A stretch of 64,000 bases of DNA, from NCBI GenBank assembly GCA_017624955.1, contig JAGAMA010000002.1, positions 1 through 64,000 of the forward strand, given 5' to 3'. Source of the DNA: Alistipes sp. (GTDB lineage Bacteria; Bacteroidota; Bacteroidia; Bacteroidales; Rikenellaceae). Each line of letters starts with the position of its first letter. Position 1 is the stretch's first letter. Below, piece after piece: positions 1 to 64,000 of this stretch. A program made the translations under genes and the position numbers. The notes beneath the pieces were generated by a model. It saw nothing but the letters and a program-made list of their open reading frames with translations. It was not told where the DNA came from and searched no databases.

Positions 1-1
1 A

Positions 2-193
2 ATATATACCATTCTAAACGCAAAGGGTATCATACGTGTAGATTATATTATTGATGCTGAAGGTAATATCAATCTTCTTGAAGTCAACACCACTCCAGGT
101 ATGACAGCAACAAGTTTCATACCTCAGCAAGTGCGTGCAGCTGGACTTGATATAGCTGATGTGATGACCGAAATTATAGAAAACGAACTTTAA
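2..193 (+). CDS. ddl: D-alanine--D-alanine ligase, C-terminal fragment
   Basis: Open from the window edge, so only the last 63 residues are present. They carry the end of the ATP-grasp fold: a strand RVDYIID, then LLEVNTTPGMT, which holds the Mg-binding Glu/Asn and the substrate loop typical of D-Ala-D-Ala ligases, then a final helix. The enzyme joins two D-Ala for peptidoglycan precursors in the cytoplasm. G+C over the first 180 bases is about 38%, against roughly 60% in the next gene, with codons such as ATA, CTT and CCA that are rare elsewhere here. A related ATP-grasp ligase cannot be fully excluded from this fragment. Confidence 0.85.
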   Translation: MYTILNAKGIIRVDYIIDAEGNINLLEVNTTPGMTATSFIPQQVRAAGLDIADVMTEIIENEL

Positions 194-210
194 TTTAGGG
201 AACGAGGAAT

Positions 211-281
211 AAGGAATAGGGCACAAGGCACAAGGAATAGGAACCCTCAACTCTCAACTTTCAACTCTCAACTTTCAACTC
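211..281. repeat. Post-ddl short tandem repeats
   Basis: After the ddl stop, AAGGAATAGG occurs twice around a duplicated GCACAAG (211-241). From 246 to 281 a (TCAACTT/TCAACTC)n tract follows. On the minus strand this tract starts inside the stop region of the EamA gene, whose stop codon is part of the repeat. Confidence 0.8.
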
Positions 282-1138
282 CTCTCCGCGCGCCACATGC
301 CGTAGAGAATCAGGGCGGCACCGAGTAGGGCAATCGGGGTGATGCGCTCCGAGATGAAGAGGGCGGCGGTGAGAATCGTGATCAGGGGGTTGAGGTAGAT
401 GTAGTTTGTGGCACGCACAGCCCCCAACTCACGAATGGCCACGGCCCACACCAGGTAACAAAGCATCGAGGCCACGACACCCAGGAAGAGCAAATTTCCG
501 GCCACGATCGGCTCTCGGAGCACCGACCACTCGACCGCAAAAGGCTCGTGCAGAAACCACGGCAGAATGGTGAGTAGGCCGTAGAAGAAGGTCTTGCGCG
601 TGATGAAGAGTGCTTCGTAGCGATGCCCTACCTGTTTGATAATGAGCGAGTAGAGCATCCAAAGCAGCGCTGCCGAGAGTGCCAAAAGATCCCCCTTGGG
701 GGCGAGTTGCAGGACGAAGCGACCATTGAGAATCACCAGCACCATACCCGCAAAGGCGAGCAGCGAACCGCCGATTTGTCGTCCGTTCATCCGTTCGTTG
801 CGATAGAGCATCGAGAGCAGCAGGGCGGTCCAAAGGGGTGCCGAGCAGACAATGAGCGAGACATTCGAGGCGGGCGAAAACTCCAAGGCCATGTTCTCGG
901 TCAGGAAGTAGAGCGAACCGCCCGTGAGGCCGATGCCGGCCATGGCCAACTCATCTTGCCAGCTGTCGGCCACCCATTTGCGATGCGCAAAGGGGAGGAT
1001 GCAGAGGTAGGCCAGCACGAAACGTATCAGAAAGATCTCCGCAGGCGAGAGTCCGCAGCCGATCAATACCTTGGTCGAAACGAACGTAGCGCCCCAGATC
1101 GTGACGGCAAAAAGGGCATATAGGTGGTATCTGAGCAT
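275..1138 (-). CDS. EamA/DMT-family exporter
   Basis: Predicted 287-residue inner-membrane protein with about ten hydrophobic helices in two EamA repeats. The N-terminus has LYALFAVTIWGATFVSTKVL and the second half starts near LLALSAALLWMLYSLIIK, the usual drug/metabolite transporter pattern. Substrate cannot be told; family members export amino acids or other metabolites. An upstream in-frame start at 1180 exists, but a promoter -7 box (CAAAGATA on the plus strand, 1158-1165) lies between the two, so the ATG at 1138 (MLRYHLYAL) is chosen. It converges with ddl and is divergent from secDF. Confidence 0.85.
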   Translation of the reverse strand: MLRYHLYALFAVTIWGATFVSTKVLIGCGLSPAEIFLIRFVLAYLCILPFAHRKWVADSWQDELAMAGIGLTGGSLYFLTENMALEFSPASNVSLIVCSAPLWTALLLSMLYRNERMNGRQIGGSLLAFAGMVLVILNGRFVLQLAPKGDLLALSAALLWMLYSLIIKQVGHRYEALFITRKTFFYGLLTILPWFLHEPFAVEWSVLREPIVAGNLLFLGVVASMLCYLVWAVAIRELGAVRATNYIYLNPLITILTAALFISERITPIALLGAALILYGMWRAERS

Positions 1139-1157
1139 AAGAATCGTGTTGGAGGCA

Positions 1158-1165
1158 CAAAGATA
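1158..1165 (-). promoter_or_regulatory. -7 box for EamA gene
   Basis: TATCTTTG on the minus strand matches the Bacteroidetes TAnnTTTG element and sits 20 bases upstream of the chosen start codon. Confidence 0.6.
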
Positions 1166-1218
1166 GCGAAAAAAACGCATTTTTTGGGCGGTTGTTTTTT
1201 CGTTTCACTTTATTTTTC

Positions 1219-1226
1219 TATCTTTG
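1219..1226 (+). promoter_or_regulatory. -7 box for secDF
   Basis: TATCTTTG, 68 bases before the secDF ATG. The nearest upstream TTG (1192-1194) is 24 bases away, longer than the usual 19-21, so the -33 element is weak or absent. Confidence 0.5.
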
Positions 1227-1294
1227 CGTGCTATTATGGTTTGTATGTCAAATCAGAAATAAAAAACAACATAAAAACAAATTAAATTCACAAA

Positions 1295-4294
1295 ATGCAA
1301 AGCAAAGGTTTTATCAAACTCATCGCCGTGCTGCTGGCACTGGCATGTGTTTACCAGCTCTCGTTTACGTTCAAGACGCGTAGCGTAGAGAAGAAGGCAG
1401 CGGAGTATGCCGCCGCGTTCCCCCTCGAGCAGCAGGCCGAGGCGGAGCAGCACTACCTGGATTCGATCCAGAACCTGCAGGTGTTCAACATGGGCTTTAA
1501 GAGCTTCACCTACAAGGAGTGCAAAGAGAAGGAGTTGAACCTGGGTCTGGACCTCAAGGGCGGTATGAACGTCATGCTGGAGGTGCAGGTGGAGGATGTT
1601 GTCAAGGCTCTGGCCGGTGACAGCGCCCAGGATCCCGCCTTTATGGCCGCCATCGAGGAGGCTAACGCCAACCTCAAGAGCGGTACGTCGAAGGATTATA
1701 TCGCCGACTTCGTGGAGATCTACGAGCGTCAGACCAACGGCGGTTCGCTGGCTCCCCTCTTCGTGAGCCCCGATCGCAAGGACATCATGCTCGAGAGCTC
1801 GAACGAGGATGTGCAGAAGGTACTGCAGCGCGAGACCGAGGCCGCTATCGCCGCTTCGTTCAACGTACTGCGCAGCCGTATCGACCACTTCGGCGTTACG
1901 CAGCCCAACATCATGCGCCTTCCCAACTCGCACCGTATTCTGGTCGAGCTGCCGGGTGTAAAGGAGCCGCAGCGTGTGCGTGACCTGCTTCAGGGTACCG
2001 CATCGCTCGAGTTCTGGACCACCTACAGCGCCAACGAGGTGCTGCCCGCTCTGGTGCAGGCCGATCAGTTGCTGAAGGCTCAGGTGGTTGAGGAGGCTCC
2101 CGCTACGGAGGTAGCCGAGGAGGGCGAGTCGCAGGCCGAGGGTCTGCTGGCCGAGATCGGTGAGCAGCAGGCCGAGGAGGCCGAGGCCGTGGAGACGGGT
2201 CGCTACTCGCGTGAGCAGAACCCCCTCTTCGCCGTACTCGATCCTTCGTTTGCCGGTGGTGCCGCTATTGGTGCTGCTTACAAGGCCGACATGGCCCAGG
2301 TAGATGCCTACCTCGCCATGCCGCAGGTGCGTGAGCTCTTCCCCGCCGACATCGACTTCAAGTGGGCTGTGAAGGGTGACGACATGATGGATGGTCGCTA
2401 TCAGCTCTTCGCTATCCGCGTGGCTCGTGCCGACGGCAAGGCTCCGCTGGATGGTTCGGTGATCACCGAGGCTCGCGAGCAGTACTCGCAGCAGGGTGCT
2501 ACGGCCGAGGTTTCGATGGCTATGAACGCCGAGGGTGCTCAGGAGTGGGCTCGCCTGACGGGTGAGAACATCAACAAGAGCATCGCTATCGTACTCGATG
2601 GTTATGTATACTCGGCCCCCAACGTACTCAACAAGATCGAGGGTGGCTCGTCGCAGATCACGGGTAACTTTACGATTCAGGAGGCTCAGGACCTCGCCAA
2701 CGTACTCTCGTCGGGTAAGGTTCCCGCTCCGGCCAAGATTATCCAGGATACCGTGGTAGGTCCGTCGCTGGGTCAGGAGTCGATCAACGCAGGTCTGTTG
2801 TCGTTCGTGATCGCCTTCATCCTCGTCCTGCTCTACATGGGTCTGTTCTACAAGACGGCCGGTTGGATGGCCGATATCGCCCTCTTGACCAACGTATTCC
2901 TCTTGATGGGTGTGCTCGTATCGTTCGGTGCCGTACTGACCCTCCCGGGTATCGCCGGTATCGTACTGACGATGGGTATGGCAGTGGATGCCAACGTGAT
3001 TATCTACGAGCGTATCAAGGAGGAGCTGCGTGGTGGTAAGGGCCTTTCGCTCGCTATCAAGGATGGTTTCCAGAAGGCTTACTCGGCTATTATCGACGGT
3101 CAGCTGACGACGATTATCACGGGTATCGTGCTCTTCGTCTTCGGTACGGGCCCGGTACAGGGCTTCGCTACGACGCTCGTTATCGGTATCATCACCTCGG
3201 TATTTACCGCTGTATTTATTACGCGTCTGTTGATTGAGTGGGCTGTTGCCAAGTTTGGCGAGATTTCGTTCTCGCGTCCCTGGTCGGAGAACTTCCTCAA
3301 CAACACGAAGATTGACTTCCTCTCGAAGCGTAAGACGGCCTACATCGTGGTAGCTGTTGTGCTGGGTCTGTCGTGCATCTCGTTCGCCGTTCGCGGTCTG
3401 AACCTCGGTGCCGAGTTCACGGGTGGTCGTGCTTATGTAGTACGCTTCGACAAGGCCGTTGAGGCTGAGGAGGTGCGTGCTAACCTGGCTGCTCAGTTCG
3501 CACAGGTGGAGGATGCTGATGCATCGTCGATTTCGTATGAGGTGAAGCAGTATGGTGGCGAGAACCAGATGCGCATCGTGACGCAGTATCGTTTCGACGA
3601 CACGTCGGATGAGGCTACGGCCGAGGTAGAGCAGATCCTCTACGAGGCTATGAAGGGTCTCTACTCGTATGATATCACCTTCGAGCAGTTCCGCAACACT
3701 CAGACGGACGAGAACGGTATTTTGAATGCCGACAAGATTGGTCCTTCGATTGCCAAGGATACGACCTGGAACGCCATCTACTCGGTGATCTTCTCGCTGA
3801 TCGCTATCGGTCTCTACATCACGCTGCGATTCAAGCGTTGGCAGTGGGCTTCGGGTGCTACGATTGCGCTGGCCGTAAACGCCTTCATGATCATCGGTGT
3901 ATTCTCGATCTTCTACGGTCTGCTGCCCTTCAACCTGGAGGTTAACCAGGCCTTCATCGCCGCTATCCTGACCATCATCGGTTACGCTATCAACGATACG
4001 GTGGTGGTATTCGACCGTATCCGCGAGTTCCTGGGTCTCTACCCGAAGCGTGCCCTGGCCGAGAATGTGAACAAGGCTATCAATTCGACCTTGTCTCGTA
4101 CGATCAATACCTCGGCTACGACGTTGGTAACCCTGATCGCCATCTTCCTCTTCGGTGGTGAGACGATCCGTGGTTTCATCTTCGCCCTGATCCTCGGTGT
4201 CTGCATCGGTACGGCTGCTACGATCTTCGTGGCTACGCCGATCGCTTACGACCTGATGGCTCGTGCCGACAAGAAGAAGGAGCTGAAGAAGTAA
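1295..4294 (+). CDS. secDF: Fused protein translocase subunit SecDF
   Basis: A 999-residue fusion of SecD and SecF, as is usual in Bacteroidetes. It is a proton-driven inner-membrane accessory to SecYEG that pulls secreted proteins out on the periplasmic side. TM1 is at residues 8-26, GLDLKGG at about 84-90, and RSRIDHFGVTQPNI near 195. The membrane motif GMAVDANVIIYERIKEE is near 560. The SecF half begins near 678, with GAEFTGG near 705 and NDTVVVFDRIRE near 899. An acidic, Glu/Ala-rich stretch at about 264-300 interrupts the periplasmic domain. The gene stands alone between its own promoter and a strong hairpin terminator. Confidence 0.97.
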   Translation: MQSKGFIKLIAVLLALACVYQLSFTFKTRSVEKKAAEYAAAFPLEQQAEAEQHYLDSIQNLQVFNMGFKSFTYKECKEKELNLGLDLKGGMNVMLEVQVEDVVKALAGDSAQDPAFMAAIEEANANLKSGTSKDYIADFVEIYERQTNGGSLAPLFVSPDRKDIMLESSNEDVQKVLQRETEAAIAASFNVLRSRIDHFGVTQPNIMRLPNSHRILVELPGVKEPQRVRDLLQGTASLEFWTTYSANEVLPALVQADQLLKAQVVEEAPATEVAEEGESQAEGLLAEIGEQQAEEAEAVETGRYSREQNPLFAVLDPSFAGGAAIGAAYKADMAQVDAYLAMPQVRELFPADIDFKWAVKGDDMMDGRYQLFAIRVARADGKAPLDGSVITEAREQYSQQGATAEVSMAMNAEGAQEWARLTGENINKSIAIVLDGYVYSAPNVLNKIEGGSSQITGNFTIQEAQDLANVLSSGKVPAPAKIIQDTVVGPSLGQESINAGLLSFVIAFILVLLYMGLFYKTAGWMADIALLTNVFLLMGVLVSFGAVLTLPGIAGIVLTMGMAVDANVIIYERIKEELRGGKGLSLAIKDGFQKAYSAIIDGQLTTIITGIVLFVFGTGPVQGFATTLVIGIITSVFTAVFITRLLIEWAVAKFGEISFSRPWSENFLNNTKIDFLSKRKTAYIVVAVVLGLSCISFAVRGLNLGAEFTGGRAYVVRFDKAVEAEEVRANLAAQFAQVEDADASSISYEVKQYGGENQMRIVTQYRFDDTSDEATAEVEQILYEAMKGLYSYDITFEQFRNTQTDENGILNADKIGPSIAKDTTWNAIYSVIFSLIAIGLYITLRFKRWQWASGATIALAVNAFMIIGVFSIFYGLLPFNLEVNQAFIAAILTIIGYAINDTVVVFDRIREFLGLYPKRALAENVNKAINSTLSRTINTSATTLVTLIAIFLFGGETIRGFIFALILGVCIGTAATIFVATPIAYDLMARADKKKELKK

Positions 4295-4313
4295 TTTCTC
4301 AATCCGCTATAAG

Positions 4314-4347
4314 AAAAGCCCTGCGAGTAATCGTGGGGCTTTTTTTA
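4314..4347 (+). terminator. secDF terminator
   Basis: AGCCC and GGGCT arms (4317-4321 and 4336-4340, extended by neighbouring pairs), followed by seven T, starting 20 bases after the secDF stop. Confidence 0.8.
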
Positions 4348-4382
4348 TGCCTTCGGCGGGGCAATTATTTCGAATAAATTTA

Positions 4383-4390
4383 TACCTTTG
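4383..4390 (+). promoter_or_regulatory. -7 box for YbbR-coaE-folP-lolD run
   Basis: TACCTTTG in an AT-rich gap just after the secDF terminator. It lies 31 bases before the ATG at 4421 and supports that start over an in-frame ATG at 4388 inside the box. Confidence 0.55.
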
Positions 4391-4420
4391 TATAAATATA
4401 TATTGCCTTATTGCGTAGCT

Positions 4421-4813
4421 ATGGAAAAAATCGTCTCGTGGATTCGTCGCAGCGTGTCGCCCGTCTTTGTGGTGCTGCTGATTGCTTCGTTTATCCTTTG
4501 GTACATCGCCAAGCTGAGCTATACCTATACCACCGACCAGGTGATGCGCCTCAATGTCGAGGGCAACGAGTTTCAGATTACCTGTGTGGTGGAGGGGGTT
4601 GGTACGAACCTCTTCGGCTATCGTGTCTACCACGATAAGGTGTTGCGTATTCCCTTGTCGGAGCTGCGCACCAAGACCTCCTATGAAGAGGAGACCTACG
4701 GCATGCTCTTGATCGATCCCCAGTCGTTGCAGAATGCTATTTCGGTGCGTTGTACCGATATTAAGATTGTCTCGATCGGCGATGTTCCGCCCCTTCAAAA
4801 ATTCGTCGAGTAA
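4421..4813 (+). CDS. YbbR/CdaR-like membrane-anchored protein
   Basis: A 130-residue protein: a basic N-terminus (MEKIVSWIRR), one transmembrane helix at about residues 13-30 and a beta-rich extracytoplasmic domain. Position directly before coaE and overall layout match the short YbbR-like proteins of Bacteroidetes. In Firmicutes, YbbR (CdaR) domains bind and tune the cyclic-di-AMP synthase CdaA. A CdaA is encoded at 61.0 kb here, so a link is possible but is inference. The stop overlaps the coaE start by one base (TAATG), so translation is coupled. Confidence 0.6.
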   Translation: MEKIVSWIRRSVSPVFVVLLIASFILWYIAKLSYTYTTDQVMRLNVEGNEFQITCVVEGVGTNLFGYRVYHDKVLRIPLSELRTKTSYEEETYGMLLIDPQSLQNAISVRCTDIKIVSIGDVPPLQKFVE

Positions 4814-5397
4814 TGTTTAAGGTCGGAATCACCGGAGGTATCGGAAGCGGTAAGAGCACCGTGTGTCGTTTGTTTGCGACACGCGGTGTAGCTGTTTATG
4901 ACACCGATGCCGCCGCCAAGCGCCTCATGGCGGAGGATGAGGGGCTGAAGGAGGCCATCATCGCCTGCTTTGGCGAGGAGAGCTATACGGCCGAGGGGTT
5001 GAACCGCCCCTACCTTGCCAAGCAGATTTTCGGCAGCGAGGAGGCGCGCGAGGCGCTGAATGGGTTGGTGCATCCCGCCGTCACGGCCGATTTTGAGCGT
5101 TGGGCCGAGGAGCAGGCCGGGGAGTATGTGGTACTCGAAAGTGCTATTCTCTACGAGGCGGGGCTGGATAAGCACCTGGATCGTGTCGTGGCCGTCTTGG
5201 CTCCCCAGCCGTTGCGGCTGGAGCGCGCCATGAAGCGTGACGGAGCCGATCGGGAGCAGATCCTGAGCCGCATGGCTGCCCAGATGAGCGATGACGAACT
5301 GCGCGACCGAGCTGATGTATCGCTTGTCAATATCTTCGAGGAGGAGCTTGAACCGATGGTGCAGGAGCTCGATTTCCGTTTCAAAAATCGCCTATGA
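4813..5397 (+). CDS. coaE: Dephospho-CoA kinase
   Basis: 194 residues. It phosphorylates the 3' hydroxyl of dephospho-CoA, the last step of coenzyme A synthesis, in the cytoplasm. The P-loop GITGGIGSGKST is at residues 5-16, followed by YDTDAAAKRLM, VHPAV near 78 and the LID region with ERAMKRDG near 137. Length is normal for the family. It overlaps the preceding gene by one base and the next gene (folP) by four (ATGA). Confidence 0.96.
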   Translation: MFKVGITGGIGSGKSTVCRLFATRGVAVYDTDAAAKRLMAEDEGLKEAIIACFGEESYTAEGLNRPYLAKQIFGSEEAREALNGLVHPAVTADFERWAEEQAGEYVVLESAILYEAGLDKHLDRVVAVLAPQPLRLERAMKRDGADREQILSRMAAQMSDDELRDRADVSLVNIFEEELEPMVQELDFRFKNRL

Positions 5398-6239
5398 GTG
5401 CCCCGATATCATATCCCCGTCAGGTGATGGGCATCGTGAATTGCACCCCCGACTCCTTCTATACGGGCACGGGGCAGATGCCGAGTTGCGATGAGCTGCG
5501 CGCAACGATCGAGGAGCATCTGCGATCGGGTGCCGATCTGCTCGATTTTGGGGGCTATTCGACCCGCCCGGGCGCGGAGGAGATCAGCCCCGAAGAGGAG
5601 TGGCAACGCCTGGAGGTGGGGCTGCAGGTGGCCGAGGAGGTGTGCCGTGAGCGAAACGTATGGCCCGTGTGGTCGGTCGATACCTTCCGCGAGGAGGTGG
5701 CGCGCCGTGCCGTGGAGCGCTATCGGGTCACGATGATCAACGATGTGACGGGAGGCTGCCACGATGAGGCGATCTATCGCCTGGTGGCCGAGACGGGGGT
5801 GAAGTATGTAGCGATGCACATGCGCGGAACGCCCAAGACGATGCAGCAGCTCACGGCCTACCGGGATGTGGTCGGTGAGGTGCGTGCCTGGCTTGCGGAG
5901 CGCGTGGAGCGGATGCTTACGGTGGGTGTGCAAGCCGAACAGATTGTGCTTGATCCGGGCTTCGGCTTTGCCAAAGAGCGTGAGCAGGAGTATCAACTCT
6001 TGGCCGCTTTGGAGGAGCTTACGGCGCTGGGTTATCCGCTTCTGGTGGGCATTTCGCGCAAGTCGATGGTCACCCTCCCCTTGGGAATTGCGAAGGATGC
6101 GGCACTGCCTGCAACGACGGCCCTGCATTGGGAGCTGCTCCGCCGAGGGGCTTCGATCTTGCGTGTGCACGATGTCGCCGCCGCCCGTCAGGTGGTCGAT
6201 CTCTATAATTACTACGAAAAAACAGCCATGCAAAGATGA
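5394..6239 (+). CDS. folP: Dihydropteroate synthase
   Basis: 281 residues. It condenses p-aminobenzoate with the pterin pyrophosphate to make dihydropteroate in folate synthesis, and is the sulfonamide target. Signature segments are [11 protein letters not shown] (12-22), [41 protein letters not shown] and a C-terminal LRVHDV. The loop after NCTPDSF reads YTGTGQM instead of the common SDGG. In many Bacteroidetes the diadenylate cyclase gene follows folP; here lolD follows, with a four-base overlap. Confidence 0.95.
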
Positions 6240-6889
6240 TAAAGGTTAGCAATATTCACAAGCGCTTCGGTACGTTGGAAGTACTGAAGGGGATCTCGTT
6301 GGAGGTCAAAAAGGGGGAGTTGATTTCGATTGTCGGTGCCAGCGGTGCGGGTAAGACGACCCTGCTACAGATTATCGGTACCCTGTCGCGTGCCGATGAG
6401 GGGCAGATCGAGATTGACGGACACGATGTGACGAAGCTCAGCGATGATGCGCTTTCGCGCTTTCGCAACCGCCGTATCGGCTTTGTCTTCCAATTCCACC
6501 ACCTATTGCCCGAATTTTCGGCCTTGGAGAATGTCTCGATTCCGGGGTTGATTGCCGGTCGTGATCGCCGCGAGGTGGAGCAACGGGCGCGTGAACTGCT
6601 GACGATGATGGGGCTTGAGGGTCGCCTGGACCATAAGCCTTCGCAACTCTCGGGTGGCGAGCAGCAGCGTGTCTCGATTGCCCGCGCGCTGATCAACGAT
6701 CCCGCCGTGGTGCTGGCCGATGAGCCGTCGGGTAACCTCGACTCGCGCAACCGTGACGAGATTCACCGCCTCTTCTTTGAGCTGCGTGAACGCACGGGGC
6801 AGACCATCGTGATCGTTACGCACGACGAGAAGCTGGCCGCAACGGCCGACCGTTGCATCCGCATCGAGGATGGGCAGATTGCCCAATAA
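6236..6889 (+). CDS. lolD: LolD-type ABC transporter ATPase
   Basis: 217 residues. Walker [10 protein letters not shown] at 34-42, signature LSGGEQQRV near 139, Walker B VVLADEP near 158 and H-loop VTHDEK. It matches the MacB/LolD group, in which the ATPase powers release of lipoproteins from the inner membrane to LolA. No LolC/E permease is in the window, so a MacB- or FtsE-like partner is also possible. Its start overlaps the folP stop by four bases (ATGA), implying coupled translation. Confidence 0.85.
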
Positions 6890-6902
6890 AAAGTAGCCGC
6901 CG

Positions 6903-7607
6903 ATGTCCCGCTTTCGATTCAAACAGTTTGAGGTTATCCAATCCGCAACCCCGATGAAGGTGGGTACGGATGGGGTGCTGTTGGGTGCTTGGGTCGGATT
7001 GGACGGCGCAGAAGGGCGCATCCTCGATATCGGCACGGGAACGGGTGTGATTGCCCTGATGCTGGCCCAGCGAACGGCCGAGGCCGAGGTGTGGGGCATC
7101 GATATCGACCCCGTGGAGGAGGCGCGCCTCAATGGCGATCGTTCGCCCTGGAGTGCTCGTGTGCACTTTGAGCAAACGCCCGTGCAGGCCTTCTCGGCCG
7201 AGCCTTTCGACCTGATTGTCTCGAATCCGCCCTTCTTTATCGAATCGTTGCAATGCCCCGATCGGGGTCGAACGCTGGCGCGCCACGCCGTTGCGCTGCC
7301 CTTTGAGGAGTTGATCGAGGCGGTCGAGAGGCTCTTAAAACCCGAGGGTCGCTTTGCCGTGGTGCTGCCCCTGACGGAGGCTGCCCGTTTCGAGGCGTTG
7401 AGTGCCGACAAATTGCGCGTTATCCGTCGTACGGAGGTGCGCACCACACCCCGCCATCCGGCCAAACGTCTCTTGTTGGAGATGGCCCACATAGGCTCTT
7501 CTCGCGCGGCCAAGCCGACCGATGAGCTGATGATTGGCACGGGCGAACACGAAACCTACACGGAGGAGTATCGCACGCTGACCCGCGATTTTTACCTCAA
7601 ATTTTGA
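6903..7607 (+). CDS. trmN6: tRNA1(Val) adenine-37 N6-methyltransferase (YfiC/TrmN6)
   Basis: 234 residues with a Rossmann methyltransferase fold. The SAM-binding DIGTGTG is at 42-48, an acidic residue in GIDIDP follows, and the N6-adenine catalytic motif SNPPFF is near 106. The N-terminus FRFKQFEV...MKVGTDGVLLG is typical of YfiC. It lies 13 bases after lolD and probably shares its transcript. A HemK-like glutamine methyltransferase also has NPPY, but the Phe and the N-terminus favour TrmN6. Confidence 0.9.
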   Translation: MSRFRFKQFEVIQSATPMKVGTDGVLLGAWVGLDGAEGRILDIGTGTGVIALMLAQRTAEAEVWGIDIDPVEEARLNGDRSPWSARVHFEQTPVQAFSAEPFDLIVSNPPFFIESLQCPDRGRTLARHAVALPFEELIEAVERLLKPEGRFAVVLPLTEAARFEALSADKLRVIRRTEVRTTPRHPAKRLLLEMAHIGSSRAAKPTDELMIGTGEHETYTEEYRTLTRDFYLKF

Positions 7608-7633
7608 AAGTTACACAAAATCTGCTATTTTTG
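7603..7633 (+). promoter_or_regulatory. Promoter for DUF4831-like gene
   Basis: TTTG (7603-7606), 19 bases, then TATTTTTG (7626-7633): a full-consensus Bacteroidetes promoter. The -33 element overlaps the stop codon region of the methyltransferase gene. Confidence 0.75.
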
Positions 7634-7659
7634 TCCTACAAACCAAACTTTAGGAAGCT

Positions 7660-8559
7660 ATGAAACGACTGCTTATGCTGGTTGCCCTGCTCTTTTCGGC
7701 GGCAACCCTGATGGCTCAGAATAACCCCTACATCGCCCTTGTCGGGGTGGTGGATACGGCGAACGGTGTGGCGCTTTCGGCCCCTACGACGACCCTCACG
7801 GTCGATATCGAGGCCGAGTGCGAGCGCACGATTTGCGGCCCTTATGCCCGCTATGCGCAGAAGTTGCTCGGTGTGCGTGCTCCGCTGACCGATAAGATGG
7901 AGTGGCGCGTGAAGCGTGCCGCCATCGGCCTGGCCGATGCTTCGAGCTTCGTGCAGCAGCCCTTCGAGGCTGCGCCGACCAAGCAGTTTAGCTATGCCGA
8001 TGCCGAGGAGGATTTCTCGATGATCCAGCCCGATAAGAGCTCGACCTCGGCCACGACGTTGGAGGATGCCGCCCTGATGGCTGCCAACTCGATCTTCTCG
8101 TTGCGCCGTCACCGCACGGAGCTTATCACGGGCGAGGCAGGCGAGCATGTCTTTGGCGAGGGTCTGAAGAGCGCCCTGGAGGAGATCGCCCGACAGGAGC
8201 AGGCTTTGCTGGAGCTCTTCCTCGGTAAGCGTACCGTGCGCAGCGAGGTGCGTCGTTTTGTCCTCTCGCCCGAGAGCACGAAGCAGCAGTATGTCGTATG
8301 TCGCTTGAGCGCTGTGGATGGCATCGTGCCGTCGAGCGACCTGACGGGCGATATGGTGGTGTTGCAGATTACCCCTGCGGAGACGGTCGAGTCGCCCGTT
8401 CCCGAGGCCGGTGTGAAGGAGACCATGACCGTATCGGCCATGGTGGCCAACCGTGCCGCCTGCTCGATTCAGGTGCGTGGCGAGGAGGTGGCGCGTGAAG
8501 TGCTGCCCCTCTTCCAGTTCGGTCGCATGATTCAGCTTGCACAGCCCAAGCGTCGCTAA
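7660..8559 (+). CDS. DUF4831-like exported protein
   Basis: 299 residues with a signal peptide (MKRLLMLVALLFSAATLMAQ), so exported. The body has a long helix around DAALMAANSIFSLRRHRTELITGE, the feature I associate with the Bacteroidetes DUF4831 family, whose role is unknown. It has its own promoter. The next gene starts 15 bases after its stop and may be co-transcribed. Family assignment is from memory of sequence pattern. Confidence 0.65.
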   Translation: MKRLLMLVALLFSAATLMAQNNPYIALVGVVDTANGVALSAPTTTLTVDIEAECERTICGPYARYAQKLLGVRAPLTDKMEWRVKRAAIGLADASSFVQQPFEAAPTKQFSYADAEEDFSMIQPDKSSTSATTLEDAALMAANSIFSLRRHRTELITGEAGEHVFGEGLKSALEEIARQEQALLELFLGKRTVRSEVRRFVLSPESTKQQYVVCRLSAVDGIVPSSDLTGDMVVLQITPAETVESPVPEAGVKETMTVSAMVANRAACSIQVRGEEVAREVLPLFQFGRMIQLAQPKRR

Positions 8560-8574
8560 AAATCCCTTTCAAAG

Positions 8575-9219
8575 ATGTCCTCCCATACCTCGCGCATGGT
8601 TGCCTTGCTCGGGGCGTTTCGCCGCGAGCGTAACGGTCTGGTGGCCGATACGATGCACTACGACGGCACACGCTACGGCCTGAACTATGGCGTGAGCCTG
8701 GTGACGGTGCGCCAAAAGGTGCGTGCGTTGGAGGCGGAGCGAGACGAGGAGTTTGCCCGCTTTTTGATGACCCAGCAGGTGCGCTGCCTGCAACTTGCGG
8801 CCCTGCACCTGGCCGATCCTGCGACTTGGCAGACGATGGACGATGCCCGACGGTGGCTCGATGCCTTGAATAACTCGGAGCTTGCCGAGGAGGCTGCCTA
8901 TGCCTTGCTGAGCCATGTCACGGATTTTGCCGCCCTTTTTGAGCAGTTGATCAGCCATCCTTCGCTCTATGCTCGTTATGCGCTGCTGAGAGCCGCCGCA
9001 CGCCGATCGGATGTCGATTGGCTGTGGCTCGATCGGGCGCTTAAGGTGGCCTGCCATGCGGAGCATCGCCTATTAAATCAGGCCTCCGTGGCCCTTTGGG
9101 CGCACTATGCCAATAGCGGTCCGTCGCAAAAAGAGGCCGTCCTCGACCGCCTTTCATCGCTCGGAACGACCCCTACGGAGCTCTATCTGAAGGAGGAGCT
9201 TGCGTGGCAGATCCTCTAA
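8575..9219 (+). CDS. AlkD-like HEAT-repeat (DNA alkylation repair) protein
   Basis: 214 residues, all-helical and without a signal peptide. The N-terminus pattern GLVADTMHYDG..YGLNYGVSL..VRQKV resembles small Bacteroidetes proteins annotated as DNA alkylation repair (AlkC/AlkD-like), which have a short motif ending in LNYGV. Repeated paired helices with Leu/Ala periodicity suggest HEAT-like repeats. AlkD proteins excise positively charged alkylated bases, but I cannot identify the catalytic Trp/Asp here, so activity is open. Its stop is only 10 bases from the stop of the convergent thioredoxin-fold gene, with no hairpin between. Confidence 0.6.
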   Translation: MSSHTSRMVALLGAFRRERNGLVADTMHYDGTRYGLNYGVSLVTVRQKVRALEAERDEEFARFLMTQQVRCLQLAALHLADPATWQTMDDARRWLDALNNSELAEEAAYALLSHVTDFAALFEQLISHPSLYARYALLRAAARRSDVDWLWLDRALKVACHAEHRLLNQASVALWAHYANSGPSQKEAVLDRLSSLGTTPTELYLKEELAWQIL

Positions 9220-9229
9220 ATGCGGGCCA

Positions 9230-9559
9230 CTAATAGTAGTGCCCGGCCAGTTCGTACTCCTCCAACTCCTCTAAAATTGTCATCAGGTGGTGGTAACTCA
9301 CCGCCCCGCTTTCGCGCCAAAGCATCTCGCCCCGTCGGAAAAACATCAGTGTCGGCACCGAAACGACATGATACCGCTTCACGACCGCCTCGAAGTGCGG
9401 ATCGTCGATATCGATGCTCAGGATGTCGGTGCGGTGGCTCATCCGCTCCGCAAATTGGTTGATGATCGGCTCCATCTGCCTCGAGGCGGGGCACCAGGTG
9501 GCCGAGAAGGCGACAAAGGTCAGCTTCTCCTGCCAAATCAGTTGTTCGAATTGTGGCAT
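9230..9559 (-). CDS. Thioredoxin-fold protein with a CPAS active site
   Basis: 109 residues, the length of a classical thioredoxin, with no signal peptide. The active-site region reads FSATWCPASRQMEP: the first Cys (C23) is kept but the second is Ser (S26), so the usual CGPC is CPAS. The cis-Pro loop VVSVPTLMFF and the following turn are intact. A monothiol site cannot perform the standard dithiol reduction; it could trap partners, act with glutathione-like thiols or serve as an isomerase. It is the last gene of the minus-strand operon, 12 bases after the SDR-fold gene. Confidence 0.85.
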   Translation of the reverse strand: MPQFEQLIWQEKLTFVAFSATWCPASRQMEPIINQFAERMSHRTDILSIDIDDPHFEAVVKRYHVVSVPTLMFFRRGEMLWRESGAVSYHHLMTILEELEEYELAGHYY

Positions 9560-9571
9560 AGTTACGTTTTT

Positions 9572-10537
9572 TTATTGGTTGATTTCGATCCACGAGCAGA
9601 AGGAACCGGCTCGCTCCGAGAGCTCCCGCTCGATGTAGCCGATGGTGCGCCGCAGCCCCTCGTCGAGCGAGATTGAGGGTCGCCAACCCATCTCGCGCCG
9701 GGTAAGCTCGAGGTTGGCTTGCCGCGATTGAGCCTCGTTGCGACGGGGTGCGGTGTGCACGATGCGCGAACGGCTTCCCGTGAGGTGGATGATGCGTTGG
9801 GCGAGGTCGAGTAGGGCGATCGGCTCCTCGCTTCCGAGGTGCACCGTGCGCGTATGGTTGGCTGGCAAAGCCTGCATCAGGGTAATCAACCCCTCCACCA
9901 CGTCCGAAATGTAGCAGAACGAACGGCGTTGCTCGCCCGTCCCCTCGATTACCAGGTCCCGATTTTGTAGCGCCGCCACGATCCATTTTGTCACGACACG
10001 TTGATCCATCAGGTCGCATCCCGGCCCGTAGCTGTTGAAGATGCGGGCAATGCGTGTATCTACGCCGCACTCCTGCCGATAGGCGCGGTGGAGCGACTCG
10101 GCCGCCAATTTGCCCTCGATGAGCCACTCCTGGGTGGTCGAGTTGATCCCCTCATCGTTGGTCGCCGAGCGGCTGCAGATACTCCCCGTGGAGGCCAGCA
10201 CGACGCGGGCATGCTCCGTGCGCGCCGTGTCGAGGGCATGGATCGAACCGACCATCGCCACGCGCAGCGTCTCGATCGGCAGGGCACGGTTGTAGCGCAC
10301 CATCGAGGGGGCGGCGAGGTTGTAAATCTCGTCGCAACGAATCCCGAAGGGGTGGATGATGTTGTGATGAATAAAGTGAAATGACCCCTCGTGTGCTACC
10401 GTGCGCAGCATGGGGGCATGCGTAATGTCGCGGATATCGATCGCAAAGACCTCGTGGCCTCGGTTGATCAGTTCGCGACAGAGGTGGGAGCCGATGAATC
10501 CTACACCGCCCAGTACAACAGATCTCGTTTTTGGCAT
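9572..10537 (-). CDS. Extended-SDR NAD-dependent epimerase/decarboxylase-like protein
   Basis: 321 residues. The Rossmann motif GGVGFIGSHLC is at 10-20, NLAAP near 73, LASTGS near 114, RIFNSYGPG near 166 and a substrate-side RRSFCYISDVVEGL near 208. The layout is that of UDP-glucuronate decarboxylase/UDP-sugar epimerases. The catalytic YxxxK is altered: the Lys is K143 (EGKLAAE), but four residues before it stands L139 in EWLIEGK rather than Tyr. Activity is therefore doubtful, or uses another residue. It lies between radA and a thioredoxin-fold gene rather than in a polysaccharide locus. Confidence 0.75.
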   Translation of the reverse strand: MPKTRSVVLGGVGFIGSHLCRELINRGHEVFAIDIRDITHAPMLRTVAHEGSFHFIHHNIIHPFGIRCDEIYNLAAPSMVRYNRALPIETLRVAMVGSIHALDTARTEHARVVLASTGSICSRSATNDEGINSTTQEWLIEGKLAAESLHRAYRQECGVDTRIARIFNSYGPGCDLMDQRVVTKWIVAALQNRDLVIEGTGEQRRSFCYISDVVEGLITLMQALPANHTRTVHLGSEEPIALLDLAQRIIHLTGSRSRIVHTAPRRNEAQSRQANLELTRREMGWRPSISLDEGLRRTIGYIERELSERAGSFCSWIEINQ

Positions 10538-10571
10538 CTTGTTCCCTTTTTAGGGGGAGCAAGCGCAAAAA

Positions 10572-11939
10572 CTATTCCATAAACATCGCTTTGGGAAGCT
10601 CCATGATGTTGTTGATCGAGATGATGCGCAACCCCTTGGGGGCTTTGAGGCTCTTGGTGATGTAGCCCGATACGACGATGGCCTTGAAGCCGAGACGTGC
10701 CGCCTCGCTGATGCGCTGCTCGGTACGGGGGGCAGGGCGCACCTCGCCCGAAAGGCCCACCTCGCCTGCGAAGCAGACCCCCTCGGCGATCGGACGATCG
10801 AAGTAGGAGGAGATCACGGCGGCCAGGATAGCCAGGTCGAGCCCCGTATCGGCCACCTTGAAGCCTCCGGCGAAGTTCAGAAAGACATCCTTCTGGAACA
10901 TCTTCATCCCCACCCGCTTCTCCAATACGGCCAGGAGCATATTCATACGGCGGGCATCGAATCCCGTGGTCGAGCGTTGCGGTGTGCCGTAGGCAGCACC
11001 ACTCACCAGCGCCTGCACCTCGATCAGGTAGGGGCGCAAACCGTCGGCCGAAGCACCCACGGCAATACCGCTCAGCGGCTCCTCGTAGTGCGAGAGGAGA
11101 ATCTCCGAGGGATTCTCGACGCTTCGCAGGCCCGCATCCAGCATCTCGAATACACCGATCTCGAACGTGGCACCGAAGCGGTTCTTGATGCCGCGCAGGA
11201 TGCGGTAGCAGTTGTTCGAGTCGCCCTCGAATTGGAGAACGACATCGACGATGTGCTCCAGAATCTTCGGGCCGGCAATCGTGCCGTCCTTCGTGATGTG
11301 GCCGATGATGAAGATCGCCGTGCCGGTCGTCTTGGCATATTTTAAGAGCGTGGCAGCGCACTCGCGGATCTGCGATACGCTGCCGGCTGAGGAGTCGAGC
11401 ACCTCACTATAGATGGTCTGGATCGAGTCGATGACCACCACATCGGGCTTCAGCTCGACGATCTGCGTGGTGATGTTCTCCAAGAGGGTTTCGGCGTAGA
11501 TCAGGCACTCCTCGTTGCGGATGCCGATACGGTCGGCACGCATGCGAATCTGCTCGGCCGACTCCTCGCCCGATACATAGAGTGTCTTGAGCCGATTCTC
11601 GGCCAGGGCGAGTTGCAGCGAGAGGGTCGATTTACCGATGCCCGGTTCGCCACCCAGCAAGACGAGCGACCCCGGTACCAAACCGCCACCCAGTACGCGG
11701 TTTACCTCCCTGCATCCCGTGTCGATCCGGCGATGGTCGTTTTGGCGAATCTCGTTGAGGCGCTGCGGGCGCGAACGCTCCACCGAGGCAGCCGCCTGGA
11801 GCGAGGGGGTAGACCCTTCGCGGGCAATTACCTCCTCCGTAAAGCTGTTCCACTCCCCACACGAGGGGCATTTGCCCAACCATTTGGGGGCTTCGAAACC
11901 GCAGTTACGGCAGAAAAAAGCCTTCTTTACTTTCGCCAT
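10572..11939 (-). CDS. radA: DNA repair protein RadA (Sms)
   Basis: 455 residues. An N-terminal zinc finger (C10, C13, C24, C27), then a RecA-like ATPase with Walker A GGEPGIGKST near 96, the RadA-specific KNRFG motif, and a C-terminal Lon-protease-like domain (FAGEVGLSGEVRP). It promotes branch migration in recombinational repair. An in-frame start at 11996 would overlap the upstream lipoprotein gene; the ATG at 11939 (MAKVKKAFFCRNCG) puts the zinc finger at its normal distance and leaves a 19-base gap. Confidence 0.96.
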   Translation of the reverse strand: MAKVKKAFFCRNCGFEAPKWLGKCPSCGEWNSFTEEVIAREGSTPSLQAAASVERSRPQRLNEIRQNDHRRIDTGCREVNRVLGGGLVPGSLVLLGGEPGIGKSTLSLQLALAENRLKTLYVSGEESAEQIRMRADRIGIRNEECLIYAETLLENITTQIVELKPDVVVIDSIQTIYSEVLDSSAGSVSQIRECAATLLKYAKTTGTAIFIIGHITKDGTIAGPKILEHIVDVVLQFEGDSNNCYRILRGIKNRFGATFEIGVFEMLDAGLRSVENPSEILLSHYEEPLSGIAVGASADGLRPYLIEVQALVSGAAYGTPQRSTTGFDARRMNMLLAVLEKRVGMKMFQKDVFLNFAGGFKVADTGLDLAILAAVISSYFDRPIAEGVCFAGEVGLSGEVRPAPRTEQRISEAARLGFKAIVVSGYITKSLKAPKGLRIISINNIMELPKAMFME

Positions 11940-11958
11940 CGTCGTTCTTGATTTGTGG

Positions 11959-12447
11959 TTAATAGGCAGGGTGGGAGGTGTAGAGGTAGCGGACAACCGA
12001 GGTGATCGTCTCGTCCTGCAACACCTCGCGGTAGTAATCCGTCAGGTCGGTCGAGAAGCGCAGGCACTCTAACCCCGACTCGTTGATGTAGGCCGTCTCC
12101 GTGACCGTGTAGCTCTGCTCCTCGACCGTGAAGGTCATCTCGCGGGCTGCGGGTTGCTTCGTGAAGCTACCCGTGAGGGTTGCATCCCCCGCCTCGCGCG
12201 TGATGTAGAGCACACCGCCGTCAAAGCGGTTGAAGTCGAGGCGGAAAGAGCCCGTCGTGAGCATCGGCGAGTCGGCCTCCACGCGGCTGCGAATCGCGGC
12301 CTCGGCCTCCTCGTTGGCTGCCGAGAGTGTCACCTCGACCTCCAGTTGCACGATGGGGTAGAGGGCCGTATAGAACACCTCCCCCTCCTTCTCGGAGCAG
12401 GCCGTAAAGGCGAGGGTGGCTATCAGGAGTATGAGCAGTCGTTTCAT
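11959..12447 (-). CDS. Small lipoprotein of unknown function
   Basis: 162 residues. Lipoprotein signal with lipobox FTAC (Cys17), followed by Ser-Glu-Lys-Glu. The mature part is acidic and looks beta-rich (alternating hydrophobic strands such as VQLEVEVTL, EMTFTVEEQSYTVTET). I do not recognise a family. It sits three bases after rseP and 19 before radA, so it is part of the operon. Confidence 0.75.
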   Translation of the reverse strand: MKRLLILLIATLAFTACSEKEGEVFYTALYPIVQLEVEVTLSAANEEAEAAIRSRVEADSPMLTTGSFRLDFNRFDGGVLYITREAGDATLTGSFTKQPAAREMTFTVEEQSYTVTETAYINESGLECLRFSTDLTDYYREVLQDETITSVVRYLYTSHPAY

Positions 12448-12450
12448 GCG

Positions 12451-13764
12451 TTATTTGATGAAGAATCGGTAGATGTCGTTACCGTTGGCATAGACAAGCA
12501 GCACCAGCAGGATACCCAAGCCGATATATTGGGCTACCTCCAGCACCTTGTCGCTAACCTTGCGACCCGTGAGCATCTCCCAGAAGGTGAAGAGGGCATG
12601 GCCGCCATCCAGGGCGGGAATCGGCAGGATGTTCATCACGGCCAGGATGATGGAGAGGAAGGCGGTCTTGAGCCAGAACTCGAGCCAATTCCACTCGGGC
12701 GAGAAGATGCTGCCGATGGCGATAAAGCCACCCAGCTCCTCGTACATCTTCGTCTCGGGCTTTACGATGAGCTTGAGCTGCTCCCAATAGTCGGCAATCG
12801 TCGTGCCGGCACGCTTCAGACCGGCAGGAATCGCCTCCAGCAGGGTGTATTCGCGCGTGCGGTGCGTGATCGGGTTGAGGAGCGTGATACCGAGTACACC
12901 CTCCTCCGTGACGGGCACAACCACCTCGACGAGGTTGCCCGCGCGCTCCACCGTGAGGCGCACATCGCTACCGGCCGCATCGTGGATGTATTGGCGTACG
13001 GTTGCAAGGTCGTTCGATGCCAACCCGTCGGCCGAAACGACGCGGTCGCCGTGTTGCAGGGCAGCCGCCGAGGCGAAGTTTACGCTATCGACAATGAAGG
13101 GTATGTGGGGCGTGAGGAATCCTTTATAGCCCTCGGCGCGGCGCATCTCGATCAGCGCATCCATCCGTAGCTCCAGTGTTTCGGCCACTCCGTCGCGCTC
13201 CACCTCGACCGTGCAGTCGCCATCGGTCAGCAGGAGCGAATTGACAATCAGCGCCGCGTTTTCGATCTTCTCGCCATTGATCGTCAGGATCTTATCGCCA
13301 TCCACGAAGCCCAGCTCCTCGGCCGCCTCGTTGAACTCGTAGCCCCACGCTACATCCTCGTTGGCCAGGTAGCTCTCGCCCCAGGTGTAGCAGACGGCGC
13401 AGTAGATGACGATGGCCGTCAGCAGGTTCATCACCACGCCGGCAATCATCACGATAAAGCGCTGCCAGGCGGGCTTGGCGCGGAAGTCGTCGGGGCGTAC
13501 CGGGCCCTCAATCTGGCTCTTGTCCATCGACTCGTCGATCATGCCGCCGATCTGCACATAGCCGCCCAGGGGCAACCAGCCGAGGCCGTATACCGTATCC
13601 TTGTGCTTGAACTTGAAGAGCGAGAACCAGGGGTCGAAGAAGATGAAGAATTTCTCGACACGAATCTTGAAGATGCGTGCCGTAATATAGTGTCCGAACT
13701 CATGCAGACCGACAATGACGGTGAAGCAGAGGAAAAATTGAAGCAGTTTAATGACAATATCCAT
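12451..13764 (-). CDS. rseP: Site-2 intramembrane zinc protease RseP
   Basis: 437 residues. The metalloprotease motif HEFGH is at about 21-25 in the first membrane helix, a PDZ region lies in the middle (VDGDKILTINGEK), and the third zinc ligand is in NILPIPALDGGHALF near the C-terminus. Family members cleave anti-sigma factors and remnant signal peptides in the inner membrane. As in many bacteria it follows dxr, here 27 bases after it. Confidence 0.95.
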   Translation of the reverse strand: MDIVIKLLQFFLCFTVIVGLHEFGHYITARIFKIRVEKFFIFFDPWFSLFKFKHKDTVYGLGWLPLGGYVQIGGMIDESMDKSQIEGPVRPDDFRAKPAWQRFIVMIAGVVMNLLTAIVIYCAVCYTWGESYLANEDVAWGYEFNEAAEELGFVDGDKILTINGEKIENAALIVNSLLLTDGDCTVEVERDGVAETLELRMDALIEMRRAEGYKGFLTPHIPFIVDSVNFASAAALQHGDRVVSADGLASNDLATVRQYIHDAAGSDVRLTVERAGNLVEVVVPVTEEGVLGITLLNPITHRTREYTLLEAIPAGLKRAGTTIADYWEQLKLIVKPETKMYEELGGFIAIGSIFSPEWNWLEFWLKTAFLSIILAVMNILPIPALDGGHALFTFWEMLTGRKVSDKVLEVAQYIGLGILLVLLVYANGNDIYRFFIK

Positions 13765-13791
13765 GGGTATCAGTAATCGAATTGATGGGTG

Positions 13792-14943
13792 TTACAACTT
13801 AAGAAATTCGGTGGCCAGACGGCGCGACTCTTCGTTCGAGGCGGCGTAGTCTTCGAGCGTGGGGTTGAGCTTGAAATCGGCCTTCGTGAGGGCGTACTCG
13901 ATCGTGCGCACGATGTCGAGCCAGGCACAACGACCCGCCAGGAAGGCCCCTACGGCCACCTCGTTCGAGCCGTTCATCACGCAGGCAGCCGTGCCCTTGC
14001 GCTTGAGGCAGTCGTAGGCGATGTCGAGTGCGGGGTACTTCGCTCGATCGACCTCCGAGAAGCTCAGCTCGGGGTGGTTCAGGAAGTTGAAGCGCTCCGT
14101 GGGGCGGTGTGCACGCTCGGGGAAGAGCAGGGCATAGCTGATCGGCATGCGCATATCGGGCGTACCGAGCTGGGCCTTGATCGCACCATCGTCGAACTCG
14201 ACCATCGAGTGGATGATCGACTGCGGATGCTGGATGACGGAGATCTTCTCGGCCGGCACATCGAAGAGCCAATGCGCCTCGATCACCTCGAAACCCTTAT
14301 TGACGAGGGTCGAGGAGTCGATCGTGATCTTGGCACCCATATCCCATTGCGGATGGCGCAGGGCCTGCTCCACGGTGACATGTTTGAGCTCCTCGGCCTT
14401 GAGGTCGCGGAACGAACCACCGCTGCAGGTGATGATGAGTCGGCGGAGGGGAGAACGCTCCCCGACCAGACACTGGAAGATGGCCGAGTGCTCCGAGTCG
14501 ATCGGGATAATCGGGGCCTGCTTTTCGCGCGCCAGCGCCATCACACGCTCGCCGCCTACGACCAGCGACTCCTTGTTGGCCAGGGCCAGCTTCTTGCGTT
14601 TTTCGATCGTGGCCACCGTGGGAGCCAAGCCGGCATAGCCGACCAGGGCATTCACGACTACATCCGTGTCGCCCCCTCCGGCCACCTGTGCCACGGCCTC
14701 CTCGCCGGCATAGACCTTCGTGTCGGTATCGGCCAGGGCCTCTTTCAGCGGGGTATAGTATCGTTCGTCGGCAATGACCACCGTATCCACATCAAAGGCA
14801 CGAGCCTGCTCGGCCAGTCGCTCCCATTGGCGATGAGCCGTCAAAACGCGCACCTCGAAACGGTCGGGGTTCTCACGGGCGATATCCAGCGTCTGGACAC
14901 CAATCGAACCGGTCGAGCCGAGAATACAGAGTTTCTGTTTCAT
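13792..14943 (-). CDS. dxr: 1-deoxy-D-xylulose 5-phosphate reductoisomerase
   Basis: 383 residues. NADPH site GSTGSIG at 9-15, SGGSFRDL, the metal-binding and substrate segment MGAKITIDSSTLVNKG, HPQSIIHSMVEF, and NGSNEVAVGAFL near the C-terminus. It makes 2-C-methyl-D-erythritol 4-phosphate, the first committed step of the MEP isoprenoid pathway and the fosmidomycin target. It lies 18 bases after the M23-like gene and before rseP. Confidence 0.97.
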   Translation of the reverse strand: MKQKLCILGSTGSIGVQTLDIARENPDRFEVRVLTAHRQWERLAEQARAFDVDTVVIADERYYTPLKEALADTDTKVYAGEEAVAQVAGGGDTDVVVNALVGYAGLAPTVATIEKRKKLALANKESLVVGGERVMALAREKQAPIIPIDSEHSAIFQCLVGERSPLRRLIITCSGGSFRDLKAEELKHVTVEQALRHPQWDMGAKITIDSSTLVNKGFEVIEAHWLFDVPAEKISVIQHPQSIIHSMVEFDDGAIKAQLGTPDMRMPISYALLFPERAHRPTERFNFLNHPELSFSEVDRAKYPALDIAYDCLKRKGTAACVMNGSNEVAVGAFLAGRCAWLDIVRTIEYALTKADFKLNPTLEDYAASNEESRRLATEFLKL

Positions 14944-14961
14944 GCTTTATGTTGATCTCTC

Positions 14962-15831
14962 TTAAAATACAATGTAACCTTCGGGATCGACCGGCTTGCC
15001 GTCGTTCCACAGCTCCAGGATGAAGGGTTTCTCCTCCTCCTTGGTGCTCTCCTCCTGCATCGTGTAGCCCACCAGCTCGCCGGCACGCACCGTCTGACCC
15101 ACCGTCACGGTAGGCTCCGAGAGGTTTTTGTAGACGGCAATCAGTCGCTCGCGGTGCTGGATGAGGAGTTGCTGACCCGTCTCGGGGCTCCACACCGAGG
15201 CGATCACCGTGCCGTTGTCGATGGCCGTCACGCGATCCGCCGCATTGGCTGCAATCGAGAGGCCGAAACGACCCTCCTCGATCGAGAAGTGCTCGGTGAT
15301 GATACCCTCCACGGGGCGCAGCAGCTCGATCGCCTCGCGCACGGCGCGACGGGCGGCATCGTGTTGCAGGTTGTAGGGGCCCTCGCCCTCCATCTGGGCA
15401 CGCAGGAGCGAATCCTCCTCGGAGGGCATCACAAGGATCGTGCTTTGGCGCGTGCTGTCCGAGGCCTCCACGGTGCGGGCTACGGGGCTCTTGCCGGCCA
15501 TGATCATTGCGATATTCTCGTTGTAGGTCATCATCTGGTTCATCACGCGCTCCATCGAGTCGAGGCGGATGATGCTCTGCATTAGGTTTTCGCGTGAGCG
15601 GTTCGCTTCGCTACGGAATCCGGGCAGCATCTCCAACACGGGCGAGTAGGCTACCAGCGTCAGCACCAGGATAAACATCACGATCAGGAACGAAATGGCA
15701 GCTGCGACAAGGCTTGCCGGCGAGAGGTGCATGTGCCACTCGTCACCGGGGTCCTCGACGCGCGTGATCGAAAGACGACGCTTCGTGAAAAGCGCGCGCC
15801 ACAGGGTTGCTATCTTCTTGAAAAATTGCAT
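14962..15831 (-). CDS. Membrane-anchored M23 (LytM)-fold protein lacking the zinc ligands
   Basis: 289 residues. A cytoplasmic N-terminus, one membrane helix at about 41-62, a helical/coiled-coil stretch at 75-115, and a C-terminal LytM beta-barrel at about 178-289. The barrel keeps the pattern V.AIDNGTV.......G..L.I.H....VYKNL....VTVGQTVRAGE and the end VDPEGYI. The zinc-binding HxGxD reads R188-F-G-L-S192, the first His of the other pair is N236 (YKNL), and HLHFEL reads PFILEL. It should be non-catalytic, like the EnvC/NlpD amidase activators. It is the first gene of the seven-gene operon. Confidence 0.85.
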   Translation of the reverse strand: MQFFKKIATLWRALFTKRRLSITRVEDPGDEWHMHLSPASLVAAAISFLIVMFILVLTLVAYSPVLEMLPGFRSEANRSRENLMQSIIRLDSMERVMNQMMTYNENIAMIMAGKSPVARTVEASDSTRQSTILVMPSEEDSLLRAQMEGEGPYNLQHDAARRAVREAIELLRPVEGIITEHFSIEEGRFGLSIAANAADRVTAIDNGTVIASVWSPETGQQLLIQHRERLIAVYKNLSEPTVTVGQTVRAGELVGYTMQEESTKEEEKPFILELWNDGKPVDPEGYIVF

Positions 15832-15883
15832 CGTGCAGGTCGTTTTTTAGCGTGTGAAGAAAGTTTACTTTCTTACTAACGGA

Positions 15884-15891
15884 CAAAGATA
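15884..15891 (-). promoter_or_regulatory. -7 box for the M23-dxr-rseP-radA operon
   Basis: TATCTTTG on the minus strand, 53 bases upstream of the M23-like start. No clear TTG at the expected distance. Confidence 0.5.
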
Positions 15892-15909
15892 ACCAAAATT
15901 GCATGAATC

Positions 15910-15941
15910 TTTGGCGCTTTGATTTGATTTTTTTAACTTTG
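15910..15941 (+). promoter_or_regulatory. Promoter for nucleotidyltransferase gene
   Basis: TTTG (15910-15913), 20 bases, then TAACTTTG (15934-15941), 33 bases before the ATG at 15974. It is divergent from the operon promoter at 15884. Confidence 0.7.
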
Positions 15942-15973
15942 ATGCACGAAAGAACAACATTCAAAACAAGAAT

Positions 15974-16888
15974 ATGATGGTTAAACCTACTTTATTGGTG
16001 CTGGCTGCCGGTATGGGGTCGCGCTACGGTTCGTTGAAACAGATGGACGGTGTAGGCCCCAACAACGAGGCCATTATTGATTATTCGATCTACGATGCCA
16101 TTCGCGCAGGCTTTGGCAAGGTCGTTTTTGTGATTCGTCACGCCTTTGAAAAGGAGTTCCGCGAGGTATTCTCGAAGGAGCGCTTTGGCGGTAAGATCGA
16201 GGTGGAGTTTGTCTTCCAGGAGCTCGACTACCTGCCCGAGGGCTGCACGGTTCCCGAGGGTCGTGTAAAGCCGTGGGGTACGAACCACGCCGTATTGATG
16301 GCCAAAGAGGTCGTAAAGGAGCCCTTTGCCGTGATCAATGCCGACGACTTCTACGGTGCCGAGGCCTATCAGACCATTGGCGACTACCTCTCGCAGCTCG
16401 GCGATTCGACCGACCGCTACTGCATGGTGGCCTACAACCTGAACCTGACCCTCTCGGAGAATGGTACCGTATCGCGCGGTGTCTGCGGTGTGGATGAGGA
16501 GCAGAACCTTACCTCGATGGTCGAGCGCACGAAGATCGAGCGCATGCCCTCGGGTCAGATCGTCTTCCACGACCTGGGCGAGGATCAGCCCCTGGAGGAG
16601 GATACCCCCGTGTCGATGAACCTCTTCGGCTTTACGCCCGATTACTTCACCCACACCGAGAACTACTTCAAGCAGTGGTTCAAGGAGAATCCCGACCACA
16701 TCAAGGGCGAGTTCTACATCCCCACGATGGTCAATAAGCTCATCGCCGACGGCACTTCGAAGCTCCGCGTACTGCGCTCGGCTGCCCAGTGGCACGGTGT
16801 AACCTACAAGGAGGATAAACCCGCCTTGGTGGCTGCCATCCAAAAGATGATTGAGGAGGGTAAGTATCCTGCTCAATTGTGGAAATAG
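15974..16888 (+). CDS. Nucleotidyltransferase (NTP_transferase family)
   Basis: 304 residues. The N-terminal signature LAAGMGSRYGSLKQMDGVG (8-26) is the nucleotide-binding loop of sugar-phosphate nucleotidyltransferases; AVINADDFYGAEAY carries the metal-binding Asp pair. It would join a nucleoside triphosphate to a sugar phosphate or similar substrate in the cytoplasm. Relatives in gut Bacteroidetes often sit beside a sugar kinase; none is adjacent here, so the substrate is unknown. It is monocistronic, with its own promoter and long hairpins downstream. Confidence 0.85.
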   Translation: MMVKPTLLVLAAGMGSRYGSLKQMDGVGPNNEAIIDYSIYDAIRAGFGKVVFVIRHAFEKEFREVFSKERFGGKIEVEFVFQELDYLPEGCTVPEGRVKPWGTNHAVLMAKEVVKEPFAVINADDFYGAEAYQTIGDYLSQLGDSTDRYCMVAYNLNLTLSENGTVSRGVCGVDEEQNLTSMVERTKIERMPSGQIVFHDLGEDQPLEEDTPVSMNLFGFTPDYFTHTENYFKQWFKENPDHIKGEFYIPTMVNKLIADGTSKLRVLRSAAQWHGVTYKEDKPALVAAIQKMIEEGKYPAQLWK

Positions 16889-16925
16889 ACTTTTCGATTT
16901 TATAGGGCATCTTTTGCCCTTCCTT

Positions 16926-16974
16926 GTTCGGCCTGAATGGGAAATACGCGCAGTATGTCCCATCCGGGCCGAAC
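16926..16974. other. Long imperfect hairpin
   Basis: Arms of 17 bases (GTTCGGCC...ATGGGA, 16926-16942, and TCCCAT...GGCCGAAC, 16958-16974) with two mismatches, and an inner ATAC/GTAT pairing. Not followed by a T run, so not a classic terminator. Confidence 0.6.
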
Positions 16975-17002
16975 TTCGTCATAACAAAATCTGCTCCTCT
17001 AA

Positions 17003-17042
17003 AATCAAAAAAACGGTCGTAATTTGACGACCGCTTTTTGAT
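17003..17042. terminator. Bidirectional terminator
   Basis: CGGTCGT (17014-17020) pairs with ACGACCG (17027-17033). An A-run precedes and a T-run follows, so it can end both the nucleotidyltransferase and the convergent glycosidase-like transcript. Confidence 0.85.
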
Positions 17043-17073
17043 TCTCAACTCTCAACTTTTAACTTTCAACTTT
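17043..17073. repeat. (TCAACTT)n tract at a gene 3' end
   Basis: Seven-base units, TCTCAAC/TTTCAAC. On the minus strand the tract covers the last codons and stop of the adjacent gene (Lys-Val-Glu-Ser-stop is read from AAAGTTGAAAGTTAA). Confidence 0.75.
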
Positions 17074-18660
17074 CCGGATGCGTAGCAGCAGGTAGGGCGC
17101 TTCGGGGAGCTGCACCAGACGGTGGCCCTTGTCGTAGTGGCGGTAGTTGATACGTTCCGTGGCCTCGAAGATCGTGGGGCACTCCTCGATGGTCATATCC
17201 CACAGGTTGATGATCTCGACACGGAACTTATCCCCCTCCTGGATGCGCTTAAAGCGCGAATTCGAGTCGGGCAGGTTGAAGACCCAGTCGCGCATGATCT
17301 GCTGACCGAGGTAGACGAAGAAGTAGCCCTCACCCGCTGTGGAGGTCACCTCGTCGCGGCAGATGTCGGCGGGACGAATCTGCTCGGGAGCCTCCTCGAC
17401 AATCTTACGCAGGAAGGCGATGCGCTCCCAGCTCTTGCCACGCAGTACGCTGCCATCCGACCAGAAGACCCAATCCTTCACGCCCGGGGCGTTGTAGCAC
17501 TCGCCATGCGTGACGTAGATGCCGCCCATGATGCCGTTCGTGACAAGGTGGGTCATGTACTGCGGACTCCAACGAGCCCAGCGGAAGGCAGTATTACCCT
17601 CGTAACCGATCTCATCGGCGATGACGGGCTTGCGGAAGATTTGGCGCATCGTGCCGGCGGCGGTCATCGTAAAGAGCGGACCTTCGTCCTGGAAGCTGAC
17701 ATGCGTATATTCGGGCATGTGGTAGTCGTAATAGACGGCCGAACCACCGTGGATCGAGCAGAGGTGACGATAGGGATCGGCCTCGACTACGATGCGCGTG
17801 AGGGTCTTCCAATCCTCATACTTCTTCGTGCGCACCAGGTCCCACTCGTTGGCCAGCGACCACCACACGTTGCGATAGCTGCCCACGCGGGCCACCAGGT
17901 ACTCTAAATATTTGCGGTCGAACTCCTCGCCCATGCGGTCAAAGCCCCAGACACCCTTGTCGTAGGGGTGGAAGAGGATCAGGTCGGCCTCGATACCCAG
18001 CTCCTGCAGTTGCAGGATGCGGCGGTCGAGGTTCTGGAAGAAGGCGGGGTTGGGGCGCGTGAAGTCCCACTTATAGACCGTCTTGCCGGCCTCATCAACC
18101 GATTTTGAAACCATCTCAAAGGGGAAAACGGTCGGTGCATCGTGCTCAGTGGGGTAGTCCTTCGGCAGGATGCAGAGGCGCGTCTTGTTAAAACCGGCCT
18201 TGGAGAGCGACTGGATCGTCTGCTCCTGAATCTCGGGACGGAAGAGTGCCAGCGCATAGTTCGTCGTACCGAACGGGTGGTAGCGATCGCCCTCGGCGTA
18301 GCGGAAGCCGAGCGCGCCATCCGTGGTTACCATACCGCGGTTTGCAGCGGTCGGTGCGGTGGCCTCGATCGTACCCTTCTGACGATTCAGGGCACGCGCC
18401 GAACTGCGGGTCGTGTAGCTCCAGGTGCCCTCCTCGGTGGGCATGAAGCGGATGCGGTAGGTGTTGTCCCCATCGTAGAAACCGCGCACGGAGAGGCTCT
18501 GATCGCCATTGGTGAAGGTGGCCTCCAGCGTTACATCAAAGGGGTTGCCTTGGGCTTCATGCGTGAAGCTCAGCTCGGCACAGCCCCACTTTTCGACCGT
18601 CGTCTGCGCGTGGAGCGAGGTTGTTGCAAGGAGCAACAGGAAGGTTAGCAAGTGTTTCAT
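17059..18660 (-). CDS. Exported DUF5060/DUF4038-type glycoside hydrolase-like protein
   Basis: 533 residues with a signal peptide (MKHLLTFLLLLATTSLHAQ). An N-terminal beta-sandwich (about 22-115, DUF5060-like) is followed by a TIM-barrel of the clan-A type. The candidate acid/base is in SLANEWDLV (near 271) and the candidate nucleophile in IADEIGYEG (near 350). A small C-terminal beta domain follows (DUF5605-like). Related proteins act on plant or host glycans, but no substrate can be named and no SusC/SusD pair is nearby. The start at 18660 is supported by the promoter at 18687; an in-frame start at 18735 lies upstream of that promoter and is rejected. Confidence 0.8.
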   Translation of the reverse strand: MKHLLTFLLLLATTSLHAQTTVEKWGCAELSFTHEAQGNPFDVTLEATFTNGDQSLSVRGFYDGDNTYRIRFMPTEEGTWSYTTRSSARALNRQKGTIEATAPTAANRGMVTTDGALGFRYAEGDRYHPFGTTNYALALFRPEIQEQTIQSLSKAGFNKTRLCILPKDYPTEHDAPTVFPFEMVSKSVDEAGKTVYKWDFTRPNPAFFQNLDRRILQLQELGIEADLILFHPYDKGVWGFDRMGEEFDRKYLEYLVARVGSYRNVWWSLANEWDLVRTKKYEDWKTLTRIVVEADPYRHLCSIHGGSAVYYDYHMPEYTHVSFQDEGPLFTMTAAGTMRQIFRKPVIADEIGYEGNTAFRWARWSPQYMTHLVTNGIMGGIYVTHGECYNAPGVKDWVFWSDGSVLRGKSWERIAFLRKIVEEAPEQIRPADICRDEVTSTAGEGYFFVYLGQQIMRDWVFNLPDSNSRFKRIQEGDKFRVEIINLWDMTIEECPTIFEATERINYRHYDKGHRLVQLPEAPYLLLRIRKVES

Positions 18661-18686
18661 GGTGTTTGTGTAAGTAGGTAACTGCA

Positions 18687-18717
18687 CAAATATACAAAAA
18701 AAGGAGCGATTTTGCAA
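18687..18717 (-). promoter_or_regulatory. Promoter for the glycosidase-like gene
   Basis: On the minus strand, TTG (18715-18717), 20 bases, then TATATTTG (18687-18694). The -33 element is inside the loop of the gdhA terminator. Confidence 0.75.
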
Positions 18718-18727
18718 CCGCTCCTTT
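18696..18727 (-). terminator. gdhA terminator
   Basis: GGAGCG/CGCTCC arms (18703-18708 and 18719-18724) followed, on the minus strand, by seven T. It overlaps the next gene's promoter. Confidence 0.85.
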
Positions 18728-18754
18728 CCTTGCATACGTTATCTCTCTTACACT

Positions 18755-20178
<1,424 letters not shown>

Positions 20179-20263
20179 CACTTTTTATGGGCTAAAAGTG
20201 AGCTTATCCGTTGTTTGCTTGCGGTTGCGTGAAATATGTGTGTTGTTTGCTTACAGATTGAAA

Positions 20264-20297
20264 CAAAAAAGAGGAATCTCGTATAAGAAATTCCTCT
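20264..20297 (-). terminator. Terminator of the OPT-pepT-nadE operon
   Basis: GAGGAAT (20271-20277) pairs with ATTCCTC (20290-20296), followed by six T on the minus strand. It lies 28 bases after the DUF4923 stop. Confidence 0.85.
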
Positions 20298-20324
20298 GAA
20301 TTTTCAAAACTTCGGGGCATTCGG

Positions 20325-20942
20325 TTACGGTTTGGCAAAGCCGAAGCCGAGGTAGACATTCTCGTAGTTCTCCAACAGGGTCGTGATGGTCTTCAGGTAG
20401 GAGATCTTCGAACCGAGCGTGCGGATCATGTTCACAAGCTTCGTCACGGGGAAGACGAGCTTAAGCTCCTTGCCCGAGATGTAGGCGTAGCCCGACATCG
20501 AGCCGAGGTTCTTCAGGAGGCCCGACGAGAAGTGAAGCGTGATTTTGTGGCTCTCGGTGTCGAACTCGTAGGTACCGCTCAGGTTCTTGGCAAGACCCAA
20601 CTTGGCGGTGAAGGTCTTATCCTCGTTGAAGGTGAACGAGGCAGCCCCCTCCTTGATGCCGATAAACGAATAGGCCTTCTCGAGGCGGGTCGTGACGCTC
20701 GACTCCATGGCCGAACCGCCGAGCGACGAGAGGATGTTATCGCTCTGGAATTTCACGGCGGGCTGCTTGTAGCTCCACGAACCGTTCAGGGCGGCATCCG
20801 ACAGCGCACCGTTGGTTACCTTGTCGGCAATCTCGGTCACGGCCGAGCCGGCCACCTGCTTCAAAAGATCGCCCCACGACTGTGCCGAGGCGGTCGAAAC
20901 GGTTGCCACGAGGGCAACCACTGCAATCAAAAGTCTCTTCAT
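20325..20942 (-). CDS. DUF4923-like exported protein
   Basis: 205 residues with a cleavable signal peptide (MKRLLIAVVALVATVSTASAQ). The mature part has LNGSWSYKQPAVKFQSDN, a pattern I associate with the Bacteroidetes DUF4923 family, and a beta-rich, lipocalin-like second half (TFNEDKTFTAKLG, SGTYEFDTES). Function unknown, probably periplasmic. It starts 19 bases after nadE and is last in the operon. Confidence 0.7.
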   Translation of the reverse strand: MKRLLIAVVALVATVSTASAQSWGDLLKQVAGSAVTEIADKVTNGALSDAALNGSWSYKQPAVKFQSDNILSSLGGSAMESSVTTRLEKAYSFIGIKEGAASFTFNEDKTFTAKLGLAKNLSGTYEFDTESHKITLHFSSGLLKNLGSMSGYAYISGKELKLVFPVTKLVNMIRTLGSKISYLKTITTLLENYENVYLGFGFAKP

Positions 20943-20961
20943 GGTATTTTTTTATGGTTTG

Positions 20962-22884
20962 TTATAATTTTTCGATCTCTTTGAGCCACATGCGGGCCGA
21001 AGCGTCGGAGGGCATGCGCCAATCGCCACGCGGCGAGAGCGATACCGGACCTGCCTTCGGGCCGTCGGGCATGGCCGAGCGCTTGAACTGCTGCGTGAAG
21101 AAGCGACGGAAGAAGACCTTCAGCCACCCCAGAATCACCTCGCGCGTATACTCCCCCTCAAAGGCACACTCGGCCATGTAGAGAATCTTGTAGGGGGCAT
21201 AACCCGAGTTGATGAAGTGGTAGAGGAAGAAGTCGTGCAACTCGTAGGGGCCGACCAGGTCCTCGGTCTTCTGCGCAATCTTACCCTCGGCGTTGGCGGG
21301 CAGCAGCTCGGGGCTGACGGGTGTGGCGACCACATCCCGCAGAATCTCGGCTATGCGCGCATTCTCGGCCTTCGAGGCGGCCCATGCAACCAGTGCACGC
21401 ACCATCGTCTTGGGTATCGAACCGTTGAGGCTGTACATCGACATCTGATCGCCGTTGTAGGTGGCCCAACCGAGCGCCAGCTCACTCAGGTCGCCCGTGC
21501 CGATGACAACGCCGTTGAGCTTGTTGGCCAAATCCATCAAAATCTGCGTGCGCTCGCGCGCCTGGGCATTCTCATAGGTGGCCGAGCGATCCGAGGGATC
21601 GATCTCGATGTCGCGGAAGTGTTGCAGACAGGCCTCGGCAATCGGAATCTCCTTGTAGGTGATGCCAAGCAACTGCATCAGCTCCAGTGCGTTGCGGTAG
21701 GTGCGGTCGGATGTTCCGAAGCCCGGCATCGTAATACCCACGATGCCCTTGCGGTCGAAGCCCAGCTTATCGAACGTGCGCACCATGGCCAGCAGGGCGA
21801 GGGTCGAATCCAAACCACCCGAAATGCCGATGATGGCACACTTCGAGCCGATGTGTTTCATGCGCTTGGCCAGACCATGCGACTGAATCTCGAAGATCTC
21901 CTCGAAGGTCTCCTCCTCACGCCCCTTTTCGGGCAGGAACGGCATGGGATTGATCGTGCGATCGAGCTTCGTGCTCTGCATCGGATCGGGAATCTCCATC
22001 TCGATTACCGTATTCTCCGAGCCCGACTCATTGACACGGAACGAGGTGTTGCGCTGACGCTGGAACTCCAGAAGTTCGATATCGACATCGGCCACGATCA
22101 GCTTCTCGTCGAGCGAGAAACGATCCGTCTCGGCCATCAGATGACCGCTCTCGGCGATGAATGCCTTGCCGGCAAATACCAGGTCGGTCGATGACTCGCC
22201 GAAGCCTGCCGAGGTATAGACGTAGGCCGAGAGGGTGCGGGCCGACTGCTGCACCACCAGCTGACGCAGGTAGGCGTGCTTACCCACTGCCTCGGGCGAG
22301 GCCGAGAGGTTGAAGATCACCTTCGCACCATCGAGGGCCAGCTGCGACGAGGGCTGCTGCGCTACCCAAAGATCCTCGCAGATCTCCACGCCAAACTCCA
22401 CGCCATTGACATCGAACGTGAGATCGACACCGAAGTCGCACTGCACACCGCCGACCAGGATCTGGTCATCGGTGATACCTGCGCCCGACGTGAAGACGCG
22501 GTTTTCGTAGAACTCCGAGTAGTCGGGAATGTAGCTCTTCGGTACTACGCCGAGCACCTTGCCTTGCGAGAAGATGACGGCGCAGTTGTAGATGGCCGAT
22601 CCGTGGCGCAGGGGCGCACCGACGATACCCACCAGGGGCAACTTGCGACTCTTGCGAATCACCGTCGAGAGGGCCTCTTCGGCTCCGTTGAGCAGCGTGG
22701 GCTGCAACATCAGGTCGCCACAGGTGTAGGCCGTGAGCGAAAGCTCGGGGAAGGCGATGATCTCCACCCCGCGCGTGGCAGCCTGCTCCATGAGGGCCAG
22801 GATGCGCGAGGCGTTGAAATCGCAGTCGGCCACCTCGACATGGGGCACCGCCGCTGCCACCTTCAAAAATCCGTATTGATTCAT
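20962..22884 (-). CDS. nadE: Glutamine-dependent NAD+ synthetase
   Basis: 640 residues in two domains. Residues 1-290 form a nitrilase-type glutaminase with FPELSLTAYTCGD (catalytic Glu), a Lys in GVVPKSYIP and the nucleophile Cys in GVEICEDLW. The C-terminal synthetase has the P-loop GISGGLDSTLALL near 355. Ammonia released from Gln amidates nicotinic acid adenine dinucleotide to NAD+. It sits 22 bases after pepT. Confidence 0.96.
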   Translation of the reverse strand: MNQYGFLKVAAAVPHVEVADCDFNASRILALMEQAATRGVEIIAFPELSLTAYTCGDLMLQPTLLNGAEEALSTVIRKSRKLPLVGIVGAPLRHGSAIYNCAVIFSQGKVLGVVPKSYIPDYSEFYENRVFTSGAGITDDQILVGGVQCDFGVDLTFDVNGVEFGVEICEDLWVAQQPSSQLALDGAKVIFNLSASPEAVGKHAYLRQLVVQQSARTLSAYVYTSAGFGESSTDLVFAGKAFIAESGHLMAETDRFSLDEKLIVADVDIELLEFQRQRNTSFRVNESGSENTVIEMEIPDPMQSTKLDRTINPMPFLPEKGREEETFEEIFEIQSHGLAKRMKHIGSKCAIIGISGGLDSTLALLAMVRTFDKLGFDRKGIVGITMPGFGTSDRTYRNALELMQLLGITYKEIPIAEACLQHFRDIEIDPSDRSATYENAQARERTQILMDLANKLNGVVIGTGDLSELALGWATYNGDQMSMYSLNGSIPKTMVRALVAWAASKAENARIAEILRDVVATPVSPELLPANAEGKIAQKTEDLVGPYELHDFFLYHFINSGYAPYKILYMAECAFEGEYTREVILGWLKVFFRRFFTQQFKRSAMPDGPKAGPVSLSPRGDWRMPSDASARMWLKEIEKL

Positions 22885-22906
22885 ACGCTTGGTTTAAGTA
22901 GGGTTA

Positions 22907-24124
22907 CTATTTAGCCCACAGCTGGGCGAGGTTGAGGATCACCTGCTGCGCCTTCTGCATCGTCGTCAGCGAGCAGTACTCGAACTTACCGTGGAAGTTC
23001 ATGCCGCCCGTGAAGAGGTTGGGGCAGGGGAGTCCCATGAACGAGAGGCGGGCACCATCCGTACCACCGCGAATCGGTCGTACGAGGGGCTTCACGCCGG
23101 CCTGCTCCATCGCCTCGATGGCGCGGTCGATCACCTGCGGATGCGGCTCGACCATCTTGCGCATATTATAATATTGGTCTTTGAGCGTGACATTGACCGT
23201 CTCGCCACCATACTTGGCGCGCATGAAGTCCATGGCCGACCAGATGAAACGCTTGCGCTGCTCGAAGCGCTCGGCATCGTGGTCGCGGATGATGTACGAG
23301 AGCTGTGCCTTCTCGACCGTACCGCTCATGCCTACGCAGTGGAAGAAGCCCTCGTAACCTTCGGTGTGCTCGGGACGCTCCCAGGCGGGGAGCAGCTGCA
23401 TGAACTCGCCGGCCAGCTCGATGGCGTTGATCATCTTGTTCTTCGCGTAGCCCGGGTGTACGTTGCGACCCTGAATCTCGACCTTGGCCGAGGCGGCGTT
23501 GAAGTTCTCATACTCCAACTCGCCCTCCATGCCGCCATCGACCGTGTAGGCGAAGTCGGCACCAAACGAGGCCACATCGAAGAAATCGACACCGCGACCA
23601 ATCTCCTCATCGGGCGTAAAGCCGATGCGGATCTTGCCGTGCTGAACCTCGGGATGGCTCATCAGGTACTCCGTAGCGGTCATGATCTCCGCTACACCCG
23701 CCTTGTCATCGGCACCGAGCAGCGTCGTGCCGTCGGTGTGGATCAGCGTGTGGCCCTTGAAGAACGCGAGCTCGGGGAAATCCTCCACGCGCATCGTCAG
23801 GGCGGCGTTGAGTTTGATGTCGGCACCGTCGTACGACTCGATGATGTGGGGCTTGATGTTCGCACCACTCATGTCGGGGGCGGTGTCCACATGGGCAATG
23901 AAGCCGATGACGGGGGCCATCTCACACCCCTTCGAGGCGGGAATCGTACCCATCACATAGCCATATTTGTCCATCGTGACCTCGGTCATGCCGAGCAGCT
24001 CCATCTCCTCCTTCAGCGCCTGCAACAGCACCTTCTGCTTGTCGGTCGAGGGGAACGACTCGCTCGCCTCGTTCGACTGCGTATCATACGATACATATTT
24101 CAAGAAACGCTCTAAAAGAGTCAT
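22907..24124 (-). CDS. pepT: Peptidase T (tripeptide aminopeptidase)
   Basis: 405 residues, M20 family. Zinc-site segments are FIAHVDTAPD near 80, LGADDKAG near 138, DEEIGRGVDFF near 173, and the C-terminal GGTDGARLSFMGLP. It removes N-terminal residues from tripeptides in the cytoplasm. It follows the OPT peptide transporter by 26 bases, which supports a role in using imported peptides. Confidence 0.95.
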   Translation of the reverse strand: MTLLERFLKYVSYDTQSNEASESFPSTDKQKVLLQALKEEMELLGMTEVTMDKYGYVMGTIPASKGCEMAPVIGFIAHVDTAPDMSGANIKPHIIESYDGADIKLNAALTMRVEDFPELAFFKGHTLIHTDGTTLLGADDKAGVAEIMTATEYLMSHPEVQHGKIRIGFTPDEEIGRGVDFFDVASFGADFAYTVDGGMEGELEYENFNAASAKVEIQGRNVHPGYAKNKMINAIELAGEFMQLLPAWERPEHTEGYEGFFHCVGMSGTVEKAQLSYIIRDHDAERFEQRKRFIWSAMDFMRAKYGGETVNVTLKDQYYNMRKMVEPHPQVIDRAIEAMEQAGVKPLVRPIRGGTDGARLSFMGLPCPNLFTGGMNFHGKFEYCSLTTMQKAQQVILNLAQLWAK

Positions 24125-24150
24125 AATTCGTAATTTTTAATGTTCAATTT

Positions 24151-26151
24151 TTAATTCTCTTTTTTTGCTTTGAGCGAGTGCCATGCGAAGTAGGCGATGA
24201 TGGCTACATACATCACCAGGCCCGTCCACTCGGCACCCTTCGATGCGGCCCAATCGCCGAGGTACCAATCCACGTTGGCGAACTTCAGAATAGCACTTAC
24301 GACACCCATCAGAGCACCACCGGCGATGAAGCCCGAGGCGATGAGCGTACCGCGGTCAAAGCGAGCCTTGTTCGTGGCGGCATCCTTCGAGCGGGTCGAT
24401 ACGAACCAAGCCACCAGACCACCCACTACGAGCGGAGCGTTGAGGCTCATCGGGATAAACATACCGAGTGCGAAGGCCAGGGCGGGTACGCCGATAGCGG
24501 TCAAAACAAGTGCCAGAGCAGCACCGCAGAAGTAGAGCATCCAGGGGGTCTGACCACCCGTCATGAGGGGCTGAATCACGGCTGCCATGGCGTTAGCCTG
24601 GGGGGCTACGAGGGCGTTCTCGCCCACAAAGCCGTAGGCCTTATTCAGCACGATCATCACGCCTGCCACCGTAGCGGCCGATACGAGCGTACCGAGGAAC
24701 TTCCAAGCCTCCTGCTTGCGGGGCGTGGTGCCGAGCCAATAGCCGATCTTCAGGTCGGTAATAAAGCCACCGGCCATCGAGAGGGCCGTACAAACTACGC
24801 CACCGATCACCAGAGCGGCGGTCATACCGGCCGTGCCGTTCAGACCTACGCTGACCAGGACGAGCGACGAGAGGATGAGCGTCATGAGCGTCATACCCGA
24901 TACGGGGTTCGAGCCGACGATGGCAATCGCGTTAGCGGCCACGGTCGTGAACAAGAAGGCGATCACGAAGACAATCAGCAGTGCCACGATCGTCTGCAGC
25001 CAGTTGTCCAACAGTCCGAATTGGAAGAAGACGAGCACGCAGATCAGCGTGGCGCAGAGAATCGTCAGGATCGTCTTCATCGACAGGTCGTGCTGCGTGC
25101 GCTCCGGAGCGGCCGTTGCGCCCTTCTTGCCACCCAGCTCCGACACGGCCAGACCGATTGCCTGGCGGATGATGCCTGCCTGGCGGCAGATGCCGATGAT
25201 ACCGGCCATGGCGATACCGCCGATGCCGAGGGGCTTACCGATAAATTGGAAGAGGTTCTCGGCCGTGAACAATTGCTCGGGGTTGGCCAGCAGCTGCTCG
25301 TTCGACACACCGAGGATCGAAGCCATCGCGGCGGGGTCGAGCGCCTCGCAGAGCGAACCTACAAGCGGTACGATGATAAACCACACGAGGCACGAACCGG
25401 CCGTGATGATCATCGCGTACTTCAGACCGATGATGTAACCCAGACCCAAGACGGCTGCCGAGGTGTTGAGCGAGAAGACCACCTTGAACTTATCGGCAGC
25501 CATTACGCCCCACTCCGTGATGCGCGTCGAGATGGTATCGACCCAGAGGCCGAACGTACCTACAACAAAGTCGTAAAGACCACCCACAAGGCCTGCTACG
25601 GCCAGCAGCTTGGCCTGGTTGCCGCCCTTCTCGCCCGAAATGAGCACCTCGGTCGTAGCCGTAGCCTCGGGGAAGGGGTATTTGCCGTGCATCTCCTTCA
25701 CGAAGTATTTGCGGAAGGGGATCAAAAGCACGATACCCAGCAGACCACCAAACAACGACGAGAGGAATACCTGCCAGAAGGCGGCCTCCAGGCCTAAGAT
25801 GTAGAGGGCCGGCAGGGTGAAAATGGCACCTGCCACGATCACGCCCGACGAGGCACCGATCGACTGGATGATGACATTCTGTCCCAACATGTTTTTCTTG
25901 CCCATCACCGAGCCTACGCCCACGGCGATGATGGCAATCGGAATAGCGGCCTCGAAGACCTGACCCACCTTCAGACCGAGGTAGGCGGCGGCTGCCGAGA
26001 AGATGACGGCCATCAAAAGACCCATACCCACCGAGTAGGGGGTAATCTCCTTCGGCGTGGAGGCGGTCGGCATCACGGGTTCGTACTTTTCGCCCGCTTT
26101 GAGCTCACGGTAGGCGTTTTCGGGCAACGAAGTCTTATTTTGCTCCTGCAT
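24151..26151 (-). CDS. OPT-family oligopeptide transporter
   Basis: 666 residues with about 14-16 hydrophobic helices; an inner-membrane proton-coupled transporter. The motif KYPFPEATATTEVLISG near 135 and repeated GG(F/V)ITDLK, PA.ALG...P segments are typical of the bacterial OPT group. Pairing with pepT suggests tri- or oligopeptide import, though some OPT members carry metal chelates. A run of AT-rich short repeats fills the 59 bases upstream, after the MazG-like gene. Confidence 0.92.
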   Translation of the reverse strand: MQEQNKTSLPENAYRELKAGEKYEPVMPTASTPKEITPYSVGMGLLMAVIFSAAAAYLGLKVGQVFEAAIPIAIIAVGVGSVMGKKNMLGQNVIIQSIGASSGVIVAGAIFTLPALYILGLEAAFWQVFLSSLFGGLLGIVLLIPFRKYFVKEMHGKYPFPEATATTEVLISGEKGGNQAKLLAVAGLVGGLYDFVVGTFGLWVDTISTRITEWGVMAADKFKVVFSLNTSAAVLGLGYIIGLKYAMIITAGSCLVWFIIVPLVGSLCEALDPAAMASILGVSNEQLLANPEQLFTAENLFQFIGKPLGIGGIAMAGIIGICRQAGIIRQAIGLAVSELGGKKGATAAPERTQHDLSMKTILTILCATLICVLVFFQFGLLDNWLQTIVALLIVFVIAFLFTTVAANAIAIVGSNPVSGMTLMTLILSSLVLVSVGLNGTAGMTAALVIGGVVCTALSMAGGFITDLKIGYWLGTTPRKQEAWKFLGTLVSAATVAGVMIVLNKAYGFVGENALVAPQANAMAAVIQPLMTGGQTPWMLYFCGAALALVLTAIGVPALAFALGMFIPMSLNAPLVVGGLVAWFVSTRSKDAATNKARFDRGTLIASGFIAGGALMGVVSAILKFANVDWYLGDWAASKGAEWTGLVMYVAIIAYFAWHSLKAKKEN

Positions 26152-26210
26152 AAGTTCAATAATTGAATTTTTGTGGATTAAATTTTGAATTCTAAATTTT
26201 GAATTTCGCG

Positions 26211-26537
26211 TTAGCGATTATCGCCGCTACCGGTAATCTTCGAGCGCTCCATGCGCGAACGGAGTTTATCGACATTGGTCTGGGCCACCTCGTCGAGCGT
26301 ATAGCCCAAATCGTGCGAAAGGGTCGCGCAGTACCACAGCACATCGCCGATCTCCTTCATGATCTCGGCCTTTTTCTCGGGGGTAAACTCCTTGTGGTTG
26401 TCGCGGATGATCTTCTTCACCTTGTCGGCTACCTCGCCCGCTTCGCCCGTCAGACCGAGCGTGGGGTAGATGATGCGGCTTTCGGCCGGATAGATGGCCG
26501 TCTCGAGCGCGTGCTCCTGGTATTCGTTGAGTGTCAT
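26211..26537 (-). CDS. MazG-like nucleotide pyrophosphohydrolase
   Basis: 108 residues, cytoplasmic, all-alpha. The magnesium motif is present: GEAGEVADK near 30 and EIGDVLWY near 62 (EExxE...ExxD type). Such single-domain proteins hydrolyse nucleoside triphosphates, including aberrant ones, to monophosphate and pyrophosphate. It heads the OPT-pepT-nadE-DUF4923 run. Confidence 0.88.
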   Translation of the reverse strand: MTLNEYQEHALETAIYPAESRIIYPTLGLTGEAGEVADKVKKIIRDNHKEFTPEKKAEIMKEIGDVLWYCATLSHDLGYTLDEVAQTNVDKLRSRMERSKITGSGDNR

Positions 26538-26582
26538 AGCGTATAGATTTTTGTTTTGTTTGTTCCGATTATTCTAATCGGA

Positions 26583-26590
26583 CAAAAGTA
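26583..26590 (-). promoter_or_regulatory. -7 box for the MazG-OPT-pepT operon
   Basis: TACTTTTG on the minus strand, 46 bases before the MazG-like start. No TTG at standard spacing. Confidence 0.45.
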
Positions 26591-26614
26591 ACGAAAAAAA
26601 ATAAAATAGGGATA

Positions 26615-26653
26615 CAAAAAAGCCCCGAATCGTATCATTCGGGGCTAAAAAAA
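26615..26653. terminator. Bidirectional-looking terminator after murF
   Basis: AGCCCCGAAT (26621-26630) pairs with ATTCGGGGCT (26637-26646), with A-runs and T-runs on both sides. It ends the manC-murF transcript on the minus strand. Confidence 0.9.
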
Positions 26654-26665
26654 TTTAGATACCTG

Positions 26666-27913
26666 TTACAGCAGGTGCAGGATGCGCTCCAGACCGATGC
26701 CGCGCGAGGCTTTGATCAGCAGCAGATGATCGCTTAGGGGGTGCTCTTCGAGTGCTTGGTGCAGCGCATCGCAAGTGGCATAGTGCGAGCACCTTGCGCG
26801 ATCCGTATCGGGCAGTTTGGCGCGTGCTTTTCCGAACTCCTCGCCCACCAGCACGATGCCGACCGCAGGATCGGAGAGGGCCAATTGCAGCATCTTCGTG
26901 TGCTCCTCCTCGGACCAGGCCCCCAGCTCGCGCATATCGCCCAGGATCATCGCCTTTTTCGTGCGCTTGCCGAGCGGCTCGGCGAGGAAATGGCTGATCG
27001 AAGCCTGCATGCTCGAGGGGTTGGCGTTGTAGCAATCTACTACGGCTGTATTGCGCTGAAGCTCTTCGCGTTGCGAACGGTTGTTGTCGGGCGTGTAGCC
27101 GGCAATGGCACGGCGGATGGCCTCCTCCTCGATGCAGAAGTAGCGGCCAATGGCCACGGCAGCTGCTACGTTGTAGCGGTTGTACACACCTTCGAGGTGG
27201 TGCTCAATGCCCTCGGCCTCCTGCTCCGAGTAGCCCTCGACACGCAGCGTGGGGCGCTCCTCGGCCATCGAGCGGAGCGTATCGTCCTCCTCGCGCAGGA
27301 AGGCAACGCCCTCGTATTGAGCCAGGTAGTCGTACAACTCGCCCTTACCGCGACGTACCCCCTCCTCGCCACCGAAGCCCTCAAGGTGGGCACGACCGAC
27401 ATTGGTCAGAATGCCGAAATCGGGGTCGGCAATGGCGCATAGAGCGGCAATCTCGCCACAGGCGCTTGCCCCCATCTCGACAACGCCCAACTCGGTCGAA
27501 GCATCCATCGCAAGGAGGGTCAGCGGAACGCCGATGTGGTTATTCAGGTTACCTTGTGTGGCGTAGAGTTTGAATTTCTCGGCCAGCACGCGGCTGACAA
27601 GTTCCTTGGTGGTCGTCTTGCCGTTCGATCCGGCAACGGCCAGGATCGGCAGGCCGAGCGTGGTGCGGTGTTCGTGGGCCAGCTCCTGCAGGGCGCGGAG
27701 GGTATCCTCGACCACAAAATAGCGCGCATCGACCGCCACCGAGGGGTCATCCACGATCGCGGCGGCAGCCCCCTTTTCGAGCGCCTCGGCCGCAAAACGG
27801 TTGCCGTCGAACGAGGCTCCGCGCAGGGCAAAAAAGAGCGACCCCGGTGCAATGCGCCGGGTGTCGGTCGATATCTTCGGATACTTTAGGTATAGTTCGT
27901 AAAGTGCGGACAT
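26666..27913 (-). CDS. murF: UDP-N-acetylmuramoyl-tripeptide--D-Ala-D-Ala ligase
   Basis: 415 residues. The Mur ligase P-loop AGSNGKTTTKE is near 102-112, then LNNHIGVPLTLL, EMGASACGEI and NVGRAHLEGFG. It adds D-Ala-D-Ala to the UDP-MurNAc-tripeptide in the cytoplasm. The ATG at 27913 (MSALYELYLKYP) is preferred to one at 27937 because the latter lies inside the manC coding region; the chosen start is four bases after the manC stop. Confidence 0.95.
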   Translation of the reverse strand: MSALYELYLKYPKISTDTRRIAPGSLFFALRGASFDGNRFAAEALEKGAAAAIVDDPSVAVDARYFVVEDTLRALQELAHEHRTTLGLPILAVAGSNGKTTTKELVSRVLAEKFKLYATQGNLNNHIGVPLTLLAMDASTELGVVEMGASACGEIAALCAIADPDFGILTNVGRAHLEGFGGEEGVRRGKGELYDYLAQYEGVAFLREEDDTLRSMAEERPTLRVEGYSEQEAEGIEHHLEGVYNRYNVAAAVAIGRYFCIEEEAIRRAIAGYTPDNNRSQREELQRNTAVVDCYNANPSSMQASISHFLAEPLGKRTKKAMILGDMRELGAWSEEEHTKMLQLALSDPAVGIVLVGEEFGKARAKLPDTDRARCSHYATCDALHQALEEHPLSDHLLLIKASRGIGLERILHLL

Positions 27914-27917
27914 GTTG

Positions 27918-28991
27918 CTAAATATGCTTTTCGCCATTGTGGAACTTCACCTCGTCGATAAACTTCTTGATCGACTGCTCCTCGCTGCGGGGGCAGATCA
28001 TCAGCACATCCTCCGTATCGACTACGATGTACTCCTTCAGACCGCTGATGACGGCAATCTTATCCTTCGGCAGCTGCACGATCGAGGAGCGCGTGTCGTA
28101 GAGGTAGCAACCCTCGCTTGGCACGGCATTGGCATAGCGGTCTTTGCGCGAATGCTGATAGACCGAGCCCCAGGTGCCCACATCGCTCCAGCCGAACTCG
28201 CCACAACGGACATAGACATTGTCGGCCTTCTCCATCACGCCGTAGTCGATCGAGATGGCGCGACACTCCGAGAAGACCTGCTCGACAGCCGCAGCCTCCT
28301 TGTCTGTACCCAGGGCGGGTTGCAGGGCCGAGAAGAGGGCGTGGTGCTCGGGGAGATACTTTTCGAAGGCCTCGATGATGCTCTTTACGCTCCAGATGAA
28401 GATGCCCGAATTCCAGAAGAACTCGCCGCAACGGATGAAGGTCTGCGCCAGCTCCAGGTTGGGCTTCTCGGTGAAGCACTTCACCTTCGAAAGGGGCTGA
28501 TTATCCGATACCTGGATGTATCCATAGCCCGTATCGGGACGGGTCGGCTTGATGCCCACGGTTACCAGGGCGTTGCGCTCGGTGGCGAAGGCCATGCACT
28601 CGCCGATAATGGCGCGGAACTCCTCCTCGCCCAGGATCAGGTGGTCGGCAGGGGTGACGACCATCTTGGCTTCGGGGTTCAGCTTCTGCAGCGTGTAGGC
28701 GGCATAGGCGATACAGGGGGCGGTGTTGCGACCGATCGGCTCGCAGAGAATCTGACTCTCCTTCAGCTCGGGGATGTGCTCCAGGACCAGCTCCTTGTAT
28801 TTACGGTTCGTGACGACGAGGAAATTCTCCGCCGGAATGAGCTTTGCGAAGCGCTCAAAGGTGTGGCGAATGAAGGATTTTCCCGTCCCCAGGATGTCCA
28901 AAAACTGCTTGGGCATCGTCTGGCGGCTCTTGGGCCAAAAGCGCGACCCGATACCGCCGGCCATGATGATGCAATATTGGTTATTTGCCAT
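27918..28991 (-). CDS. manC: Mannose-1-phosphate guanylyltransferase
   Basis: 357 residues. The nucleotidyltransferase signature IMAGGIGSRFWPKSRQTMPKQF (about 9-30) is that of GDP-mannose pyrophosphorylases; VVTPADHLI carries the metal-site Asp, and FTEKPNLELA and EFFWNSGIFIW are also family segments. It forms GDP-mannose from mannose 1-phosphate and GTP for surface glycans. No isomerase domain, so this is the short form. It precedes murF in one transcript. Confidence 0.93.
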   Translation of the reverse strand: MANNQYCIIMAGGIGSRFWPKSRQTMPKQFLDILGTGKSFIRHTFERFAKLIPAENFLVVTNRKYKELVLEHIPELKESQILCEPIGRNTAPCIAYAAYTLQKLNPEAKMVVTPADHLILGEEEFRAIIGECMAFATERNALVTVGIKPTRPDTGYGYIQVSDNQPLSKVKCFTEKPNLELAQTFIRCGEFFWNSGIFIWSVKSIIEAFEKYLPEHHALFSALQPALGTDKEAAAVEQVFSECRAISIDYGVMEKADNVYVRCGEFGWSDVGTWGSVYQHSRKDRYANAVPSEGCYLYDTRSSIVQLPKDKIAVISGLKEYIVVDTEDVLMICPRSEEQSIKKFIDEVKFHNGEKHI

Positions 28992-29030
28992 AGCGTGTAT
29001 TGATATGGTTAAATTATTCGTTTCTCAATA

Positions 29031-29038
29031 CAAAGATA
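29031..29038 (-). promoter_or_regulatory. -7 box for manC-murF
   Basis: TATCTTTG on the minus strand, 40 bases upstream of manC and back-to-back with the pssA box. Confidence 0.5.
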
Positions 29039-29050
29039 AAATCTTTTTTG

Positions 29051-29058
29051 TAACTTTG
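29051..29058 (+). promoter_or_regulatory. -7 box for pssA
   Basis: TAACTTTG, 31 bases before the pssA ATG and only 12 bases from the divergent manC box. Confidence 0.55.
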
Positions 29059-29088
29059 CCACCTAACGAGCAACGAATTTTAATTGCG

Positions 29089-29799
29089 ATGAAAAAAATA
29101 CGACTCTTTACCCTGCCGAATTTCATTACGCTGGGTAACCTCTTCTGCGGTGCGATGGCAACCGTGTCGGCGTTGGTCTATGAGGATCTGACGATGGCCT
29201 TCTGGTTGATTGTGGCAGCAGCCGTGTGTGATTTCTTTGACGGCATGGTGGCCCGCCTGATGGGCATCAGCGGCCCGCTGGGCGTGCAACTCGATTCGCT
29301 GGCCGACGACATCTCGTTCGGCTTGGCTCCGTCGGCCGTGCTGTTTGTTATCTTCGGTCAGGTTAATAACGGGCAACTCCCTGAGTGGGTGGCCTATACG
29401 GTTTTCCTCTTTGCGGCCTTTGCCGCCCTCCGTTTGGCGAAATTCAACATCGACGAGGAGCAACATACCGAGTTCCGCGGTCTGCCTACGCCGGCCGCTA
29501 CGCTCTATGTCGTGGCGTTGGGCTGGTCGGTCGAGCAGGGTGGTCTGATGGCCAATCTCAATCCGTGGGGCGTGCTGATTACGGCTTGGGTGCTGGCCGC
29601 CGTGATGGTGTCGAATATCCCGATGTTCTCGCTCAAGTTTAAGGGCTTCGGTTGGAAGGGGAATGAGCTGCGCTACCTCTTTATGGCCTTCTCGTTGGCG
29701 CTCCTGCTCGTTTTTGGCGTGGAGTCCTTCCTGCTGATCATCGGTGCCTATATCGCCATTTCATCGACTTTGGCCGAGATAAATCGCTCGAAGTCATAA
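29089..29799 (+). CDS. pssA: CDP-diacylglycerol--serine O-phosphatidyltransferase
   Basis: 236-residue inner-membrane protein with about seven helices. The CDP-alcohol phosphatidyltransferase motif DG..AR........G...D...D is complete: DGMVARLMG, then GVQLDSLADD (about 46-70). It makes phosphatidylserine, the precursor of phosphatidylethanolamine. The reading frame is open far upstream, but the ATG at 29089 follows its promoter and gives the family's N-terminus (LPNFITLGNLFCG). Confidence 0.92.
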   Translation: MKKIRLFTLPNFITLGNLFCGAMATVSALVYEDLTMAFWLIVAAAVCDFFDGMVARLMGISGPLGVQLDSLADDISFGLAPSAVLFVIFGQVNNGQLPEWVAYTVFLFAAFAALRLAKFNIDEEQHTEFRGLPTPAATLYVVALGWSVEQGGLMANLNPWGVLITAWVLAAVMVSNIPMFSLKFKGFGWKGNELRYLFMAFSLALLLVFGVESFLLIIGAYIAISSTLAEINRSKS

Positions 29800-29801
29800 G
29801 A

Positions 29802-29833
29802 TTTGGTATTTTGAAAATTTTTTAGTAATTTTG
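29802..29833 (+). promoter_or_regulatory. Promoter for the porin gene
   Basis: TTTG (29802-29805), 20 bases, then TAATTTTG (29826-29833), 29 bases before the ATG at 29863. Confidence 0.75.
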
Positions 29834-29862
29834 CCCCGATTTTTTCGCCCCGATTGTTAGCG

Positions 29863-32004
29863 ATGTTACGCAAGAAGTGTTGGATAGTGATGTTGATCGG
29901 CTGCCTGGTGATGCTGGGCGGCGGTTCGGCTTTTGGTCAGGGCTTCAGTGCCCGTGACCTGCAACGAGCACAGCGTAACGGGCAGAATACAAACCTCTAC
30001 GGCTCGAACCCCTACGAGCAGGTGGAGGGCGAAGGCGAGGAGGGCGCTACGCAGAAGCAGGATACGACCAAGGAGGAGCGCATCAAGAAGCCGCTCGAGA
30101 GCTACTTCTTCGATGACTCGATCCGTGCCCTGCCCAACTTCCGTTGGAACCTGGATAGTCGCTACAACCGTATCCGCATGATGGAGATGGATACGACGCT
30201 GACGGATTTCCGTATCGACTACCCCTTCAACCTGGAGGATGTGGGCGATATCTCGCAGGGTGCGTTGGGTCAGTCGTCGCTGCCGGTGAACTACTTCCGC
30301 CGTCCGCAGGATTTCGACTTTACCTTTGCCCAGCCCTATTATGCCTACACCTACACGCTGGACAATATCCCCTTCTACAACGTGAAAAAACCGATGACCC
30401 GCCTGCACTACATCGAGTCGGGTCAGAAGCGTTTCCGCGAGGAGAATTTTGCCATCATGCATGCGCAGAATATCAGCCCCTCGACGGGCTTCAATGTGGA
30501 GTATAAGGCGCGAGGTACGCGCGGTCAGTACGATTGGCAGCGCACGAAGAACCACACCTTGTCGGTGGCCGTGAACCACACGGGTCGCCGCTACTCGGTG
30601 CATGCCGGCTACTACAACAACCACATCGAGCAGCAGGAGAATGGTGGCGTAGTGGGCGAGTGGGCCATTGCCGATACCACCTTCCAGATGCCTTCGGGTG
30701 TGCCGATGAAGCTGGCCGAGGCGGAGGCCGAGAACACCTACCGCAACAACGGATTCTACCTCGTGCAGTCGATCGGTATCCCCCTGCAGCGCATGACTGA
30801 CAGCGACTTCTCGATGGCCAACCTTTCGGCGGTCTATGTGGGCCATGCCTTCGAGTATTCGGCTTGGAGCAAGACCTACCAGGATATCCGCGCCACCTAC
30901 ACCAACGAACGCGATCACCGTGACGAGAATGGCGAGTTTGTCTCGTCCACGGGCGAATATTATAAAGATTGGTACATCAACCCCGTGCAGACGCGCGACT
31001 CGTTGTACGAACGACGAATCTCGAACCGTCTGTTTGTCCAGGCGCAGCCGTGGGACAGAAACGGTGTGGTGGGTACGCTCGACGCGGGTGTGGGGGTAAA
31101 CCTGCACACCTACTCGCAATTTGCGATGGACGATTACCTGACGGGCGAGTATCAGAAGGTCAAGAAGACCGACTATTACGTCTATGGTAAGGTGAGCGGA
31201 AAGATTAAAAAGTATGTGAACTGGGATGGTAATGTGGAATTCCACCCCAGCGGTTACCGCGGTGGTGACCTTTCGGTCGGTGCCAACCTGGCATTGACGG
31301 GTTACATCAGCGGTCGTCCCCTGATTCTCGAAGGCGGCTTCAAGATGGAGCGCCGTTCGCCATCCTATTGGCAGGAGAATCTATTCTCGAACCACTTTAT
31401 GTGGTCCACTCCTTTGAGTAAGGAGACTGAAACCCGTTTGGAGGCCAAGTTCTCGATACCGAGCCGTGCCTATGAGGCCGGTGTATGGCAGAGTGTCTTG
31501 TCGGATCCGATCTACTATGGAGCCGATGCACGCGTTGCCCAGTACGATGGCGAGGTATCTCTGACGGGGGTGTATCTGCGCAAAGATTTCCGTTTCGGCG
31601 GATTTCATTTGGACAACAGGGTATTGTTGCAGTGGAGCACGGAAGAAGAGATTGTGCCGGTTCCCCTGGCCGCCGCCTACCTCTCGTGGTACTACGAGTT
31701 CTGGGTGGTAAAAGATGTATTGCGCCTGCAGTTGGGTGTTGATGGGCATTACAACACGAAGTATTATGCCCCTTCGTACAACCCCGCGCTGTCGGTCTAT
31801 TACAATCAACGCGAAATAGAGGTGGGCGAGTATCCCTACCTCGATGCCTTCGTGATGGCCAAGTGGAAGCGTATGCGCATCTTCCTCAAATACCAGCATC
31901 TGAACAAGGGCTTGTTCGGCGAGGGGGCTTACTTCTCGGCGGCGGGCTACCCGATGAATCCGGGTATGTTCAAGATGGGTATTTCGTGGGGCTTCTACGA
32001 CTAA
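29863..32004 (+). CDS. Putative outer-membrane porin (Porin_10-like)
   Basis: 713 residues with a signal peptide (about 1-27). A polar Gln/Glu-rich stretch (about 30-75) precedes a long series of amphipathic strands rich in Tyr and Arg. It ends in a strand with aromatic residues (FKMGISWGFYD), as in outer-membrane barrels. Overall pattern fits the Bacteroidetes 'putative porin' family. Transport role is inferred from family only. A TTG nine bases upstream could start the frame, but the ATG at 29863 (MLRKKCWIV) gives a clean signal peptide. The transglycosylase gene follows after 44 bases. Confidence 0.75.
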   Translation: MLRKKCWIVMLIGCLVMLGGGSAFGQGFSARDLQRAQRNGQNTNLYGSNPYEQVEGEGEEGATQKQDTTKEERIKKPLESYFFDDSIRALPNFRWNLDSRYNRIRMMEMDTTLTDFRIDYPFNLEDVGDISQGALGQSSLPVNYFRRPQDFDFTFAQPYYAYTYTLDNIPFYNVKKPMTRLHYIESGQKRFREENFAIMHAQNISPSTGFNVEYKARGTRGQYDWQRTKNHTLSVAVNHTGRRYSVHAGYYNNHIEQQENGGVVGEWAIADTTFQMPSGVPMKLAEAEAENTYRNNGFYLVQSIGIPLQRMTDSDFSMANLSAVYVGHAFEYSAWSKTYQDIRATYTNERDHRDENGEFVSSTGEYYKDWYINPVQTRDSLYERRISNRLFVQAQPWDRNGVVGTLDAGVGVNLHTYSQFAMDDYLTGEYQKVKKTDYYVYGKVSGKIKKYVNWDGNVEFHPSGYRGGDLSVGANLALTGYISGRPLILEGGFKMERRSPSYWQENLFSNHFMWSTPLSKETETRLEAKFSIPSRAYEAGVWQSVLSDPIYYGADARVAQYDGEVSLTGVYLRKDFRFGGFHLDNRVLLQWSTEEEIVPVPLAAAYLSWYYEFWVVKDVLRLQLGVDGHYNTKYYAPSYNPALSVYYNQREIEVGEYPYLDAFVMAKWKRMRIFLKYQHLNKGLFGEGAYFSAAGYPMNPGMFKMGISWGFYD

Positions 32005-32048
32005 CGCGCTCTTCTGCACGGGATAAGCTGCCCGCAATGTAACATTTT

Positions 32049-32750
32049 ATGCTGAAAAAGACCATTTTGGTCATTCTGTTCGTGTTGGGTCTTACGACCT
32101 TGAGCGGTAGCTACGACCGCATCGACGCCACAACTCGTGAGAACGCCTTGCTGGCTGAGCGATTCGAACCGAATGACAAGATGATGTTGCTCGGCGAGGG
32201 CGAGTATCAGATCTCGGCCTACGACAACATCTTCCGTAACATTTGCGAAAGTGAGGGCACCGATTGGCGCTTGATGTCGGCCATTGCCTATCACGAGTCG
32301 CGCTTCATGCCGGAACTTTGTTCGCCCCGTGGCGCACGCGGTATGATGCAGATTATGCCTCATGTGGCTCGACAGTTCGATGTCGCAGTCGAGGCGCTGA
32401 ACGATCCGGCTACCAACATCAGCGTAGCCAACAAGGTGATGAATATGCTCACGAAGATGATGCGTATTCCTGCCGAGGCCTCGGCCGAGGATCGTTTGAG
32501 TTTGATCCTGGCCGCTTATAACAGCGGTATCGGCCATGTGGCCGATGCCCGACGCTTGGCCAAGGCACACGGCGAGAACCCCAACTCGTGGGAGTCGGTG
32601 GCTCGCTATTTGGAACTGAAGGCCGATCCGGCCTATTACGAGCACGAGGTGGTGAAGTATGGCCGCTTCTCGGGATCGCGACAGACGATCGCCTATGTGG
32701 AGAATGTCCGCAGCCGTTATGCCCGCTACTGCAACCGCGTAGCTCGTTAA
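32049..32750 (+). CDS. Lytic transglycosylase, SLT type
   Basis: 233 residues with an N-terminal signal or anchor (about 1-20). The SLT lysozyme-like domain has the catalytic Glu in AYHESRF (near 82), followed by SPRGARGMMQIMP, and AAYNSGIGHV near 157. Cleaves peptidoglycan glycan strands to 1,6-anhydro ends in the periplasm. Similar to the MltF C-terminal domain. It sits between the porin and the UpxY-like regulator, probably on one transcript. Confidence 0.92.
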   Translation: MLKKTILVILFVLGLTTLSGSYDRIDATTRENALLAERFEPNDKMMLLGEGEYQISAYDNIFRNICESEGTDWRLMSAIAYHESRFMPELCSPRGARGMMQIMPHVARQFDVAVEALNDPATNISVANKVMNMLTKMMRIPAEASAEDRLSLILAAYNSGIGHVADARRLAKAHGENPNSWESVARYLELKADPAYYEHEVVKYGRFSGSRQTIAYVENVRSRYARYCNRVAR

Positions 32751-32766
32751 AAAAGGAGTAAAAAAG

Positions 32767-33300
32767 ATGCAATCGGAACAGCCGGAAGAGATGATCTGGT
32801 TCGCCATGCGGGCCACCTACCGCCGCGAGATGATCGCGAAGCGGGCGCTCGAAGAGCGCGGTATCGAGAGCTTTGTTCCGATGCGCTATGAATTGAAGCT
32901 TCAGGGTGGACGCCGCAAGCGTAAGCTCGTGCCGGCGATCCACAACCTGATCTTCGTTCACGCCGAGCCCCAGGTGTTGCAGACCGTGAAGGCGCGTCTG
33001 CCCTATTTGCAGTACATGATTCGCAAGGGGGGCGAGAAGATTACCGTGCCCGAGGAGCAGATGCGGCGCTTTATTGCCGTGACGGATAGCCTCGATGCCG
33101 GTTTGACCTACTGCAACCCCGAGGAGCTGAAGCTCGAATTGGGGCAGCGCGTGAAGGTACACGGCGGCCCGTGTGACGGGCAGGAGGGTGTGCTGGTGAA
33201 GATACCCGGCTCGCGTTCGCGCCGCGTGGTGGTTGCCATCGAAGGCGTTACGGCCGTAGCCCTCGCCACGATGAAACCCGAACAGCTGGAGATGCTGTAA
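32767..33300 (+). CDS. UpxY-family NusG-like transcription antiterminator
   Basis: 177 residues. N-terminal NGN domain (WFAMRATYRREMIAKRAL, FVPMRYEL..., then NLIFVHAEP) and a C-terminal KOW segment (LGQRVKVHGGPCDGQEGVLVKI). It is a paralogue of NusG of the kind that in Bacteroides (UpxY) lets RNA polymerase read through the leader of its own capsule operon. No polysaccharide genes follow: a terminator stands 77 bases downstream. It starts 16 bases after the transglycosylase gene. The target operon is unknown. Confidence 0.85.
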   Translation: MQSEQPEEMIWFAMRATYRREMIAKRALEERGIESFVPMRYELKLQGGRRKRKLVPAIHNLIFVHAEPQVLQTVKARLPYLQYMIRKGGEKITVPEEQMRRFIAVTDSLDAGLTYCNPEELKLELGQRVKVHGGPCDGQEGVLVKIPGSRSRRVVVAIEGVTAVALATMKPEQLEML

Positions 33301-33349
33301 GTTAAAAGTTAAAAGTTGAAAGTTGAAAGTTGAGAGTTGAAAGTTTTTT
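33301..33349 (+). repeat. (AAGTTGA)n tract at a stop codon
   Basis: Begins directly after the TAA of the UpxY-like gene. Units are AAAGTTA, AAAGTTG and GAGAGTTGA, about seven copies. Confidence 0.8.
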
Positions 33350-33376
33350 CGTGCTTTCAGCCGCGCAACAAAAAAA

Positions 33377-33410
33377 AAGGGAGATAGCCTGACGTTGGCT
33401 ATCTCCCTTA
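33377..33410. terminator. Bidirectional terminator
   Basis: AAGGGAGATAGCC (33377-33389) pairs with GGCTATCTCCCTT (33397-33409), 13 perfect pairs with a seven-base loop. An A-run precedes it and a weaker T-run follows. It separates the convergent UpxY-like and pectate lyase genes. Confidence 0.9.
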
Positions 33411-33427
33411 TTGTTGAGCTGACTAAT

Positions 33428-33459
33428 TTTCAACTATCAACTTTTAACTTTCAACTTTA
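33428..33459 (-). repeat. (AAGTTGA)n tract at a stop codon, inverted copy
   Basis: On the minus strand it starts at the TAA of the pectate lyase gene. It is the inverse of the tract at 33301-33349, so the two flank the terminator as a long imperfect inverted repeat. Confidence 0.75.
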
Positions 33460-35517
33460 CTGCTGTCCCGTTCCGTTGTCGGCGGCAAAGGGAGCCGATG
33501 CGTAGCCCTCCATCTTACCGACACCTGCACCGGCACGCACGATAGCGGCCACCTCCGAGGCGCTATCATATACATAGGTATAGGCGGGCTTAAAGTCGGC
33601 ATAGACGAGCGGTGTGGCGAGCTTCTCGCCGTTGTAGGCCTTCCACTCCAGGTTCGTGAAGGGGTAGGGGTCGGAGGCATTCGAGGGCTTGTTCGTAAAC
33701 TCGTTGTTATCGGCATAGAGGTAGCCCGCTACGCTGCCCGTGAGGTTCGATACCCACGACGAGCCACTCTTCTTGGCCGGGAAGGTGCAGATGTCGGTCG
33801 GCAGGTGTACATTGTCGAAGGCGTTGTGCTCGACGAGCACCATTGCGCCGTAGGCGCTACCCACGCCGTAGGTCGTGCAGCCGTTGTAGAAGTTGTTGTA
33901 AACATGCACCTTGCCGAATCTTACGCGCGGATGGCGGGATGAGGACTCGTCGAAGAAGTTGTGGTGGAAGGTGGCGGTGATGGCCACATCCTCCGTGGCG
34001 GAGTTCGAGTGGCCCACGAGGCTCGATTTCTGCGTCTTGATGTAGTGACACCAAGATACGGTCACGCCACTCGTGGCGTGCGTAATGTCGCACGAACCAT
34101 CCTCGTAGTCCTTCTCCTGGTTTACCGACTCGAAGGTGCAGTGATCGACCCAGACGTTTTTGCTCTCCTGCATCGAGATTCCGTCCGCACCGTTGTCGGC
34201 CTTCGGCATGACGATATAGATGTTGCGGATGATGATGTTCTGGGCCTCGTTGAGGAAGAAGCCGACGTTTTGCATCTTGAACGAATCGGTGCCGTAGATC
34301 GTGATGTTGCTCGTACGCTTGATATCGAACCAGGGGCTGTCCGAATCACGACCATCCGAGGCGGTAAAGGTGCCGCTGAGCCATACGATGGCCGGGGTGG
34401 TCGATTTGTTCTTTTCGCGCAGCTTCAGCCAGTCGCGGAAGGCCGTGCCCGAGTTGAAGTGGTGGGTATTGGCGGCCGTAGCCCCTGCACCACCCGTCGT
34501 CTCTTGGCCGTAGCCATAGATCACCGTCGGATCGACTGCGCCCGCATTCGCGGTGCAGCTTGCCCGGATCGAGACGAGCTTCAGCAGTGCCCCTTCGGTG
34601 GAGGCGTAGAGCGTAATCTCGCCCGATGAGGTTTGCTTCGGGGCGGTAATCGTTACCGAGGCCTCCTCGACCTTGACACGCCAACCTTCGGGGCGCTCGA
34701 TGGCGATCTCCTTCACGCCCTGCTGTGTCAGGGCAAAGGTGCGCGTCTCGCCCGCCTCGAATTTCTCCTGCGGCTCGGCCGTGAGGGAGAAGCGTACCGA
34801 CCCCGTGATCGGAATCGAGAGCTCCTCGCCCGAGAGGAGCGTGAGGAGCAGCGTAGTTCCGTCATCGCTTACCTTGGCCGCGAGGAAGAATCCCGTGGGG
34901 ACTTTGCTCGGGTCGGCCACAATCGGGTCGCCATTGACATCGGTCATGCGTTGCGGACCGCGACCATCGTGGAGGTCAATGGTCCAAAAGCCCTGCTCGT
35001 CGATGCCGAGCGTGGGGGCTGTGCCCTGCGCTCCGTCAGCGCCCGTGCTACCCGTCTGGCCCTTGTTGCCAAGGCCCTGTACGGGGTTACCCTCCGTGTC
35101 GAGGAGCAGTTGCCAGGTCGAGCCATCGTACGAGAGGTACCAATAGCCGTCCGTGGGGTCGATCTTCAGCAGCGGCATCGAGATCTTGCCCATCTCGCCC
35201 ACAGCACCCTCCGGTCCGATGTCGCCCGTCTCGCCCTTTGTGCCGGGCGAGAGGGTGATCGTCGTGCCGTCGTTGTAGGTGATCGTCACCGAGCCCTCCG
35301 TTTCGCCGACGGAGGTGATGTAACGCGCTCCGTGGAGCGAGCCGATAAGGGTTTGATAGCTCTTCAGGTCGTTGTTGATGGCCGTGAGCGAGGCTTGTGC
35401 CGCCTCGATACGCTGGCTGAGGTCCTTCAGGTCGTCGCGGAGCGCCGAGTCATCATACTCGTCGCCGCAACCCGTCATGAGTAGCGTCGTCAGTAGCAGG
35501 TAGAGCAGTTTTCGCAT
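33457..35517 (-). CDS. Pectate lyase-like lipoprotein with coiled coil and collagen-like triplets
   Basis: 686 residues. Lipobox MTGC (Cys17). Residues 25-60 form a coiled coil of the DUF4988 kind, then Gly-X-Y triplets occur at about 92-111 and 149-166. Beta domains (about 170-335) lead to a PL1-type right-handed beta helix (about 340-640) with VWVDHCTFE near 455, VGHSNS, and the catalytic Arg region SRHPRVRFGKVHVYNNFY near 525. It should cleave pectin/polygalacturonate by beta-elimination at the cell surface. No SusCD pair or other pectin gene is adjacent. It follows the S9 peptidase gene by 37 bases. Confidence 0.85.
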   Translation of the reverse strand: MRKLLYLLLTTLLMTGCGDEYDDSALRDDLKDLSQRIEAAQASLTAINNDLKSYQTLIGSLHGARYITSVGETEGSVTITYNDGTTITLSPGTKGETGDIGPEGAVGEMGKISMPLLKIDPTDGYWYLSYDGSTWQLLLDTEGNPVQGLGNKGQTGSTGADGAQGTAPTLGIDEQGFWTIDLHDGRGPQRMTDVNGDPIVADPSKVPTGFFLAAKVSDDGTTLLLTLLSGEELSIPITGSVRFSLTAEPQEKFEAGETRTFALTQQGVKEIAIERPEGWRVKVEEASVTITAPKQTSSGEITLYASTEGALLKLVSIRASCTANAGAVDPTVIYGYGQETTGGAGATAANTHHFNSGTAFRDWLKLREKNKSTTPAIVWLSGTFTASDGRDSDSPWFDIKRTSNITIYGTDSFKMQNVGFFLNEAQNIIIRNIYIVMPKADNGADGISMQESKNVWVDHCTFESVNQEKDYEDGSCDITHATSGVTVSWCHYIKTQKSSLVGHSNSATEDVAITATFHHNFFDESSSRHPRVRFGKVHVYNNFYNGCTTYGVGSAYGAMVLVEHNAFDNVHLPTDICTFPAKKSGSSWVSNLTGSVAGYLYADNNEFTNKPSNASDPYPFTNLEWKAYNGEKLATPLVYADFKPAYTYVYDSASEVAAIVRAGAGVGKMEGYASAPFAADNGTGQQ

Positions 35518-35554
35518 GGTCGTAGTGTCAGGTAGGTATTGGAGTTGTAATGTC

Positions 35555-37669
35555 TTACTGTTTTACATATTTGTCGAGCCAGCCGAAGAACTCGCGGTTC
35601 CAAACGAGCGAGTTTTGCGGTTTGAAGACCTGGTGGGCCTCATTCTCGAACGATACGAGGCGCGAGGGGATACCCTTCAGGCGGGCTGCCGTGAAGGCCT
35701 CGAGCGACTGCGTGTAGGGGATGCGGTAGTCGTACTCGCCCGTGATGATCAGGATAGGCGTATCCCACTTATTGACAAACTTGTGGGGCGAGTTGGCATA
35801 GGAGCGCTGTGCCGTGGCATTCTTCGTATCCCAATACGAGCCACCGTAGTCGTTATTGACAAACCAAAGCTCCTCCGTGTGGCCATACATCGACTCGAAG
35901 TTGAAGATACCGCAGTGGGCGATGAAGGCCTTGAAACGCTTCTCGTGGTGGCCGGCCAGGTAGTAGACCGAGTAGCCGCCATACGAAGCACCTACGCAAC
36001 CCATGCGCTCCTCGTCGGCCCACGGCTCCTTGGCTACATCGTCAATGGCCGAGAGGTAGTCGCGGATGTTCTGACCCGAGTAGTCGCCCGAGATCTGATC
36101 GAGCCACTCCTGACCGAACGACGGCAGACCGCGGCGGTTGGGCGATACGACCACATAGCCCTGGGCTGCCATGAGCTGGAAGTTCCAGCGGTAGCTCCAC
36201 GATTGCGAGACAACGCTCTGCGGACCGCCCTGGCAGTAGAGCAGCGTGGGGTACTTCTTCGCGGGGTCGAAGTTGGGGGGCAGGGTCACCCAGACGAGCA
36301 TCTGCTTGCCGTCGGTGGTCTTGACCCAACGCTTCTGCACCTCGCCGAGCGTAATCTGATCGTAGATCGGCTGGTTGATGAACGAGAGCTGCGCCATCTC
36401 GCCGCTCCGGCCATCAATCGTAAAGAACTCGGTGGCCATCGTCAGGCGCGTTACCTCGGCAGCGATCAGATCGCCCACCTTCGTAAAGGCGTTGATGTCG
36501 TGGTCGCCCTTCGTCAGCACCTCCACCTCGCCGTCCGTGAGCTTCACGCGGCAGATCTGGTGCGTGGCCTCGATCGGAGCGATGAAGTAGAGCTCCTCGT
36601 TGCCGTTCCACACCGTATTGGCGGCGTTGTAGTCGAAATCTTCGGTCAGGTCGCGCATCTCCTCGGTCGCGGTGTTGTAGACAAACAGGCGCTCCTTGTC
36701 CGACTCGTTGCCTGCACGGCGCATCGAGCGGAAGGCAATCCACTCATCCGAGGGCGAGAATACGGGATATTTGTCGTAACCGGGCATCACCTCGCGCGCC
36801 TCCTCCGAGGGCTTGCAGATGTTCTTCGTCTTGCCCGTGGCTACCTCGTAGAGGTAGATATCCGAGTCGGTCGATACGGCATACGCAGTACCCGTGAGGG
36901 GCTTACCCGTGTAGGCTAACACCGTACCTGCGTTGTTCCAGGCGATCTCGGCCATGTCGAAGTAGGGGGCCAGGGGAGCATCCCAGGCGGCCTCGGCACC
37001 GATGATATCGACACCCTCGGCGAGCTTGCCCTCCTGCAGGTCGGCTACGAAGATGTGGCGATAGTCGCCCTCCTCCCAATAGTCCCAGTGGCGAACCATC
37101 AGGTCGTCGTAGATGCGGGCCTTCGACTTATCCATATCCTTGTGTACATCGGCCGAGCGGCGGTCGGCCACATGCACCGTGCGCACATACCAGGCCTTAT
37201 CCTCGCTCGGAGCGATGCCGTAGCCCTCGATGTCGAACGCAAAGTCCGACACCTGCTGCGGATCTTCGCCTGCGGCGGTCATCTTCCAAAGCTGCATCGA
37301 GCCCGAGCGGTTCGAGAGGAAGTAGATCGACTCGCCGTCGGCGCTCCAGGTGGGGGCGGTAGCCGTCGAGGAGGTGTCGCTGAGCTTTACGACCTCTTTC
37401 GTGGCTACGTTCTCTTTCCACAGGGTCGTGACACCTCGGTTCTCGGCCATCGAGTAGTCGGTCTGGGCGTAGAGTAGCCACGCTCCGTCGGGCGAGAGCG
37501 AGGACTGCGAGGCACGACTGAATTTCCAGATCACCTCGGGCGTAAGACGCTTCTCGGCCTTCTCTTGAGCCGTGAGGGTATTGTCGATCGTAAGCGGAGA
37601 TAGTCGGTTCTCTTGACACGACTGAAGCCCCAGTGCAGCAATAGCCATCATGAGCAGGAATTTTTTCAT
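35555..37669 (-). CDS. S9 prolyl-oligopeptidase-type peptidase lipoprotein
   Basis: 704 residues. Lipobox LQSC (Cys19), so probably an envelope lipoprotein. A seven-bladed beta-propeller with WD/TolB-like repeats (PTWSADGESIYFLSNRSG, SPSDEWIAFRS) spans about 60-420. The alpha/beta hydrolase domain follows with the nucleophile in GASYGGYS (near 560), Asp in GEYDYRIP (near 645) and His in ENEAHQVF (near 677). Likely a dipeptidyl or acylaminoacyl peptidase acting on peptides in the periplasm. Confidence 0.92.
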   Translation of the reverse strand: MKKFLLMMAIAALGLQSCQENRLSPLTIDNTLTAQEKAEKRLTPEVIWKFSRASQSSLSPDGAWLLYAQTDYSMAENRGVTTLWKENVATKEVVKLSDTSSTATAPTWSADGESIYFLSNRSGSMQLWKMTAAGEDPQQVSDFAFDIEGYGIAPSEDKAWYVRTVHVADRRSADVHKDMDKSKARIYDDLMVRHWDYWEEGDYRHIFVADLQEGKLAEGVDIIGAEAAWDAPLAPYFDMAEIAWNNAGTVLAYTGKPLTGTAYAVSTDSDIYLYEVATGKTKNICKPSEEAREVMPGYDKYPVFSPSDEWIAFRSMRRAGNESDKERLFVYNTATEEMRDLTEDFDYNAANTVWNGNEELYFIAPIEATHQICRVKLTDGEVEVLTKGDHDINAFTKVGDLIAAEVTRLTMATEFFTIDGRSGEMAQLSFINQPIYDQITLGEVQKRWVKTTDGKQMLVWVTLPPNFDPAKKYPTLLYCQGGPQSVVSQSWSYRWNFQLMAAQGYVVVSPNRRGLPSFGQEWLDQISGDYSGQNIRDYLSAIDDVAKEPWADEERMGCVGASYGGYSVYYLAGHHEKRFKAFIAHCGIFNFESMYGHTEELWFVNNDYGGSYWDTKNATAQRSYANSPHKFVNKWDTPILIITGEYDYRIPYTQSLEAFTAARLKGIPSRLVSFENEAHQVFKPQNSLVWNREFFGWLDKYVKQ

Positions 37670-37674
37670 TTTCG

Positions 37675-37705
37675 TTGCGGTTTTTCGTGTTTATGCTTAA
37701 ATTTG
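37675..37705 (+). promoter_or_regulatory. Promoter for the Nudix-Omp85-LDT genes
   Basis: TTG (37675-37677), 20 bases, then TAAATTTG (37698-37705), 18 bases before the ATG. Confidence 0.7.
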
Positions 37706-37723
37706 TAGTCCAATAGTTAAGGT

Positions 37724-38338
37724 ATGGAACAGACGATCTATTTTCAAGATAAGTCGCTCACATTCAGTCGCGTGCGGGCTACGGAAACGGATTTTGTAAT
37801 CCCCTCCGGGGAGGCCGCTTCGCTCACAAGAGCGAAGATACTGAATTTTTTCGAAATTCACAACTCCATCCGCGTACTATGCGACGATCCCGAGGAGGCG
37901 TTTCGTCGTTTTGGCGAGGAGTTTACGCTGATCGAGGCGGCGGGTGGCGTGGTGGTCAATGGGCGCGGCGAGTGGCTCATGATTCGCCGTAACAACCGCT
38001 GGGATCTCCCCAAAGGGCATGTTGAGGCGGGCGAGAGCTTCGATCGTTGCGCCGAGCGCGAGATTGAGGAGGAGACGGGTGTGAAGGCGGCCGTCTTGCG
38101 CCCCTTGTGCGACACCTGGCACGCCTATTTCTTCCCCAAGACCCAGCGCTGGGAGCTTAAGCGCACTCATTGGTACCTGTTGCGCTCGACCGAGCGTGGC
38201 GAACTCAAACCCCAGACCGAGGAGGGAATTGTCGAGGTGGCCTGGTGCACGCCGAACGATGTGGAGCACTATTTGAAGGAGAGCTACCCGACAATCCGTC
38301 GCGTGGTGGAGGCGTTGCGCCAGGTGGTGCGCCGCTAA
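37724..38338 (+). CDS. Nudix hydrolase with N-terminal extension
   Basis: 204 residues. The Nudix box GHVEAGES...EREIEEETG is at about 98-120, preceded by RRNNRWDLPK. Some 68 residues precede the fold, beginning IYFQDKSLTFS, a separate small domain I do not recognise. Hydrolyses a nucleoside diphosphate derivative; substrate unknown. It has its own promoter and is followed after 35 bases by the Omp85-like gene. Confidence 0.88.
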   Translation: MEQTIYFQDKSLTFSRVRATETDFVIPSGEAASLTRAKILNFFEIHNSIRVLCDDPEEAFRRFGEEFTLIEAAGGVVVNGRGEWLMIRRNNRWDLPKGHVEAGESFDRCAEREIEEETGVKAAVLRPLCDTWHAYFFPKTQRWELKRTHWYLLRSTERGELKPQTEEGIVEVAWCTPNDVEHYLKESYPTIRRVVEALRQVVRR

Positions 38339-38373
38339 TCCTTCGAGGTGGAGTCTCTGTGCCGTAATACGTT

Positions 38374-40227
38374 ATGAAGGGAGGTCGATACATAGCCTTT
38401 TTGCTCATGCTGCTCACGCTCGGAGCGGTGCAGGAGGTGCGTGCCGACGATCCCCCCAAGGCGCGTCGCTCCCCTGCACGATTTGCCCCCACCGAGAATA
38501 CCGAATTAGCCCCTGCTGATACGGCACAACTGCAACGCACCGACCGCCTTTACGACAGTATTCGTGCCAAAACGGGGCGCTCGAAGCTGACCAAAGCACT
38601 CTATCATACGCTCTTTCGTCGTCCGGTACGCGATACAACGCACCGCGCCCGTATCGTGGACGAGGCGGCACCGATGCGACCCTATGCGGGCCGCGAGATC
38701 GGCAAGATTACGATCGAGCGTCTCCACCCCTTCGATAAGGATGGCAACTGGTGGGAACGTGCCGCCAATAACCTCCATGCGCTGACCCGCTATCGGATTA
38801 TTCACCGCGACCTGCTCTTCGGCGTGGGCGATCGGCTCGATCCAGACCTTGTGGCGCGTAACAAACAGCTCCTGCAGTCACGTCGTTACATCTCGGATGT
38901 CGATGTGCGCATTGTGCCCGACACGCTCGATACGACCCGCGTCGATGTGGTGATTCGCACACGCGATAACTGGACCATCGATGTCGATGCAGGTGTCCAC
39001 TCGGGTGGGGAGTTTTCGCTGGGTCTCTCGGAGTCGAACCTCTGGGGTCGAGGTCATGAGTTGCGCCTGGAGACCAATCTCAATTACCGCAATTTCGACT
39101 ATGGCGGCAACCTGGTCGAATACCATGTTCCCAACATGTGGGGTTCGTTCTATGAGTTTGGCTTTGAGGCGGGTAAGGAGTTCAATCGTTCGCGCTTTGC
39201 CCTGCTTTTGAAGAAAGATTTTCTGCGCATGACGGACTATGAGGTGGGTGTGGAGTATCGCCGCTCGAAGGAGAAGCACCACTTCCCCGATCGGGATACC
39301 ACGGAGCTGGTCAATAGCCGCAAGATCGACCTGTGGGGAGGTTATTCGTACTATTTGAACGGCATCGATGCCAGCCTCTACCTCACGGGGCGCTACCGTT
39401 ACTACCGCTCCCTGCTTCGTCCGCAGGATAGCTCCGATGTGATGCACCCCGCGCTGCACGATCACGATCTGTGGCTCACGGGGTTGGGCCTTTACCGCGA
39501 ACACTTCTACTCGGCTACGATGATGTATGGCTACGGTAAGCGCGAGTATCTTTCGGAGGGTTTTCGCAGTGAGCTGACGGCCGGCTATCGCTGGGGCGAG
39601 TTTAGCGATGATCTCTACCTCGGCCTTTCGCATACGATGGGGGGCTTCCTGCGCATGGGCTACCTGATGGGGCGCGTGGAGCTGGGCAGCTATATCAACG
39701 AGGATAACGAGTGGCGGCAGGCGGCTTTGGATGCCCGTGTGGAGTGGATTTCGAACCTCTACAAGATGCGCCGAACCCATGTGCGTCAATTCCTCAAGTT
39801 GGGCTATACGCAGGGGTGGGATCGCCTGAGCGGAGCCGATGAGTGGCTCGAGTTTACCAAGCACCAGGGGTTGCGCGTGCTGGACGAGAAACTGCTCGGA
39901 ACAACGCGCCTGGTGCTGAATGCCGAGACGGTGTTCTTCACCCCCTACGAGCCGCTGGGCTTTAAGATGACCCTCTTTACCTTCCTCGATGGCGGCCTTT
40001 TGGGTTATCACGACAACCTTTTTAAGAACGATCCTTGGTGCGCGTTCGGTATCGGTCTGCGTGTGCGTAACGAGCGCCTCGTGTTCCGCACCCTGCAGAT
40101 CCGCCTCGGCATCGCCTTTGGTCGCAAGGGGTGGGCCGAAAGCGAGTGGATTCGCCTCTCGAGTGAGCCCGATCTGCAGCAATTCCGCTATACGCCCCAA
40201 AAGCCCGATGTGCTGATTTATAAGTAA
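38374..40227 (+). CDS. Omp85/BamA-TamA-like outer-membrane protein
   Basis: 617 residues with a signal peptide (about 1-24). After a basic, disordered linker there is one POTRA-like domain at about 100-190 (IGKITIERLHPFDKDG..., then the DLLFGVGDRLDPDLVARNKQLLQSRRYI helix pattern and RVDVVIRTRDNWTI). A barrel of about 16 strands follows to the C-terminus. One POTRA rather than five means it is not BamA itself; it could insert a particular protein or help export. It is followed after 23 bases by the L,D-transpeptidase. Confidence 0.75.
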   Translation: MKGGRYIAFLLMLLTLGAVQEVRADDPPKARRSPARFAPTENTELAPADTAQLQRTDRLYDSIRAKTGRSKLTKALYHTLFRRPVRDTTHRARIVDEAAPMRPYAGREIGKITIERLHPFDKDGNWWERAANNLHALTRYRIIHRDLLFGVGDRLDPDLVARNKQLLQSRRYISDVDVRIVPDTLDTTRVDVVIRTRDNWTIDVDAGVHSGGEFSLGLSESNLWGRGHELRLETNLNYRNFDYGGNLVEYHVPNMWGSFYEFGFEAGKEFNRSRFALLLKKDFLRMTDYEVGVEYRRSKEKHHFPDRDTTELVNSRKIDLWGGYSYYLNGIDASLYLTGRYRYYRSLLRPQDSSDVMHPALHDHDLWLTGLGLYREHFYSATMMYGYGKREYLSEGFRSELTAGYRWGEFSDDLYLGLSHTMGGFLRMGYLMGRVELGSYINEDNEWRQAALDARVEWISNLYKMRRTHVRQFLKLGYTQGWDRLSGADEWLEFTKHQGLRVLDEKLLGTTRLVLNAETVFFTPYEPLGFKMTLFTFLDGGLLGYHDNLFKNDPWCAFGIGLRVRNERLVFRTLQIRLGIAFGRKGWAESEWIRLSSEPDLQQFRYTPQKPDVLIYK

Positions 40228-40250
40228 CTAAAAATCAAAAAATACCCGCT

Positions 40251-40811
40251 ATGAAAAGAGTTTTGTTCCTCCTGTTGGCCGTCGTGATGGCCTCATGTGC
40301 CACGCAGCATAATCCCTCGGCCGTGCATGTTGTCGAGCGCGCGGTAACGGTCGAAGTGCCCGTGGAAAAGGTGGTCGAAGTGGCTGTGCCGCAACGCCTT
40401 TCGGGCTCGATCGAGATTTCGAAACGCGACCTGCGCCTTATGGTGCTCGACTCCCTCTCGCGCCCGATGCTCACGCTCCCGATCGCCTGCGGCATCAACT
40501 ACGGCCAGAAGGAGGAGGAGGGCGATATGAAGACCCCCGAAGGTAACTTTACGATCCGCGAGATCAACGACTCCTCGGCCTGGAAGCACGACTTTAAGGA
40601 TGGCCTGGGCCTGATCGAAGGGGCTTATGGACCCTACTTTATCCGCCTTTGGACCAACCCCCACACGGGCATCGGCATCCACGGCACCCACCTCCCTTCG
40701 TCGATCGGCTCCCGCGCCACCGAGGGTTGCATCCGCCTCACGAACGACGACCTGAAACGCCTCATCCGCTATATCTACGTCGGTATGCCTGTCCGCATCC
40801 TGCCGGATTAA
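40251..40811 (+). CDS. L,D-transpeptidase (YkuD) lipoprotein
   Basis: 186 residues. Lipobox MASC (Cys17). The YkuD domain has a conserved His in GIGIHGTHLPSSIGS and the nucleophile Cys near 160 in RATEGCIRL. It would form 3-3 peptidoglycan cross-links or attach proteins to the wall; some family members are plain murein-modifying or hydrolase enzymes. It ends the Nudix-Omp85-LDT run. Confidence 0.9.
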   Translation: MKRVLFLLLAVVMASCATQHNPSAVHVVERAVTVEVPVEKVVEVAVPQRLSGSIEISKRDLRLMVLDSLSRPMLTLPIACGINYGQKEEEGDMKTPEGNFTIREINDSSAWKHDFKDGLGLIEGAYGPYFIRLWTNPHTGIGIHGTHLPSSIGSRATEGCIRLTNDDLKRLIRYIYVGMPVRILPD

Positions 40812-40907
40812 ACCCAATAGGCGGGCTATTTTGATTTAATGGTGCCGTCGGTGTGAGCTCTTTTGGCATCTTTGCGGACTATGAGCGAATAAAGATAGTA
40901 AAGAGTT

Positions 40908-40968
40908 TAAAGAAATTAAGGATATTAAAGAGGCAGTTACTCACTCTTTAATATCCTTAATTTCTTTA
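40908..40968. repeat. Perfect 25-base inverted repeat
   Basis: Arms at 40908-40932 and 40944-40968 are exact reverse complements with an 11-base spacer. The sequence is AT-rich and made of GATTAAAG-like words (starts TAAAGAAATTAAGG). It lies between convergent genes and may end transcription both ways. The flanks to 40990 repeat GGAGACTAAA. Confidence 0.9.
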
Positions 40969-41006
40969 GTCTCCTTTAGTCTCCCTTAGCACCCGTTATC
41001 GCCCTT

Positions 41007-41855
41007 TTAGTATTTCGTGGCCATGCCTTTCTTGTTCCAGAGGTGGAAGGTCATGCCGAAGTTGATGTCGGCCACGTTGAGGCGGAAACGCATCTTCGAA
41101 GCGCGACGAGTACCGATCTTTGCGCCCGATTCGTCGAACTGCTCAACCGAGGTGTACTGAATACCGCCCAGGCCGATCGAGACGGTGGCGCAGACCGAGG
41201 GGAAGATGTAGACCGCCATACCCGGATTGAAGCCGATCTTGAACTTCATGTTCTTGCTCTCGGTGTACTTGGGTGTGTTGTTCGAGCTGTTGGTGAACTC
41301 GCCACGGCCAAACTGCATCGAACCCTCGATCTCGGCAAAGAGACTAAACTGACCGCGCGGATCGAGCGATACATAGGAGCGGTGGAAGGCGGCTACCGAG
41401 AAGCTCTGGTTCGTGAGCTGCATCCCCTCGATGCTCATCGAGATATCGTTCTGCTCGCCCAAATCGAGGTTCAAACTACCCAGGTCGCCATCGAGGTATT
41501 GATAGCCAAGGCGCAAGCCGATGAGTCGGTTATCGCGGTAGAAGTAGCCGAAGAAGGGCTTGACGGTGGTCAGCGCACCCTCGATATTCATGTTGTCCAG
41601 ATAGACCATAAAGTCGCTATCCTCGCTCGAGAGCGTACCATACGAGGCCGTAAGACCCACCAGGAACTCACCCTTGTAGCCAAATGAAGCGCCGCTCTTG
41701 AGTTTGCGGTCGAGGCGCGTGACACGTTTACGTTTCGGCGTGGTCACATCGTCGATGGTCGTAGCCGTGAGGGAGGTCGTCACCGCCTCCTGGGCAACGC
41801 AGATCTCCGCCAGGGCGAAGAGGACGAGCATCGTCATAAGGATTGTTCGTTTCAT
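41007..41855 (-). CDS. Outer-membrane beta-barrel protein, paralogue B
   Basis: 282 residues with a signal peptide (about 1-21). A short basic linker (TPKRKRVTRLDRKL) leads to about 8-10 amphipathic strands (GEFLVGLTASYGTL, RLIGLRLGYQYL). It ends in RRASKMRFRLNVADINFGMTFHLW. This end aligns with that of its neighbour (RRSSNMNFKVNLLSIGVGVSFYL), so the pair arose by tandem duplication. Function unknown. It starts 12 bases after the neighbour and shares its promoter. Confidence 0.75.
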   Translation of the reverse strand: MKRTILMTMLVLFALAEICVAQEAVTTSLTATTIDDVTTPKRKRVTRLDRKLKSGASFGYKGEFLVGLTASYGTLSSEDSDFMVYLDNMNIEGALTTVKPFFGYFYRDNRLIGLRLGYQYLDGDLGSLNLDLGEQNDISMSIEGMQLTNQSFSVAAFHRSYVSLDPRGQFSLFAEIEGSMQFGRGEFTNSSNNTPKYTESKNMKFKIGFNPGMAVYIFPSVCATVSIGLGGIQYTSVEQFDESGAKIGTRRASKMRFRLNVADINFGMTFHLWNKKGMATKY

Positions 41856-41867
41856 AGTCGTTGCCTT

Positions 41868-42674
41868 TTACAAGTAGAATGATACGCCCACGCCGATCGA
41901 GAGCAGATTGACCTTGAAATTCATGTTCGAGGAGCGGCGATGACCCACCGTCACCTGGTTGTGCACCTGCTCCACATCGCTGAACGAGATACCCATCACG
42001 CCGACATTGACTTCGATGGCCACATCGTTCGTGGCGAATGCCATCAGACCGGGCGAAACGCCGAGCGAGATGGTGTAGCCCTTCTCGTAGGTACCGCGAA
42101 TCGGCTGGTCGGCGGCAAAGATCGCCTGCGTACCGCCTGCACCGAGCGAAATCTCGTTGAAGATGGCAAAACGGCGGCTCTTGCCTAAGGGGATGTATTG
42201 GCGCCAGATGGCCGAGACGGTGTAGCTGTGCTTCACGGCCTTGTAGTGATCCACGACAATCTCCGTACCGGTCTCCTCATCGCCAAACTTCAGGTCGGCG
42301 CTGTCGATCGTCAGGTTCGAACGCGAATAGACACCTCTGACACCGAGTGCCATGTTGTCGCGCACGGCGTAGGCCAACATCGGGCTGACGCGGAAGTTGT
42401 AACCCTCCGACTCGATGTTCTCGATCACCATGAAGGTATAGTTGTCGTTGGCGTGGGTCGAGTAGGAGACGGCCGCGCCGGTGATGATGTGCCCCTTGGG
42501 GATAAAGACATTTTTCAGGTTCGTGATACCGCGCTGGTTGATGCGCTCGGCACGGGTCAGGGTCAGGCTGTCCGTGGGGGTGTCCTGCACCTCCTGCGCT
42601 CGCAGCCCGCCACACAAAAAGAGGAGCCACAAACTTAGCCCAAGCCATAGGTATTTCGTCGAATTTTTCATCAT
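41868..42674 (-). CDS. Outer-membrane beta-barrel protein, paralogue A
   Basis: 268 residues with a signal peptide ending near AQE (residue 27). After a short linker (LTRAERINQRGITNLKNVF) come amphipathic strands such as IITGAAVSYSTHANDNY and NMALGVRGVYSRSN, ending in a strand with C-terminal aromatic residue (GVGVSFYL). It is divergent from the surface-lipoprotein genes starting at 42924. It might be an assembly or anchoring partner for them, by position only. Confidence 0.75.
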   Translation of the reverse strand: MMKNSTKYLWLGLSLWLLFLCGGLRAQEVQDTPTDSLTLTRAERINQRGITNLKNVFIPKGHIITGAAVSYSTHANDNYTFMVIENIESEGYNFRVSPMLAYAVRDNMALGVRGVYSRSNLTIDSADLKFGDEETGTEIVVDHYKAVKHSYTVSAIWRQYIPLGKSRRFAIFNEISLGAGGTQAIFAADQPIRGTYEKGYTISLGVSPGLMAFATNDVAIEVNVGVMGISFSDVEQVHNQVTVGHRRSSNMNFKVNLLSIGVGVSFYL

Positions 42675-42692
42675 GTTCTATACGCGTTGGCG

Positions 42693-42724
42693 CAAATATA
42701 GGTAAAAGGTTTTTTAGCACCCAA
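42693..42724 (-). promoter_or_regulatory. Promoter for the barrel pair
   Basis: On the minus strand TTG (42722-42724), 21 bases, then TATATTTG (42693-42700), 18 bases upstream of the start. Confidence 0.65.
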
Positions 42725-42872
42725 TAAATTCAACGAACGCCCCGTTTTTAATCACGAAAAGTTCTTTTTTCGACCAGTGAAGCGGGAGTCGTTTTTGTGA
42801 TGAAAATCCGCTTGTTCGTGATAAAAACAACCCGCCTCATTGAATATATTTTTTACTCCACCAGCAGTCGGC

Positions 42873-42880
42873 TATATTTG
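42873..42880 (+). promoter_or_regulatory. -7 box for the surface-lipoprotein operon
   Basis: TATATTTG, 43 bases before the ATG at 42924. It excludes an in-frame start at 42840, which lies upstream of it. Confidence 0.6.
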
Positions 42881-42923
42881 CGATTGTGAAATAGTATATA
42901 TATTGTATATCCATAACCTTCGA

Positions 42924-44756
42924 ATGCAATTTAGAAACCTGATAGTAACGATTCTTGCGCTTGGTTGCGTGGCTTGCCGGGCCGATGTGGAGCAGCTCCC
43001 CTCGCCCGACTCGAAGCCCCTCTACCGAGAGGTTGCCATTCGCGCATCGCAAGCCGCCACGACCCGCACCTCGCTCGGTGAGGGGGATGGCGCGGTCGGC
43101 TCGGCGCAAGAGATTCGCTGGGAAGTGGGGGATCGCTTGGCGCTTTGGGCACAGGCCGAGGGAGCTTCGTCGTTCGCTTTCGAGCGTGTCGGCTTCCAGC
43201 TGACGACCTTCAACGAGGTCTATAGCTCGGCCGACTTCCTGGCTACGATCCCGTCGATGGCGGCAGGTACTTATACCTACTACGGTGTCTATCCCGAACC
43301 TGCCACGGGTGCGGGTACGACGGTCAGCTACACGCTGCCCACGATCCAAAGCGGTAGCTATGATCCTTCGCTCGATGTGATGTGTGCCCGCGCTACGGGC
43401 AATGCCCTGGCCCCCTATGTAAAGGGCGAGACGATGGTGCCCTGGTCGCAGCCCGAGCTTCATTTTGAGCACCTTACGCACCTCGTGCGTATCCGTATTC
43501 CCGAGGGTAAGAACTACCTGGGATTGCGTATTAAGCGCCTTGAAATTACCTTCCCGCAGGAGGTGGTCGGCACGCTTTCGTTCGATGTGACCGATCCCGA
43601 AAATACGGCTGTTTGGTCGAATCTGTCGAACAAGGTGGTGGTCGAGCTCGATGAGAATCACCTGATTGATGCGGGCGATGGCTATCTGTGGCTGCACCTG
43701 AAGCCGACTGAGCTGAACGGTGCGATCTCGTTTGTAGCCTACAATGAGGCGGGTGTACAGGCAGCGGAAATCTCGACATCCATTCAGAAGAATCTTCAGG
43801 CTCAGCATGTTACTCCGATTGCGCTGACCATCCCCGAGTCGCCCTTCGCACCGCTTACTTATGTATGTCTGCGTGAGGTAGCCAGCAACCTGGGCGAGGA
43901 TTGGCAGACGATGACCTTCAGCGGTTACACCTTTGTTGATACCGCGACCAACAGCACGACCAACTCGTTGCAACTCGCGCCCCTCAGCTCGAAAAACTAC
44001 TATGTGGTGATTTGCGCCGAGCCGAGCTCGATGAGTGGGGTGACGCTTCCCCTGCAATACGAGTCGGTACATTGCCTCTTCGACGATCCGATTCAGCTGC
44101 CCCAGGCGGTGGCCGACAATACGGTAATTCGGGTCGATAAAACCGTTCCCTACCTCCTGGAGGAGGATTTCTCGCGCATCAGCTCCTCGTTTGAGGATGG
44201 CTCGAACTACAGCGGCTCGGATGCCACGGAGCGCGATGCCATTTCGCTCGCTTCGTATGGTCTGAATGATTGGTACGGTGCGCGTGTCGGTGGTGCTGCG
44301 GGGCAGAATATCCGCATCGCTTCGCGTATCGAGACGGGTCTGTGGGTCACGAACAAAAATACGGGTCGCGTGGATACGCCCGTGCTCACGAAGCTCAAGG
44401 CCAACGCCAATGCCTCGATTAAGGTCGATTACGACTATGCGGGTGACCGCTACGAGGCGGTGGGTTCGGGTGGTTTCCCGGTCTATTCGGCAGGTACGAC
44501 GACGAGTGTCGTGACGGCCGGTGACGACGAGATTCCTTCGGTCTTTGTCGGCAGCGTGGAGCTCACCATCGACGGCCCGAATGCCAACGGTACCTATTAT
44601 GGCGTGACGCCGCATCACAACACCTTCACGGCCACGGGCTGTGCCAATACCACACGCGTAAGCTGGTATATAACGAACAACCGCTCGGGCTCCTTTGCCG
44701 GTAACGGTATGTATTGGATGTATATCGACAACGTGAAGGTTCAGATTGCACAATAG
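42924..44756 (+). CDS. Fimbrillin-like surface lipoprotein with C-terminal beta-sandwich
   Basis: 610 residues. Lipobox CVAC (about Cys17). The region ATTRTSLGEGDG...EIRWEVGDRLALWA has the TRT...W..GD pattern of the fimbrillin/Mfa-like group, followed by Ig-like strands to about 320. The C-terminal 200 residues start LLEEDFSRISSSFEDGS and look like a jelly-roll adhesin or glycan-binding domain, ending WMYIDNVKVQIAQ. Probably the tip or an accessory surface adhesin. First of five consecutive lipoprotein genes; the next begins 44 bases on. Confidence 0.7.
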   Translation: MQFRNLIVTILALGCVACRADVEQLPSPDSKPLYREVAIRASQAATTRTSLGEGDGAVGSAQEIRWEVGDRLALWAQAEGASSFAFERVGFQLTTFNEVYSSADFLATIPSMAAGTYTYYGVYPEPATGAGTTVSYTLPTIQSGSYDPSLDVMCARATGNALAPYVKGETMVPWSQPELHFEHLTHLVRIRIPEGKNYLGLRIKRLEITFPQEVVGTLSFDVTDPENTAVWSNLSNKVVVELDENHLIDAGDGYLWLHLKPTELNGAISFVAYNEAGVQAAEISTSIQKNLQAQHVTPIALTIPESPFAPLTYVCLREVASNLGEDWQTMTFSGYTFVDTATNSTTNSLQLAPLSSKNYYVVICAEPSSMSGVTLPLQYESVHCLFDDPIQLPQAVADNTVIRVDKTVPYLLEEDFSRISSSFEDGSNYSGSDATERDAISLASYGLNDWYGARVGGAAGQNIRIASRIETGLWVTNKNTGRVDTPVLTKLKANANASIKVDYDYAGDRYEAVGSGGFPVYSAGTTTSVVTAGDDEIPSVFVGSVELTIDGPNANGTYYGVTPHHNTFTATGCANTTRVSWYITNNRSGSFAGNGMYWMYIDNVKVQIAQ

Positions 44757-44800
44757 AGAGAAACGAATTGATAAATACACTTCTTAATTAACACTGAAAG

Positions 44801-45616
44801 ATGAAAAAAACATGGATGATTCCGATGTTGGCCGTAGCGATGATGCTGTCGGCTTGCAGCTCGGAAGATGACTTGCAGTGGGGCGCAGGTGAGGGCAAGG
44901 TAAGCTTTGCACTCGATGTTCCCACGGAAGTTAATTATGTGGAGACGCGTGCCGAGAGTGGCTATCAGCTCCCCGCGGAGTTGGTTCCTGCGGCCGACGA
45001 CTTTGCCCTGCAGATGACGGGCAATTACCTCAATGAGGCTAATCAGACACAGAATTATACGGGTAGCTGGGTAACCGTAGCGGCTTTCCATACCGAGCGC
45101 CCCGACCTGCAGGCAGGTACCTATTCGGCCACCTTTACGCATGGCGAAAGTGGCGTGGAGGGTGTCGGCAAGGCCTACTTCACGGGTGAGGTGACGGACT
45201 TTGCGGTGAAGGCCAACAAGACCGTGACGCAGCAGGTGACCTGCGCCCTGGCCAACAGCTGCTTTACGCTCGAGGTTTCGGAGTGGATGCTCAACTACTA
45301 CGATGATATCAAGCTGACGATCCACACGGCGCAGAACAGCTTCAGCTATTCGATGAACTCGACCGAGAAGACGGAGCTTGTCTTCGTCAATCCCGCGCAG
45401 GTGCTTTCGTTCAGCGGTTCGGCCGTGAAGGCGCAGAATGGCGTAGCGGTGGAGTTCCCCAAGACGCCGATCGGCTCGACCCTGGCGGCCGAGACGCTCT
45501 ATGCCGTCAAGGTGGACCACGGTACGGCCGGAGCAGGCTCGCTTTCGATCTCGTTCGACGGCACCTTCACCGAGGTTGCCGAGCAGCAGATCGAGTTGAA
45601 CCCCGATGTTGAGTAA
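44801..45616 (+). CDS. DUF4493-like lipoprotein, short
   Basis: 271 residues. Lipobox LSAC (Cys19). GKVSFALDVPTEVNYVETRA is followed by DDFALQMTG, ...TGSWVTVAAFHTERPDLQAGTYSATFTHG and QQVTCALANSCFTLEVSEW, the pattern of Bacteroidetes DUF4493 proteins, which resemble fimbrial subunits with an N-terminal TRA site and paired Ig-like domains. No C-terminal extension. Could be a stalk-type subunit. Spacing to the next chosen start is 28 bases. Confidence 0.7.
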   Translation: MKKTWMIPMLAVAMMLSACSSEDDLQWGAGEGKVSFALDVPTEVNYVETRAESGYQLPAELVPAADDFALQMTGNYLNEANQTQNYTGSWVTVAAFHTERPDLQAGTYSATFTHGESGVEGVGKAYFTGEVTDFAVKANKTVTQQVTCALANSCFTLEVSEWMLNYYDDIKLTIHTAQNSFSYSMNSTEKTELVFVNPAQVLSFSGSAVKAQNGVAVEFPKTPIGSTLAAETLYAVKVDHGTAGAGSLSISFDGTFTEVAEQQIELNPDVE

Positions 45617-45644
45617 TTTACCGATAATAAAAAAGTTACCAGAT

Positions 45645-47459
45645 ATGAAACACTACTTCAAGAGCCTGCTGCTTGCAGCCCTGGCGGTGAGCGTTACGGC
45701 TTGTGAAATTGACGAATTGAATACCAACGGTACGGGTACCGAGACCGAGGAGGTCGGCTACCTGAAGATTGGTAACGTGTCGGTAAACCTCGACACGGAG
45801 CATGCTGCAACAAACAGCGAACCGAAGGCCGCTACGCGTGCCGTGACGGAGGCTGCAACCTCTTATTGGGTCTTTGTGACGGAGAAGACGACGGGTGCCG
45901 TGGCTTGGCAGGGTAGCTATGCGGATGCCGTGAGCCAGCAGCTTTCGCTCGCTCCGGGTACCTATGTCGTGTCGGCTCGTCAGACCGAGGATGGTGCCGT
46001 GGCAGGTGTGGCGCAGGATGCCCCCTACTATGCCGGTACGTCGGAGGATGTGGTAATCTCGTCGAAGCAGACCTCGACGGCTACCGTGACCTGTAAGCTG
46101 GCCAATATCCTGACCACTGTAGAGCTTTCGGCCGACCTGAAGGCTTCGTTCAAGAGCTATGAGTCCACCTCGGAGAGCCGTCTGAAGACGACCGTTGATG
46201 TCGGTACGGAGGCTGCCAAGAACAGCTACATTTTCGAGGCCGATGCTACGCACGAGAGCCCCAAGATGTACTACCGCGACGAGGCAGGTTTGAACTCGAC
46301 GGCAGGTAACACGATGACCATCACCCTCTCGGGTGACTACTACACGGGCGATCTGGAGGATTTGACGAACGGCACGCCCGACGAGACGAAGTGGAAGGCC
46401 GTGAAGATGGTCAAGACGCTGACCAACGTGCGCGCTGCCCAGTGGCGTAAGATCTCGATCAACATCTCGCATCCGACGACGGGTAACGCCCAGTTCGAGA
46501 TCAAGGTTGAGAGCTATGTGTACGATGAGGAGATCACGGTGGATGTCGTGACGCTCTACGAGTCGCTCTCCATCGAGGAGTCGATTCCCGACGATGAGGA
46601 GGATAAGAACGCTCCCGATGTAACGATCAACGGCCAGGAGGAGCTGACCTTCTCGATCAACAGCTCGATGTACGATGCCGATGCCGAGGCTTGGACCTCG
46701 TTCCTCAAGGTGAACATCGCGCCCAAGGATGGTACGACCGTGAAGGAGATCTACGCCGTGGTGGCCGATACGGATAACGCCGCCCTGAAGGAGGCCGTGG
46801 AGGCTCAGTTTGCGAAGGGTCGCATCGACTTCTTCCCGACCAACGCCGTTTCGGACTACTGCAACGTGGCTGCCGATGGTACGACCATCACGGTCAAGGG
46901 TGCCGGTATGAGCGGTTTGTATCAGTATGCGGGTACGCACACGATCAGTGTCTACACGGTAGATAGCCAGAACCGCATGAAGCACACCGATATCGTGCTG
47001 ACGGTGACGACCGACGGTGCGGTAGGTGCGGCTCCGACGATCGTCTGGATGAAGGACGGCGTGGATGTGATCGACCAGGTACACACGCTGACGGCCGACA
47101 ACGCTTCGACCTTCCAGTGCAAGGTGGATATGGCCTCGACGACGGGCTTCACGAAGCTCGAGGTGGATATTGTCAGCTCGGTGCTCACGGATGAGGAGTT
47201 GGCCGGTGTCGGTCTGGGTAGCCACATCGACCTGATCAACCCGAGCGCCGATCAGGTGGCTGTGCTGCAGGGTCTGGGCTTCCTGGGCGAGGGTGTCACC
47301 TCGCTCAAGGGTGAGAAGAGCGCCTCGTTCGATATCTCGGGCTTTATGGGTATGCTCTACGGCATCTTCCCCGCATCGGATTACTGCTACTTCAACATCA
47401 CGGTTGGCGATGCCGGCGGTGAGACGAAGAAGTCGCTGCAGTTCTATGTACAGTTGTAG
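45645..47459 (+). CDS. DUF4493-like lipoprotein with extra Ig-like domains
   Basis: 604 residues. Lipobox VTAC (about Cys20). GYLKIGNVSVNLDTE, an ATRAV site near 63, SYWVFVTEKTTGAVAWQGSY and VTCKLANILTTVELSADL repeat the layout of the preceding protein, so the two are paralogues. After an acidic linker (ESIPDDEEDKN) two or three further beta-sandwich repeats follow to the end. The ATG at 45645 gives a proper signal peptide; an in-frame ATG at 45606 overlaps the previous gene. Confidence 0.7.
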   Translation: MKHYFKSLLLAALAVSVTACEIDELNTNGTGTETEEVGYLKIGNVSVNLDTEHAATNSEPKAATRAVTEAATSYWVFVTEKTTGAVAWQGSYADAVSQQLSLAPGTYVVSARQTEDGAVAGVAQDAPYYAGTSEDVVISSKQTSTATVTCKLANILTTVELSADLKASFKSYESTSESRLKTTVDVGTEAAKNSYIFEADATHESPKMYYRDEAGLNSTAGNTMTITLSGDYYTGDLEDLTNGTPDETKWKAVKMVKTLTNVRAAQWRKISINISHPTTGNAQFEIKVESYVYDEEITVDVVTLYESLSIEESIPDDEEDKNAPDVTINGQEELTFSINSSMYDADAEAWTSFLKVNIAPKDGTTVKEIYAVVADTDNAALKEAVEAQFAKGRIDFFPTNAVSDYCNVAADGTTITVKGAGMSGLYQYAGTHTISVYTVDSQNRMKHTDIVLTVTTDGAVGAAPTIVWMKDGVDVIDQVHTLTADNASTFQCKVDMASTTGFTKLEVDIVSSVLTDEELAGVGLGSHIDLINPSADQVAVLQGLGFLGEGVTSLKGEKSASFDISGFMGMLYGIFPASDYCYFNITVGDAGGETKKSLQFYVQL

Positions 47460-47490
47460 GCGTGTGTGACACTTTAATGTTGAGAAAACG

Positions 47491-49665
47491 ATGAAAAAGA
47501 TCTTTCGATATATGCTGATGGCAGGGGTGGCCTTGATGGTCGCCGCCTGCGAGAAGGAACTTTCGACCGTGGCCGAGGAGGGTGCCGTGAATTTCGACAT
47601 CGACCTAAAGGCCCAGACGCGTGCCGTCAATGGGGGTGACTTTACCCCCGAAATCCTTAAGGTGCGCATCTACCGCGAGGATGGCGAGCTGATTCGCCGC
47701 TATACCTCGATGGAGGAGATTCCCGCACCGCTCTACCTCGTTGCCGGCAACTACTCGGTGTTGGTCGAGGCAGGCGATAAGGAGCAGACGGCCTTTGTGG
47801 ATCCCGCCGATGAGGCTCAGTTGCAGCAGTTGCTCTGCTATCGCGGTGAGCAGCCCTTTACGGTGGCCGCCCACACGACGAGCAACATCGCCGTAAAGTG
47901 CCCGACACTCAATACGAAGACCTCGGTTACGTTCGATACGACTTCGACCGAGAACGAGAACAGCCTCCTGGAGGGTGTCGAGATTCAGCTGGCGGCCATG
48001 AACACGACGGCTGCTTCGGTGGCCGACTTTGAGGCCGATCTGACGGCGCAGGAGGCTCCTGCGCTGGGCTTCGAGGGCACGGCTACGGGTTACTTCCTCC
48101 TGCCCGAGGGGGTGACGACGATTGCCTGGGCCTTCTCGGCTACCCATCCCGAGGATGGCGCGATTGAGAAGGTCGGCAAGATCGAGAACGTGGAGAGCGG
48201 CAAGGGCTACAAGCTTACGTTCGTCTACTCGAAGAGCCCCGACGGTCTGATGACGATCCAGGTGCTGGTGGATGATACGGTGGATGAGATCGAGAACGGC
48301 TTCGACTTCAAACCCCAACCCGAGATTACGGGTGAGGGCATCAATAACGCGGCTGTGAATCTCTATCAGTCGGGTTCGACCGTGACACTCGTTTGCGAGT
48401 CGATCAACGACCTCGAGCAGCTCACGCTCGGCGGTGTTGCTTTCCTTAAGGATGGCGCTGTGGTTGAGGGTGCTATTCCGGGTCTGACGGCTACGGTGGT
48501 CAATAGTACGAAGGTTGAGTTTACGCTCGACAGCTCGTTCTTCGCCTCGGTGGCGGGTGCTTACCCGACACTCGAGTTCGGCATGACCGATACGGGGGGC
48601 GACTACCAGCAGAAGCTGAAGTTTGTCAAGACGGGTCTGAACAGCGCCGCTACGACCTACGACCTCTGGGCCAATACGGCTTCGTTCGAGGCTGTGGTGA
48701 CCGATGCTGCCCAGTCGGTGGTGGTTCGCTACCGCCGCCAGGGTGCTGCGGAGTGGGCCGAGACGACGCTGACTGCCGCAGGCAATATGACCTATACGGG
48801 CGTTTCGACGGCCGTATGGAGCGAATCGACCAATGTGAATGGTCATACGATCTACACGCCCGATACGACGAAGAGCATCTTCGCCAACGCTACCTACGAG
48901 TATCAGCTCGTTGTGGATGGCGTAGCAGGCGATACGGCTACGCTGCAGACCACCACCACGCAGACGATCCCCTACGCTACGCTGGAGGATACGTCGCTCT
49001 CGTGCTGGGGCTCGTCGAACGAGTCGGCTCCCTTCTGGGGCAGTGGTAACAACACCTACAAATCCTCGTTGTGCGTGCAGAGCAGCTATGCCGGTCAGCA
49101 GGGCAGCTACTGCGCCAAGCTCGAGTCGAGCGAGACGCTCGGCATGTTGGCCGCCGGTAACATCTTTACGGGTACCTTTACGATGAGCGGCTTCTCGGGT
49201 ACGGTAGGCTTTGGCGTGAAGTACGATTGGCTGGCTCGTCCTTCGGCTCTCAAGGTGAAGGTATGGCACAACATCGGCAATGTCACGACGACGAAGTATG
49301 CCACGGAGATTGCAGAGGGCGATCCCGACCAGGCTGTGATTCAGGCTGTGGTGATCGATTGGTCGACGCGCCACAATGTGACCTCGGGTTCGGCTACCCC
49401 GACGGGCGTTTGGAGCCCCGAGAATGGTGCCGATGCCTCGGCTTCGGGTAAGGTGATCGGCTACGGCGTGGTCTATCCCACGGGTCAGACGGCAGGCGAT
49501 CAGATGGTCGAGCTGGAGATTCCGATCGTGTGGTACGACAAGGTGACGAAGCCTTCGGGTAACTATACGCTCATCGTATCGTCGGCTACGAGCCGCTACG
49601 GTGACTACATGAACGGTTGCAACTCGAACGTGATGTATATCGACGACTACCGTTGGGCTTACTAA
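47491..49665 (+). CDS. DUF4493 plus PCMD-type surface lipoprotein
   Basis: 724 residues. Lipobox VAAC (Cys20). The N-terminal domain (about 27-270) again has a TRA site (KAQTRAVNGG), YLVAGNYSVLVEAG and NIAVKCPTLNTKTSV. A middle Ig/Fn3-like part includes VVVRYRRQGAAEWAETTL. The C-terminal part (about 490-724) has FWGSGNN, YCAKLESSE, AAGNIFTG, RPSALKV, SRYGDYMNG and ends VMYIDDYRWAY, the pattern of the PCMD domain (putative carbohydrate metabolism), which is a jelly-roll. Likely a glycan-binding tip protein; inference. Confidence 0.72.
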   Translation: MKKIFRYMLMAGVALMVAACEKELSTVAEEGAVNFDIDLKAQTRAVNGGDFTPEILKVRIYREDGELIRRYTSMEEIPAPLYLVAGNYSVLVEAGDKEQTAFVDPADEAQLQQLLCYRGEQPFTVAAHTTSNIAVKCPTLNTKTSVTFDTTSTENENSLLEGVEIQLAAMNTTAASVADFEADLTAQEAPALGFEGTATGYFLLPEGVTTIAWAFSATHPEDGAIEKVGKIENVESGKGYKLTFVYSKSPDGLMTIQVLVDDTVDEIENGFDFKPQPEITGEGINNAAVNLYQSGSTVTLVCESINDLEQLTLGGVAFLKDGAVVEGAIPGLTATVVNSTKVEFTLDSSFFASVAGAYPTLEFGMTDTGGDYQQKLKFVKTGLNSAATTYDLWANTASFEAVVTDAAQSVVVRYRRQGAAEWAETTLTAAGNMTYTGVSTAVWSESTNVNGHTIYTPDTTKSIFANATYEYQLVVDGVAGDTATLQTTTTQTIPYATLEDTSLSCWGSSNESAPFWGSGNNTYKSSLCVQSSYAGQQGSYCAKLESSETLGMLAAGNIFTGTFTMSGFSGTVGFGVKYDWLARPSALKVKVWHNIGNVTTTKYATEIAEGDPDQAVIQAVVIDWSTRHNVTSGSATPTGVWSPENGADASASGKVIGYGVVYPTGQTAGDQMVELEIPIVWYDKVTKPSGNYTLIVSSATSRYGDYMNGCNSNVMYIDDYRWAY

Positions 49666-49691
49666 TCAATAGCGAAAAAGTAACATTGAAT

Positions 49692-51290
49692 ATGAATAAG
49701 ATCAAGCACATAGCCCTTGCGCTGCTGGGCGCTTTGACCTGCTCGTCCTGCATCGAGAACACGATCCCCTATCCGGTGGTCGAGATCGATATCCTGGAGT
49801 ACGAGGGGGAGGGCTTCCGTGCTGCGATCGACCCTACGACACGCACCGTGACCCTCACGCTGGAGGAGGAGACCGACATCACGCAGGTCAAGGTAACCTC
49901 GGTCGAGATCACCGAGGAGGGCACTTCGTCCATCCCGCTGACCGGCACGTTCGATCTGCGCACGCCGCTGGCCGTGACCCTCACGCTCTACCAGGATTAC
50001 TACTGGACGATCCGGGCCGAGCAGCCCATCGAGCGCTACTTTACGGTGGCGGGTCAGATTGGCAATACCGAGATCGATACCGAGAGCCGCACCGCTACGG
50101 TCTATGTGGCCGAGGGGAGCGATCTGAATGCCGTGCAGGTTACCTCGCTGAAGCTGGGCCCGCGTGGCGTGACGACGATGACCCCTTCGATCGAGGAGCT
50201 TACCTCGTTCGAGTCGGTGCGCTATGTCTATCTGCAGTACCCCGCCCTGAAGGGTGCGCAGGAGCGTTGGCAGCTCTATGTGTTGGAGACCGATGTGAAG
50301 GTGTCGCTCTCGGCAGCCGATGCCTGGGCTACGATGGTTTGGCTCTATGGCGCTGCCGAGGAGGGTACCAAGGTCGGTTTCCGCTATCGTCGGGTGGGGG
50401 ATTCGGAGTGGATCGAAGCTCCCCGAGCCGAGCAGTCGGGCGGTACGTTCACGAGTTGTGTGCGTGGCCTGACACCCGAGACCGATTATGAGTTCGTGGC
50501 CTATTCGAACGACGATTTGTCGGCCGTGGCACTGCGCCGCACGGAGGCTACGCGCGCACTTGAGAATGGTGGTTTCGAGGAGTGGTGCGTGGTAAAGGAT
50601 ATCGTCTACCCCTATGCCGAGGGAGGTTCGCCCTTCTGGGCTTCGGGTAACGTGGGTGCCAGCATTGCCAAGGCGACCGTCACGGAGGGTGTGAAAGATC
50701 CTCGTCCGGGTTCGTCGGGAAACCTCTCGGCACGCCTCAGCTCGATCTTTGCCAACATCTTCGGTATTGGTCGTTTCGCAGCAGGCAACCTCTATATCGG
50801 CAACTATGTCCGCAACGACGGTACGCACGGCATCATCAACTTCGGTCGCCCCTTTACGGCACGTCCCGTGGCTTTGCGTGGTTGGATGAAGTATCAGCGT
50901 GGTCTGATTGATTACATCACGACCCAACCCCCGGGTGAACAACTCGAAAAGGGAGATCCCGATTGTGGCTCGATCTACATCGCGTTGGGCGATTGGGATC
51001 CGGCGGTGTATGGCGGTACGGCCGATTGCCCCGTGGAGGTGGCTACGCGCCGCATCGACGAGACGGCCTTTGATAAGGATGCCGAGGCGGTAATTGCCTA
51101 TGGCGAGCTGCTGCTCAAGGAGAGTGTCGATGGCTGGACCGAGGTGACCATTCCGCTCGACTATCGCTCCACGAGCCGCATCCCGACCCATATTCTGGTG
51201 ACTTTTGCCGCCTCGCGCTATGGCGACTACTTCACGGGAAGTTCGTCGAGCGTGCTCTGGGTCGATGATTTTGAACTTGTGTACGAGTAA
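49692..51290 (+). CDS. PCMD-domain surface lipoprotein
   Basis: 532 residues. Lipobox CSSC (Cys20). Two beta domains of the SLBB/DUF4971-like sort (about 30-200, TVTLTLEEETDITQVKVTS and a second copy TATVYVAEGSDLNAVQVTS), then an Fn3-like segment (VGFRYRRVGDSEWIEAP, then YEFVAYSND). The C-terminal PCMD-type jelly-roll (about 300-532) has LENGGFEEW, FWASGN, AAGNLYIG, RPVALRGWMKY, ASRYGDYFTG and ends VLWVDDFELVYE. Start at 49692 restores the signal peptide. Last gene of the surface operon. Confidence 0.75.
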   Translation: MNKIKHIALALLGALTCSSCIENTIPYPVVEIDILEYEGEGFRAAIDPTTRTVTLTLEEETDITQVKVTSVEITEEGTSSIPLTGTFDLRTPLAVTLTLYQDYYWTIRAEQPIERYFTVAGQIGNTEIDTESRTATVYVAEGSDLNAVQVTSLKLGPRGVTTMTPSIEELTSFESVRYVYLQYPALKGAQERWQLYVLETDVKVSLSAADAWATMVWLYGAAEEGTKVGFRYRRVGDSEWIEAPRAEQSGGTFTSCVRGLTPETDYEFVAYSNDDLSAVALRRTEATRALENGGFEEWCVVKDIVYPYAEGGSPFWASGNVGASIAKATVTEGVKDPRPGSSGNLSARLSSIFANIFGIGRFAAGNLYIGNYVRNDGTHGIINFGRPFTARPVALRGWMKYQRGLIDYITTQPPGEQLEKGDPDCGSIYIALGDWDPAVYGGTADCPVEVATRRIDETAFDKDAEAVIAYGELLLKESVDGWTEVTIPLDYRSTSRIPTHILVTFAASRYGDYFTGSSSSVLWVDDFELVYE

Positions 51291-51334
51291 AGAGTTCATA
51301 AAGAGATTAAGGAAATTAAAGAGATTAAAGAGCC
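51291..51334 (+). repeat. (GATTAAAGA)n tract at a stop codon
   Basis: Begins on the base after the PCMD gene's TAA. Three or more AGAGATTAA/GAAATTAA units, the same words as in the inverted repeat at 40908-40968. The gap 51291-51602 holds no gene: this tract, two duplicated hairpins, one further terminator and a promoter. Confidence 0.75.
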
Positions 51335-51341
51335 TTTGATA

Positions 51342-51420
51342 CTGTTAAGGGCAATACAAAAGCCTGCTCTTAGCAGATTCAATTCTGTCAAGGGCAAAAC
51401 AAAAGCCCGCTCTTAGCGGG
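51342..51420 (+). terminator. Tandemly duplicated terminator hairpin
   Basis: Two 36-base copies (51342-51377 and 51385-51420) of CTGTYAAGGGCAA...AAAAGCC followed by a GC hairpin (GCCYGCTCTTAGCRGR). Differences are compensated or conservative, so both still fold. The second copy is the stronger stem (GCCCGC/GCGGGC). Confidence 0.8.
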
Positions 51421-51457
51421 CCCTTCCACCAATCCATTTTTTATAGCCGAGAGGCGG

Positions 51458-51492
51458 GAGAGGGAGCCATTCCACAGGCTCCCTCTCTTTGC
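51458..51492 (+). terminator. Additional hairpin before the racemase operon
   Basis: GAGAGGGAGCC (51458-51468) pairs with GGCTCCCTCTC (51477-51487), 11 perfect pairs, with T-rich sequence after. Confidence 0.8.
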
Positions 51493-51528
51493 GTTTTGGT
51501 GGGGTGCTCGTTTTTTTCGGGGGCGTGG

Positions 51529-51560
51529 TTTGGCTTATTTCGAAAAAATCCCTATATTTG
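51529..51560 (+). promoter_or_regulatory. Promoter of the racemase-MFS-BKACE operon
   Basis: TTTG (51529-51532), 20 bases, then TATATTTG (51553-51560), 42 bases before the racemase ATG. Confidence 0.75.
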
Positions 51561-51602
51561 ACTATTCTACCAACTATGTCGAACACTTAAAACCTATAAA
51601 CT

Positions 51603-52271
51603 ATGATTCGTATCGTTGCCGTGCATACGGCTATGGCTCTCGTTGAGCCGCTCAACAAGCTCTTCAAGGAGTATCTTCCCGAGGTAAAGCTCAACCACAT
51701 TGCCGATGATTCGCTCATCCAGGAGGTCATTGCCAACAACGCCGTAACGCCTGCCGTGAAGCGTCGCCTCTTGGCCTACTACAATGCTGCCGCCGAGGCG
51801 GGTGCCGATGTGGTCTTCAACTGCTGCTCGTCGGTGGGTGGTGTAGCCGATATGGGCGATGAGATTGCCCCCGTGAAGGTCTTCCGTATCGATGGCCCGA
51901 TGGCCGAGAAGGCAGTACGCGAGGGCAAGAAGATCGGTGTGATCGCTACGCTCAACACGACGTTGGAGCCCACCGTGAAGCTGCTCGAGAAGAAGGCCGC
52001 GGAGGCAGGTGTCGAGGTCGAGATCGTCAATGGGCTGGCCGATGGTGCTTTTGCAGCGGGTCAGTCGGGCGACAAGGCTACGCACGATCGTCTGATCGAG
52101 GAGGTGGCCAAGCAGTTGGCCGATAAGGTCGATGTGATTGTCCTGGCGCAGGGCTCGATGGCCGCCATGGAGCAGAAGCTCGTGGAGATGACCGGTAAGA
52201 TTGTCCTTTCGAGCCCCCTGCTGGGTGTGCTGGGTGTGAAGGAGTACTTGAAGCAGCAGGGCCTCATCTAA
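51603..52271 (+). CDS. Asp/Glu/hydantoin racemase-fold enzyme
   Basis: 222 residues, cytoplasmic. Two Rossmann-like halves typical of the Asp/Glu racemase superfamily. The first catalytic Cys lies in VVFNCCSSVGG (C74/C75). The second, usually in a G-C-(A/T) turn of the second half, is replaced: DVIVLAQGSMA has Q184 and S186. Relatives with one Cys include arylmalonate decarboxylase; maleate isomerase and hydantoin racemases use two. Reaction not assignable; it probably acts on the substrate imported by the next gene's product. First gene of the operon, 12 bases before the MFS gene. Confidence 0.8.
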   Translation: MIRIVAVHTAMALVEPLNKLFKEYLPEVKLNHIADDSLIQEVIANNAVTPAVKRRLLAYYNAAAEAGADVVFNCCSSVGGVADMGDEIAPVKVFRIDGPMAEKAVREGKKIGVIATLNTTLEPTVKLLEKKAAEAGVEVEIVNGLADGAFAAGQSGDKATHDRLIEEVAKQLADKVDVIVLAQGSMAAMEQKLVEMTGKIVLSSPLLGVLGVKEYLKQQGLI

Positions 52272-52283
52272 TCCCGAGAAGGT

Positions 52284-53525
52284 ATGAAAAAGCGCAGTGT
52301 GGTGCTGTTGATGCTGGTCCTGATCAGCGTCATCACCTTCCTTGACCGTATCAATATCACGATGGCCTCGGGCGACATCATGGCCGAGCTGGGACTCTCG
52401 GAGTCGCAGTGGGGCTGGGTGTTGTCGGTCTTCACGATTTCGTATGGCTTGATGCAGGTGCCGCTGGGCGTGTGGGGTGACAAGAAGGGCTATCGCCTGG
52501 TCTTGGCGCTCATCGTGCTGTGGTGGTCGTTGTTTACGGGTCTTACGGGTCTGGCCTGGAGCTTCGGTTCGCTCCTTGTCATCCGCTTTATGTTCGGTAT
52601 CGGCGAGGCGGGTTCCTATCCCTGTATGACGGGTGTCGTGGTGAAGTGGTATAAGCAACACGAAACATCGACGGCGCAGGGCTATATCTGGGCTGCCAGC
52701 CGCATGGGTGGCGCACTGACCCCCTTTATTGTCTTGCCCGTGCTGACCCTTTTGGGGTGGCATTGGGCCTTCTACCTGCTGGCTGCGCTGGGCGTAGTGT
52801 GGGCTGCGGGGTGGTACTTGTGGTATCGCAACGAGCCGAAGGCGGTGAAGGGCATCACGGAGGAGGAGCTTGCCACGCTCCCTGAGGCTTCGGCCACGAA
52901 GGGCGAGAAGGTGGCTATTCCGTGGAAGGAGTTTATGCGTAATCGTCAGTTCTGGCTCATCCTGGCCATGTATTTCTTCTATGCCTGGGGTAGCTGGTTC
53001 TTCTTCTCGTGGTTCCCGCGCTTTATGGAGGTAGGCCGTGGCTTTACGAAGGAGGAGTTGACCTATGTGGTGGCTATTCCCTTCGTGATGTCGATGATCG
53101 GCAACATTGCAGGTGGTTACCTCTCGTCGAAACTCTCGCTCAAATATGGCCTGAAGGTGGGCCGTCGCCTGCTGGGTGTGGGCGGTCTGGCCGTCTCGGC
53201 ACTCTTCATGTTCCTGGCGGCCTTCATCGATGGCAAGACCGAGGTCTTTGTCTTCCTGGCCTTGGCCTTTGGTGTGATCGACCTGATGCTGCCCTCGGCC
53301 TGGGCTATTTGTAGCGATATCAGCGGCCGCTATTCGGGTGCCGTGTCGGGCGCGATGAATACGGCGGGAAATATCGGCGGTTTTGTCTGCGCCACGGCCT
53401 TCGGTTATCTGATCGAGGCTACGGGCAACTTCAACTCGCCCCTGTTTGTGATTTCGGTGATGCTCGTGATTGCCGCCGTGCTCTTCACGCTGATCGATCC
53501 GACGAAAAAACTTGTCAAAGAATAA
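52284..53525 (+). CDS. MFS transporter, anion:cation symporter (hexuronate/galactarate) type
   Basis: 413 residues with 12 membrane helices. Motif after helix 1 FLDRINITMASGDIMAELGLS matches the ACS family (DR.N.S.A.P....LGLS), then SYGLMQVPLGVWGDKKGYR (loop 2-3). Members import organic anions such as hexuronates, aldarates, tartrate or phthalate with protons. Fits uptake of an acid sugar or related carboxylate for the enzymes encoded around it. Confidence 0.9.
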   Translation: MKKRSVVLLMLVLISVITFLDRINITMASGDIMAELGLSESQWGWVLSVFTISYGLMQVPLGVWGDKKGYRLVLALIVLWWSLFTGLTGLAWSFGSLLVIRFMFGIGEAGSYPCMTGVVVKWYKQHETSTAQGYIWAASRMGGALTPFIVLPVLTLLGWHWAFYLLAALGVVWAAGWYLWYRNEPKAVKGITEEELATLPEASATKGEKVAIPWKEFMRNRQFWLILAMYFFYAWGSWFFFSWFPRFMEVGRGFTKEELTYVVAIPFVMSMIGNIAGGYLSSKLSLKYGLKVGRRLLGVGGLAVSALFMFLAAFIDGKTEVFVFLALAFGVIDLMLPSAWAICSDISGRYSGAVSGAMNTAGNIGGFVCATAFGYLIEATGNFNSPLFVISVMLVIAAVLFTLIDPTKKLVKE

Positions 53526-53539
53526 TTTAAGCATAAGCT

Positions 53540-54382
53540 ATGAAACGCAAAATTGTTGTAACGGTTGCCCCCGTATGCCATGTGGGCAAACCCGTACCCG
53601 AGGGGTCGTTCAACCCCCTTACGCCGGAGGAGATTGCAGCCGATGTGGCTGCTTGTGCCAAGGCCGGTGCCTCGATGGTGCACCTCCATGTGCGCGATTT
53701 GACGGGTGAGCAGACCTTCGATATGACCCACTTCAGCCGCACGTTGGACCTGATCCGTGAGCAGACCGATATCGTCATCCAGGGCTCGACGGGTGGCCTC
53801 TCGACCCTCTCGTTGGAGGATCGCAGTGTCTGCCTATCGGAACCGCGTGTCGAGGTCGCCTCGCTCAATATGGGTTCGGTGAACTTTGGCGAGAGTGTCT
53901 ATATCAACACCCTGCCCGAGATTCGCTATTGGGCAGGCCGCATGCGCGAGGAGAAGGTTGTTCCCGAGATGGAGATCTTCGATTTGAGCATGGTCGAGAC
54001 CTGCTCGAAACTGGCTGATGAGGGTGTGCTGGATCGCCCGATGAGCTACAACTTCTGCCTCGGTACGGGTACGGCCTCGAACCTGAGCGATACGCCGCGC
54101 AACCTGCACTACATGACCTCGCTCATGGAGCCTGATGGCCATTGGGGCTTGAATAACGACTCGATGAAGGATCTGCACTTCCTGGGTCTGGCGATTGCCA
54201 TGGGTGCCTCGGTGGTGCGTGTCGGCTTTGAGGATTCGTTCTACTACGAGGAGGGTAAGACCGCCCCGACGAACGCCTTCCTGGTCGAGAAGCTGGTGGA
54301 GCTGGTGCGCGCACTGGGTTGTGAGCCCGCTACGCCCGAGGAGGCTCGTGAGATTTTGGGTATCAAGAAATTGCGTGGATAA
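53540..54382 (+). CDS. BKACE family beta-keto acid cleavage enzyme
   Basis: 280 residues, TIM-barrel. The zinc ligands of the Kce/BKACE family are visible: H48 and H50 in MVHLHVRD and a Glu in VRVGFEDSFYY. The substrate-binding GSTGG and the family segments EMEIFDLSM and EPDGHWGL are also present. BKACE enzymes condense a beta-keto acid with acetyl-CoA to give acetoacetate and a new CoA ester (or the same with other carboxylates). The stop overlaps the next start by one base. Confidence 0.93.
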   Translation: MKRKIVVTVAPVCHVGKPVPEGSFNPLTPEEIAADVAACAKAGASMVHLHVRDLTGEQTFDMTHFSRTLDLIREQTDIVIQGSTGGLSTLSLEDRSVCLSEPRVEVASLNMGSVNFGESVYINTLPEIRYWAGRMREEKVVPEMEIFDLSMVETCSKLADEGVLDRPMSYNFCLGTGTASNLSDTPRNLHYMTSLMEPDGHWGLNNDSMKDLHFLGLAIAMGASVVRVGFEDSFYYEEGKTAPTNAFLVEKLVELVRALGCEPATPEEAREILGIKKLRG

Positions 54383-55788
54383 TGATGCAAACCCTGCAAG
54401 CCGTTATATGCCGTTACGGTCGTCGGGACGATGCCGTGGAGTTGCGCCGAAGAATCTGCGATGAGCTGCGGCGCAAGCGCATCCGCCTGGTGGTTATCGA
54501 TGACGATCCGACGGGCATTCAGACCGTGCACGGCTGTCTGCTGCTGACCGAGATTACGGCCGATCGCATCGCTGCGGCGCTGGAGGATGAGGCCCCCTTC
54601 TTCTACCTTTTGGTCAATTCGCGTGCCATGACCGAACAGGATGCTCGGCGCGTGGTGCGTGAGGCGGTGGTGGCCACCTTGGAGGCGAACCGCGAGAGGG
54701 GTTACAACCTGCTCTTTGTGAGCCGTAGCGACTCGACCCTGCGCGGTCACTTCCCCGCCGAGAGCGATACGATGATCGAGGTGTTGCGTGAGCAGGGGTA
54801 TGAACCCCTGATGCCGACCCTCTTCGTGCCGGCCTTCTTTGAGGCGGGGCGTATGACCGTGGAGGGGGTGCACTACATGGCGCAGGGAGAGCAGCTCGTG
54901 CCGACCTCCGAGACGGAGTTTGCGCGCGATAATGTTTTCCACTACTCGACCTCGGTGTTGAGCGACTACATCGTCGAGAAGGCGGGCGGAGAGATTACGG
55001 CCGAGGATACCAACCACCTCATGTTGGAAAAGTTACGCACGATCGACCTGGCAGGCTGGGTGCGTGAAAACAACGCGAAACGCTACCTTTCGAGCGATGC
55101 GTTCGACTACCGCGATTTGCGCCGTTTGTCACTCGCCGTCCTGGCACAGTTTGAGGTGGGGCGCAAGCACCAGTGCGCCGTGATTCGCTCCTCGTCGTCG
55201 CTTCCGAAGGCGTTGAGCGGTATCGAGGAAAGGCCCTATGTCGTGGCCGAGAAGGAGAACGCCCGTGGTGTGGTGGTCGTTGGTTCGCATGTGAAGAAGA
55301 GCACCGAACAGCTCGAAGCGCTGCTTACGCTGGAGGGTGTCAGTGGGGTAGAGATTGATGTGGAGCGCATCCTGAAGGATGATGCAACGCAACTCACCGA
55401 ACTGCTGCAGAAGGCCGAGGCGTTATATAATAAAGGTATCGTGCCGGTGCTCTACACCTCGCGCCGTGAGGTGCGCGTGGATGATGTGGCCGAGCGCCAG
55501 GCGTTGGGTGGTAAGATTTCGCGCTTTCTGGTTGAGGCGGTGCGCGCGTTGCCCTTCCGCCCCGACTTCCTCATTTCGAAGGGGGGCATCACCTCGCACG
55601 ATATCCTGACCCATAGCCTGGAGGTCAAGACGGCCCGTGTAGCGGGGCAGGCTGCCGCCGGTATTCCGACCCTCAAGACAACCGCGGAGAGCCCCTTCCC
55701 CGAGATGCTTTATGTCATCTTCCCCGGCAATGTGGGGAGCGTGGAGAGCCTGCGCGAGGTGGTTGAACATATCAGAAACAAGGCGTAG
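54382..55788 (+). CDS. Four-carbon acid sugar kinase family protein (DUF1537)
   Basis: 468 residues. N-terminal substrate domain with VVIDDDPTGIQTVHG (about 37-51) and SRSDSTLRGHFPAE (near 113). The C-terminal nucleotide-binding domain has LISKGGITSHDIL near 405 and ends with IFPGNVG near 455. In known members (OtnK, DtnK) it phosphorylates erythronate or threonate at the 4 position. The sugar acid here is unknown. Translationally coupled to the BKACE gene (TAATG) and two bases before the Nudix gene. Confidence 0.92.
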   Translation: MMQTLQAVICRYGRRDDAVELRRRICDELRRKRIRLVVIDDDPTGIQTVHGCLLLTEITADRIAAALEDEAPFFYLLVNSRAMTEQDARRVVREAVVATLEANRERGYNLLFVSRSDSTLRGHFPAESDTMIEVLREQGYEPLMPTLFVPAFFEAGRMTVEGVHYMAQGEQLVPTSETEFARDNVFHYSTSVLSDYIVEKAGGEITAEDTNHLMLEKLRTIDLAGWVRENNAKRYLSSDAFDYRDLRRLSLAVLAQFEVGRKHQCAVIRSSSSLPKALSGIEERPYVVAEKENARGVVVVGSHVKKSTEQLEALLTLEGVSGVEIDVERILKDDATQLTELLQKAEALYNKGIVPVLYTSRREVRVDDVAERQALGGKISRFLVEAVRALPFRPDFLISKGGITSHDILTHSLEVKTARVAGQAAAGIPTLKTTAESPFPEMLYVIFPGNVGSVESLREVVEHIRNKA

Positions 55789-55790
55789 CG

Positions 55791-56297
55791 ATGGCAACGA
55801 GCGATAACCCGAAGGAGCTGTTTCCGTTACTGAATGAACAGGGCGAGGTAATCGGCAAGGCCTCGCGTGCGGAGTGCCACAACGGCAGCCGTCTGCTCCA
55901 CCCCGTGGTGCATCTGCACCTCTTCAACAGCCGTGGCGAGCTCTACCTGCAGCGCCGCCCCTTGTGGAAGGATATCCAGCCCGGGAAGTGGGATACGGCC
56001 GTGGGTGGCCATGTCGATTATGGCGAGACGATCGAGGAGGCGCTGCGCCGTGAGGTGCGCGAGGAGATCGGCATCGTCGATTTCGTACCCGAGAAGATCT
56101 GCCACTACCTCTACGATTCGGACCGTGAGCGCGAAATGGTCTATGTCTACCGTGCCACCTACGATGGCGAGGTGCGCCCCTCGGAGGAGACCGACGGTGG
56201 CCGTTTTTGGTCGATCGAGGAGTTGCGTGCTACGCTCGGCAAAGGGGTGCTGACCCCCAATTTCGAGCTCGAGGCCGTGCAGGTCGGACTGATCTAA
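55791..56297 (+). CDS. Nudix hydrolase, IDI/YfcD type
   Basis: 168 residues. Nudix box GGHVDYGETIEEALRREVREEIGI at about 72-95, preceded by WDTAV and LYLQRRPLWKDIQPGKW as in isopentenyl-diphosphate isomerase-like Nudix proteins. It lacks an obvious IDI catalytic Cys in NCCxxP, so a YfcD-like hydrolase is likelier. Two bases after the kinase stop, so last gene of the operon; its link to the pathway is unclear. Confidence 0.88.
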   Translation: MATSDNPKELFPLLNEQGEVIGKASRAECHNGSRLLHPVVHLHLFNSRGELYLQRRPLWKDIQPGKWDTAVGGHVDYGETIEEALRREVREEIGIVDFVPEKICHYLYDSDREREMVYVYRATYDGEVRPSEETDGGRFWSIEELRATLGKGVLTPNFELEAVQVGLI

Positions 56298-56420
56298 AGA
56301 GGAAAGAGGAGAGCGCTTTTCAGTGGGCTCAGTTGGCCCAGTAGCCCCAGTGGCCCCAGACCTAAAGCCCGACAACCGTCCACAACCTTACCGACCTCTT
56401 CCTGACGCGGATCAAACGAA

Positions 56421-56450
56421 AAAGAGATGCTCCCTTCGGGGAACATCTCT
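56421..56450. terminator. Terminator between convergent genes
   Basis: AAGAGATG...TCCC (56422-56434) pairs with GGGGAACATCTCTT through a TTCG loop, T-rich afterwards. Serves the racemase operon and, on the minus strand, the small HTH gene. Confidence 0.85.
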
Positions 56451-56471
56451 TCTCTTTTGCATGTGAACGGA

Positions 56472-56714
56472 TTATTTCTGCTCGCTCAGGATGCGCATTG
56501 CCACATCGAGGATAGCGGTATCGTCCAGCGTCACAACGCCACCGTCCGGTCCCGGCTCAAAGTGAACGCCTACACACTCCTTGGCTACATGGCTGCCACC
56601 GAAGTAGTTGCGAACGGTCTCAACATCCAGACCCAGTTCATCTGCAATACGCTGCGAGCTACCGCTCGGCAATTTGTCCTTGATACGACGCAGTTCGTTA
56701 AAAGTGATAATCAT
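56472..56714 (-). CDS. Small HTH-like DNA-binding protein
   Basis: 80 residues. Residues about 9-40 (RRIKDKLPSG, then RIADELGLDVETVRNYFGG) form a helix-turn-helix with the recognition helix at DVETVRNYFGG. The rest (GVHFEPGPDGGVVTLDD) is a short beta part. I have seen close relatives across Bacteroidales as hypothetical or DNA-binding proteins. Function unknown; monocistronic. Confidence 0.75.
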   Translation of the reverse strand: MIITFNELRRIKDKLPSGSSQRIADELGLDVETVRNYFGGSHVAKECVGVHFEPGPDGGVVTLDDTAILDVAMRILSEQK

Positions 56715-56821
56715 ATCCGTATAAGTTTAAGTTGATTTTTGTAATTACTTATTCGCAACACTAAATTAAGCAAAAAAAACCAACCCACCAAACTTTTTGA
56801 TTACTTTCCTTGAAAAAATAA

Positions 56822-56849
56822 GAAAAAGGGGTCACGAAGACCCCTTTTC
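56822..56849 (-). terminator. Terminator after the Tyr/Gly-rich FKBP gene
   Basis: AAAAGGGGTC (56824-56833) pairs with GACCCCTTTT (56839-56848). On the minus strand it follows the stop by 36 bases. Confidence 0.85.
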
Positions 56850-56884
56850 TGTCTTTTGGTGCGATGCTTCACGCATCGGAAAAC

Positions 56885-58588
56885 CTACTCCTTTGCCGGC
56901 TCGATGTAGAACTCGAAGATTAGCGGGCTGTAGGACGGAATCTCAGTCGAGGTGGTCGTCGTGACTACCTCCTCCTCTGTGTCGTAGGAGTTGTAGTAGT
57001 TGCCGTAGTAACCGCTGTAGTAGGGGTCGTAGTAACCGCCACCGTAGTACGAGTCGTAGTAGTTGCCGTAGTAGCCACCGTAACCGCCATAGCCACCATA
57101 GCCGCCCATACCGCCGTAGCCGTAGTAGGAGTTGTAGTAGTTATAGTAGTTCAGGTAGTTCAGGTAGTCGTAGTAGCTCGACGAGTAGCCCGACGACGAG
57201 CTGCTGGTCGCACCATTCTGACCCGATGCACCGTAGCCGAAGGTCGAGGTGGTGATCAGCGCGCCCCACTGGCCGAAGCGCATCGTGGGAATCGTGTAGT
57301 AGAAGGCCTCGATCAGACCGCCCTCCTCGGGCGTGTACTCCAGGGCCGAACCCTTCGATACCACCTCGCCGTAGATGATCTCCTTCACCTCGTCGATGTT
57401 CGTGTCGAAGATAAAGCCGTCGAGGAATCGACCGATGTACCAAATCTTCGCCTTGCCCGAAAGACCCACCGAGTCGGCACCCTCCTTGACCAGCTCCTCG
57501 ACACCTGCATAGGGCTCGTCGCTGTGGAAGCGCTCCTTCAGTGCCTCGGCAATCTTACGATTCAGTTCCGATACCGAACCCTCGCTGACATAAGGCTCCA
57601 TGCCGGCGACATAGGGGCCGTACTTTACCTGGCCGTAGGTGGGGTATTTGTTATCCACGGTCGATACCTTCTGGTTGAAATCCAGGTCGTAGATCATCTC
57701 CTCGGGGGTGGTCGTGGGATCGAAACGGTGGTTTACATAGAGCTGTGCAATCGTGTCGCAGGCACTCACCCAACGGTTTGCGTTCAGGTGGGGATGGTTC
57801 GTGTCCTCCATCGTCGTGGGGATTGCCACCAGCTCCACGCCCTCGACCTCGGTCGTCTGCTTGTTCTCGCCCTTGTCGTCCTTCGTCGTGTAGATCATCA
57901 GACCGCCGTTGGCCTTGCAGAAGGCATCTACATCGAGTGCCTCGCGCTGCAGGGGGTTCTTTACCGTGTCGCAAATCTCGATCGTGGCGATGAAGGGCTT
58001 GCCCTCCTCGAGCGCAAACTGACCCTCGTAACCGCCATCGCCGCCTACCGAACCCGTCACGCGCGAAGGCATGTAGAGCATCACCTCCGAGCCGATGCGC
58101 AGCAGGTACTTCTCGTCGCTCAATCCCAGCTCGGCACCCTTCGCAGCCAAAAACTCGGCACCGAGCTTCTGCTCCTTACGCATCGCAAGCCAGGTGCCCT
58201 CGTTGAGCGTGTAGAAGGCATCGCCGCAATACATATAATAAGGTACATAGTGCGTGTACTTGGTAAACGAACCTGCCAGCTCCGCCTCACGGGCGTTGCG
58301 CGTCAGGATGATGTTACCCTGCAGGTCACGACCCGTGAGGTTGAAACGTACCCAGCAGATCGTGTCGTTGAGCGGCTTGGCTTCCGTGTCGCCCGCATTG
58401 AGGATATCGAGGTAGTAGCCGCGCTTGTCATAATCCTGGTAGTTGTCCTTCAGCTCGGGGCGATGCTGCGAGATCCAGGCCTTGAGCGAAAGGTCCTCGT
58501 AGTAGTCGTAATCGTTTGCCGTCTCCTTGGCGCAGGCCGTCATCAGAAGCGCCGCTACGGCAATCGTGAACAGTTTTTTGAATTGCAT
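56885..58588 (-). CDS. Two-domain FKBP-fold lipoprotein with a Tyr/Gly-rich insertion
   Basis: 567 residues. Lipobox MTAC (Cys19). The first FKBP-like domain (about 78-206) opens with ICWVRFNLTGRDLQGNI and ends KPFIATIEI. The second (about 380-564) opens with IWYIGRFLDGFIFDTN, continues GLIEAFYYTIPTMRFGQWGALITTSTFGYG, and closes with IPSYSPLIFEFYIE. Between GYGASG and IPSYSP, where FKBPs have a short loop, is a low-complexity stretch (about 457-536) of Tyr, Gly, Ser, Asn and Asp with almost no charged or aliphatic residues. Peptidyl-prolyl isomerase or chaperone activity in the envelope is likely from the fold. Relatives include GldI-like lipoproteins. It follows 58616 by 27 bases. Confidence 0.82.
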   Translation of the reverse strand: MQFKKLFTIAVAALLMTACAKETANDYDYYEDLSLKAWISQHRPELKDNYQDYDKRGYYLDILNAGDTEAKPLNDTICWVRFNLTGRDLQGNIILTRNAREAELAGSFTKYTHYVPYYMYCGDAFYTLNEGTWLAMRKEQKLGAEFLAAKGAELGLSDEKYLLRIGSEVMLYMPSRVTGSVGGDGGYEGQFALEEGKPFIATIEICDTVKNPLQREALDVDAFCKANGGLMIYTTKDDKGENKQTTEVEGVELVAIPTTMEDTNHPHLNANRWVSACDTIAQLYVNHRFDPTTTPEEMIYDLDFNQKVSTVDNKYPTYGQVKYGPYVAGMEPYVSEGSVSELNRKIAEALKERFHSDEPYAGVEELVKEGADSVGLSGKAKIWYIGRFLDGFIFDTNIDEVKEIIYGEVVSKGSALEYTPEEGGLIEAFYYTIPTMRFGQWGALITTSTFGYGASGQNGATSSSSSGYSSSYYDYLNYLNYYNYYNSYYGYGGMGGYGGYGGYGGYYGNYYDSYYGGGYYDPYYSGYYGNYYNSYDTEEEVVTTTTSTEIPSYSPLIFEFYIEPAKE

Positions 58589-58615
58589 ATCTTCGTGTCG
58601 TTTTTTTCGTTTCGG

Positions 58616-59227
58616 TTACTCCACCTTGTCGATGGTGAAGAAGTAGGCGATGGGGGACTCCTTGGGGATGAAGTTCATCAGCTCCTTGTCGCCGTAGGCC
58701 ATCGTGTAGGTCATATAGCTCTCGACCGAGTCCTGCTCACGGCAGCCAATCAGCGAGAGGCGAAGCCCCGGGATCACTTGGTCCGTTGCCAGGTTAATCG
58801 TGAGCGGCTCAAACTTCCAGCCACCCGGCGTGAGCCCCACGTTTTCGCTCTCGAGCGAGGCCTGCAACAGCGGATCGTTGGTCCAGAAGGGCATCGTCAG
58901 GCGCGAACCGTCGGTAACGATGTTGCGGAACTCGAAGAGGTAGGCGCGGAAGGTGATCGTGACGATCGACTGCTCCGTGACCTCTTTGCGCGTGGCGCGG
59001 TCGGGGTTGTAGGCACCGTCGATGTAGCGATAGACCGTGTTGCCGAACTGCTCGTAGTAGGGCTGCTCGGTACCCGTCTCGACATCCTCCACGGCGACCA
59101 GGCGGGGCTGGTGGGTCGATTTGAGGTACTGCACCATCTTCTCCTGCTGCTTGGGGAGAATCTCCTCCTCCTTCGAGCAGGCAACGAGCATCAGGAGTGC
59201 TGCGGCTATGATCGCTAAGTGACGCAT
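58616..59227 (-). CDS. FKBP-fold lipoprotein (GldI-like)
   Basis: 203 residues. Lipobox LVAC (Cys17). After a charged N-terminus the fold begins at VTITFRAYLFEFRN (about 90) and runs to QVIPGLRLSLIGCREQDSVESYMTYTMAYGDK and IPKESPIAYFFTIDKV, the layout of an FKBP (G....A...M..G......P...AYG....IP..SP..F...). Several active-site aromatics are replaced, so isomerase activity is uncertain. First gene of a two-gene transcript with the Tyr/Gly-rich protein. Confidence 0.72.
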   Translation of the reverse strand: MRHLAIIAAALLMLVACSKEEEILPKQQEKMVQYLKSTHQPRLVAVEDVETGTEQPYYEQFGNTVYRYIDGAYNPDRATRKEVTEQSIVTITFRAYLFEFRNIVTDGSRLTMPFWTNDPLLQASLESENVGLTPGGWKFEPLTINLATDQVIPGLRLSLIGCREQDSVESYMTYTMAYGDKELMNFIPKESPIAYFFTIDKVE

Positions 59228-59265
59228 GCTTTTTCTTATCTCTTCGTTTTGCGGTATATAACACG

Positions 59266-59273
59266 CAAAGTTA
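59266..59273 (-). promoter_or_regulatory. -7 box for the FKBP pair
   Basis: TAACTTTG on the minus strand, 39 bases upstream of the start. No TTG at standard spacing. Confidence 0.5.
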
Positions 59274-59313
59274 CGAAAAACTTTTCTTAACTACTGCACC
59301 CTAAACGCAAAAA

Positions 59314-59361
59314 AACGCCCCGATCGTATGCCGGGACGTTGAAATTCCCCTAAAAGGGGAA
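59314..59361. terminator. Two adjacent hairpins after the 40-residue ORF
   Basis: AACGCCCCG/CCGGGACGTT (59314-59340; one mismatch) with an A-run at its left side, so a terminator for the minus-strand ruvA transcript, plus TTCCCC/GGGGAA (59345-59361). Confidence 0.75.
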
Positions 59362-59420
59362 CGATTGAGGCTTTCCGACCCTCCGAAAAGCCCTTTTTCG
59401 GGCATCGGAGGACTGATGGA

Positions 59421-59543
59421 TTAGCGCTTGCGGTAGTAGTCGTGACGCGATGAGGTCATGCGACGAATGCGACGGCGACGCGCAAACTGCACGCCGAGGA
59501 TAATACCGACAAAGAGCGCAATGCCAAGCAGCAGATAAATCAT
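59421..59543 (-). CDS. 40-residue single-span membrane peptide
   Basis: ATG at 59543 to TAA at 59421, read directly from the sequence. The first 20 residues (MIYLLLGIALFVGIILGVQF) form one membrane helix; the next 20 carry nine Arg and one Lys (ARRRRIRRM..., ending YYRKR), so the C-terminus should stay in the cytoplasm and may bind nucleic acid or lipid. It begins 37 bases after the ruvA stop, ahead of a terminator. I recognise no family. Coding status rests on length, helix and codon style only. Confidence 0.6.
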   Translation of the reverse strand: MIYLLLGIALFVGIILGVQFARRRRIRRMTSSRHDYYRKR

Positions 59544-59580
59544 TGTTTTTTCTTTTGTTTGATGGGTCGTTGTACAAATC

Positions 59581-60183
59581 TTACAAACGCTTCAGTGCCG
59601 CACGGATCAGCTCCTCGACCGAGGCCGAAGGCATCTCCTTCGTCACGGCCTTCAGCACCTTCTCCGAAGCGCCCTTCTGGAAGCCGAGCATCTGCAACGC
59701 CTCGAGGGCCTCCTGCACCTCGTGCGAGGGGGCAGCAGCGCTCGCCATCGCCTGCTCGAAGGCATCGGCCTGGGCCGAACGGAGGGTCATCACCTTGCCG
59801 GCCAGCTCGACGATGATCTTCTGGGCCGTCTTGAGTCCTAACCCCTTGACATTCTTCAGCAATACGGCATTTCCTGCCGAGATGATCTGCTGCAACTCGC
59901 GGGGCGAGTAGGTCGAGAGAATCATGCGTGCCGTGCCGCCACCCACGCCCGAAACACCGATCAGGAGGCGGAACAGCTCACGCTCCTCGCGCGAGGAGAA
60001 GCCGTAGAGCAGCTGGGCATCCTCGCGGACGATGTAGTGCACCCAGAGCTTCGCCTCGGCAGCGTGCTCGATCGCCGTGAAGGTCTCGAGCGAGATATTC
60101 AGGTAATACCCCACACCGCAGGCCTCGATGACGGCGTAGGTGGGAGCCACCTCAGCAACCTTTCCGCAGATGTATTCGTACAT
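59581..60183 (-). CDS. ruvA: Holliday junction branch migration protein RuvA
   Basis: 200 residues. N-terminal OB fold (MYEYICGKVAEVAPTYAVIEACGVGYYLNIS), then helix-hairpin-helix motifs at LIGVSGVGGGTARMIL and LKNVKGLGLKTAQKIIVEL, and a C-terminal RuvB-binding helix bundle. Tetramers hold Holliday junctions for RuvB. ruvB is not in the window. Confidence 0.96.
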   Translation of the reverse strand: MYEYICGKVAEVAPTYAVIEACGVGYYLNISLETFTAIEHAAEAKLWVHYIVREDAQLLYGFSSREERELFRLLIGVSGVGGGTARMILSTYSPRELQQIISAGNAVLLKNVKGLGLKTAQKIIVELAGKVMTLRSAQADAFEQAMASAAAPSHEVQEALEALQMLGFQKGASEKVLKAVTKEMPSASVEELIRAALKRL

Positions 60184-60287
60184 GGTTTTCAGTGCTTTAG
60201 AACCTTTGTGGAGCTATTTTTGCTCCACTTTTGGCCATTTTGTGCGTAAAATTTAGCGTTTGCAAGGCAAAAATAAAGAAATTTTCT

Positions 60288-60295
60288 TACCTTTG
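60288..60295 (+). promoter_or_regulatory. -7 box for the OmpH-like gene
   Basis: TACCTTTG, 55 bases before the ATG at 60351. The nearest upstream TTTG (60259-60262) is 25 bases away, longer than usual. Confidence 0.5.
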
Positions 60296-60350
60296 TCAAT
60301 CCTTCGGGATAAAAATACGCAAAAACAACAAAAAATCAGATAAGAAAACG

Positions 60351-60917
60351 ATGAAAAAGATCTTTGTTTTGGCGCTGGCTGCGGCTTGCGCAATGATGAC
60401 CTCCTGCCAGCAGCAGACGACGAGCGAGGCAGTTGCAGGTGAGGTAACGTCGGTAGGTGGCTCGGATGTAGCCTATGTAAGCGTTGAGCAGGTAATCGCC
60501 GAGAGCGAGCTGATGAAGGGCGAGGGCGAGGCGCTGGCTCAGAAGACGCAGAAGGCTCAGGAGAGCTGGGCAAAGAAGGAGCAGTCGCTGGCTGCCGAGG
60601 CTGCTCAGCTGCAGGAGAAGTACGAGAAGGGTCTGATCACGACGCGTGATGCCCAGTCGAAGCAGGAGAGCATCCAGAAGCGCATCGCTTCGTACCAGTC
60701 GAGCGCCCAGAAGGAGGCTCAGACCCTCGACGAGGAGAACCGCGTATTCACGAACCGCATGCAGGACCTGGTCATGCGTGCCGTGCAGGAGATCAATGCC
60801 GACAAGAAGTACAAGATGATCGTGAACGCCAACTCGCTGCTTGATGCCGATACGACGCTCAACATTACCCCGATGGTACTCGAGAAGGTAAACGAGCTCT
60901 ACGCTGCCGAGAAGTAG
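60351..60917 (+). CDS. OmpH/Skp-like lipoprotein
   Basis: 188 residues. Lipobox MTSC (Cys19), unusual because Skp itself is soluble. VAYVSVEQVIAESELMKGEGEAL matches the Skp N-terminal strand and helix; a long Gln/Glu/Lys-rich coiled coil (about 65-140) follows, then the final strand YKMIVNANSLLDADTTLNIT. Likely a periplasmic chaperone for outer-membrane proteins, tethered to a membrane. ATG at 60351 is used; the open frame upstream lacks a promoter and a signal peptide. Confidence 0.88.
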   Translation: MKKIFVLALAAACAMMTSCQQQTTSEAVAGEVTSVGGSDVAYVSVEQVIAESELMKGEGEALAQKTQKAQESWAKKEQSLAAEAAQLQEKYEKGLITTRDAQSKQESIQKRIASYQSSAQKEAQTLDEENRVFTNRMQDLVMRAVQEINADKKYKMIVNANSLLDADTTLNITPMVLEKVNELYAAEK

Positions 60918-60941
60918 GCCGCTACAAGAGAGTGAATCCCA

Positions 60942-60977
60942 AAACGCCGGCTCAAACAAGAGATCGGCGTTTTTTTT
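60942..60977 (+). terminator. Terminator of the OmpH-like gene
   Basis: AACGCCG (60943-60949) pairs with CGGCGTT (60965-60971) followed by a run of T. Confidence 0.85.
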
Positions 60978-61007
60978 GAGCCCGAGCGGCATGCTTTAGG
61001 CCTGAAG

Positions 61008-61039
61008 TTTGGAAAATTGCACGGCAATAGCTACCTTTG
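61008..61039 (+). promoter_or_regulatory. cdaA promoter abutting the start codon
   Basis: TTTG (61008-61011), 20 bases, then TACCTTTG (61032-61039). The cdaA ATG is at 61043, so the expected transcription start coincides with the start codon. Confidence 0.7.
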
Positions 61040-61042
61040 AGT

Positions 61043-61900
61043 ATGGATTTCATCCCTTTTACCCTGATTGATCTGATCGATATTGTCCTGGTGGCAACGA
61101 TCATGTATTGGATTTATCGCGTCACGCGCGGTACAAGTGCCCCGTATATCTTCTCGGGCATCATCGCCATCTACCTCCTGTGGGTGGTGACGCGGGCGCT
61201 GAATATGGAGCTGCTCTCCTCGATGCTCGGACAGGTAATCTCGGTCGGTGTGATCGCCTTGATTATCCTTTTCCAGCCCGAGTTGAGACGCTTCCTGCAG
61301 CTCATCGGCCTCCGTCAGAAACACTTTAACTTCATCGCCCACATCTTCTCGCCCGCCGAGGAGGAGCAGTCGGCCGTGAACATCGATCCGATTGTGACGG
61401 CTTGCCGCGATATGGCCGAGACGAAGACCGGAGCGCTGATCGTCATTCGTCAGGAGAGCGACCTGCGACTGATTGCCGAAGGCGGTATTGCGATTGATGC
61501 CAAGACCTCGGTGTCGCTCTTGAAGAATATCTTCTTTAAGAATGCACCGCTGCACGACGGCGCCGTGATCGTGGAGGGAGATCGCATCGTGGCCGCGAAG
61601 TGCATCCTGCCCGTGACGCAGAGCGATGTGCCGAAGGATTACGGTACACGCCACCGCGCGGCAATCGGCATGAGCGAAATTTCGGATGCGATCATCGTGA
61701 TTGTCTCGGAGGAGACGGGCGGCATCTCGATTGCCCAGGGGGGCGAGTTGCGCCGCAACATTGAGCCGAGCCGTTTGCAACAGACCCTGCAGCGCTTCCT
61801 CATGCGCAGCGAGGGTCGTCGTGCTCGTCGTCAGGAGGCCGAGCGCAAGGAGAAGGGGTGGATCAAACTGTGGCGACAGGCCTTTAAGAAGGAGGAGTAA
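61043..61900 (+). CDS. cdaA: Diadenylate cyclase CdaA
   Basis: 285 residues. Three membrane helices at about 7-85, a short coiled region (LIGLRQKHFNFI), then the DisA_N cyclase domain with the catalytic DGA in PLHDGAVIVEG (near 172) and RHR in GTRHRAAIGMSE (near 203), and a basic tail. It makes cyclic di-AMP from two ATP at the inner membrane. ATG at 61043 is used; a TTG at 61037 would lie in the promoter. It is not next to folP here, and no CdaR or GlmM gene is adjacent. Confidence 0.95.
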   Translation: MDFIPFTLIDLIDIVLVATIMYWIYRVTRGTSAPYIFSGIIAIYLLWVVTRALNMELLSSMLGQVISVGVIALIILFQPELRRFLQLIGLRQKHFNFIAHIFSPAEEEQSAVNIDPIVTACRDMAETKTGALIVIRQESDLRLIAEGGIAIDAKTSVSLLKNIFFKNAPLHDGAVIVEGDRIVAAKCILPVTQSDVPKDYGTRHRAAIGMSEISDAIIVIVSEETGGISIAQGGELRRNIEPSRLQQTLQRFLMRSEGRRARRQEAERKEKGWIKLWRQAFKKEE

Positions 61901-61917
61901 ACCGATCTACATAGCAT

Positions 61918-61953
61918 GCAAAAAGGGCTGTTCTCGCGGAACAGCCCTTTTCG
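61918..61953. terminator. Bidirectional terminator between cdaA and prs
   Basis: AAAAGGGCTGTTC (61921-61933) pairs perfectly with GAACAGCCCTTTT (61939-61951), five-base loop. Confidence 0.95.
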
Positions 61954-61969
61954 TTGTATAGTGTCGCTC

Positions 61970-62911
61970 TTACTTGAAGAAGATCGACGAGATCTCTTTG
62001 TAGTTGTGTACGCGCTCGATGACATTGGCGAAGATGTCGGCCACCGACAGCACCGTGAATTTGTGCAGGTCCTTGTCGGGGTTGAGCGGAATGGTATCCG
62101 TTACGATCACCTCCTGCAGGGCGCTGGCGTTGATGCGCTCGTATGCGGGACCCGACAAAACGGGGTGGGTAATGGCGGCACGCACACTCTTCGCGCCACG
62201 CGCCATGAGCATATCGGCAGCCATGCAGATCGTACCTGCCGTGTCGATCATGTCGTCCACGATCAGGATGTTGCGACCCTCGACCTCACCAATGGCGGTC
62301 ATCTTGCCTACCACATTGGCCTTGGCACGCTCCTTGTGCGAGATGATGATCGGCGTTCCGAGGTACTTGGCATAGGTGTTGGCACGCTTGGCACCGCCCA
62401 TATCGGGGGCCGCGATCGAGAGGTTCTCGATGTGCAGCGACTCGATGTAGGGCACGAAGATACCGCTGGCGTAGAGTGCATCTACGGGGATATCGAAGAA
62501 GCCCTGAATCTGGTCGGCGTGCAGGTCCATGGTCATAATGCGGTCAGCACCTGCGGCCTTAAGCATGTTGGCCACGAGCTTGGCACCAATGGGTACACGG
62601 GGACGATCCTTGCGGTCCTGACGGGCCCAACCGAAGTAGGGCATCACGGCTACCACCTGGTAGGCCGAGGCGCGCTTGGCGGCATCGATCATCATCAACA
62701 GCTCCATCAGGTTGTCCGTCGGGGGGAACGTGGATTGGATGCAGAAGACCGTGCAACCACGGATCGACTCGTTGTAGGTGGGCTGGAACTCACCGTCACT
62801 GAAACTCAAGATCTCCGACTGACCGAGCGTCGTTCCGAAGCTCGCTGCGATCTTTTCGGCCAGGGGACGGGTAGCTCGACCGGCGAAGATTTTAATTTTA
62901 TGAATAGCCAT
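61970..62911 (-). CDS. prs: Ribose-phosphate pyrophosphokinase
   Basis: 313 residues. Two phosphoribosyltransferase-like halves. ATP and metal-site segments FSDGE, WARQDRK and MDLHADQIQGFF; the PRPP loop ILIVDDMIDTAGT is near 215-227. Makes PRPP from ribose 5-phosphate and ATP for purine, pyrimidine, NAD and His synthesis. Monocistronic, with a terminator on either side. Confidence 0.97.
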   Translation of the reverse strand: MAIHKIKIFAGRATRPLAEKIAASFGTTLGQSEILSFSDGEFQPTYNESIRGCTVFCIQSTFPPTDNLMELLMMIDAAKRASAYQVVAVMPYFGWARQDRKDRPRVPIGAKLVANMLKAAGADRIMTMDLHADQIQGFFDIPVDALYASGIFVPYIESLHIENLSIAAPDMGGAKRANTYAKYLGTPIIISHKERAKANVVGKMTAIGEVEGRNILIVDDMIDTAGTICMAADMLMARGAKSVRAAITHPVLSGPAYERINASALQEVIVTDTIPLNPDKDLHKFTVLSVADIFANVIERVHNYKEISSIFFK

Positions 62912-62938
62912 AGTAGGTACGGGATTTTTTAGCTAGTG

Positions 62939-62946
62939 CAAAGATA
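62939..62946 (-). promoter_or_regulatory. -7 box for prs
   Basis: TATCTTTG on the minus strand, 28 bases before the prs start and just after the engB terminator. Confidence 0.55.
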
Positions 62947-62959
62947 GAACAAACGGACG

Positions 62960-62990
62960 AAAAAAGAGCCTTTCCGAGGCTCTTTTTTTT
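62960..62990 (-). terminator. engB terminator
   Basis: AAGAGCC (62964-62970) pairs with GGCTCTT (62978-62984) with A and T runs outside, so it can work on the minus strand after engB. Confidence 0.9.
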
Positions 62991-63009
62991 GACTTTTTTC
63001 CCGAAACAT

Positions 63010-63612
63010 CTATTCCGTCTCGGCTTGGAGGCATTTTTCGATGAAATCGAGTATCTCTTCGCGTCCGATCTGCTTCTCCGACGAACTTACGAAGCGGGGC
63101 GGAAGCTCCTCCCACTGCTCCAGGAGGGTCTGCTCGTAGCGGGCAATCGAGTGCTTGCGCTGGGCTGCCGAGAGCTTGTCGGCCTTCGTGAAGATCAGTC
63201 CGAAGGGTACGCCGTTTTCGCCCAGCAGGTTGATAAACTCCAGGTCGATCTTCTGCGGGTCGAGGCGAATGTCGAGGAGCACAAACAGAAAGTGCATCTT
63301 CTCGCACTTGAAGATGTAGTCGGTAATGATCTTCGCAAACGAGCCGCGCTGCTGCTTCGAGGTGCGGGCGTAGCCGTAGCCCGGCAGATCGACCAGGTAC
63401 CAGCTGTCGTTGATGCGGAAGTGGTTGATCAGACGTGTCTTACCCGGCGTGGCCGACACCTTGGCCAGTCCGCCGTGGCACGTGAGCATGTTGATGAGTG
63501 ACGACTTACCCACGTTACTGCGCCCGATGAAGGCGATATCGCGCAACGCATCCTTCGGAACCTGCGAAATACGCTCCGAACTGCATTTGAATATGGCCTT
63601 CGTAATTTGCAT
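63010..63612 (-). CDS. engB: Ribosome-biogenesis GTPase EngB (YsxC/YihA)
   Basis: 200 residues. G1 GRSNVGKSS near 30-38, G2 region KTRLINHFRIND, G3 DLPGYGYA near 75, G4 FTKADKL near 140 and G5-like VSSSEKQIG. Assists assembly of the large ribosomal subunit. It lies downstream of another ribosome-assembly GTPase gene, der, in the same direction. Confidence 0.95.
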   Translation of the reverse strand: MQITKAIFKCSSERISQVPKDALRDIAFIGRSNVGKSSLINMLTCHGGLAKVSATPGKTRLINHFRINDSWYLVDLPGYGYARTSKQQRGSFAKIITDYIFKCEKMHFLFVLLDIRLDPQKIDLEFINLLGENGVPFGLIFTKADKLSAAQRKHSIARYEQTLLEQWEELPPRFVSSSEKQIGREEILDFIEKCLQAETE

Positions 63613-63650
63613 AACAATTTTAAGTGTGAAAAGTGGGGAAAGGTGCCTTA

Positions 63651-63680
63651 AAGTTACTTAAAGTTACTTAAGGTTACTTA
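63651..63680. repeat. Three tandem 10-base units (AAGTTACTTA)
   Basis: AAGTTACTTA, AAGTTACTTA, AGGTTACTTA in an unbroken row, with degenerate half copies on each side. Lies between engB and the copied end of der. Confidence 0.9.
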
Positions 63681-63703
63681 AGGGGTTACCCTTCTCGCCC
63701 TTT

Positions 63704-63739
63704 TATTTCTGTCTAAAGTAAATCTGCATCGGTACGCCC
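63704..63739. repeat. 36-base direct repeat, copy 1 (der 3' end duplicate)
   Basis: Identical over 36 bases to 63835-63870. On the minus strand it encodes the last ten residues of Der (VPMQIYFRQK in the der frame) and then has TAA where the other copy has TAG. Confidence 0.9.
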
Positions 63740-63749
63740 TTTTTTTAAG

Positions 63750-63769
63750 CCTCCCTTTTCAAAGGGAGG
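63750..63769. other. Hairpin inside the inserted segment
   Basis: CCTCCCTTT (63750-63758) pairs with AAAGGGAGG (63761-63769), preceded by a T-run and AAGC. It is of the CCTCCCTTT...AAAGGGAGG type seen dispersed in many genomes. The unit between the 36-base copies is 95 bases long. Confidence 0.75.
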
Positions 63770-63833
63770 TTTGGAGGGATTGTCTATACCGGATTTTTCG
63801 GGTTTGTTGGCGTTCGTCAGCGTGATTCAGTTC

Positions 63834-64000
63834 CTATTTCTGTCTAAAGTAAATCTGCATCGGTACGCCCGAAAAATCCCACTTCTCGCGCATGTTGTTC
63901 TCCAGGAAACGACGATACGGCTCGCGGATATACTGCGGCAGGTTCACAAAGAAGGCGAACTGCGGCGTAGGGGTCGGGAGCTGGTGATGTACTTGATTTT
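63834..64000 (-). CDS. der: Ribosome-associated GTPase Der (EngA), C-terminal fragment
   Basis: Runs off the window edge. The readable part gives LPTPTPQFAFFVNLPQY, then REKWDFSGVPMQIYFRQK and TAG, the C-terminal KH-like domain of Bacteroidetes Der, which helps 50S assembly. Its last codons lie in 36-base repeat copy 2. In the last 20 bases of the window, the family-like reading Lys-Ile-Lys-Tyr-Ile-Thr-Gln fits only if one base is added to the GG at 63983-63984; see findings. Without it the frame reads Asn-Gln-Val-His-His-Gln. Confidence 0.85.
   Translation of the reverse strand, partial: NQVHHQLPTPTPQFAFFVNLPQYIREPYRRFLENNMREKWDFSGVPMQIYFRQK
63835..63870. repeat. 36-base direct repeat, copy 2 (within der)
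   Basis: Identical to 63704-63739; ends in CGGTACGCCC. It is the in-place 3' end of the der gene as it stands in this sequence. Confidence 0.9.

Follow-up and report, generated by a model that had tools for sequence, protein, structure and literature searches.

A tyrosine-rich insert in the FKBP flap of a conserved Alistipes lipoprotein, a candidate client-capture arm of an envelope foldase

The second FKBP domain of a 567-residue Alistipes lipoprotein carries, at its flap, an insert rich in Tyr, Gly, Ser and Asn that is conserved among relatives and resembles in composition the EL3 loop of BamA. The gene lies in the window, by which we mean the whole stretch of 64,000 nucleotides that was analysed (Alistipes sp., contig JAGAMA010000002.1, assembly GCA_017624955.1). 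We consider it possible, with a probability of about 0.42, that the protein is an envelope foldase whose flexible flap arm would hold unfolded clients beside a prolyl-isomerase site, possibly at BAM. A Tyr/Gly low-complexity arm at the FKBP flap would be a new foldase design, the insert-in-flap FKBPs described in the parts of the literature covered here being carriers of folded chaperone domains. The original prediction knew of no described FKBP of this kind in gut bacteria, and in agreement with this, among the titles listed by our literature search, which extended neither to preprints nor to most subscription journals, none dealt with a Tyr-rich flap of an FKBP from Alistipes or its relatives.

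Gene and domain architecture

Reading of the open frames in the window gave a lipoprotein with two FKBP-like domains, the first separated by a linker from the second, which runs from about residue 340 to the end of the protein (Table 1). On the window protein Pfam FKBP_C scored 19.1 bits (E 0.0017) against a curated cut-off of 21.1. A profile of 23 relatives (A1) found solved FKBPs with a best E of 4.4e-5, and the tandem FKBPs of the order were matched by domain 2 at 99.7% in hhalign. Domain 1 of the window protein gave no Pfam match on its own and no match when compared directly with domain 2 (hhalign 0.1%); it was related to the first half of the order's tandem FKBPs at 99.4% (E ~1e-21). An hmmscan of the protein against NCBIfam matched no model up to E 10.

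Table 1. Coordinates of the features of the locus within the window
Feature	Position	Strand	Evidence
Tandem-FKBP lipoprotein gene with insert	56885..58588	-	Open reading frame; matches across the genus
Lipoprotein signal peptide, residues 1-19, lipid-anchor Cys19 (MTAC)	58532..58588	-	Sequence reading; Cys19 invariant in 67 aligned rows
FKBP-like domain 1, about residues 55-215, without insert	57944..58426	-	Profile match
FKBP domain 2, N-terminal part, about residues 340-456	57221..57571	-	Pfam FKBP_C, residues 379-460
Tyr/Gly/Ser/Asn-rich insert in FKBP flap, residues 457-549	56942..57220	-	Composition, selection
Tyr-rich core of insert, residues 457-536	56981..57220	-	Composition
Rest of FKBP domain 2, residues 550-567, last strand with PLIF	56888..56941	-	Alignments; LxF flap boundary per PMC11013033
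Partner gene, 203-aa FKBP-like lipoprotein	58616..59227	-	Pfam FKBP_C, E 3.7e-5, above cut-off

The pocket of FKBP12 is lined by Y26, D37, W59, Y82 and F99. We take Y384, D395 and Y452 of the window protein to be the counterparts of Y26, D37 and Y82. Among 67 aligned rows Y384 is invariant and D395 and Y452 are kept in at least 90%, position 429 holds F or W by eye, and F558 is present in at least 90% of the 23 rows of the smaller alignment. Judged by these alignments, the FKBP-type prolyl-isomerase pocket of domain 2 is conserved.

The lipobox is present, and the six residues that follow the lipid-bearing Cys in the window protein (AKETAN) include one acidic residue, while at least two are found in 51 of the 68 orthologues parsed. 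At least two acidic residues among these six constitute the surface signal of Bacteroidota lipoproteins, according to the part of the source available (PMC12578637). The window protein falls below this number, which counts against a surface location; we hold such a location to be probable.

In some relatives the tandem-FKBP protein continues C-terminally beyond its FKBP domain into additional sequence (L274 and L276 of genus g155, L278-L283 and L288 of g152, and L261 of g157), which in g152 and g155 contains motifs such as VWVTGYVNGVV and GNIRKY. A 564-residue open frame antisense to both FKBP genes of the window (57524-59218, plus strand) gave one weak Pfam match (E 0.21, under the cut-off) and is probably a shadow ORF.

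Composition and position of the insert

The predicted composition of the insert, some 80 residues of Tyr, Gly, Ser, Asn and Asp splitting the second FKBP domain, was borne out: residues 457-536 comprise 30 Tyr, 19 Gly, 12 Ser, 8 Asn and 4 Asp, together 91% of the stretch, and lack K, R, H, E, F, W, I, V and C altogether. These boundaries describe the core correctly; by alignment the full low-complexity stretch is slightly longer (457-549, 93 residues). With the remainder of the protein as the background for Tyr (33/487), the binomial probability of at least 30 Tyr in 80 residues is 2.6e-15, and the next Tyr-richest 80-residue stretch among all open frames of at least 100 residues in the window holds 12. 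The sequence GYGASG begins at residue 451 and IPSYSP at 550, with GGYGG at 495 and 501 and YYGNYY at 506 and 527 between them. The coding DNA contains short imperfect repeats only, the longest array by copy number being 5.8 copies of 9 bases. A DNA pattern for YYxxYY found six matches in the 2.1-Mb genome of the window (93.5% complete); since the backward control found five, this count is not an excess, and the telling point is that all six fall inside the insert. Searches of plasmid and phage records for a mobile origin of the insert protein gave no match.

The insert lies between GYG (451-453) and LIF (556-558), and the last FKBP strand, PLIFEFYIE, comes C-terminal of it. The flap or insert-in-flap of FKBPs is bounded by (A/G)YG and LxF, as described in the portion of PMC11013033 consulted. 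The window protein has its insertion between (A)YG and LxF, in the flap (80s loop), which is where SlyD has its chaperone domain.

Conservation and selection

Matches to the gene were obtained in 59 of the 61 genomes of the genus, that of the window included, and in all 26 whose completeness is 90% or more and whose contamination is 5% or less. From a wider set of 115 relatives with named records, titled mostly Alistipes and in some cases Rikenellaceae or Bacteroidales bacterium, 80 loci were kept. Every one of these named Alistipes/Rikenellaceae loci (80/80) carries the insert, among them those of Alistipes montrealensis kh20, Alistipes sp. An66 and A. muris DSM 112343. The insert pattern parsed 72 of the 76 full-length proteins, the other four being read by eye, and four further loci cut by contig ends show the insert wholly or in part. 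In the 72 parsed proteins the insert measures 65-101 residues and contains 14-33 Tyr. Its conservation extends to individual positions: N480, Y489 and Y506 are invariant in the 67-row alignment, and Y478, Y481, Y484, N486, Y488, G493, Y510, Y511 and Y524 are present in at least 90% of the rows.

In seven pairs with near relatives the dN/dS of the insert was 0.13-0.51, compared with 0.12-0.33 for the body of the protein, and each pair kept 26-28 Tyr, of which 3-12 showed a synonymous codon change. The insert is under purifying selection, with its Tyr codons held by synonymous change.

These data bear directly on the original prediction. The placement of the insert in a lipoprotein conserved among relatives is upheld by the signal-peptide Cys19 and by the 80 loci. 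A sequencing or assembly artefact, the first of the objections considered there, is contradicted by the presence of the insert in records of named strains, and absence from all relatives, the second, by its presence in all 80 named loci. Evidence against an artefact or a repeat expansion comes likewise from the invariant columns, the dN/dS values and the shortness and imperfection of the repeats. In one MAG (G008; L042:3953-5692, L006) the open frame passes from the insert into unrelated sequence where the contig ends, while a different contig (G008:C10) holds a further piece of the insert; the low-complexity insert may break assemblies.

Distribution in the family and the order

In a survey of 100 Rikenellaceae genomes from 17 genera, the gene was matched in 97 genomes and 16 genera. 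We read 52 family regions, 51 of them outside the genus of the window, and the insert was seen in 4 of the 16 genera read. A Tyr/Gly/Asn insert is present in 15 of the 52 regions (10 from the genus coded g2, four from g157 and one from g158). The six other g2 genomes read have a Ser/Thr/Tyr insert with little Gly or Asn, so that the Tyr/Gly/Asn make-up is not kept everywhere. The flap is short and without insert in 31 of the 52 regions, one of which belongs to the window's own genus: this 1.3-Mb congener genome (G338) keeps the FKBP gene with a short flap (L317, AYGAYGAEATETHAAVQGYESL), and in it the Tyr-rich insert was lost or never present.

When mapped on a BamA tree with 72 rows (four from outgroups, the others being 68 of the 80 regions fetched from Rikenellaceae; a quick tree with SH-aLRT support only), the presence of the insert requires three changes, and all insert-bearing rows fall in one clade of 45 (SH-aLRT 99). 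An order-level search matched the protein in 15 of 198 genomes, 12 of them outside the family, and none of these 12 proteins has the insert on reading.

The partner gene and the relation to BamJ and BamK

Directly upstream lies the gene of a smaller FKBP-like lipoprotein, whose mature N-terminus after the signal peptide is CSKEEE. It is adjacent in 77 of the 78 loci with room for it, and the exception has a homologue elsewhere in the fetched stretch. A similar gene pair without the insert exists outside Rikenellaceae. BamK was tried as an identity for the partner; the hhalign value of 94.5% obtained at full length fell to 26.7% once signal peptides were removed, and we do not call it BamK because the likeness is carried mostly by the signal peptide. 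At another locus (L128:218-2607) three FKBP-like lipoprotein genes stand in a row (178, 181 and 377 residues), the first of them GldI-like.

In the genome search the window protein scored 17.6 of 100 bits with the BamJ model (E 0.0037) and 7.7 of 120 bits with the BamK model (E 3.1), and it reaches the cut-off of neither NCBIfam family (NF053689, NF053690). A separate BamJ over the cut-off (115.7 bits) is encoded on another contig of the same genome. Three of ten tandem relatives from the order and the family (L125, L126 and L129) pass the NCBIfam cut-off for BamJ. For BamK the best match in the window genome had an E of 0.35 with a model that is a weak detector, its control being missed in 14 of 14 genomes at E 1e-5, Bacteroides included, and its own cut-off being passed in 4 of 99 order genomes. 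A glmM-like gene stands beside bamK in 11 of the 12 loci read (names assigned by eye); at this usual place in the window genome (L407) there is no bamK beside glmM.

Likeness to the EL3 loop of BamA

In Bacteroidota the BAM complex bears a dome at the cell surface, in which two prolyl isomerases, BamJ and BamK, are held, as far as the part of the source covered goes (PMC12578637). The same part of that source gives 13 Tyr for the BamA EL3 loop of B. thetaiotaomicron and 12 for that of P. gingivalis, reports that EL3, which yields no density, probably projects inside the dome that holds BamJ and BamK, and describes its function as unclear. Flavobacterium has a different dome isomerase, BamM, according to the accessible part of PMC12611786.

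BamA was found in all 119 order genomes searched. In 88 of these genomes we read 89 BamA regions, in each of which the match is split near EL3 except for one case on a short contig that was added by choice, and we parsed EL3 in 77. At least 12 Tyr are present in 22 of these 77 loops and 1-10 in the other 55, a ratio that is not a random fraction since genomes with a split BamA match were chosen on purpose. The pooled composition of the insert correlates with that of the 22 Tyr-rich EL3 loops at r = 0.91, the sole control being the insert against its own protein body (r = 0.39), and the 4-mers YGGY, YGYG, GYGG and NYYN are common to FKBP inserts and EL3 loops. The longest Tyr/Gly BamA loop seen (L357, G125) measures 118 residues between its anchors, contains 29 Tyr and near-perfect GYGGYSPY repeats, and comes from a genome without a BamK match.

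Both traits were read in 65 of 99 genomes. Of these, 17 have a Tyr-rich EL3 together with a BamK match (E up to 1e-5, 4 of 18 over the cut-off) and 45 have neither, with EL3 only in two and a weak BamK only in one; these counts are not independent because the genomes are related. Rikenellaceae BamA has no Tyr-rich EL3 in any of the 68 aligned rows (68 of the 80 regions fetched), where the span is 29-33 residues with at most six Tyr. Another Tyr-rich loop in the barrel was looked for in the same rows and rejected, at most nine Tyr being found per 40 residues.

A strict swap between the BamA EL3 and the FKBP insert fails within the family, in which 12 genera have the gene and neither loop, and for this reason the arm is not a required replacement of EL3. 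We regard as doubtful a broader reading by which the Tyr/Gly/Asn loop would be a portable client-handling module, placed at EL3 on BamA in BamK-bearing Bacteroidales and at the FKBP flap in part of Rikenellaceae, where BamA is without such an EL3 and BamK was not found with the detector described above; capture arm and isomerase would there be joined in one protein. A simple relocation of the loop from EL3 to the FKBP is not established. The two kinds of loop may be convergent, and common ancestry is not claimed.

Proposed function and alternatives

In the client-capture reading, the gene product would be a foldase that is lipid-anchored in the outer membrane and probably exposed on the outside of the cell. 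The second of its two FKBP-like domains is predicted to keep its prolyl-isomerase pocket, and in place of a flap this domain has a putatively unstructured arm, some 65-100 residues long, in which Tyr, Gly, Asn, Ser and Thr abound. Through its many Tyr side chains the arm may make weak contacts, independent of sequence, with envelope proteins that are unfolded or partly folded, and by analogy with the folded insert-in-flap domain of SlyD it would hold these clients close to the active site. Beta-barrels and surface lipoproteins would be the clients, met as they leave the BAM machine; in related Bacteroidales this machine carries two surface prolyl isomerases together with a compositionally similar EL3. 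We infer the flexibility of the arm, its binding of clients, the isomerase activity and the work at BAM, as we do the surface location, from the sequence comparisons given above. Client handling in envelope folding is favoured over adhesion because of the flap position, the likeness to EL3 and the paired FKBP-like gene. Since a loop of similar kind occurs on a lipoprotein distinct from BamA, and some natural relatives are without it, an EL3-type function becomes testable outside BAM.

It is unlikely, to our judgement, that the insert is instead a docking element, ordering against a fixed partner such as the 203-residue lipoprotein or another envelope protein and serving complex assembly. The near-constant adjacency of the gene pair and the invariant N480, Y489 and Y506, by which part of the insert is conserved in sequence and not only in composition, agree with such a role, whereas a fixed interface fits poorly with an insert of variable length, with the 12 genera that have the gene without insert and with the insert-free gene pair outside the family.

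An adhesive, cross-linking or condensate-forming surface patch, acting in cell-cell or cell-mucin adhesion, through dityrosine links or by clustering lipoproteins, appears quite improbable. The core does have a sticker-and-spacer-like composition, uncharged save for its four Asp; however, there is one arm per protein, it lies inside the flap of an enzyme, and it has short imperfect repeats only. Moreover, among the sequences compared, adhesins being outside the comparison, its closest look-alike is a BamA loop that probably lies inside the assembly dome, by the part of the BAM literature available. Nothing in the analysis specifically favours adhesion, Tyr cross-linking or condensates, and clustering of the chaperone is conceivable.

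Very little probability is given to service in a different surface apparatus such as the type 9 secretion translocon, solved structures of which include an FKBP-type isomerase. The profile of the order's tandem FKBPs matches the isomerase chain of 6h3i, which we take to be a type 9 translocon, at 72.4 bits, and the GldI model matches in relatives; but the 6h3i match is widespread among FKBPs (159 sequences at E up to 0.01), and the window protein itself matches no GldI model. A near-neutral low-complexity expansion tolerated by the flap, with which the variable length, the short imperfect DNA repeats, the MAG that splits in the insert (G008) and the small-genome congener without it (G338) would be compatible, has the slightest chance of all and is disfavoured by the codon evidence, namely a dN/dS like that of the body and Tyr codons kept by synonymous swaps, as well as by the retention of the insert, with its invariant columns, at every one of the 80 loci.

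Comparison with known systems

SlyD is the obvious reference for an insertion at this site. Its chaperone domain takes the place of the flap loop and, when the substrates are partly folded proteins, increases activity up to 100-200-fold, in the part of PMC5034536 covered, and this insert-in-flap (IF) domain is folded and has a groove for hydrophobic side chains (PMC5034536 and PMC11013033, both in part). The window insert shares with the SlyD domain the same flap loop, a similar size (about 65 residues in SlyD) and a place beside a predicted prolyl-isomerase pocket. Unlike it, the window insert is of Tyr/Gly/Asn low complexity and is carried by a tandem-FKBP lipoprotein, whereas the IF domain of SlyD is folded in the sources as far as available. 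With no NCBIfam match and a core that is 91% Y/G/S/N/D, the window protein is, on sequence grounds, not assigned to SlyD.

With BamJ and BamK, which are outer-membrane surface proteins of the BAM dome in B. thetaiotaomicron and P. gingivalis, the window protein has in common that it is a lipoprotein of predicted prolyl-isomerase type. It differs from them in being a tandem, whereas their models are single-domain (184 and 199 positions), and among the BAM proteins named in the covered parts of the BAM literature there is no tandem FKBP. The BamA EL3 loop, finally, has a composition and motifs similar to those of the insert and is likewise a long loop on a participant in the biogenesis of outer-membrane proteins, if the window protein indeed acts there; EL3, however, joins two strands of the BamA barrel, whereas the window insert is borne by a predicted prolyl isomerase.
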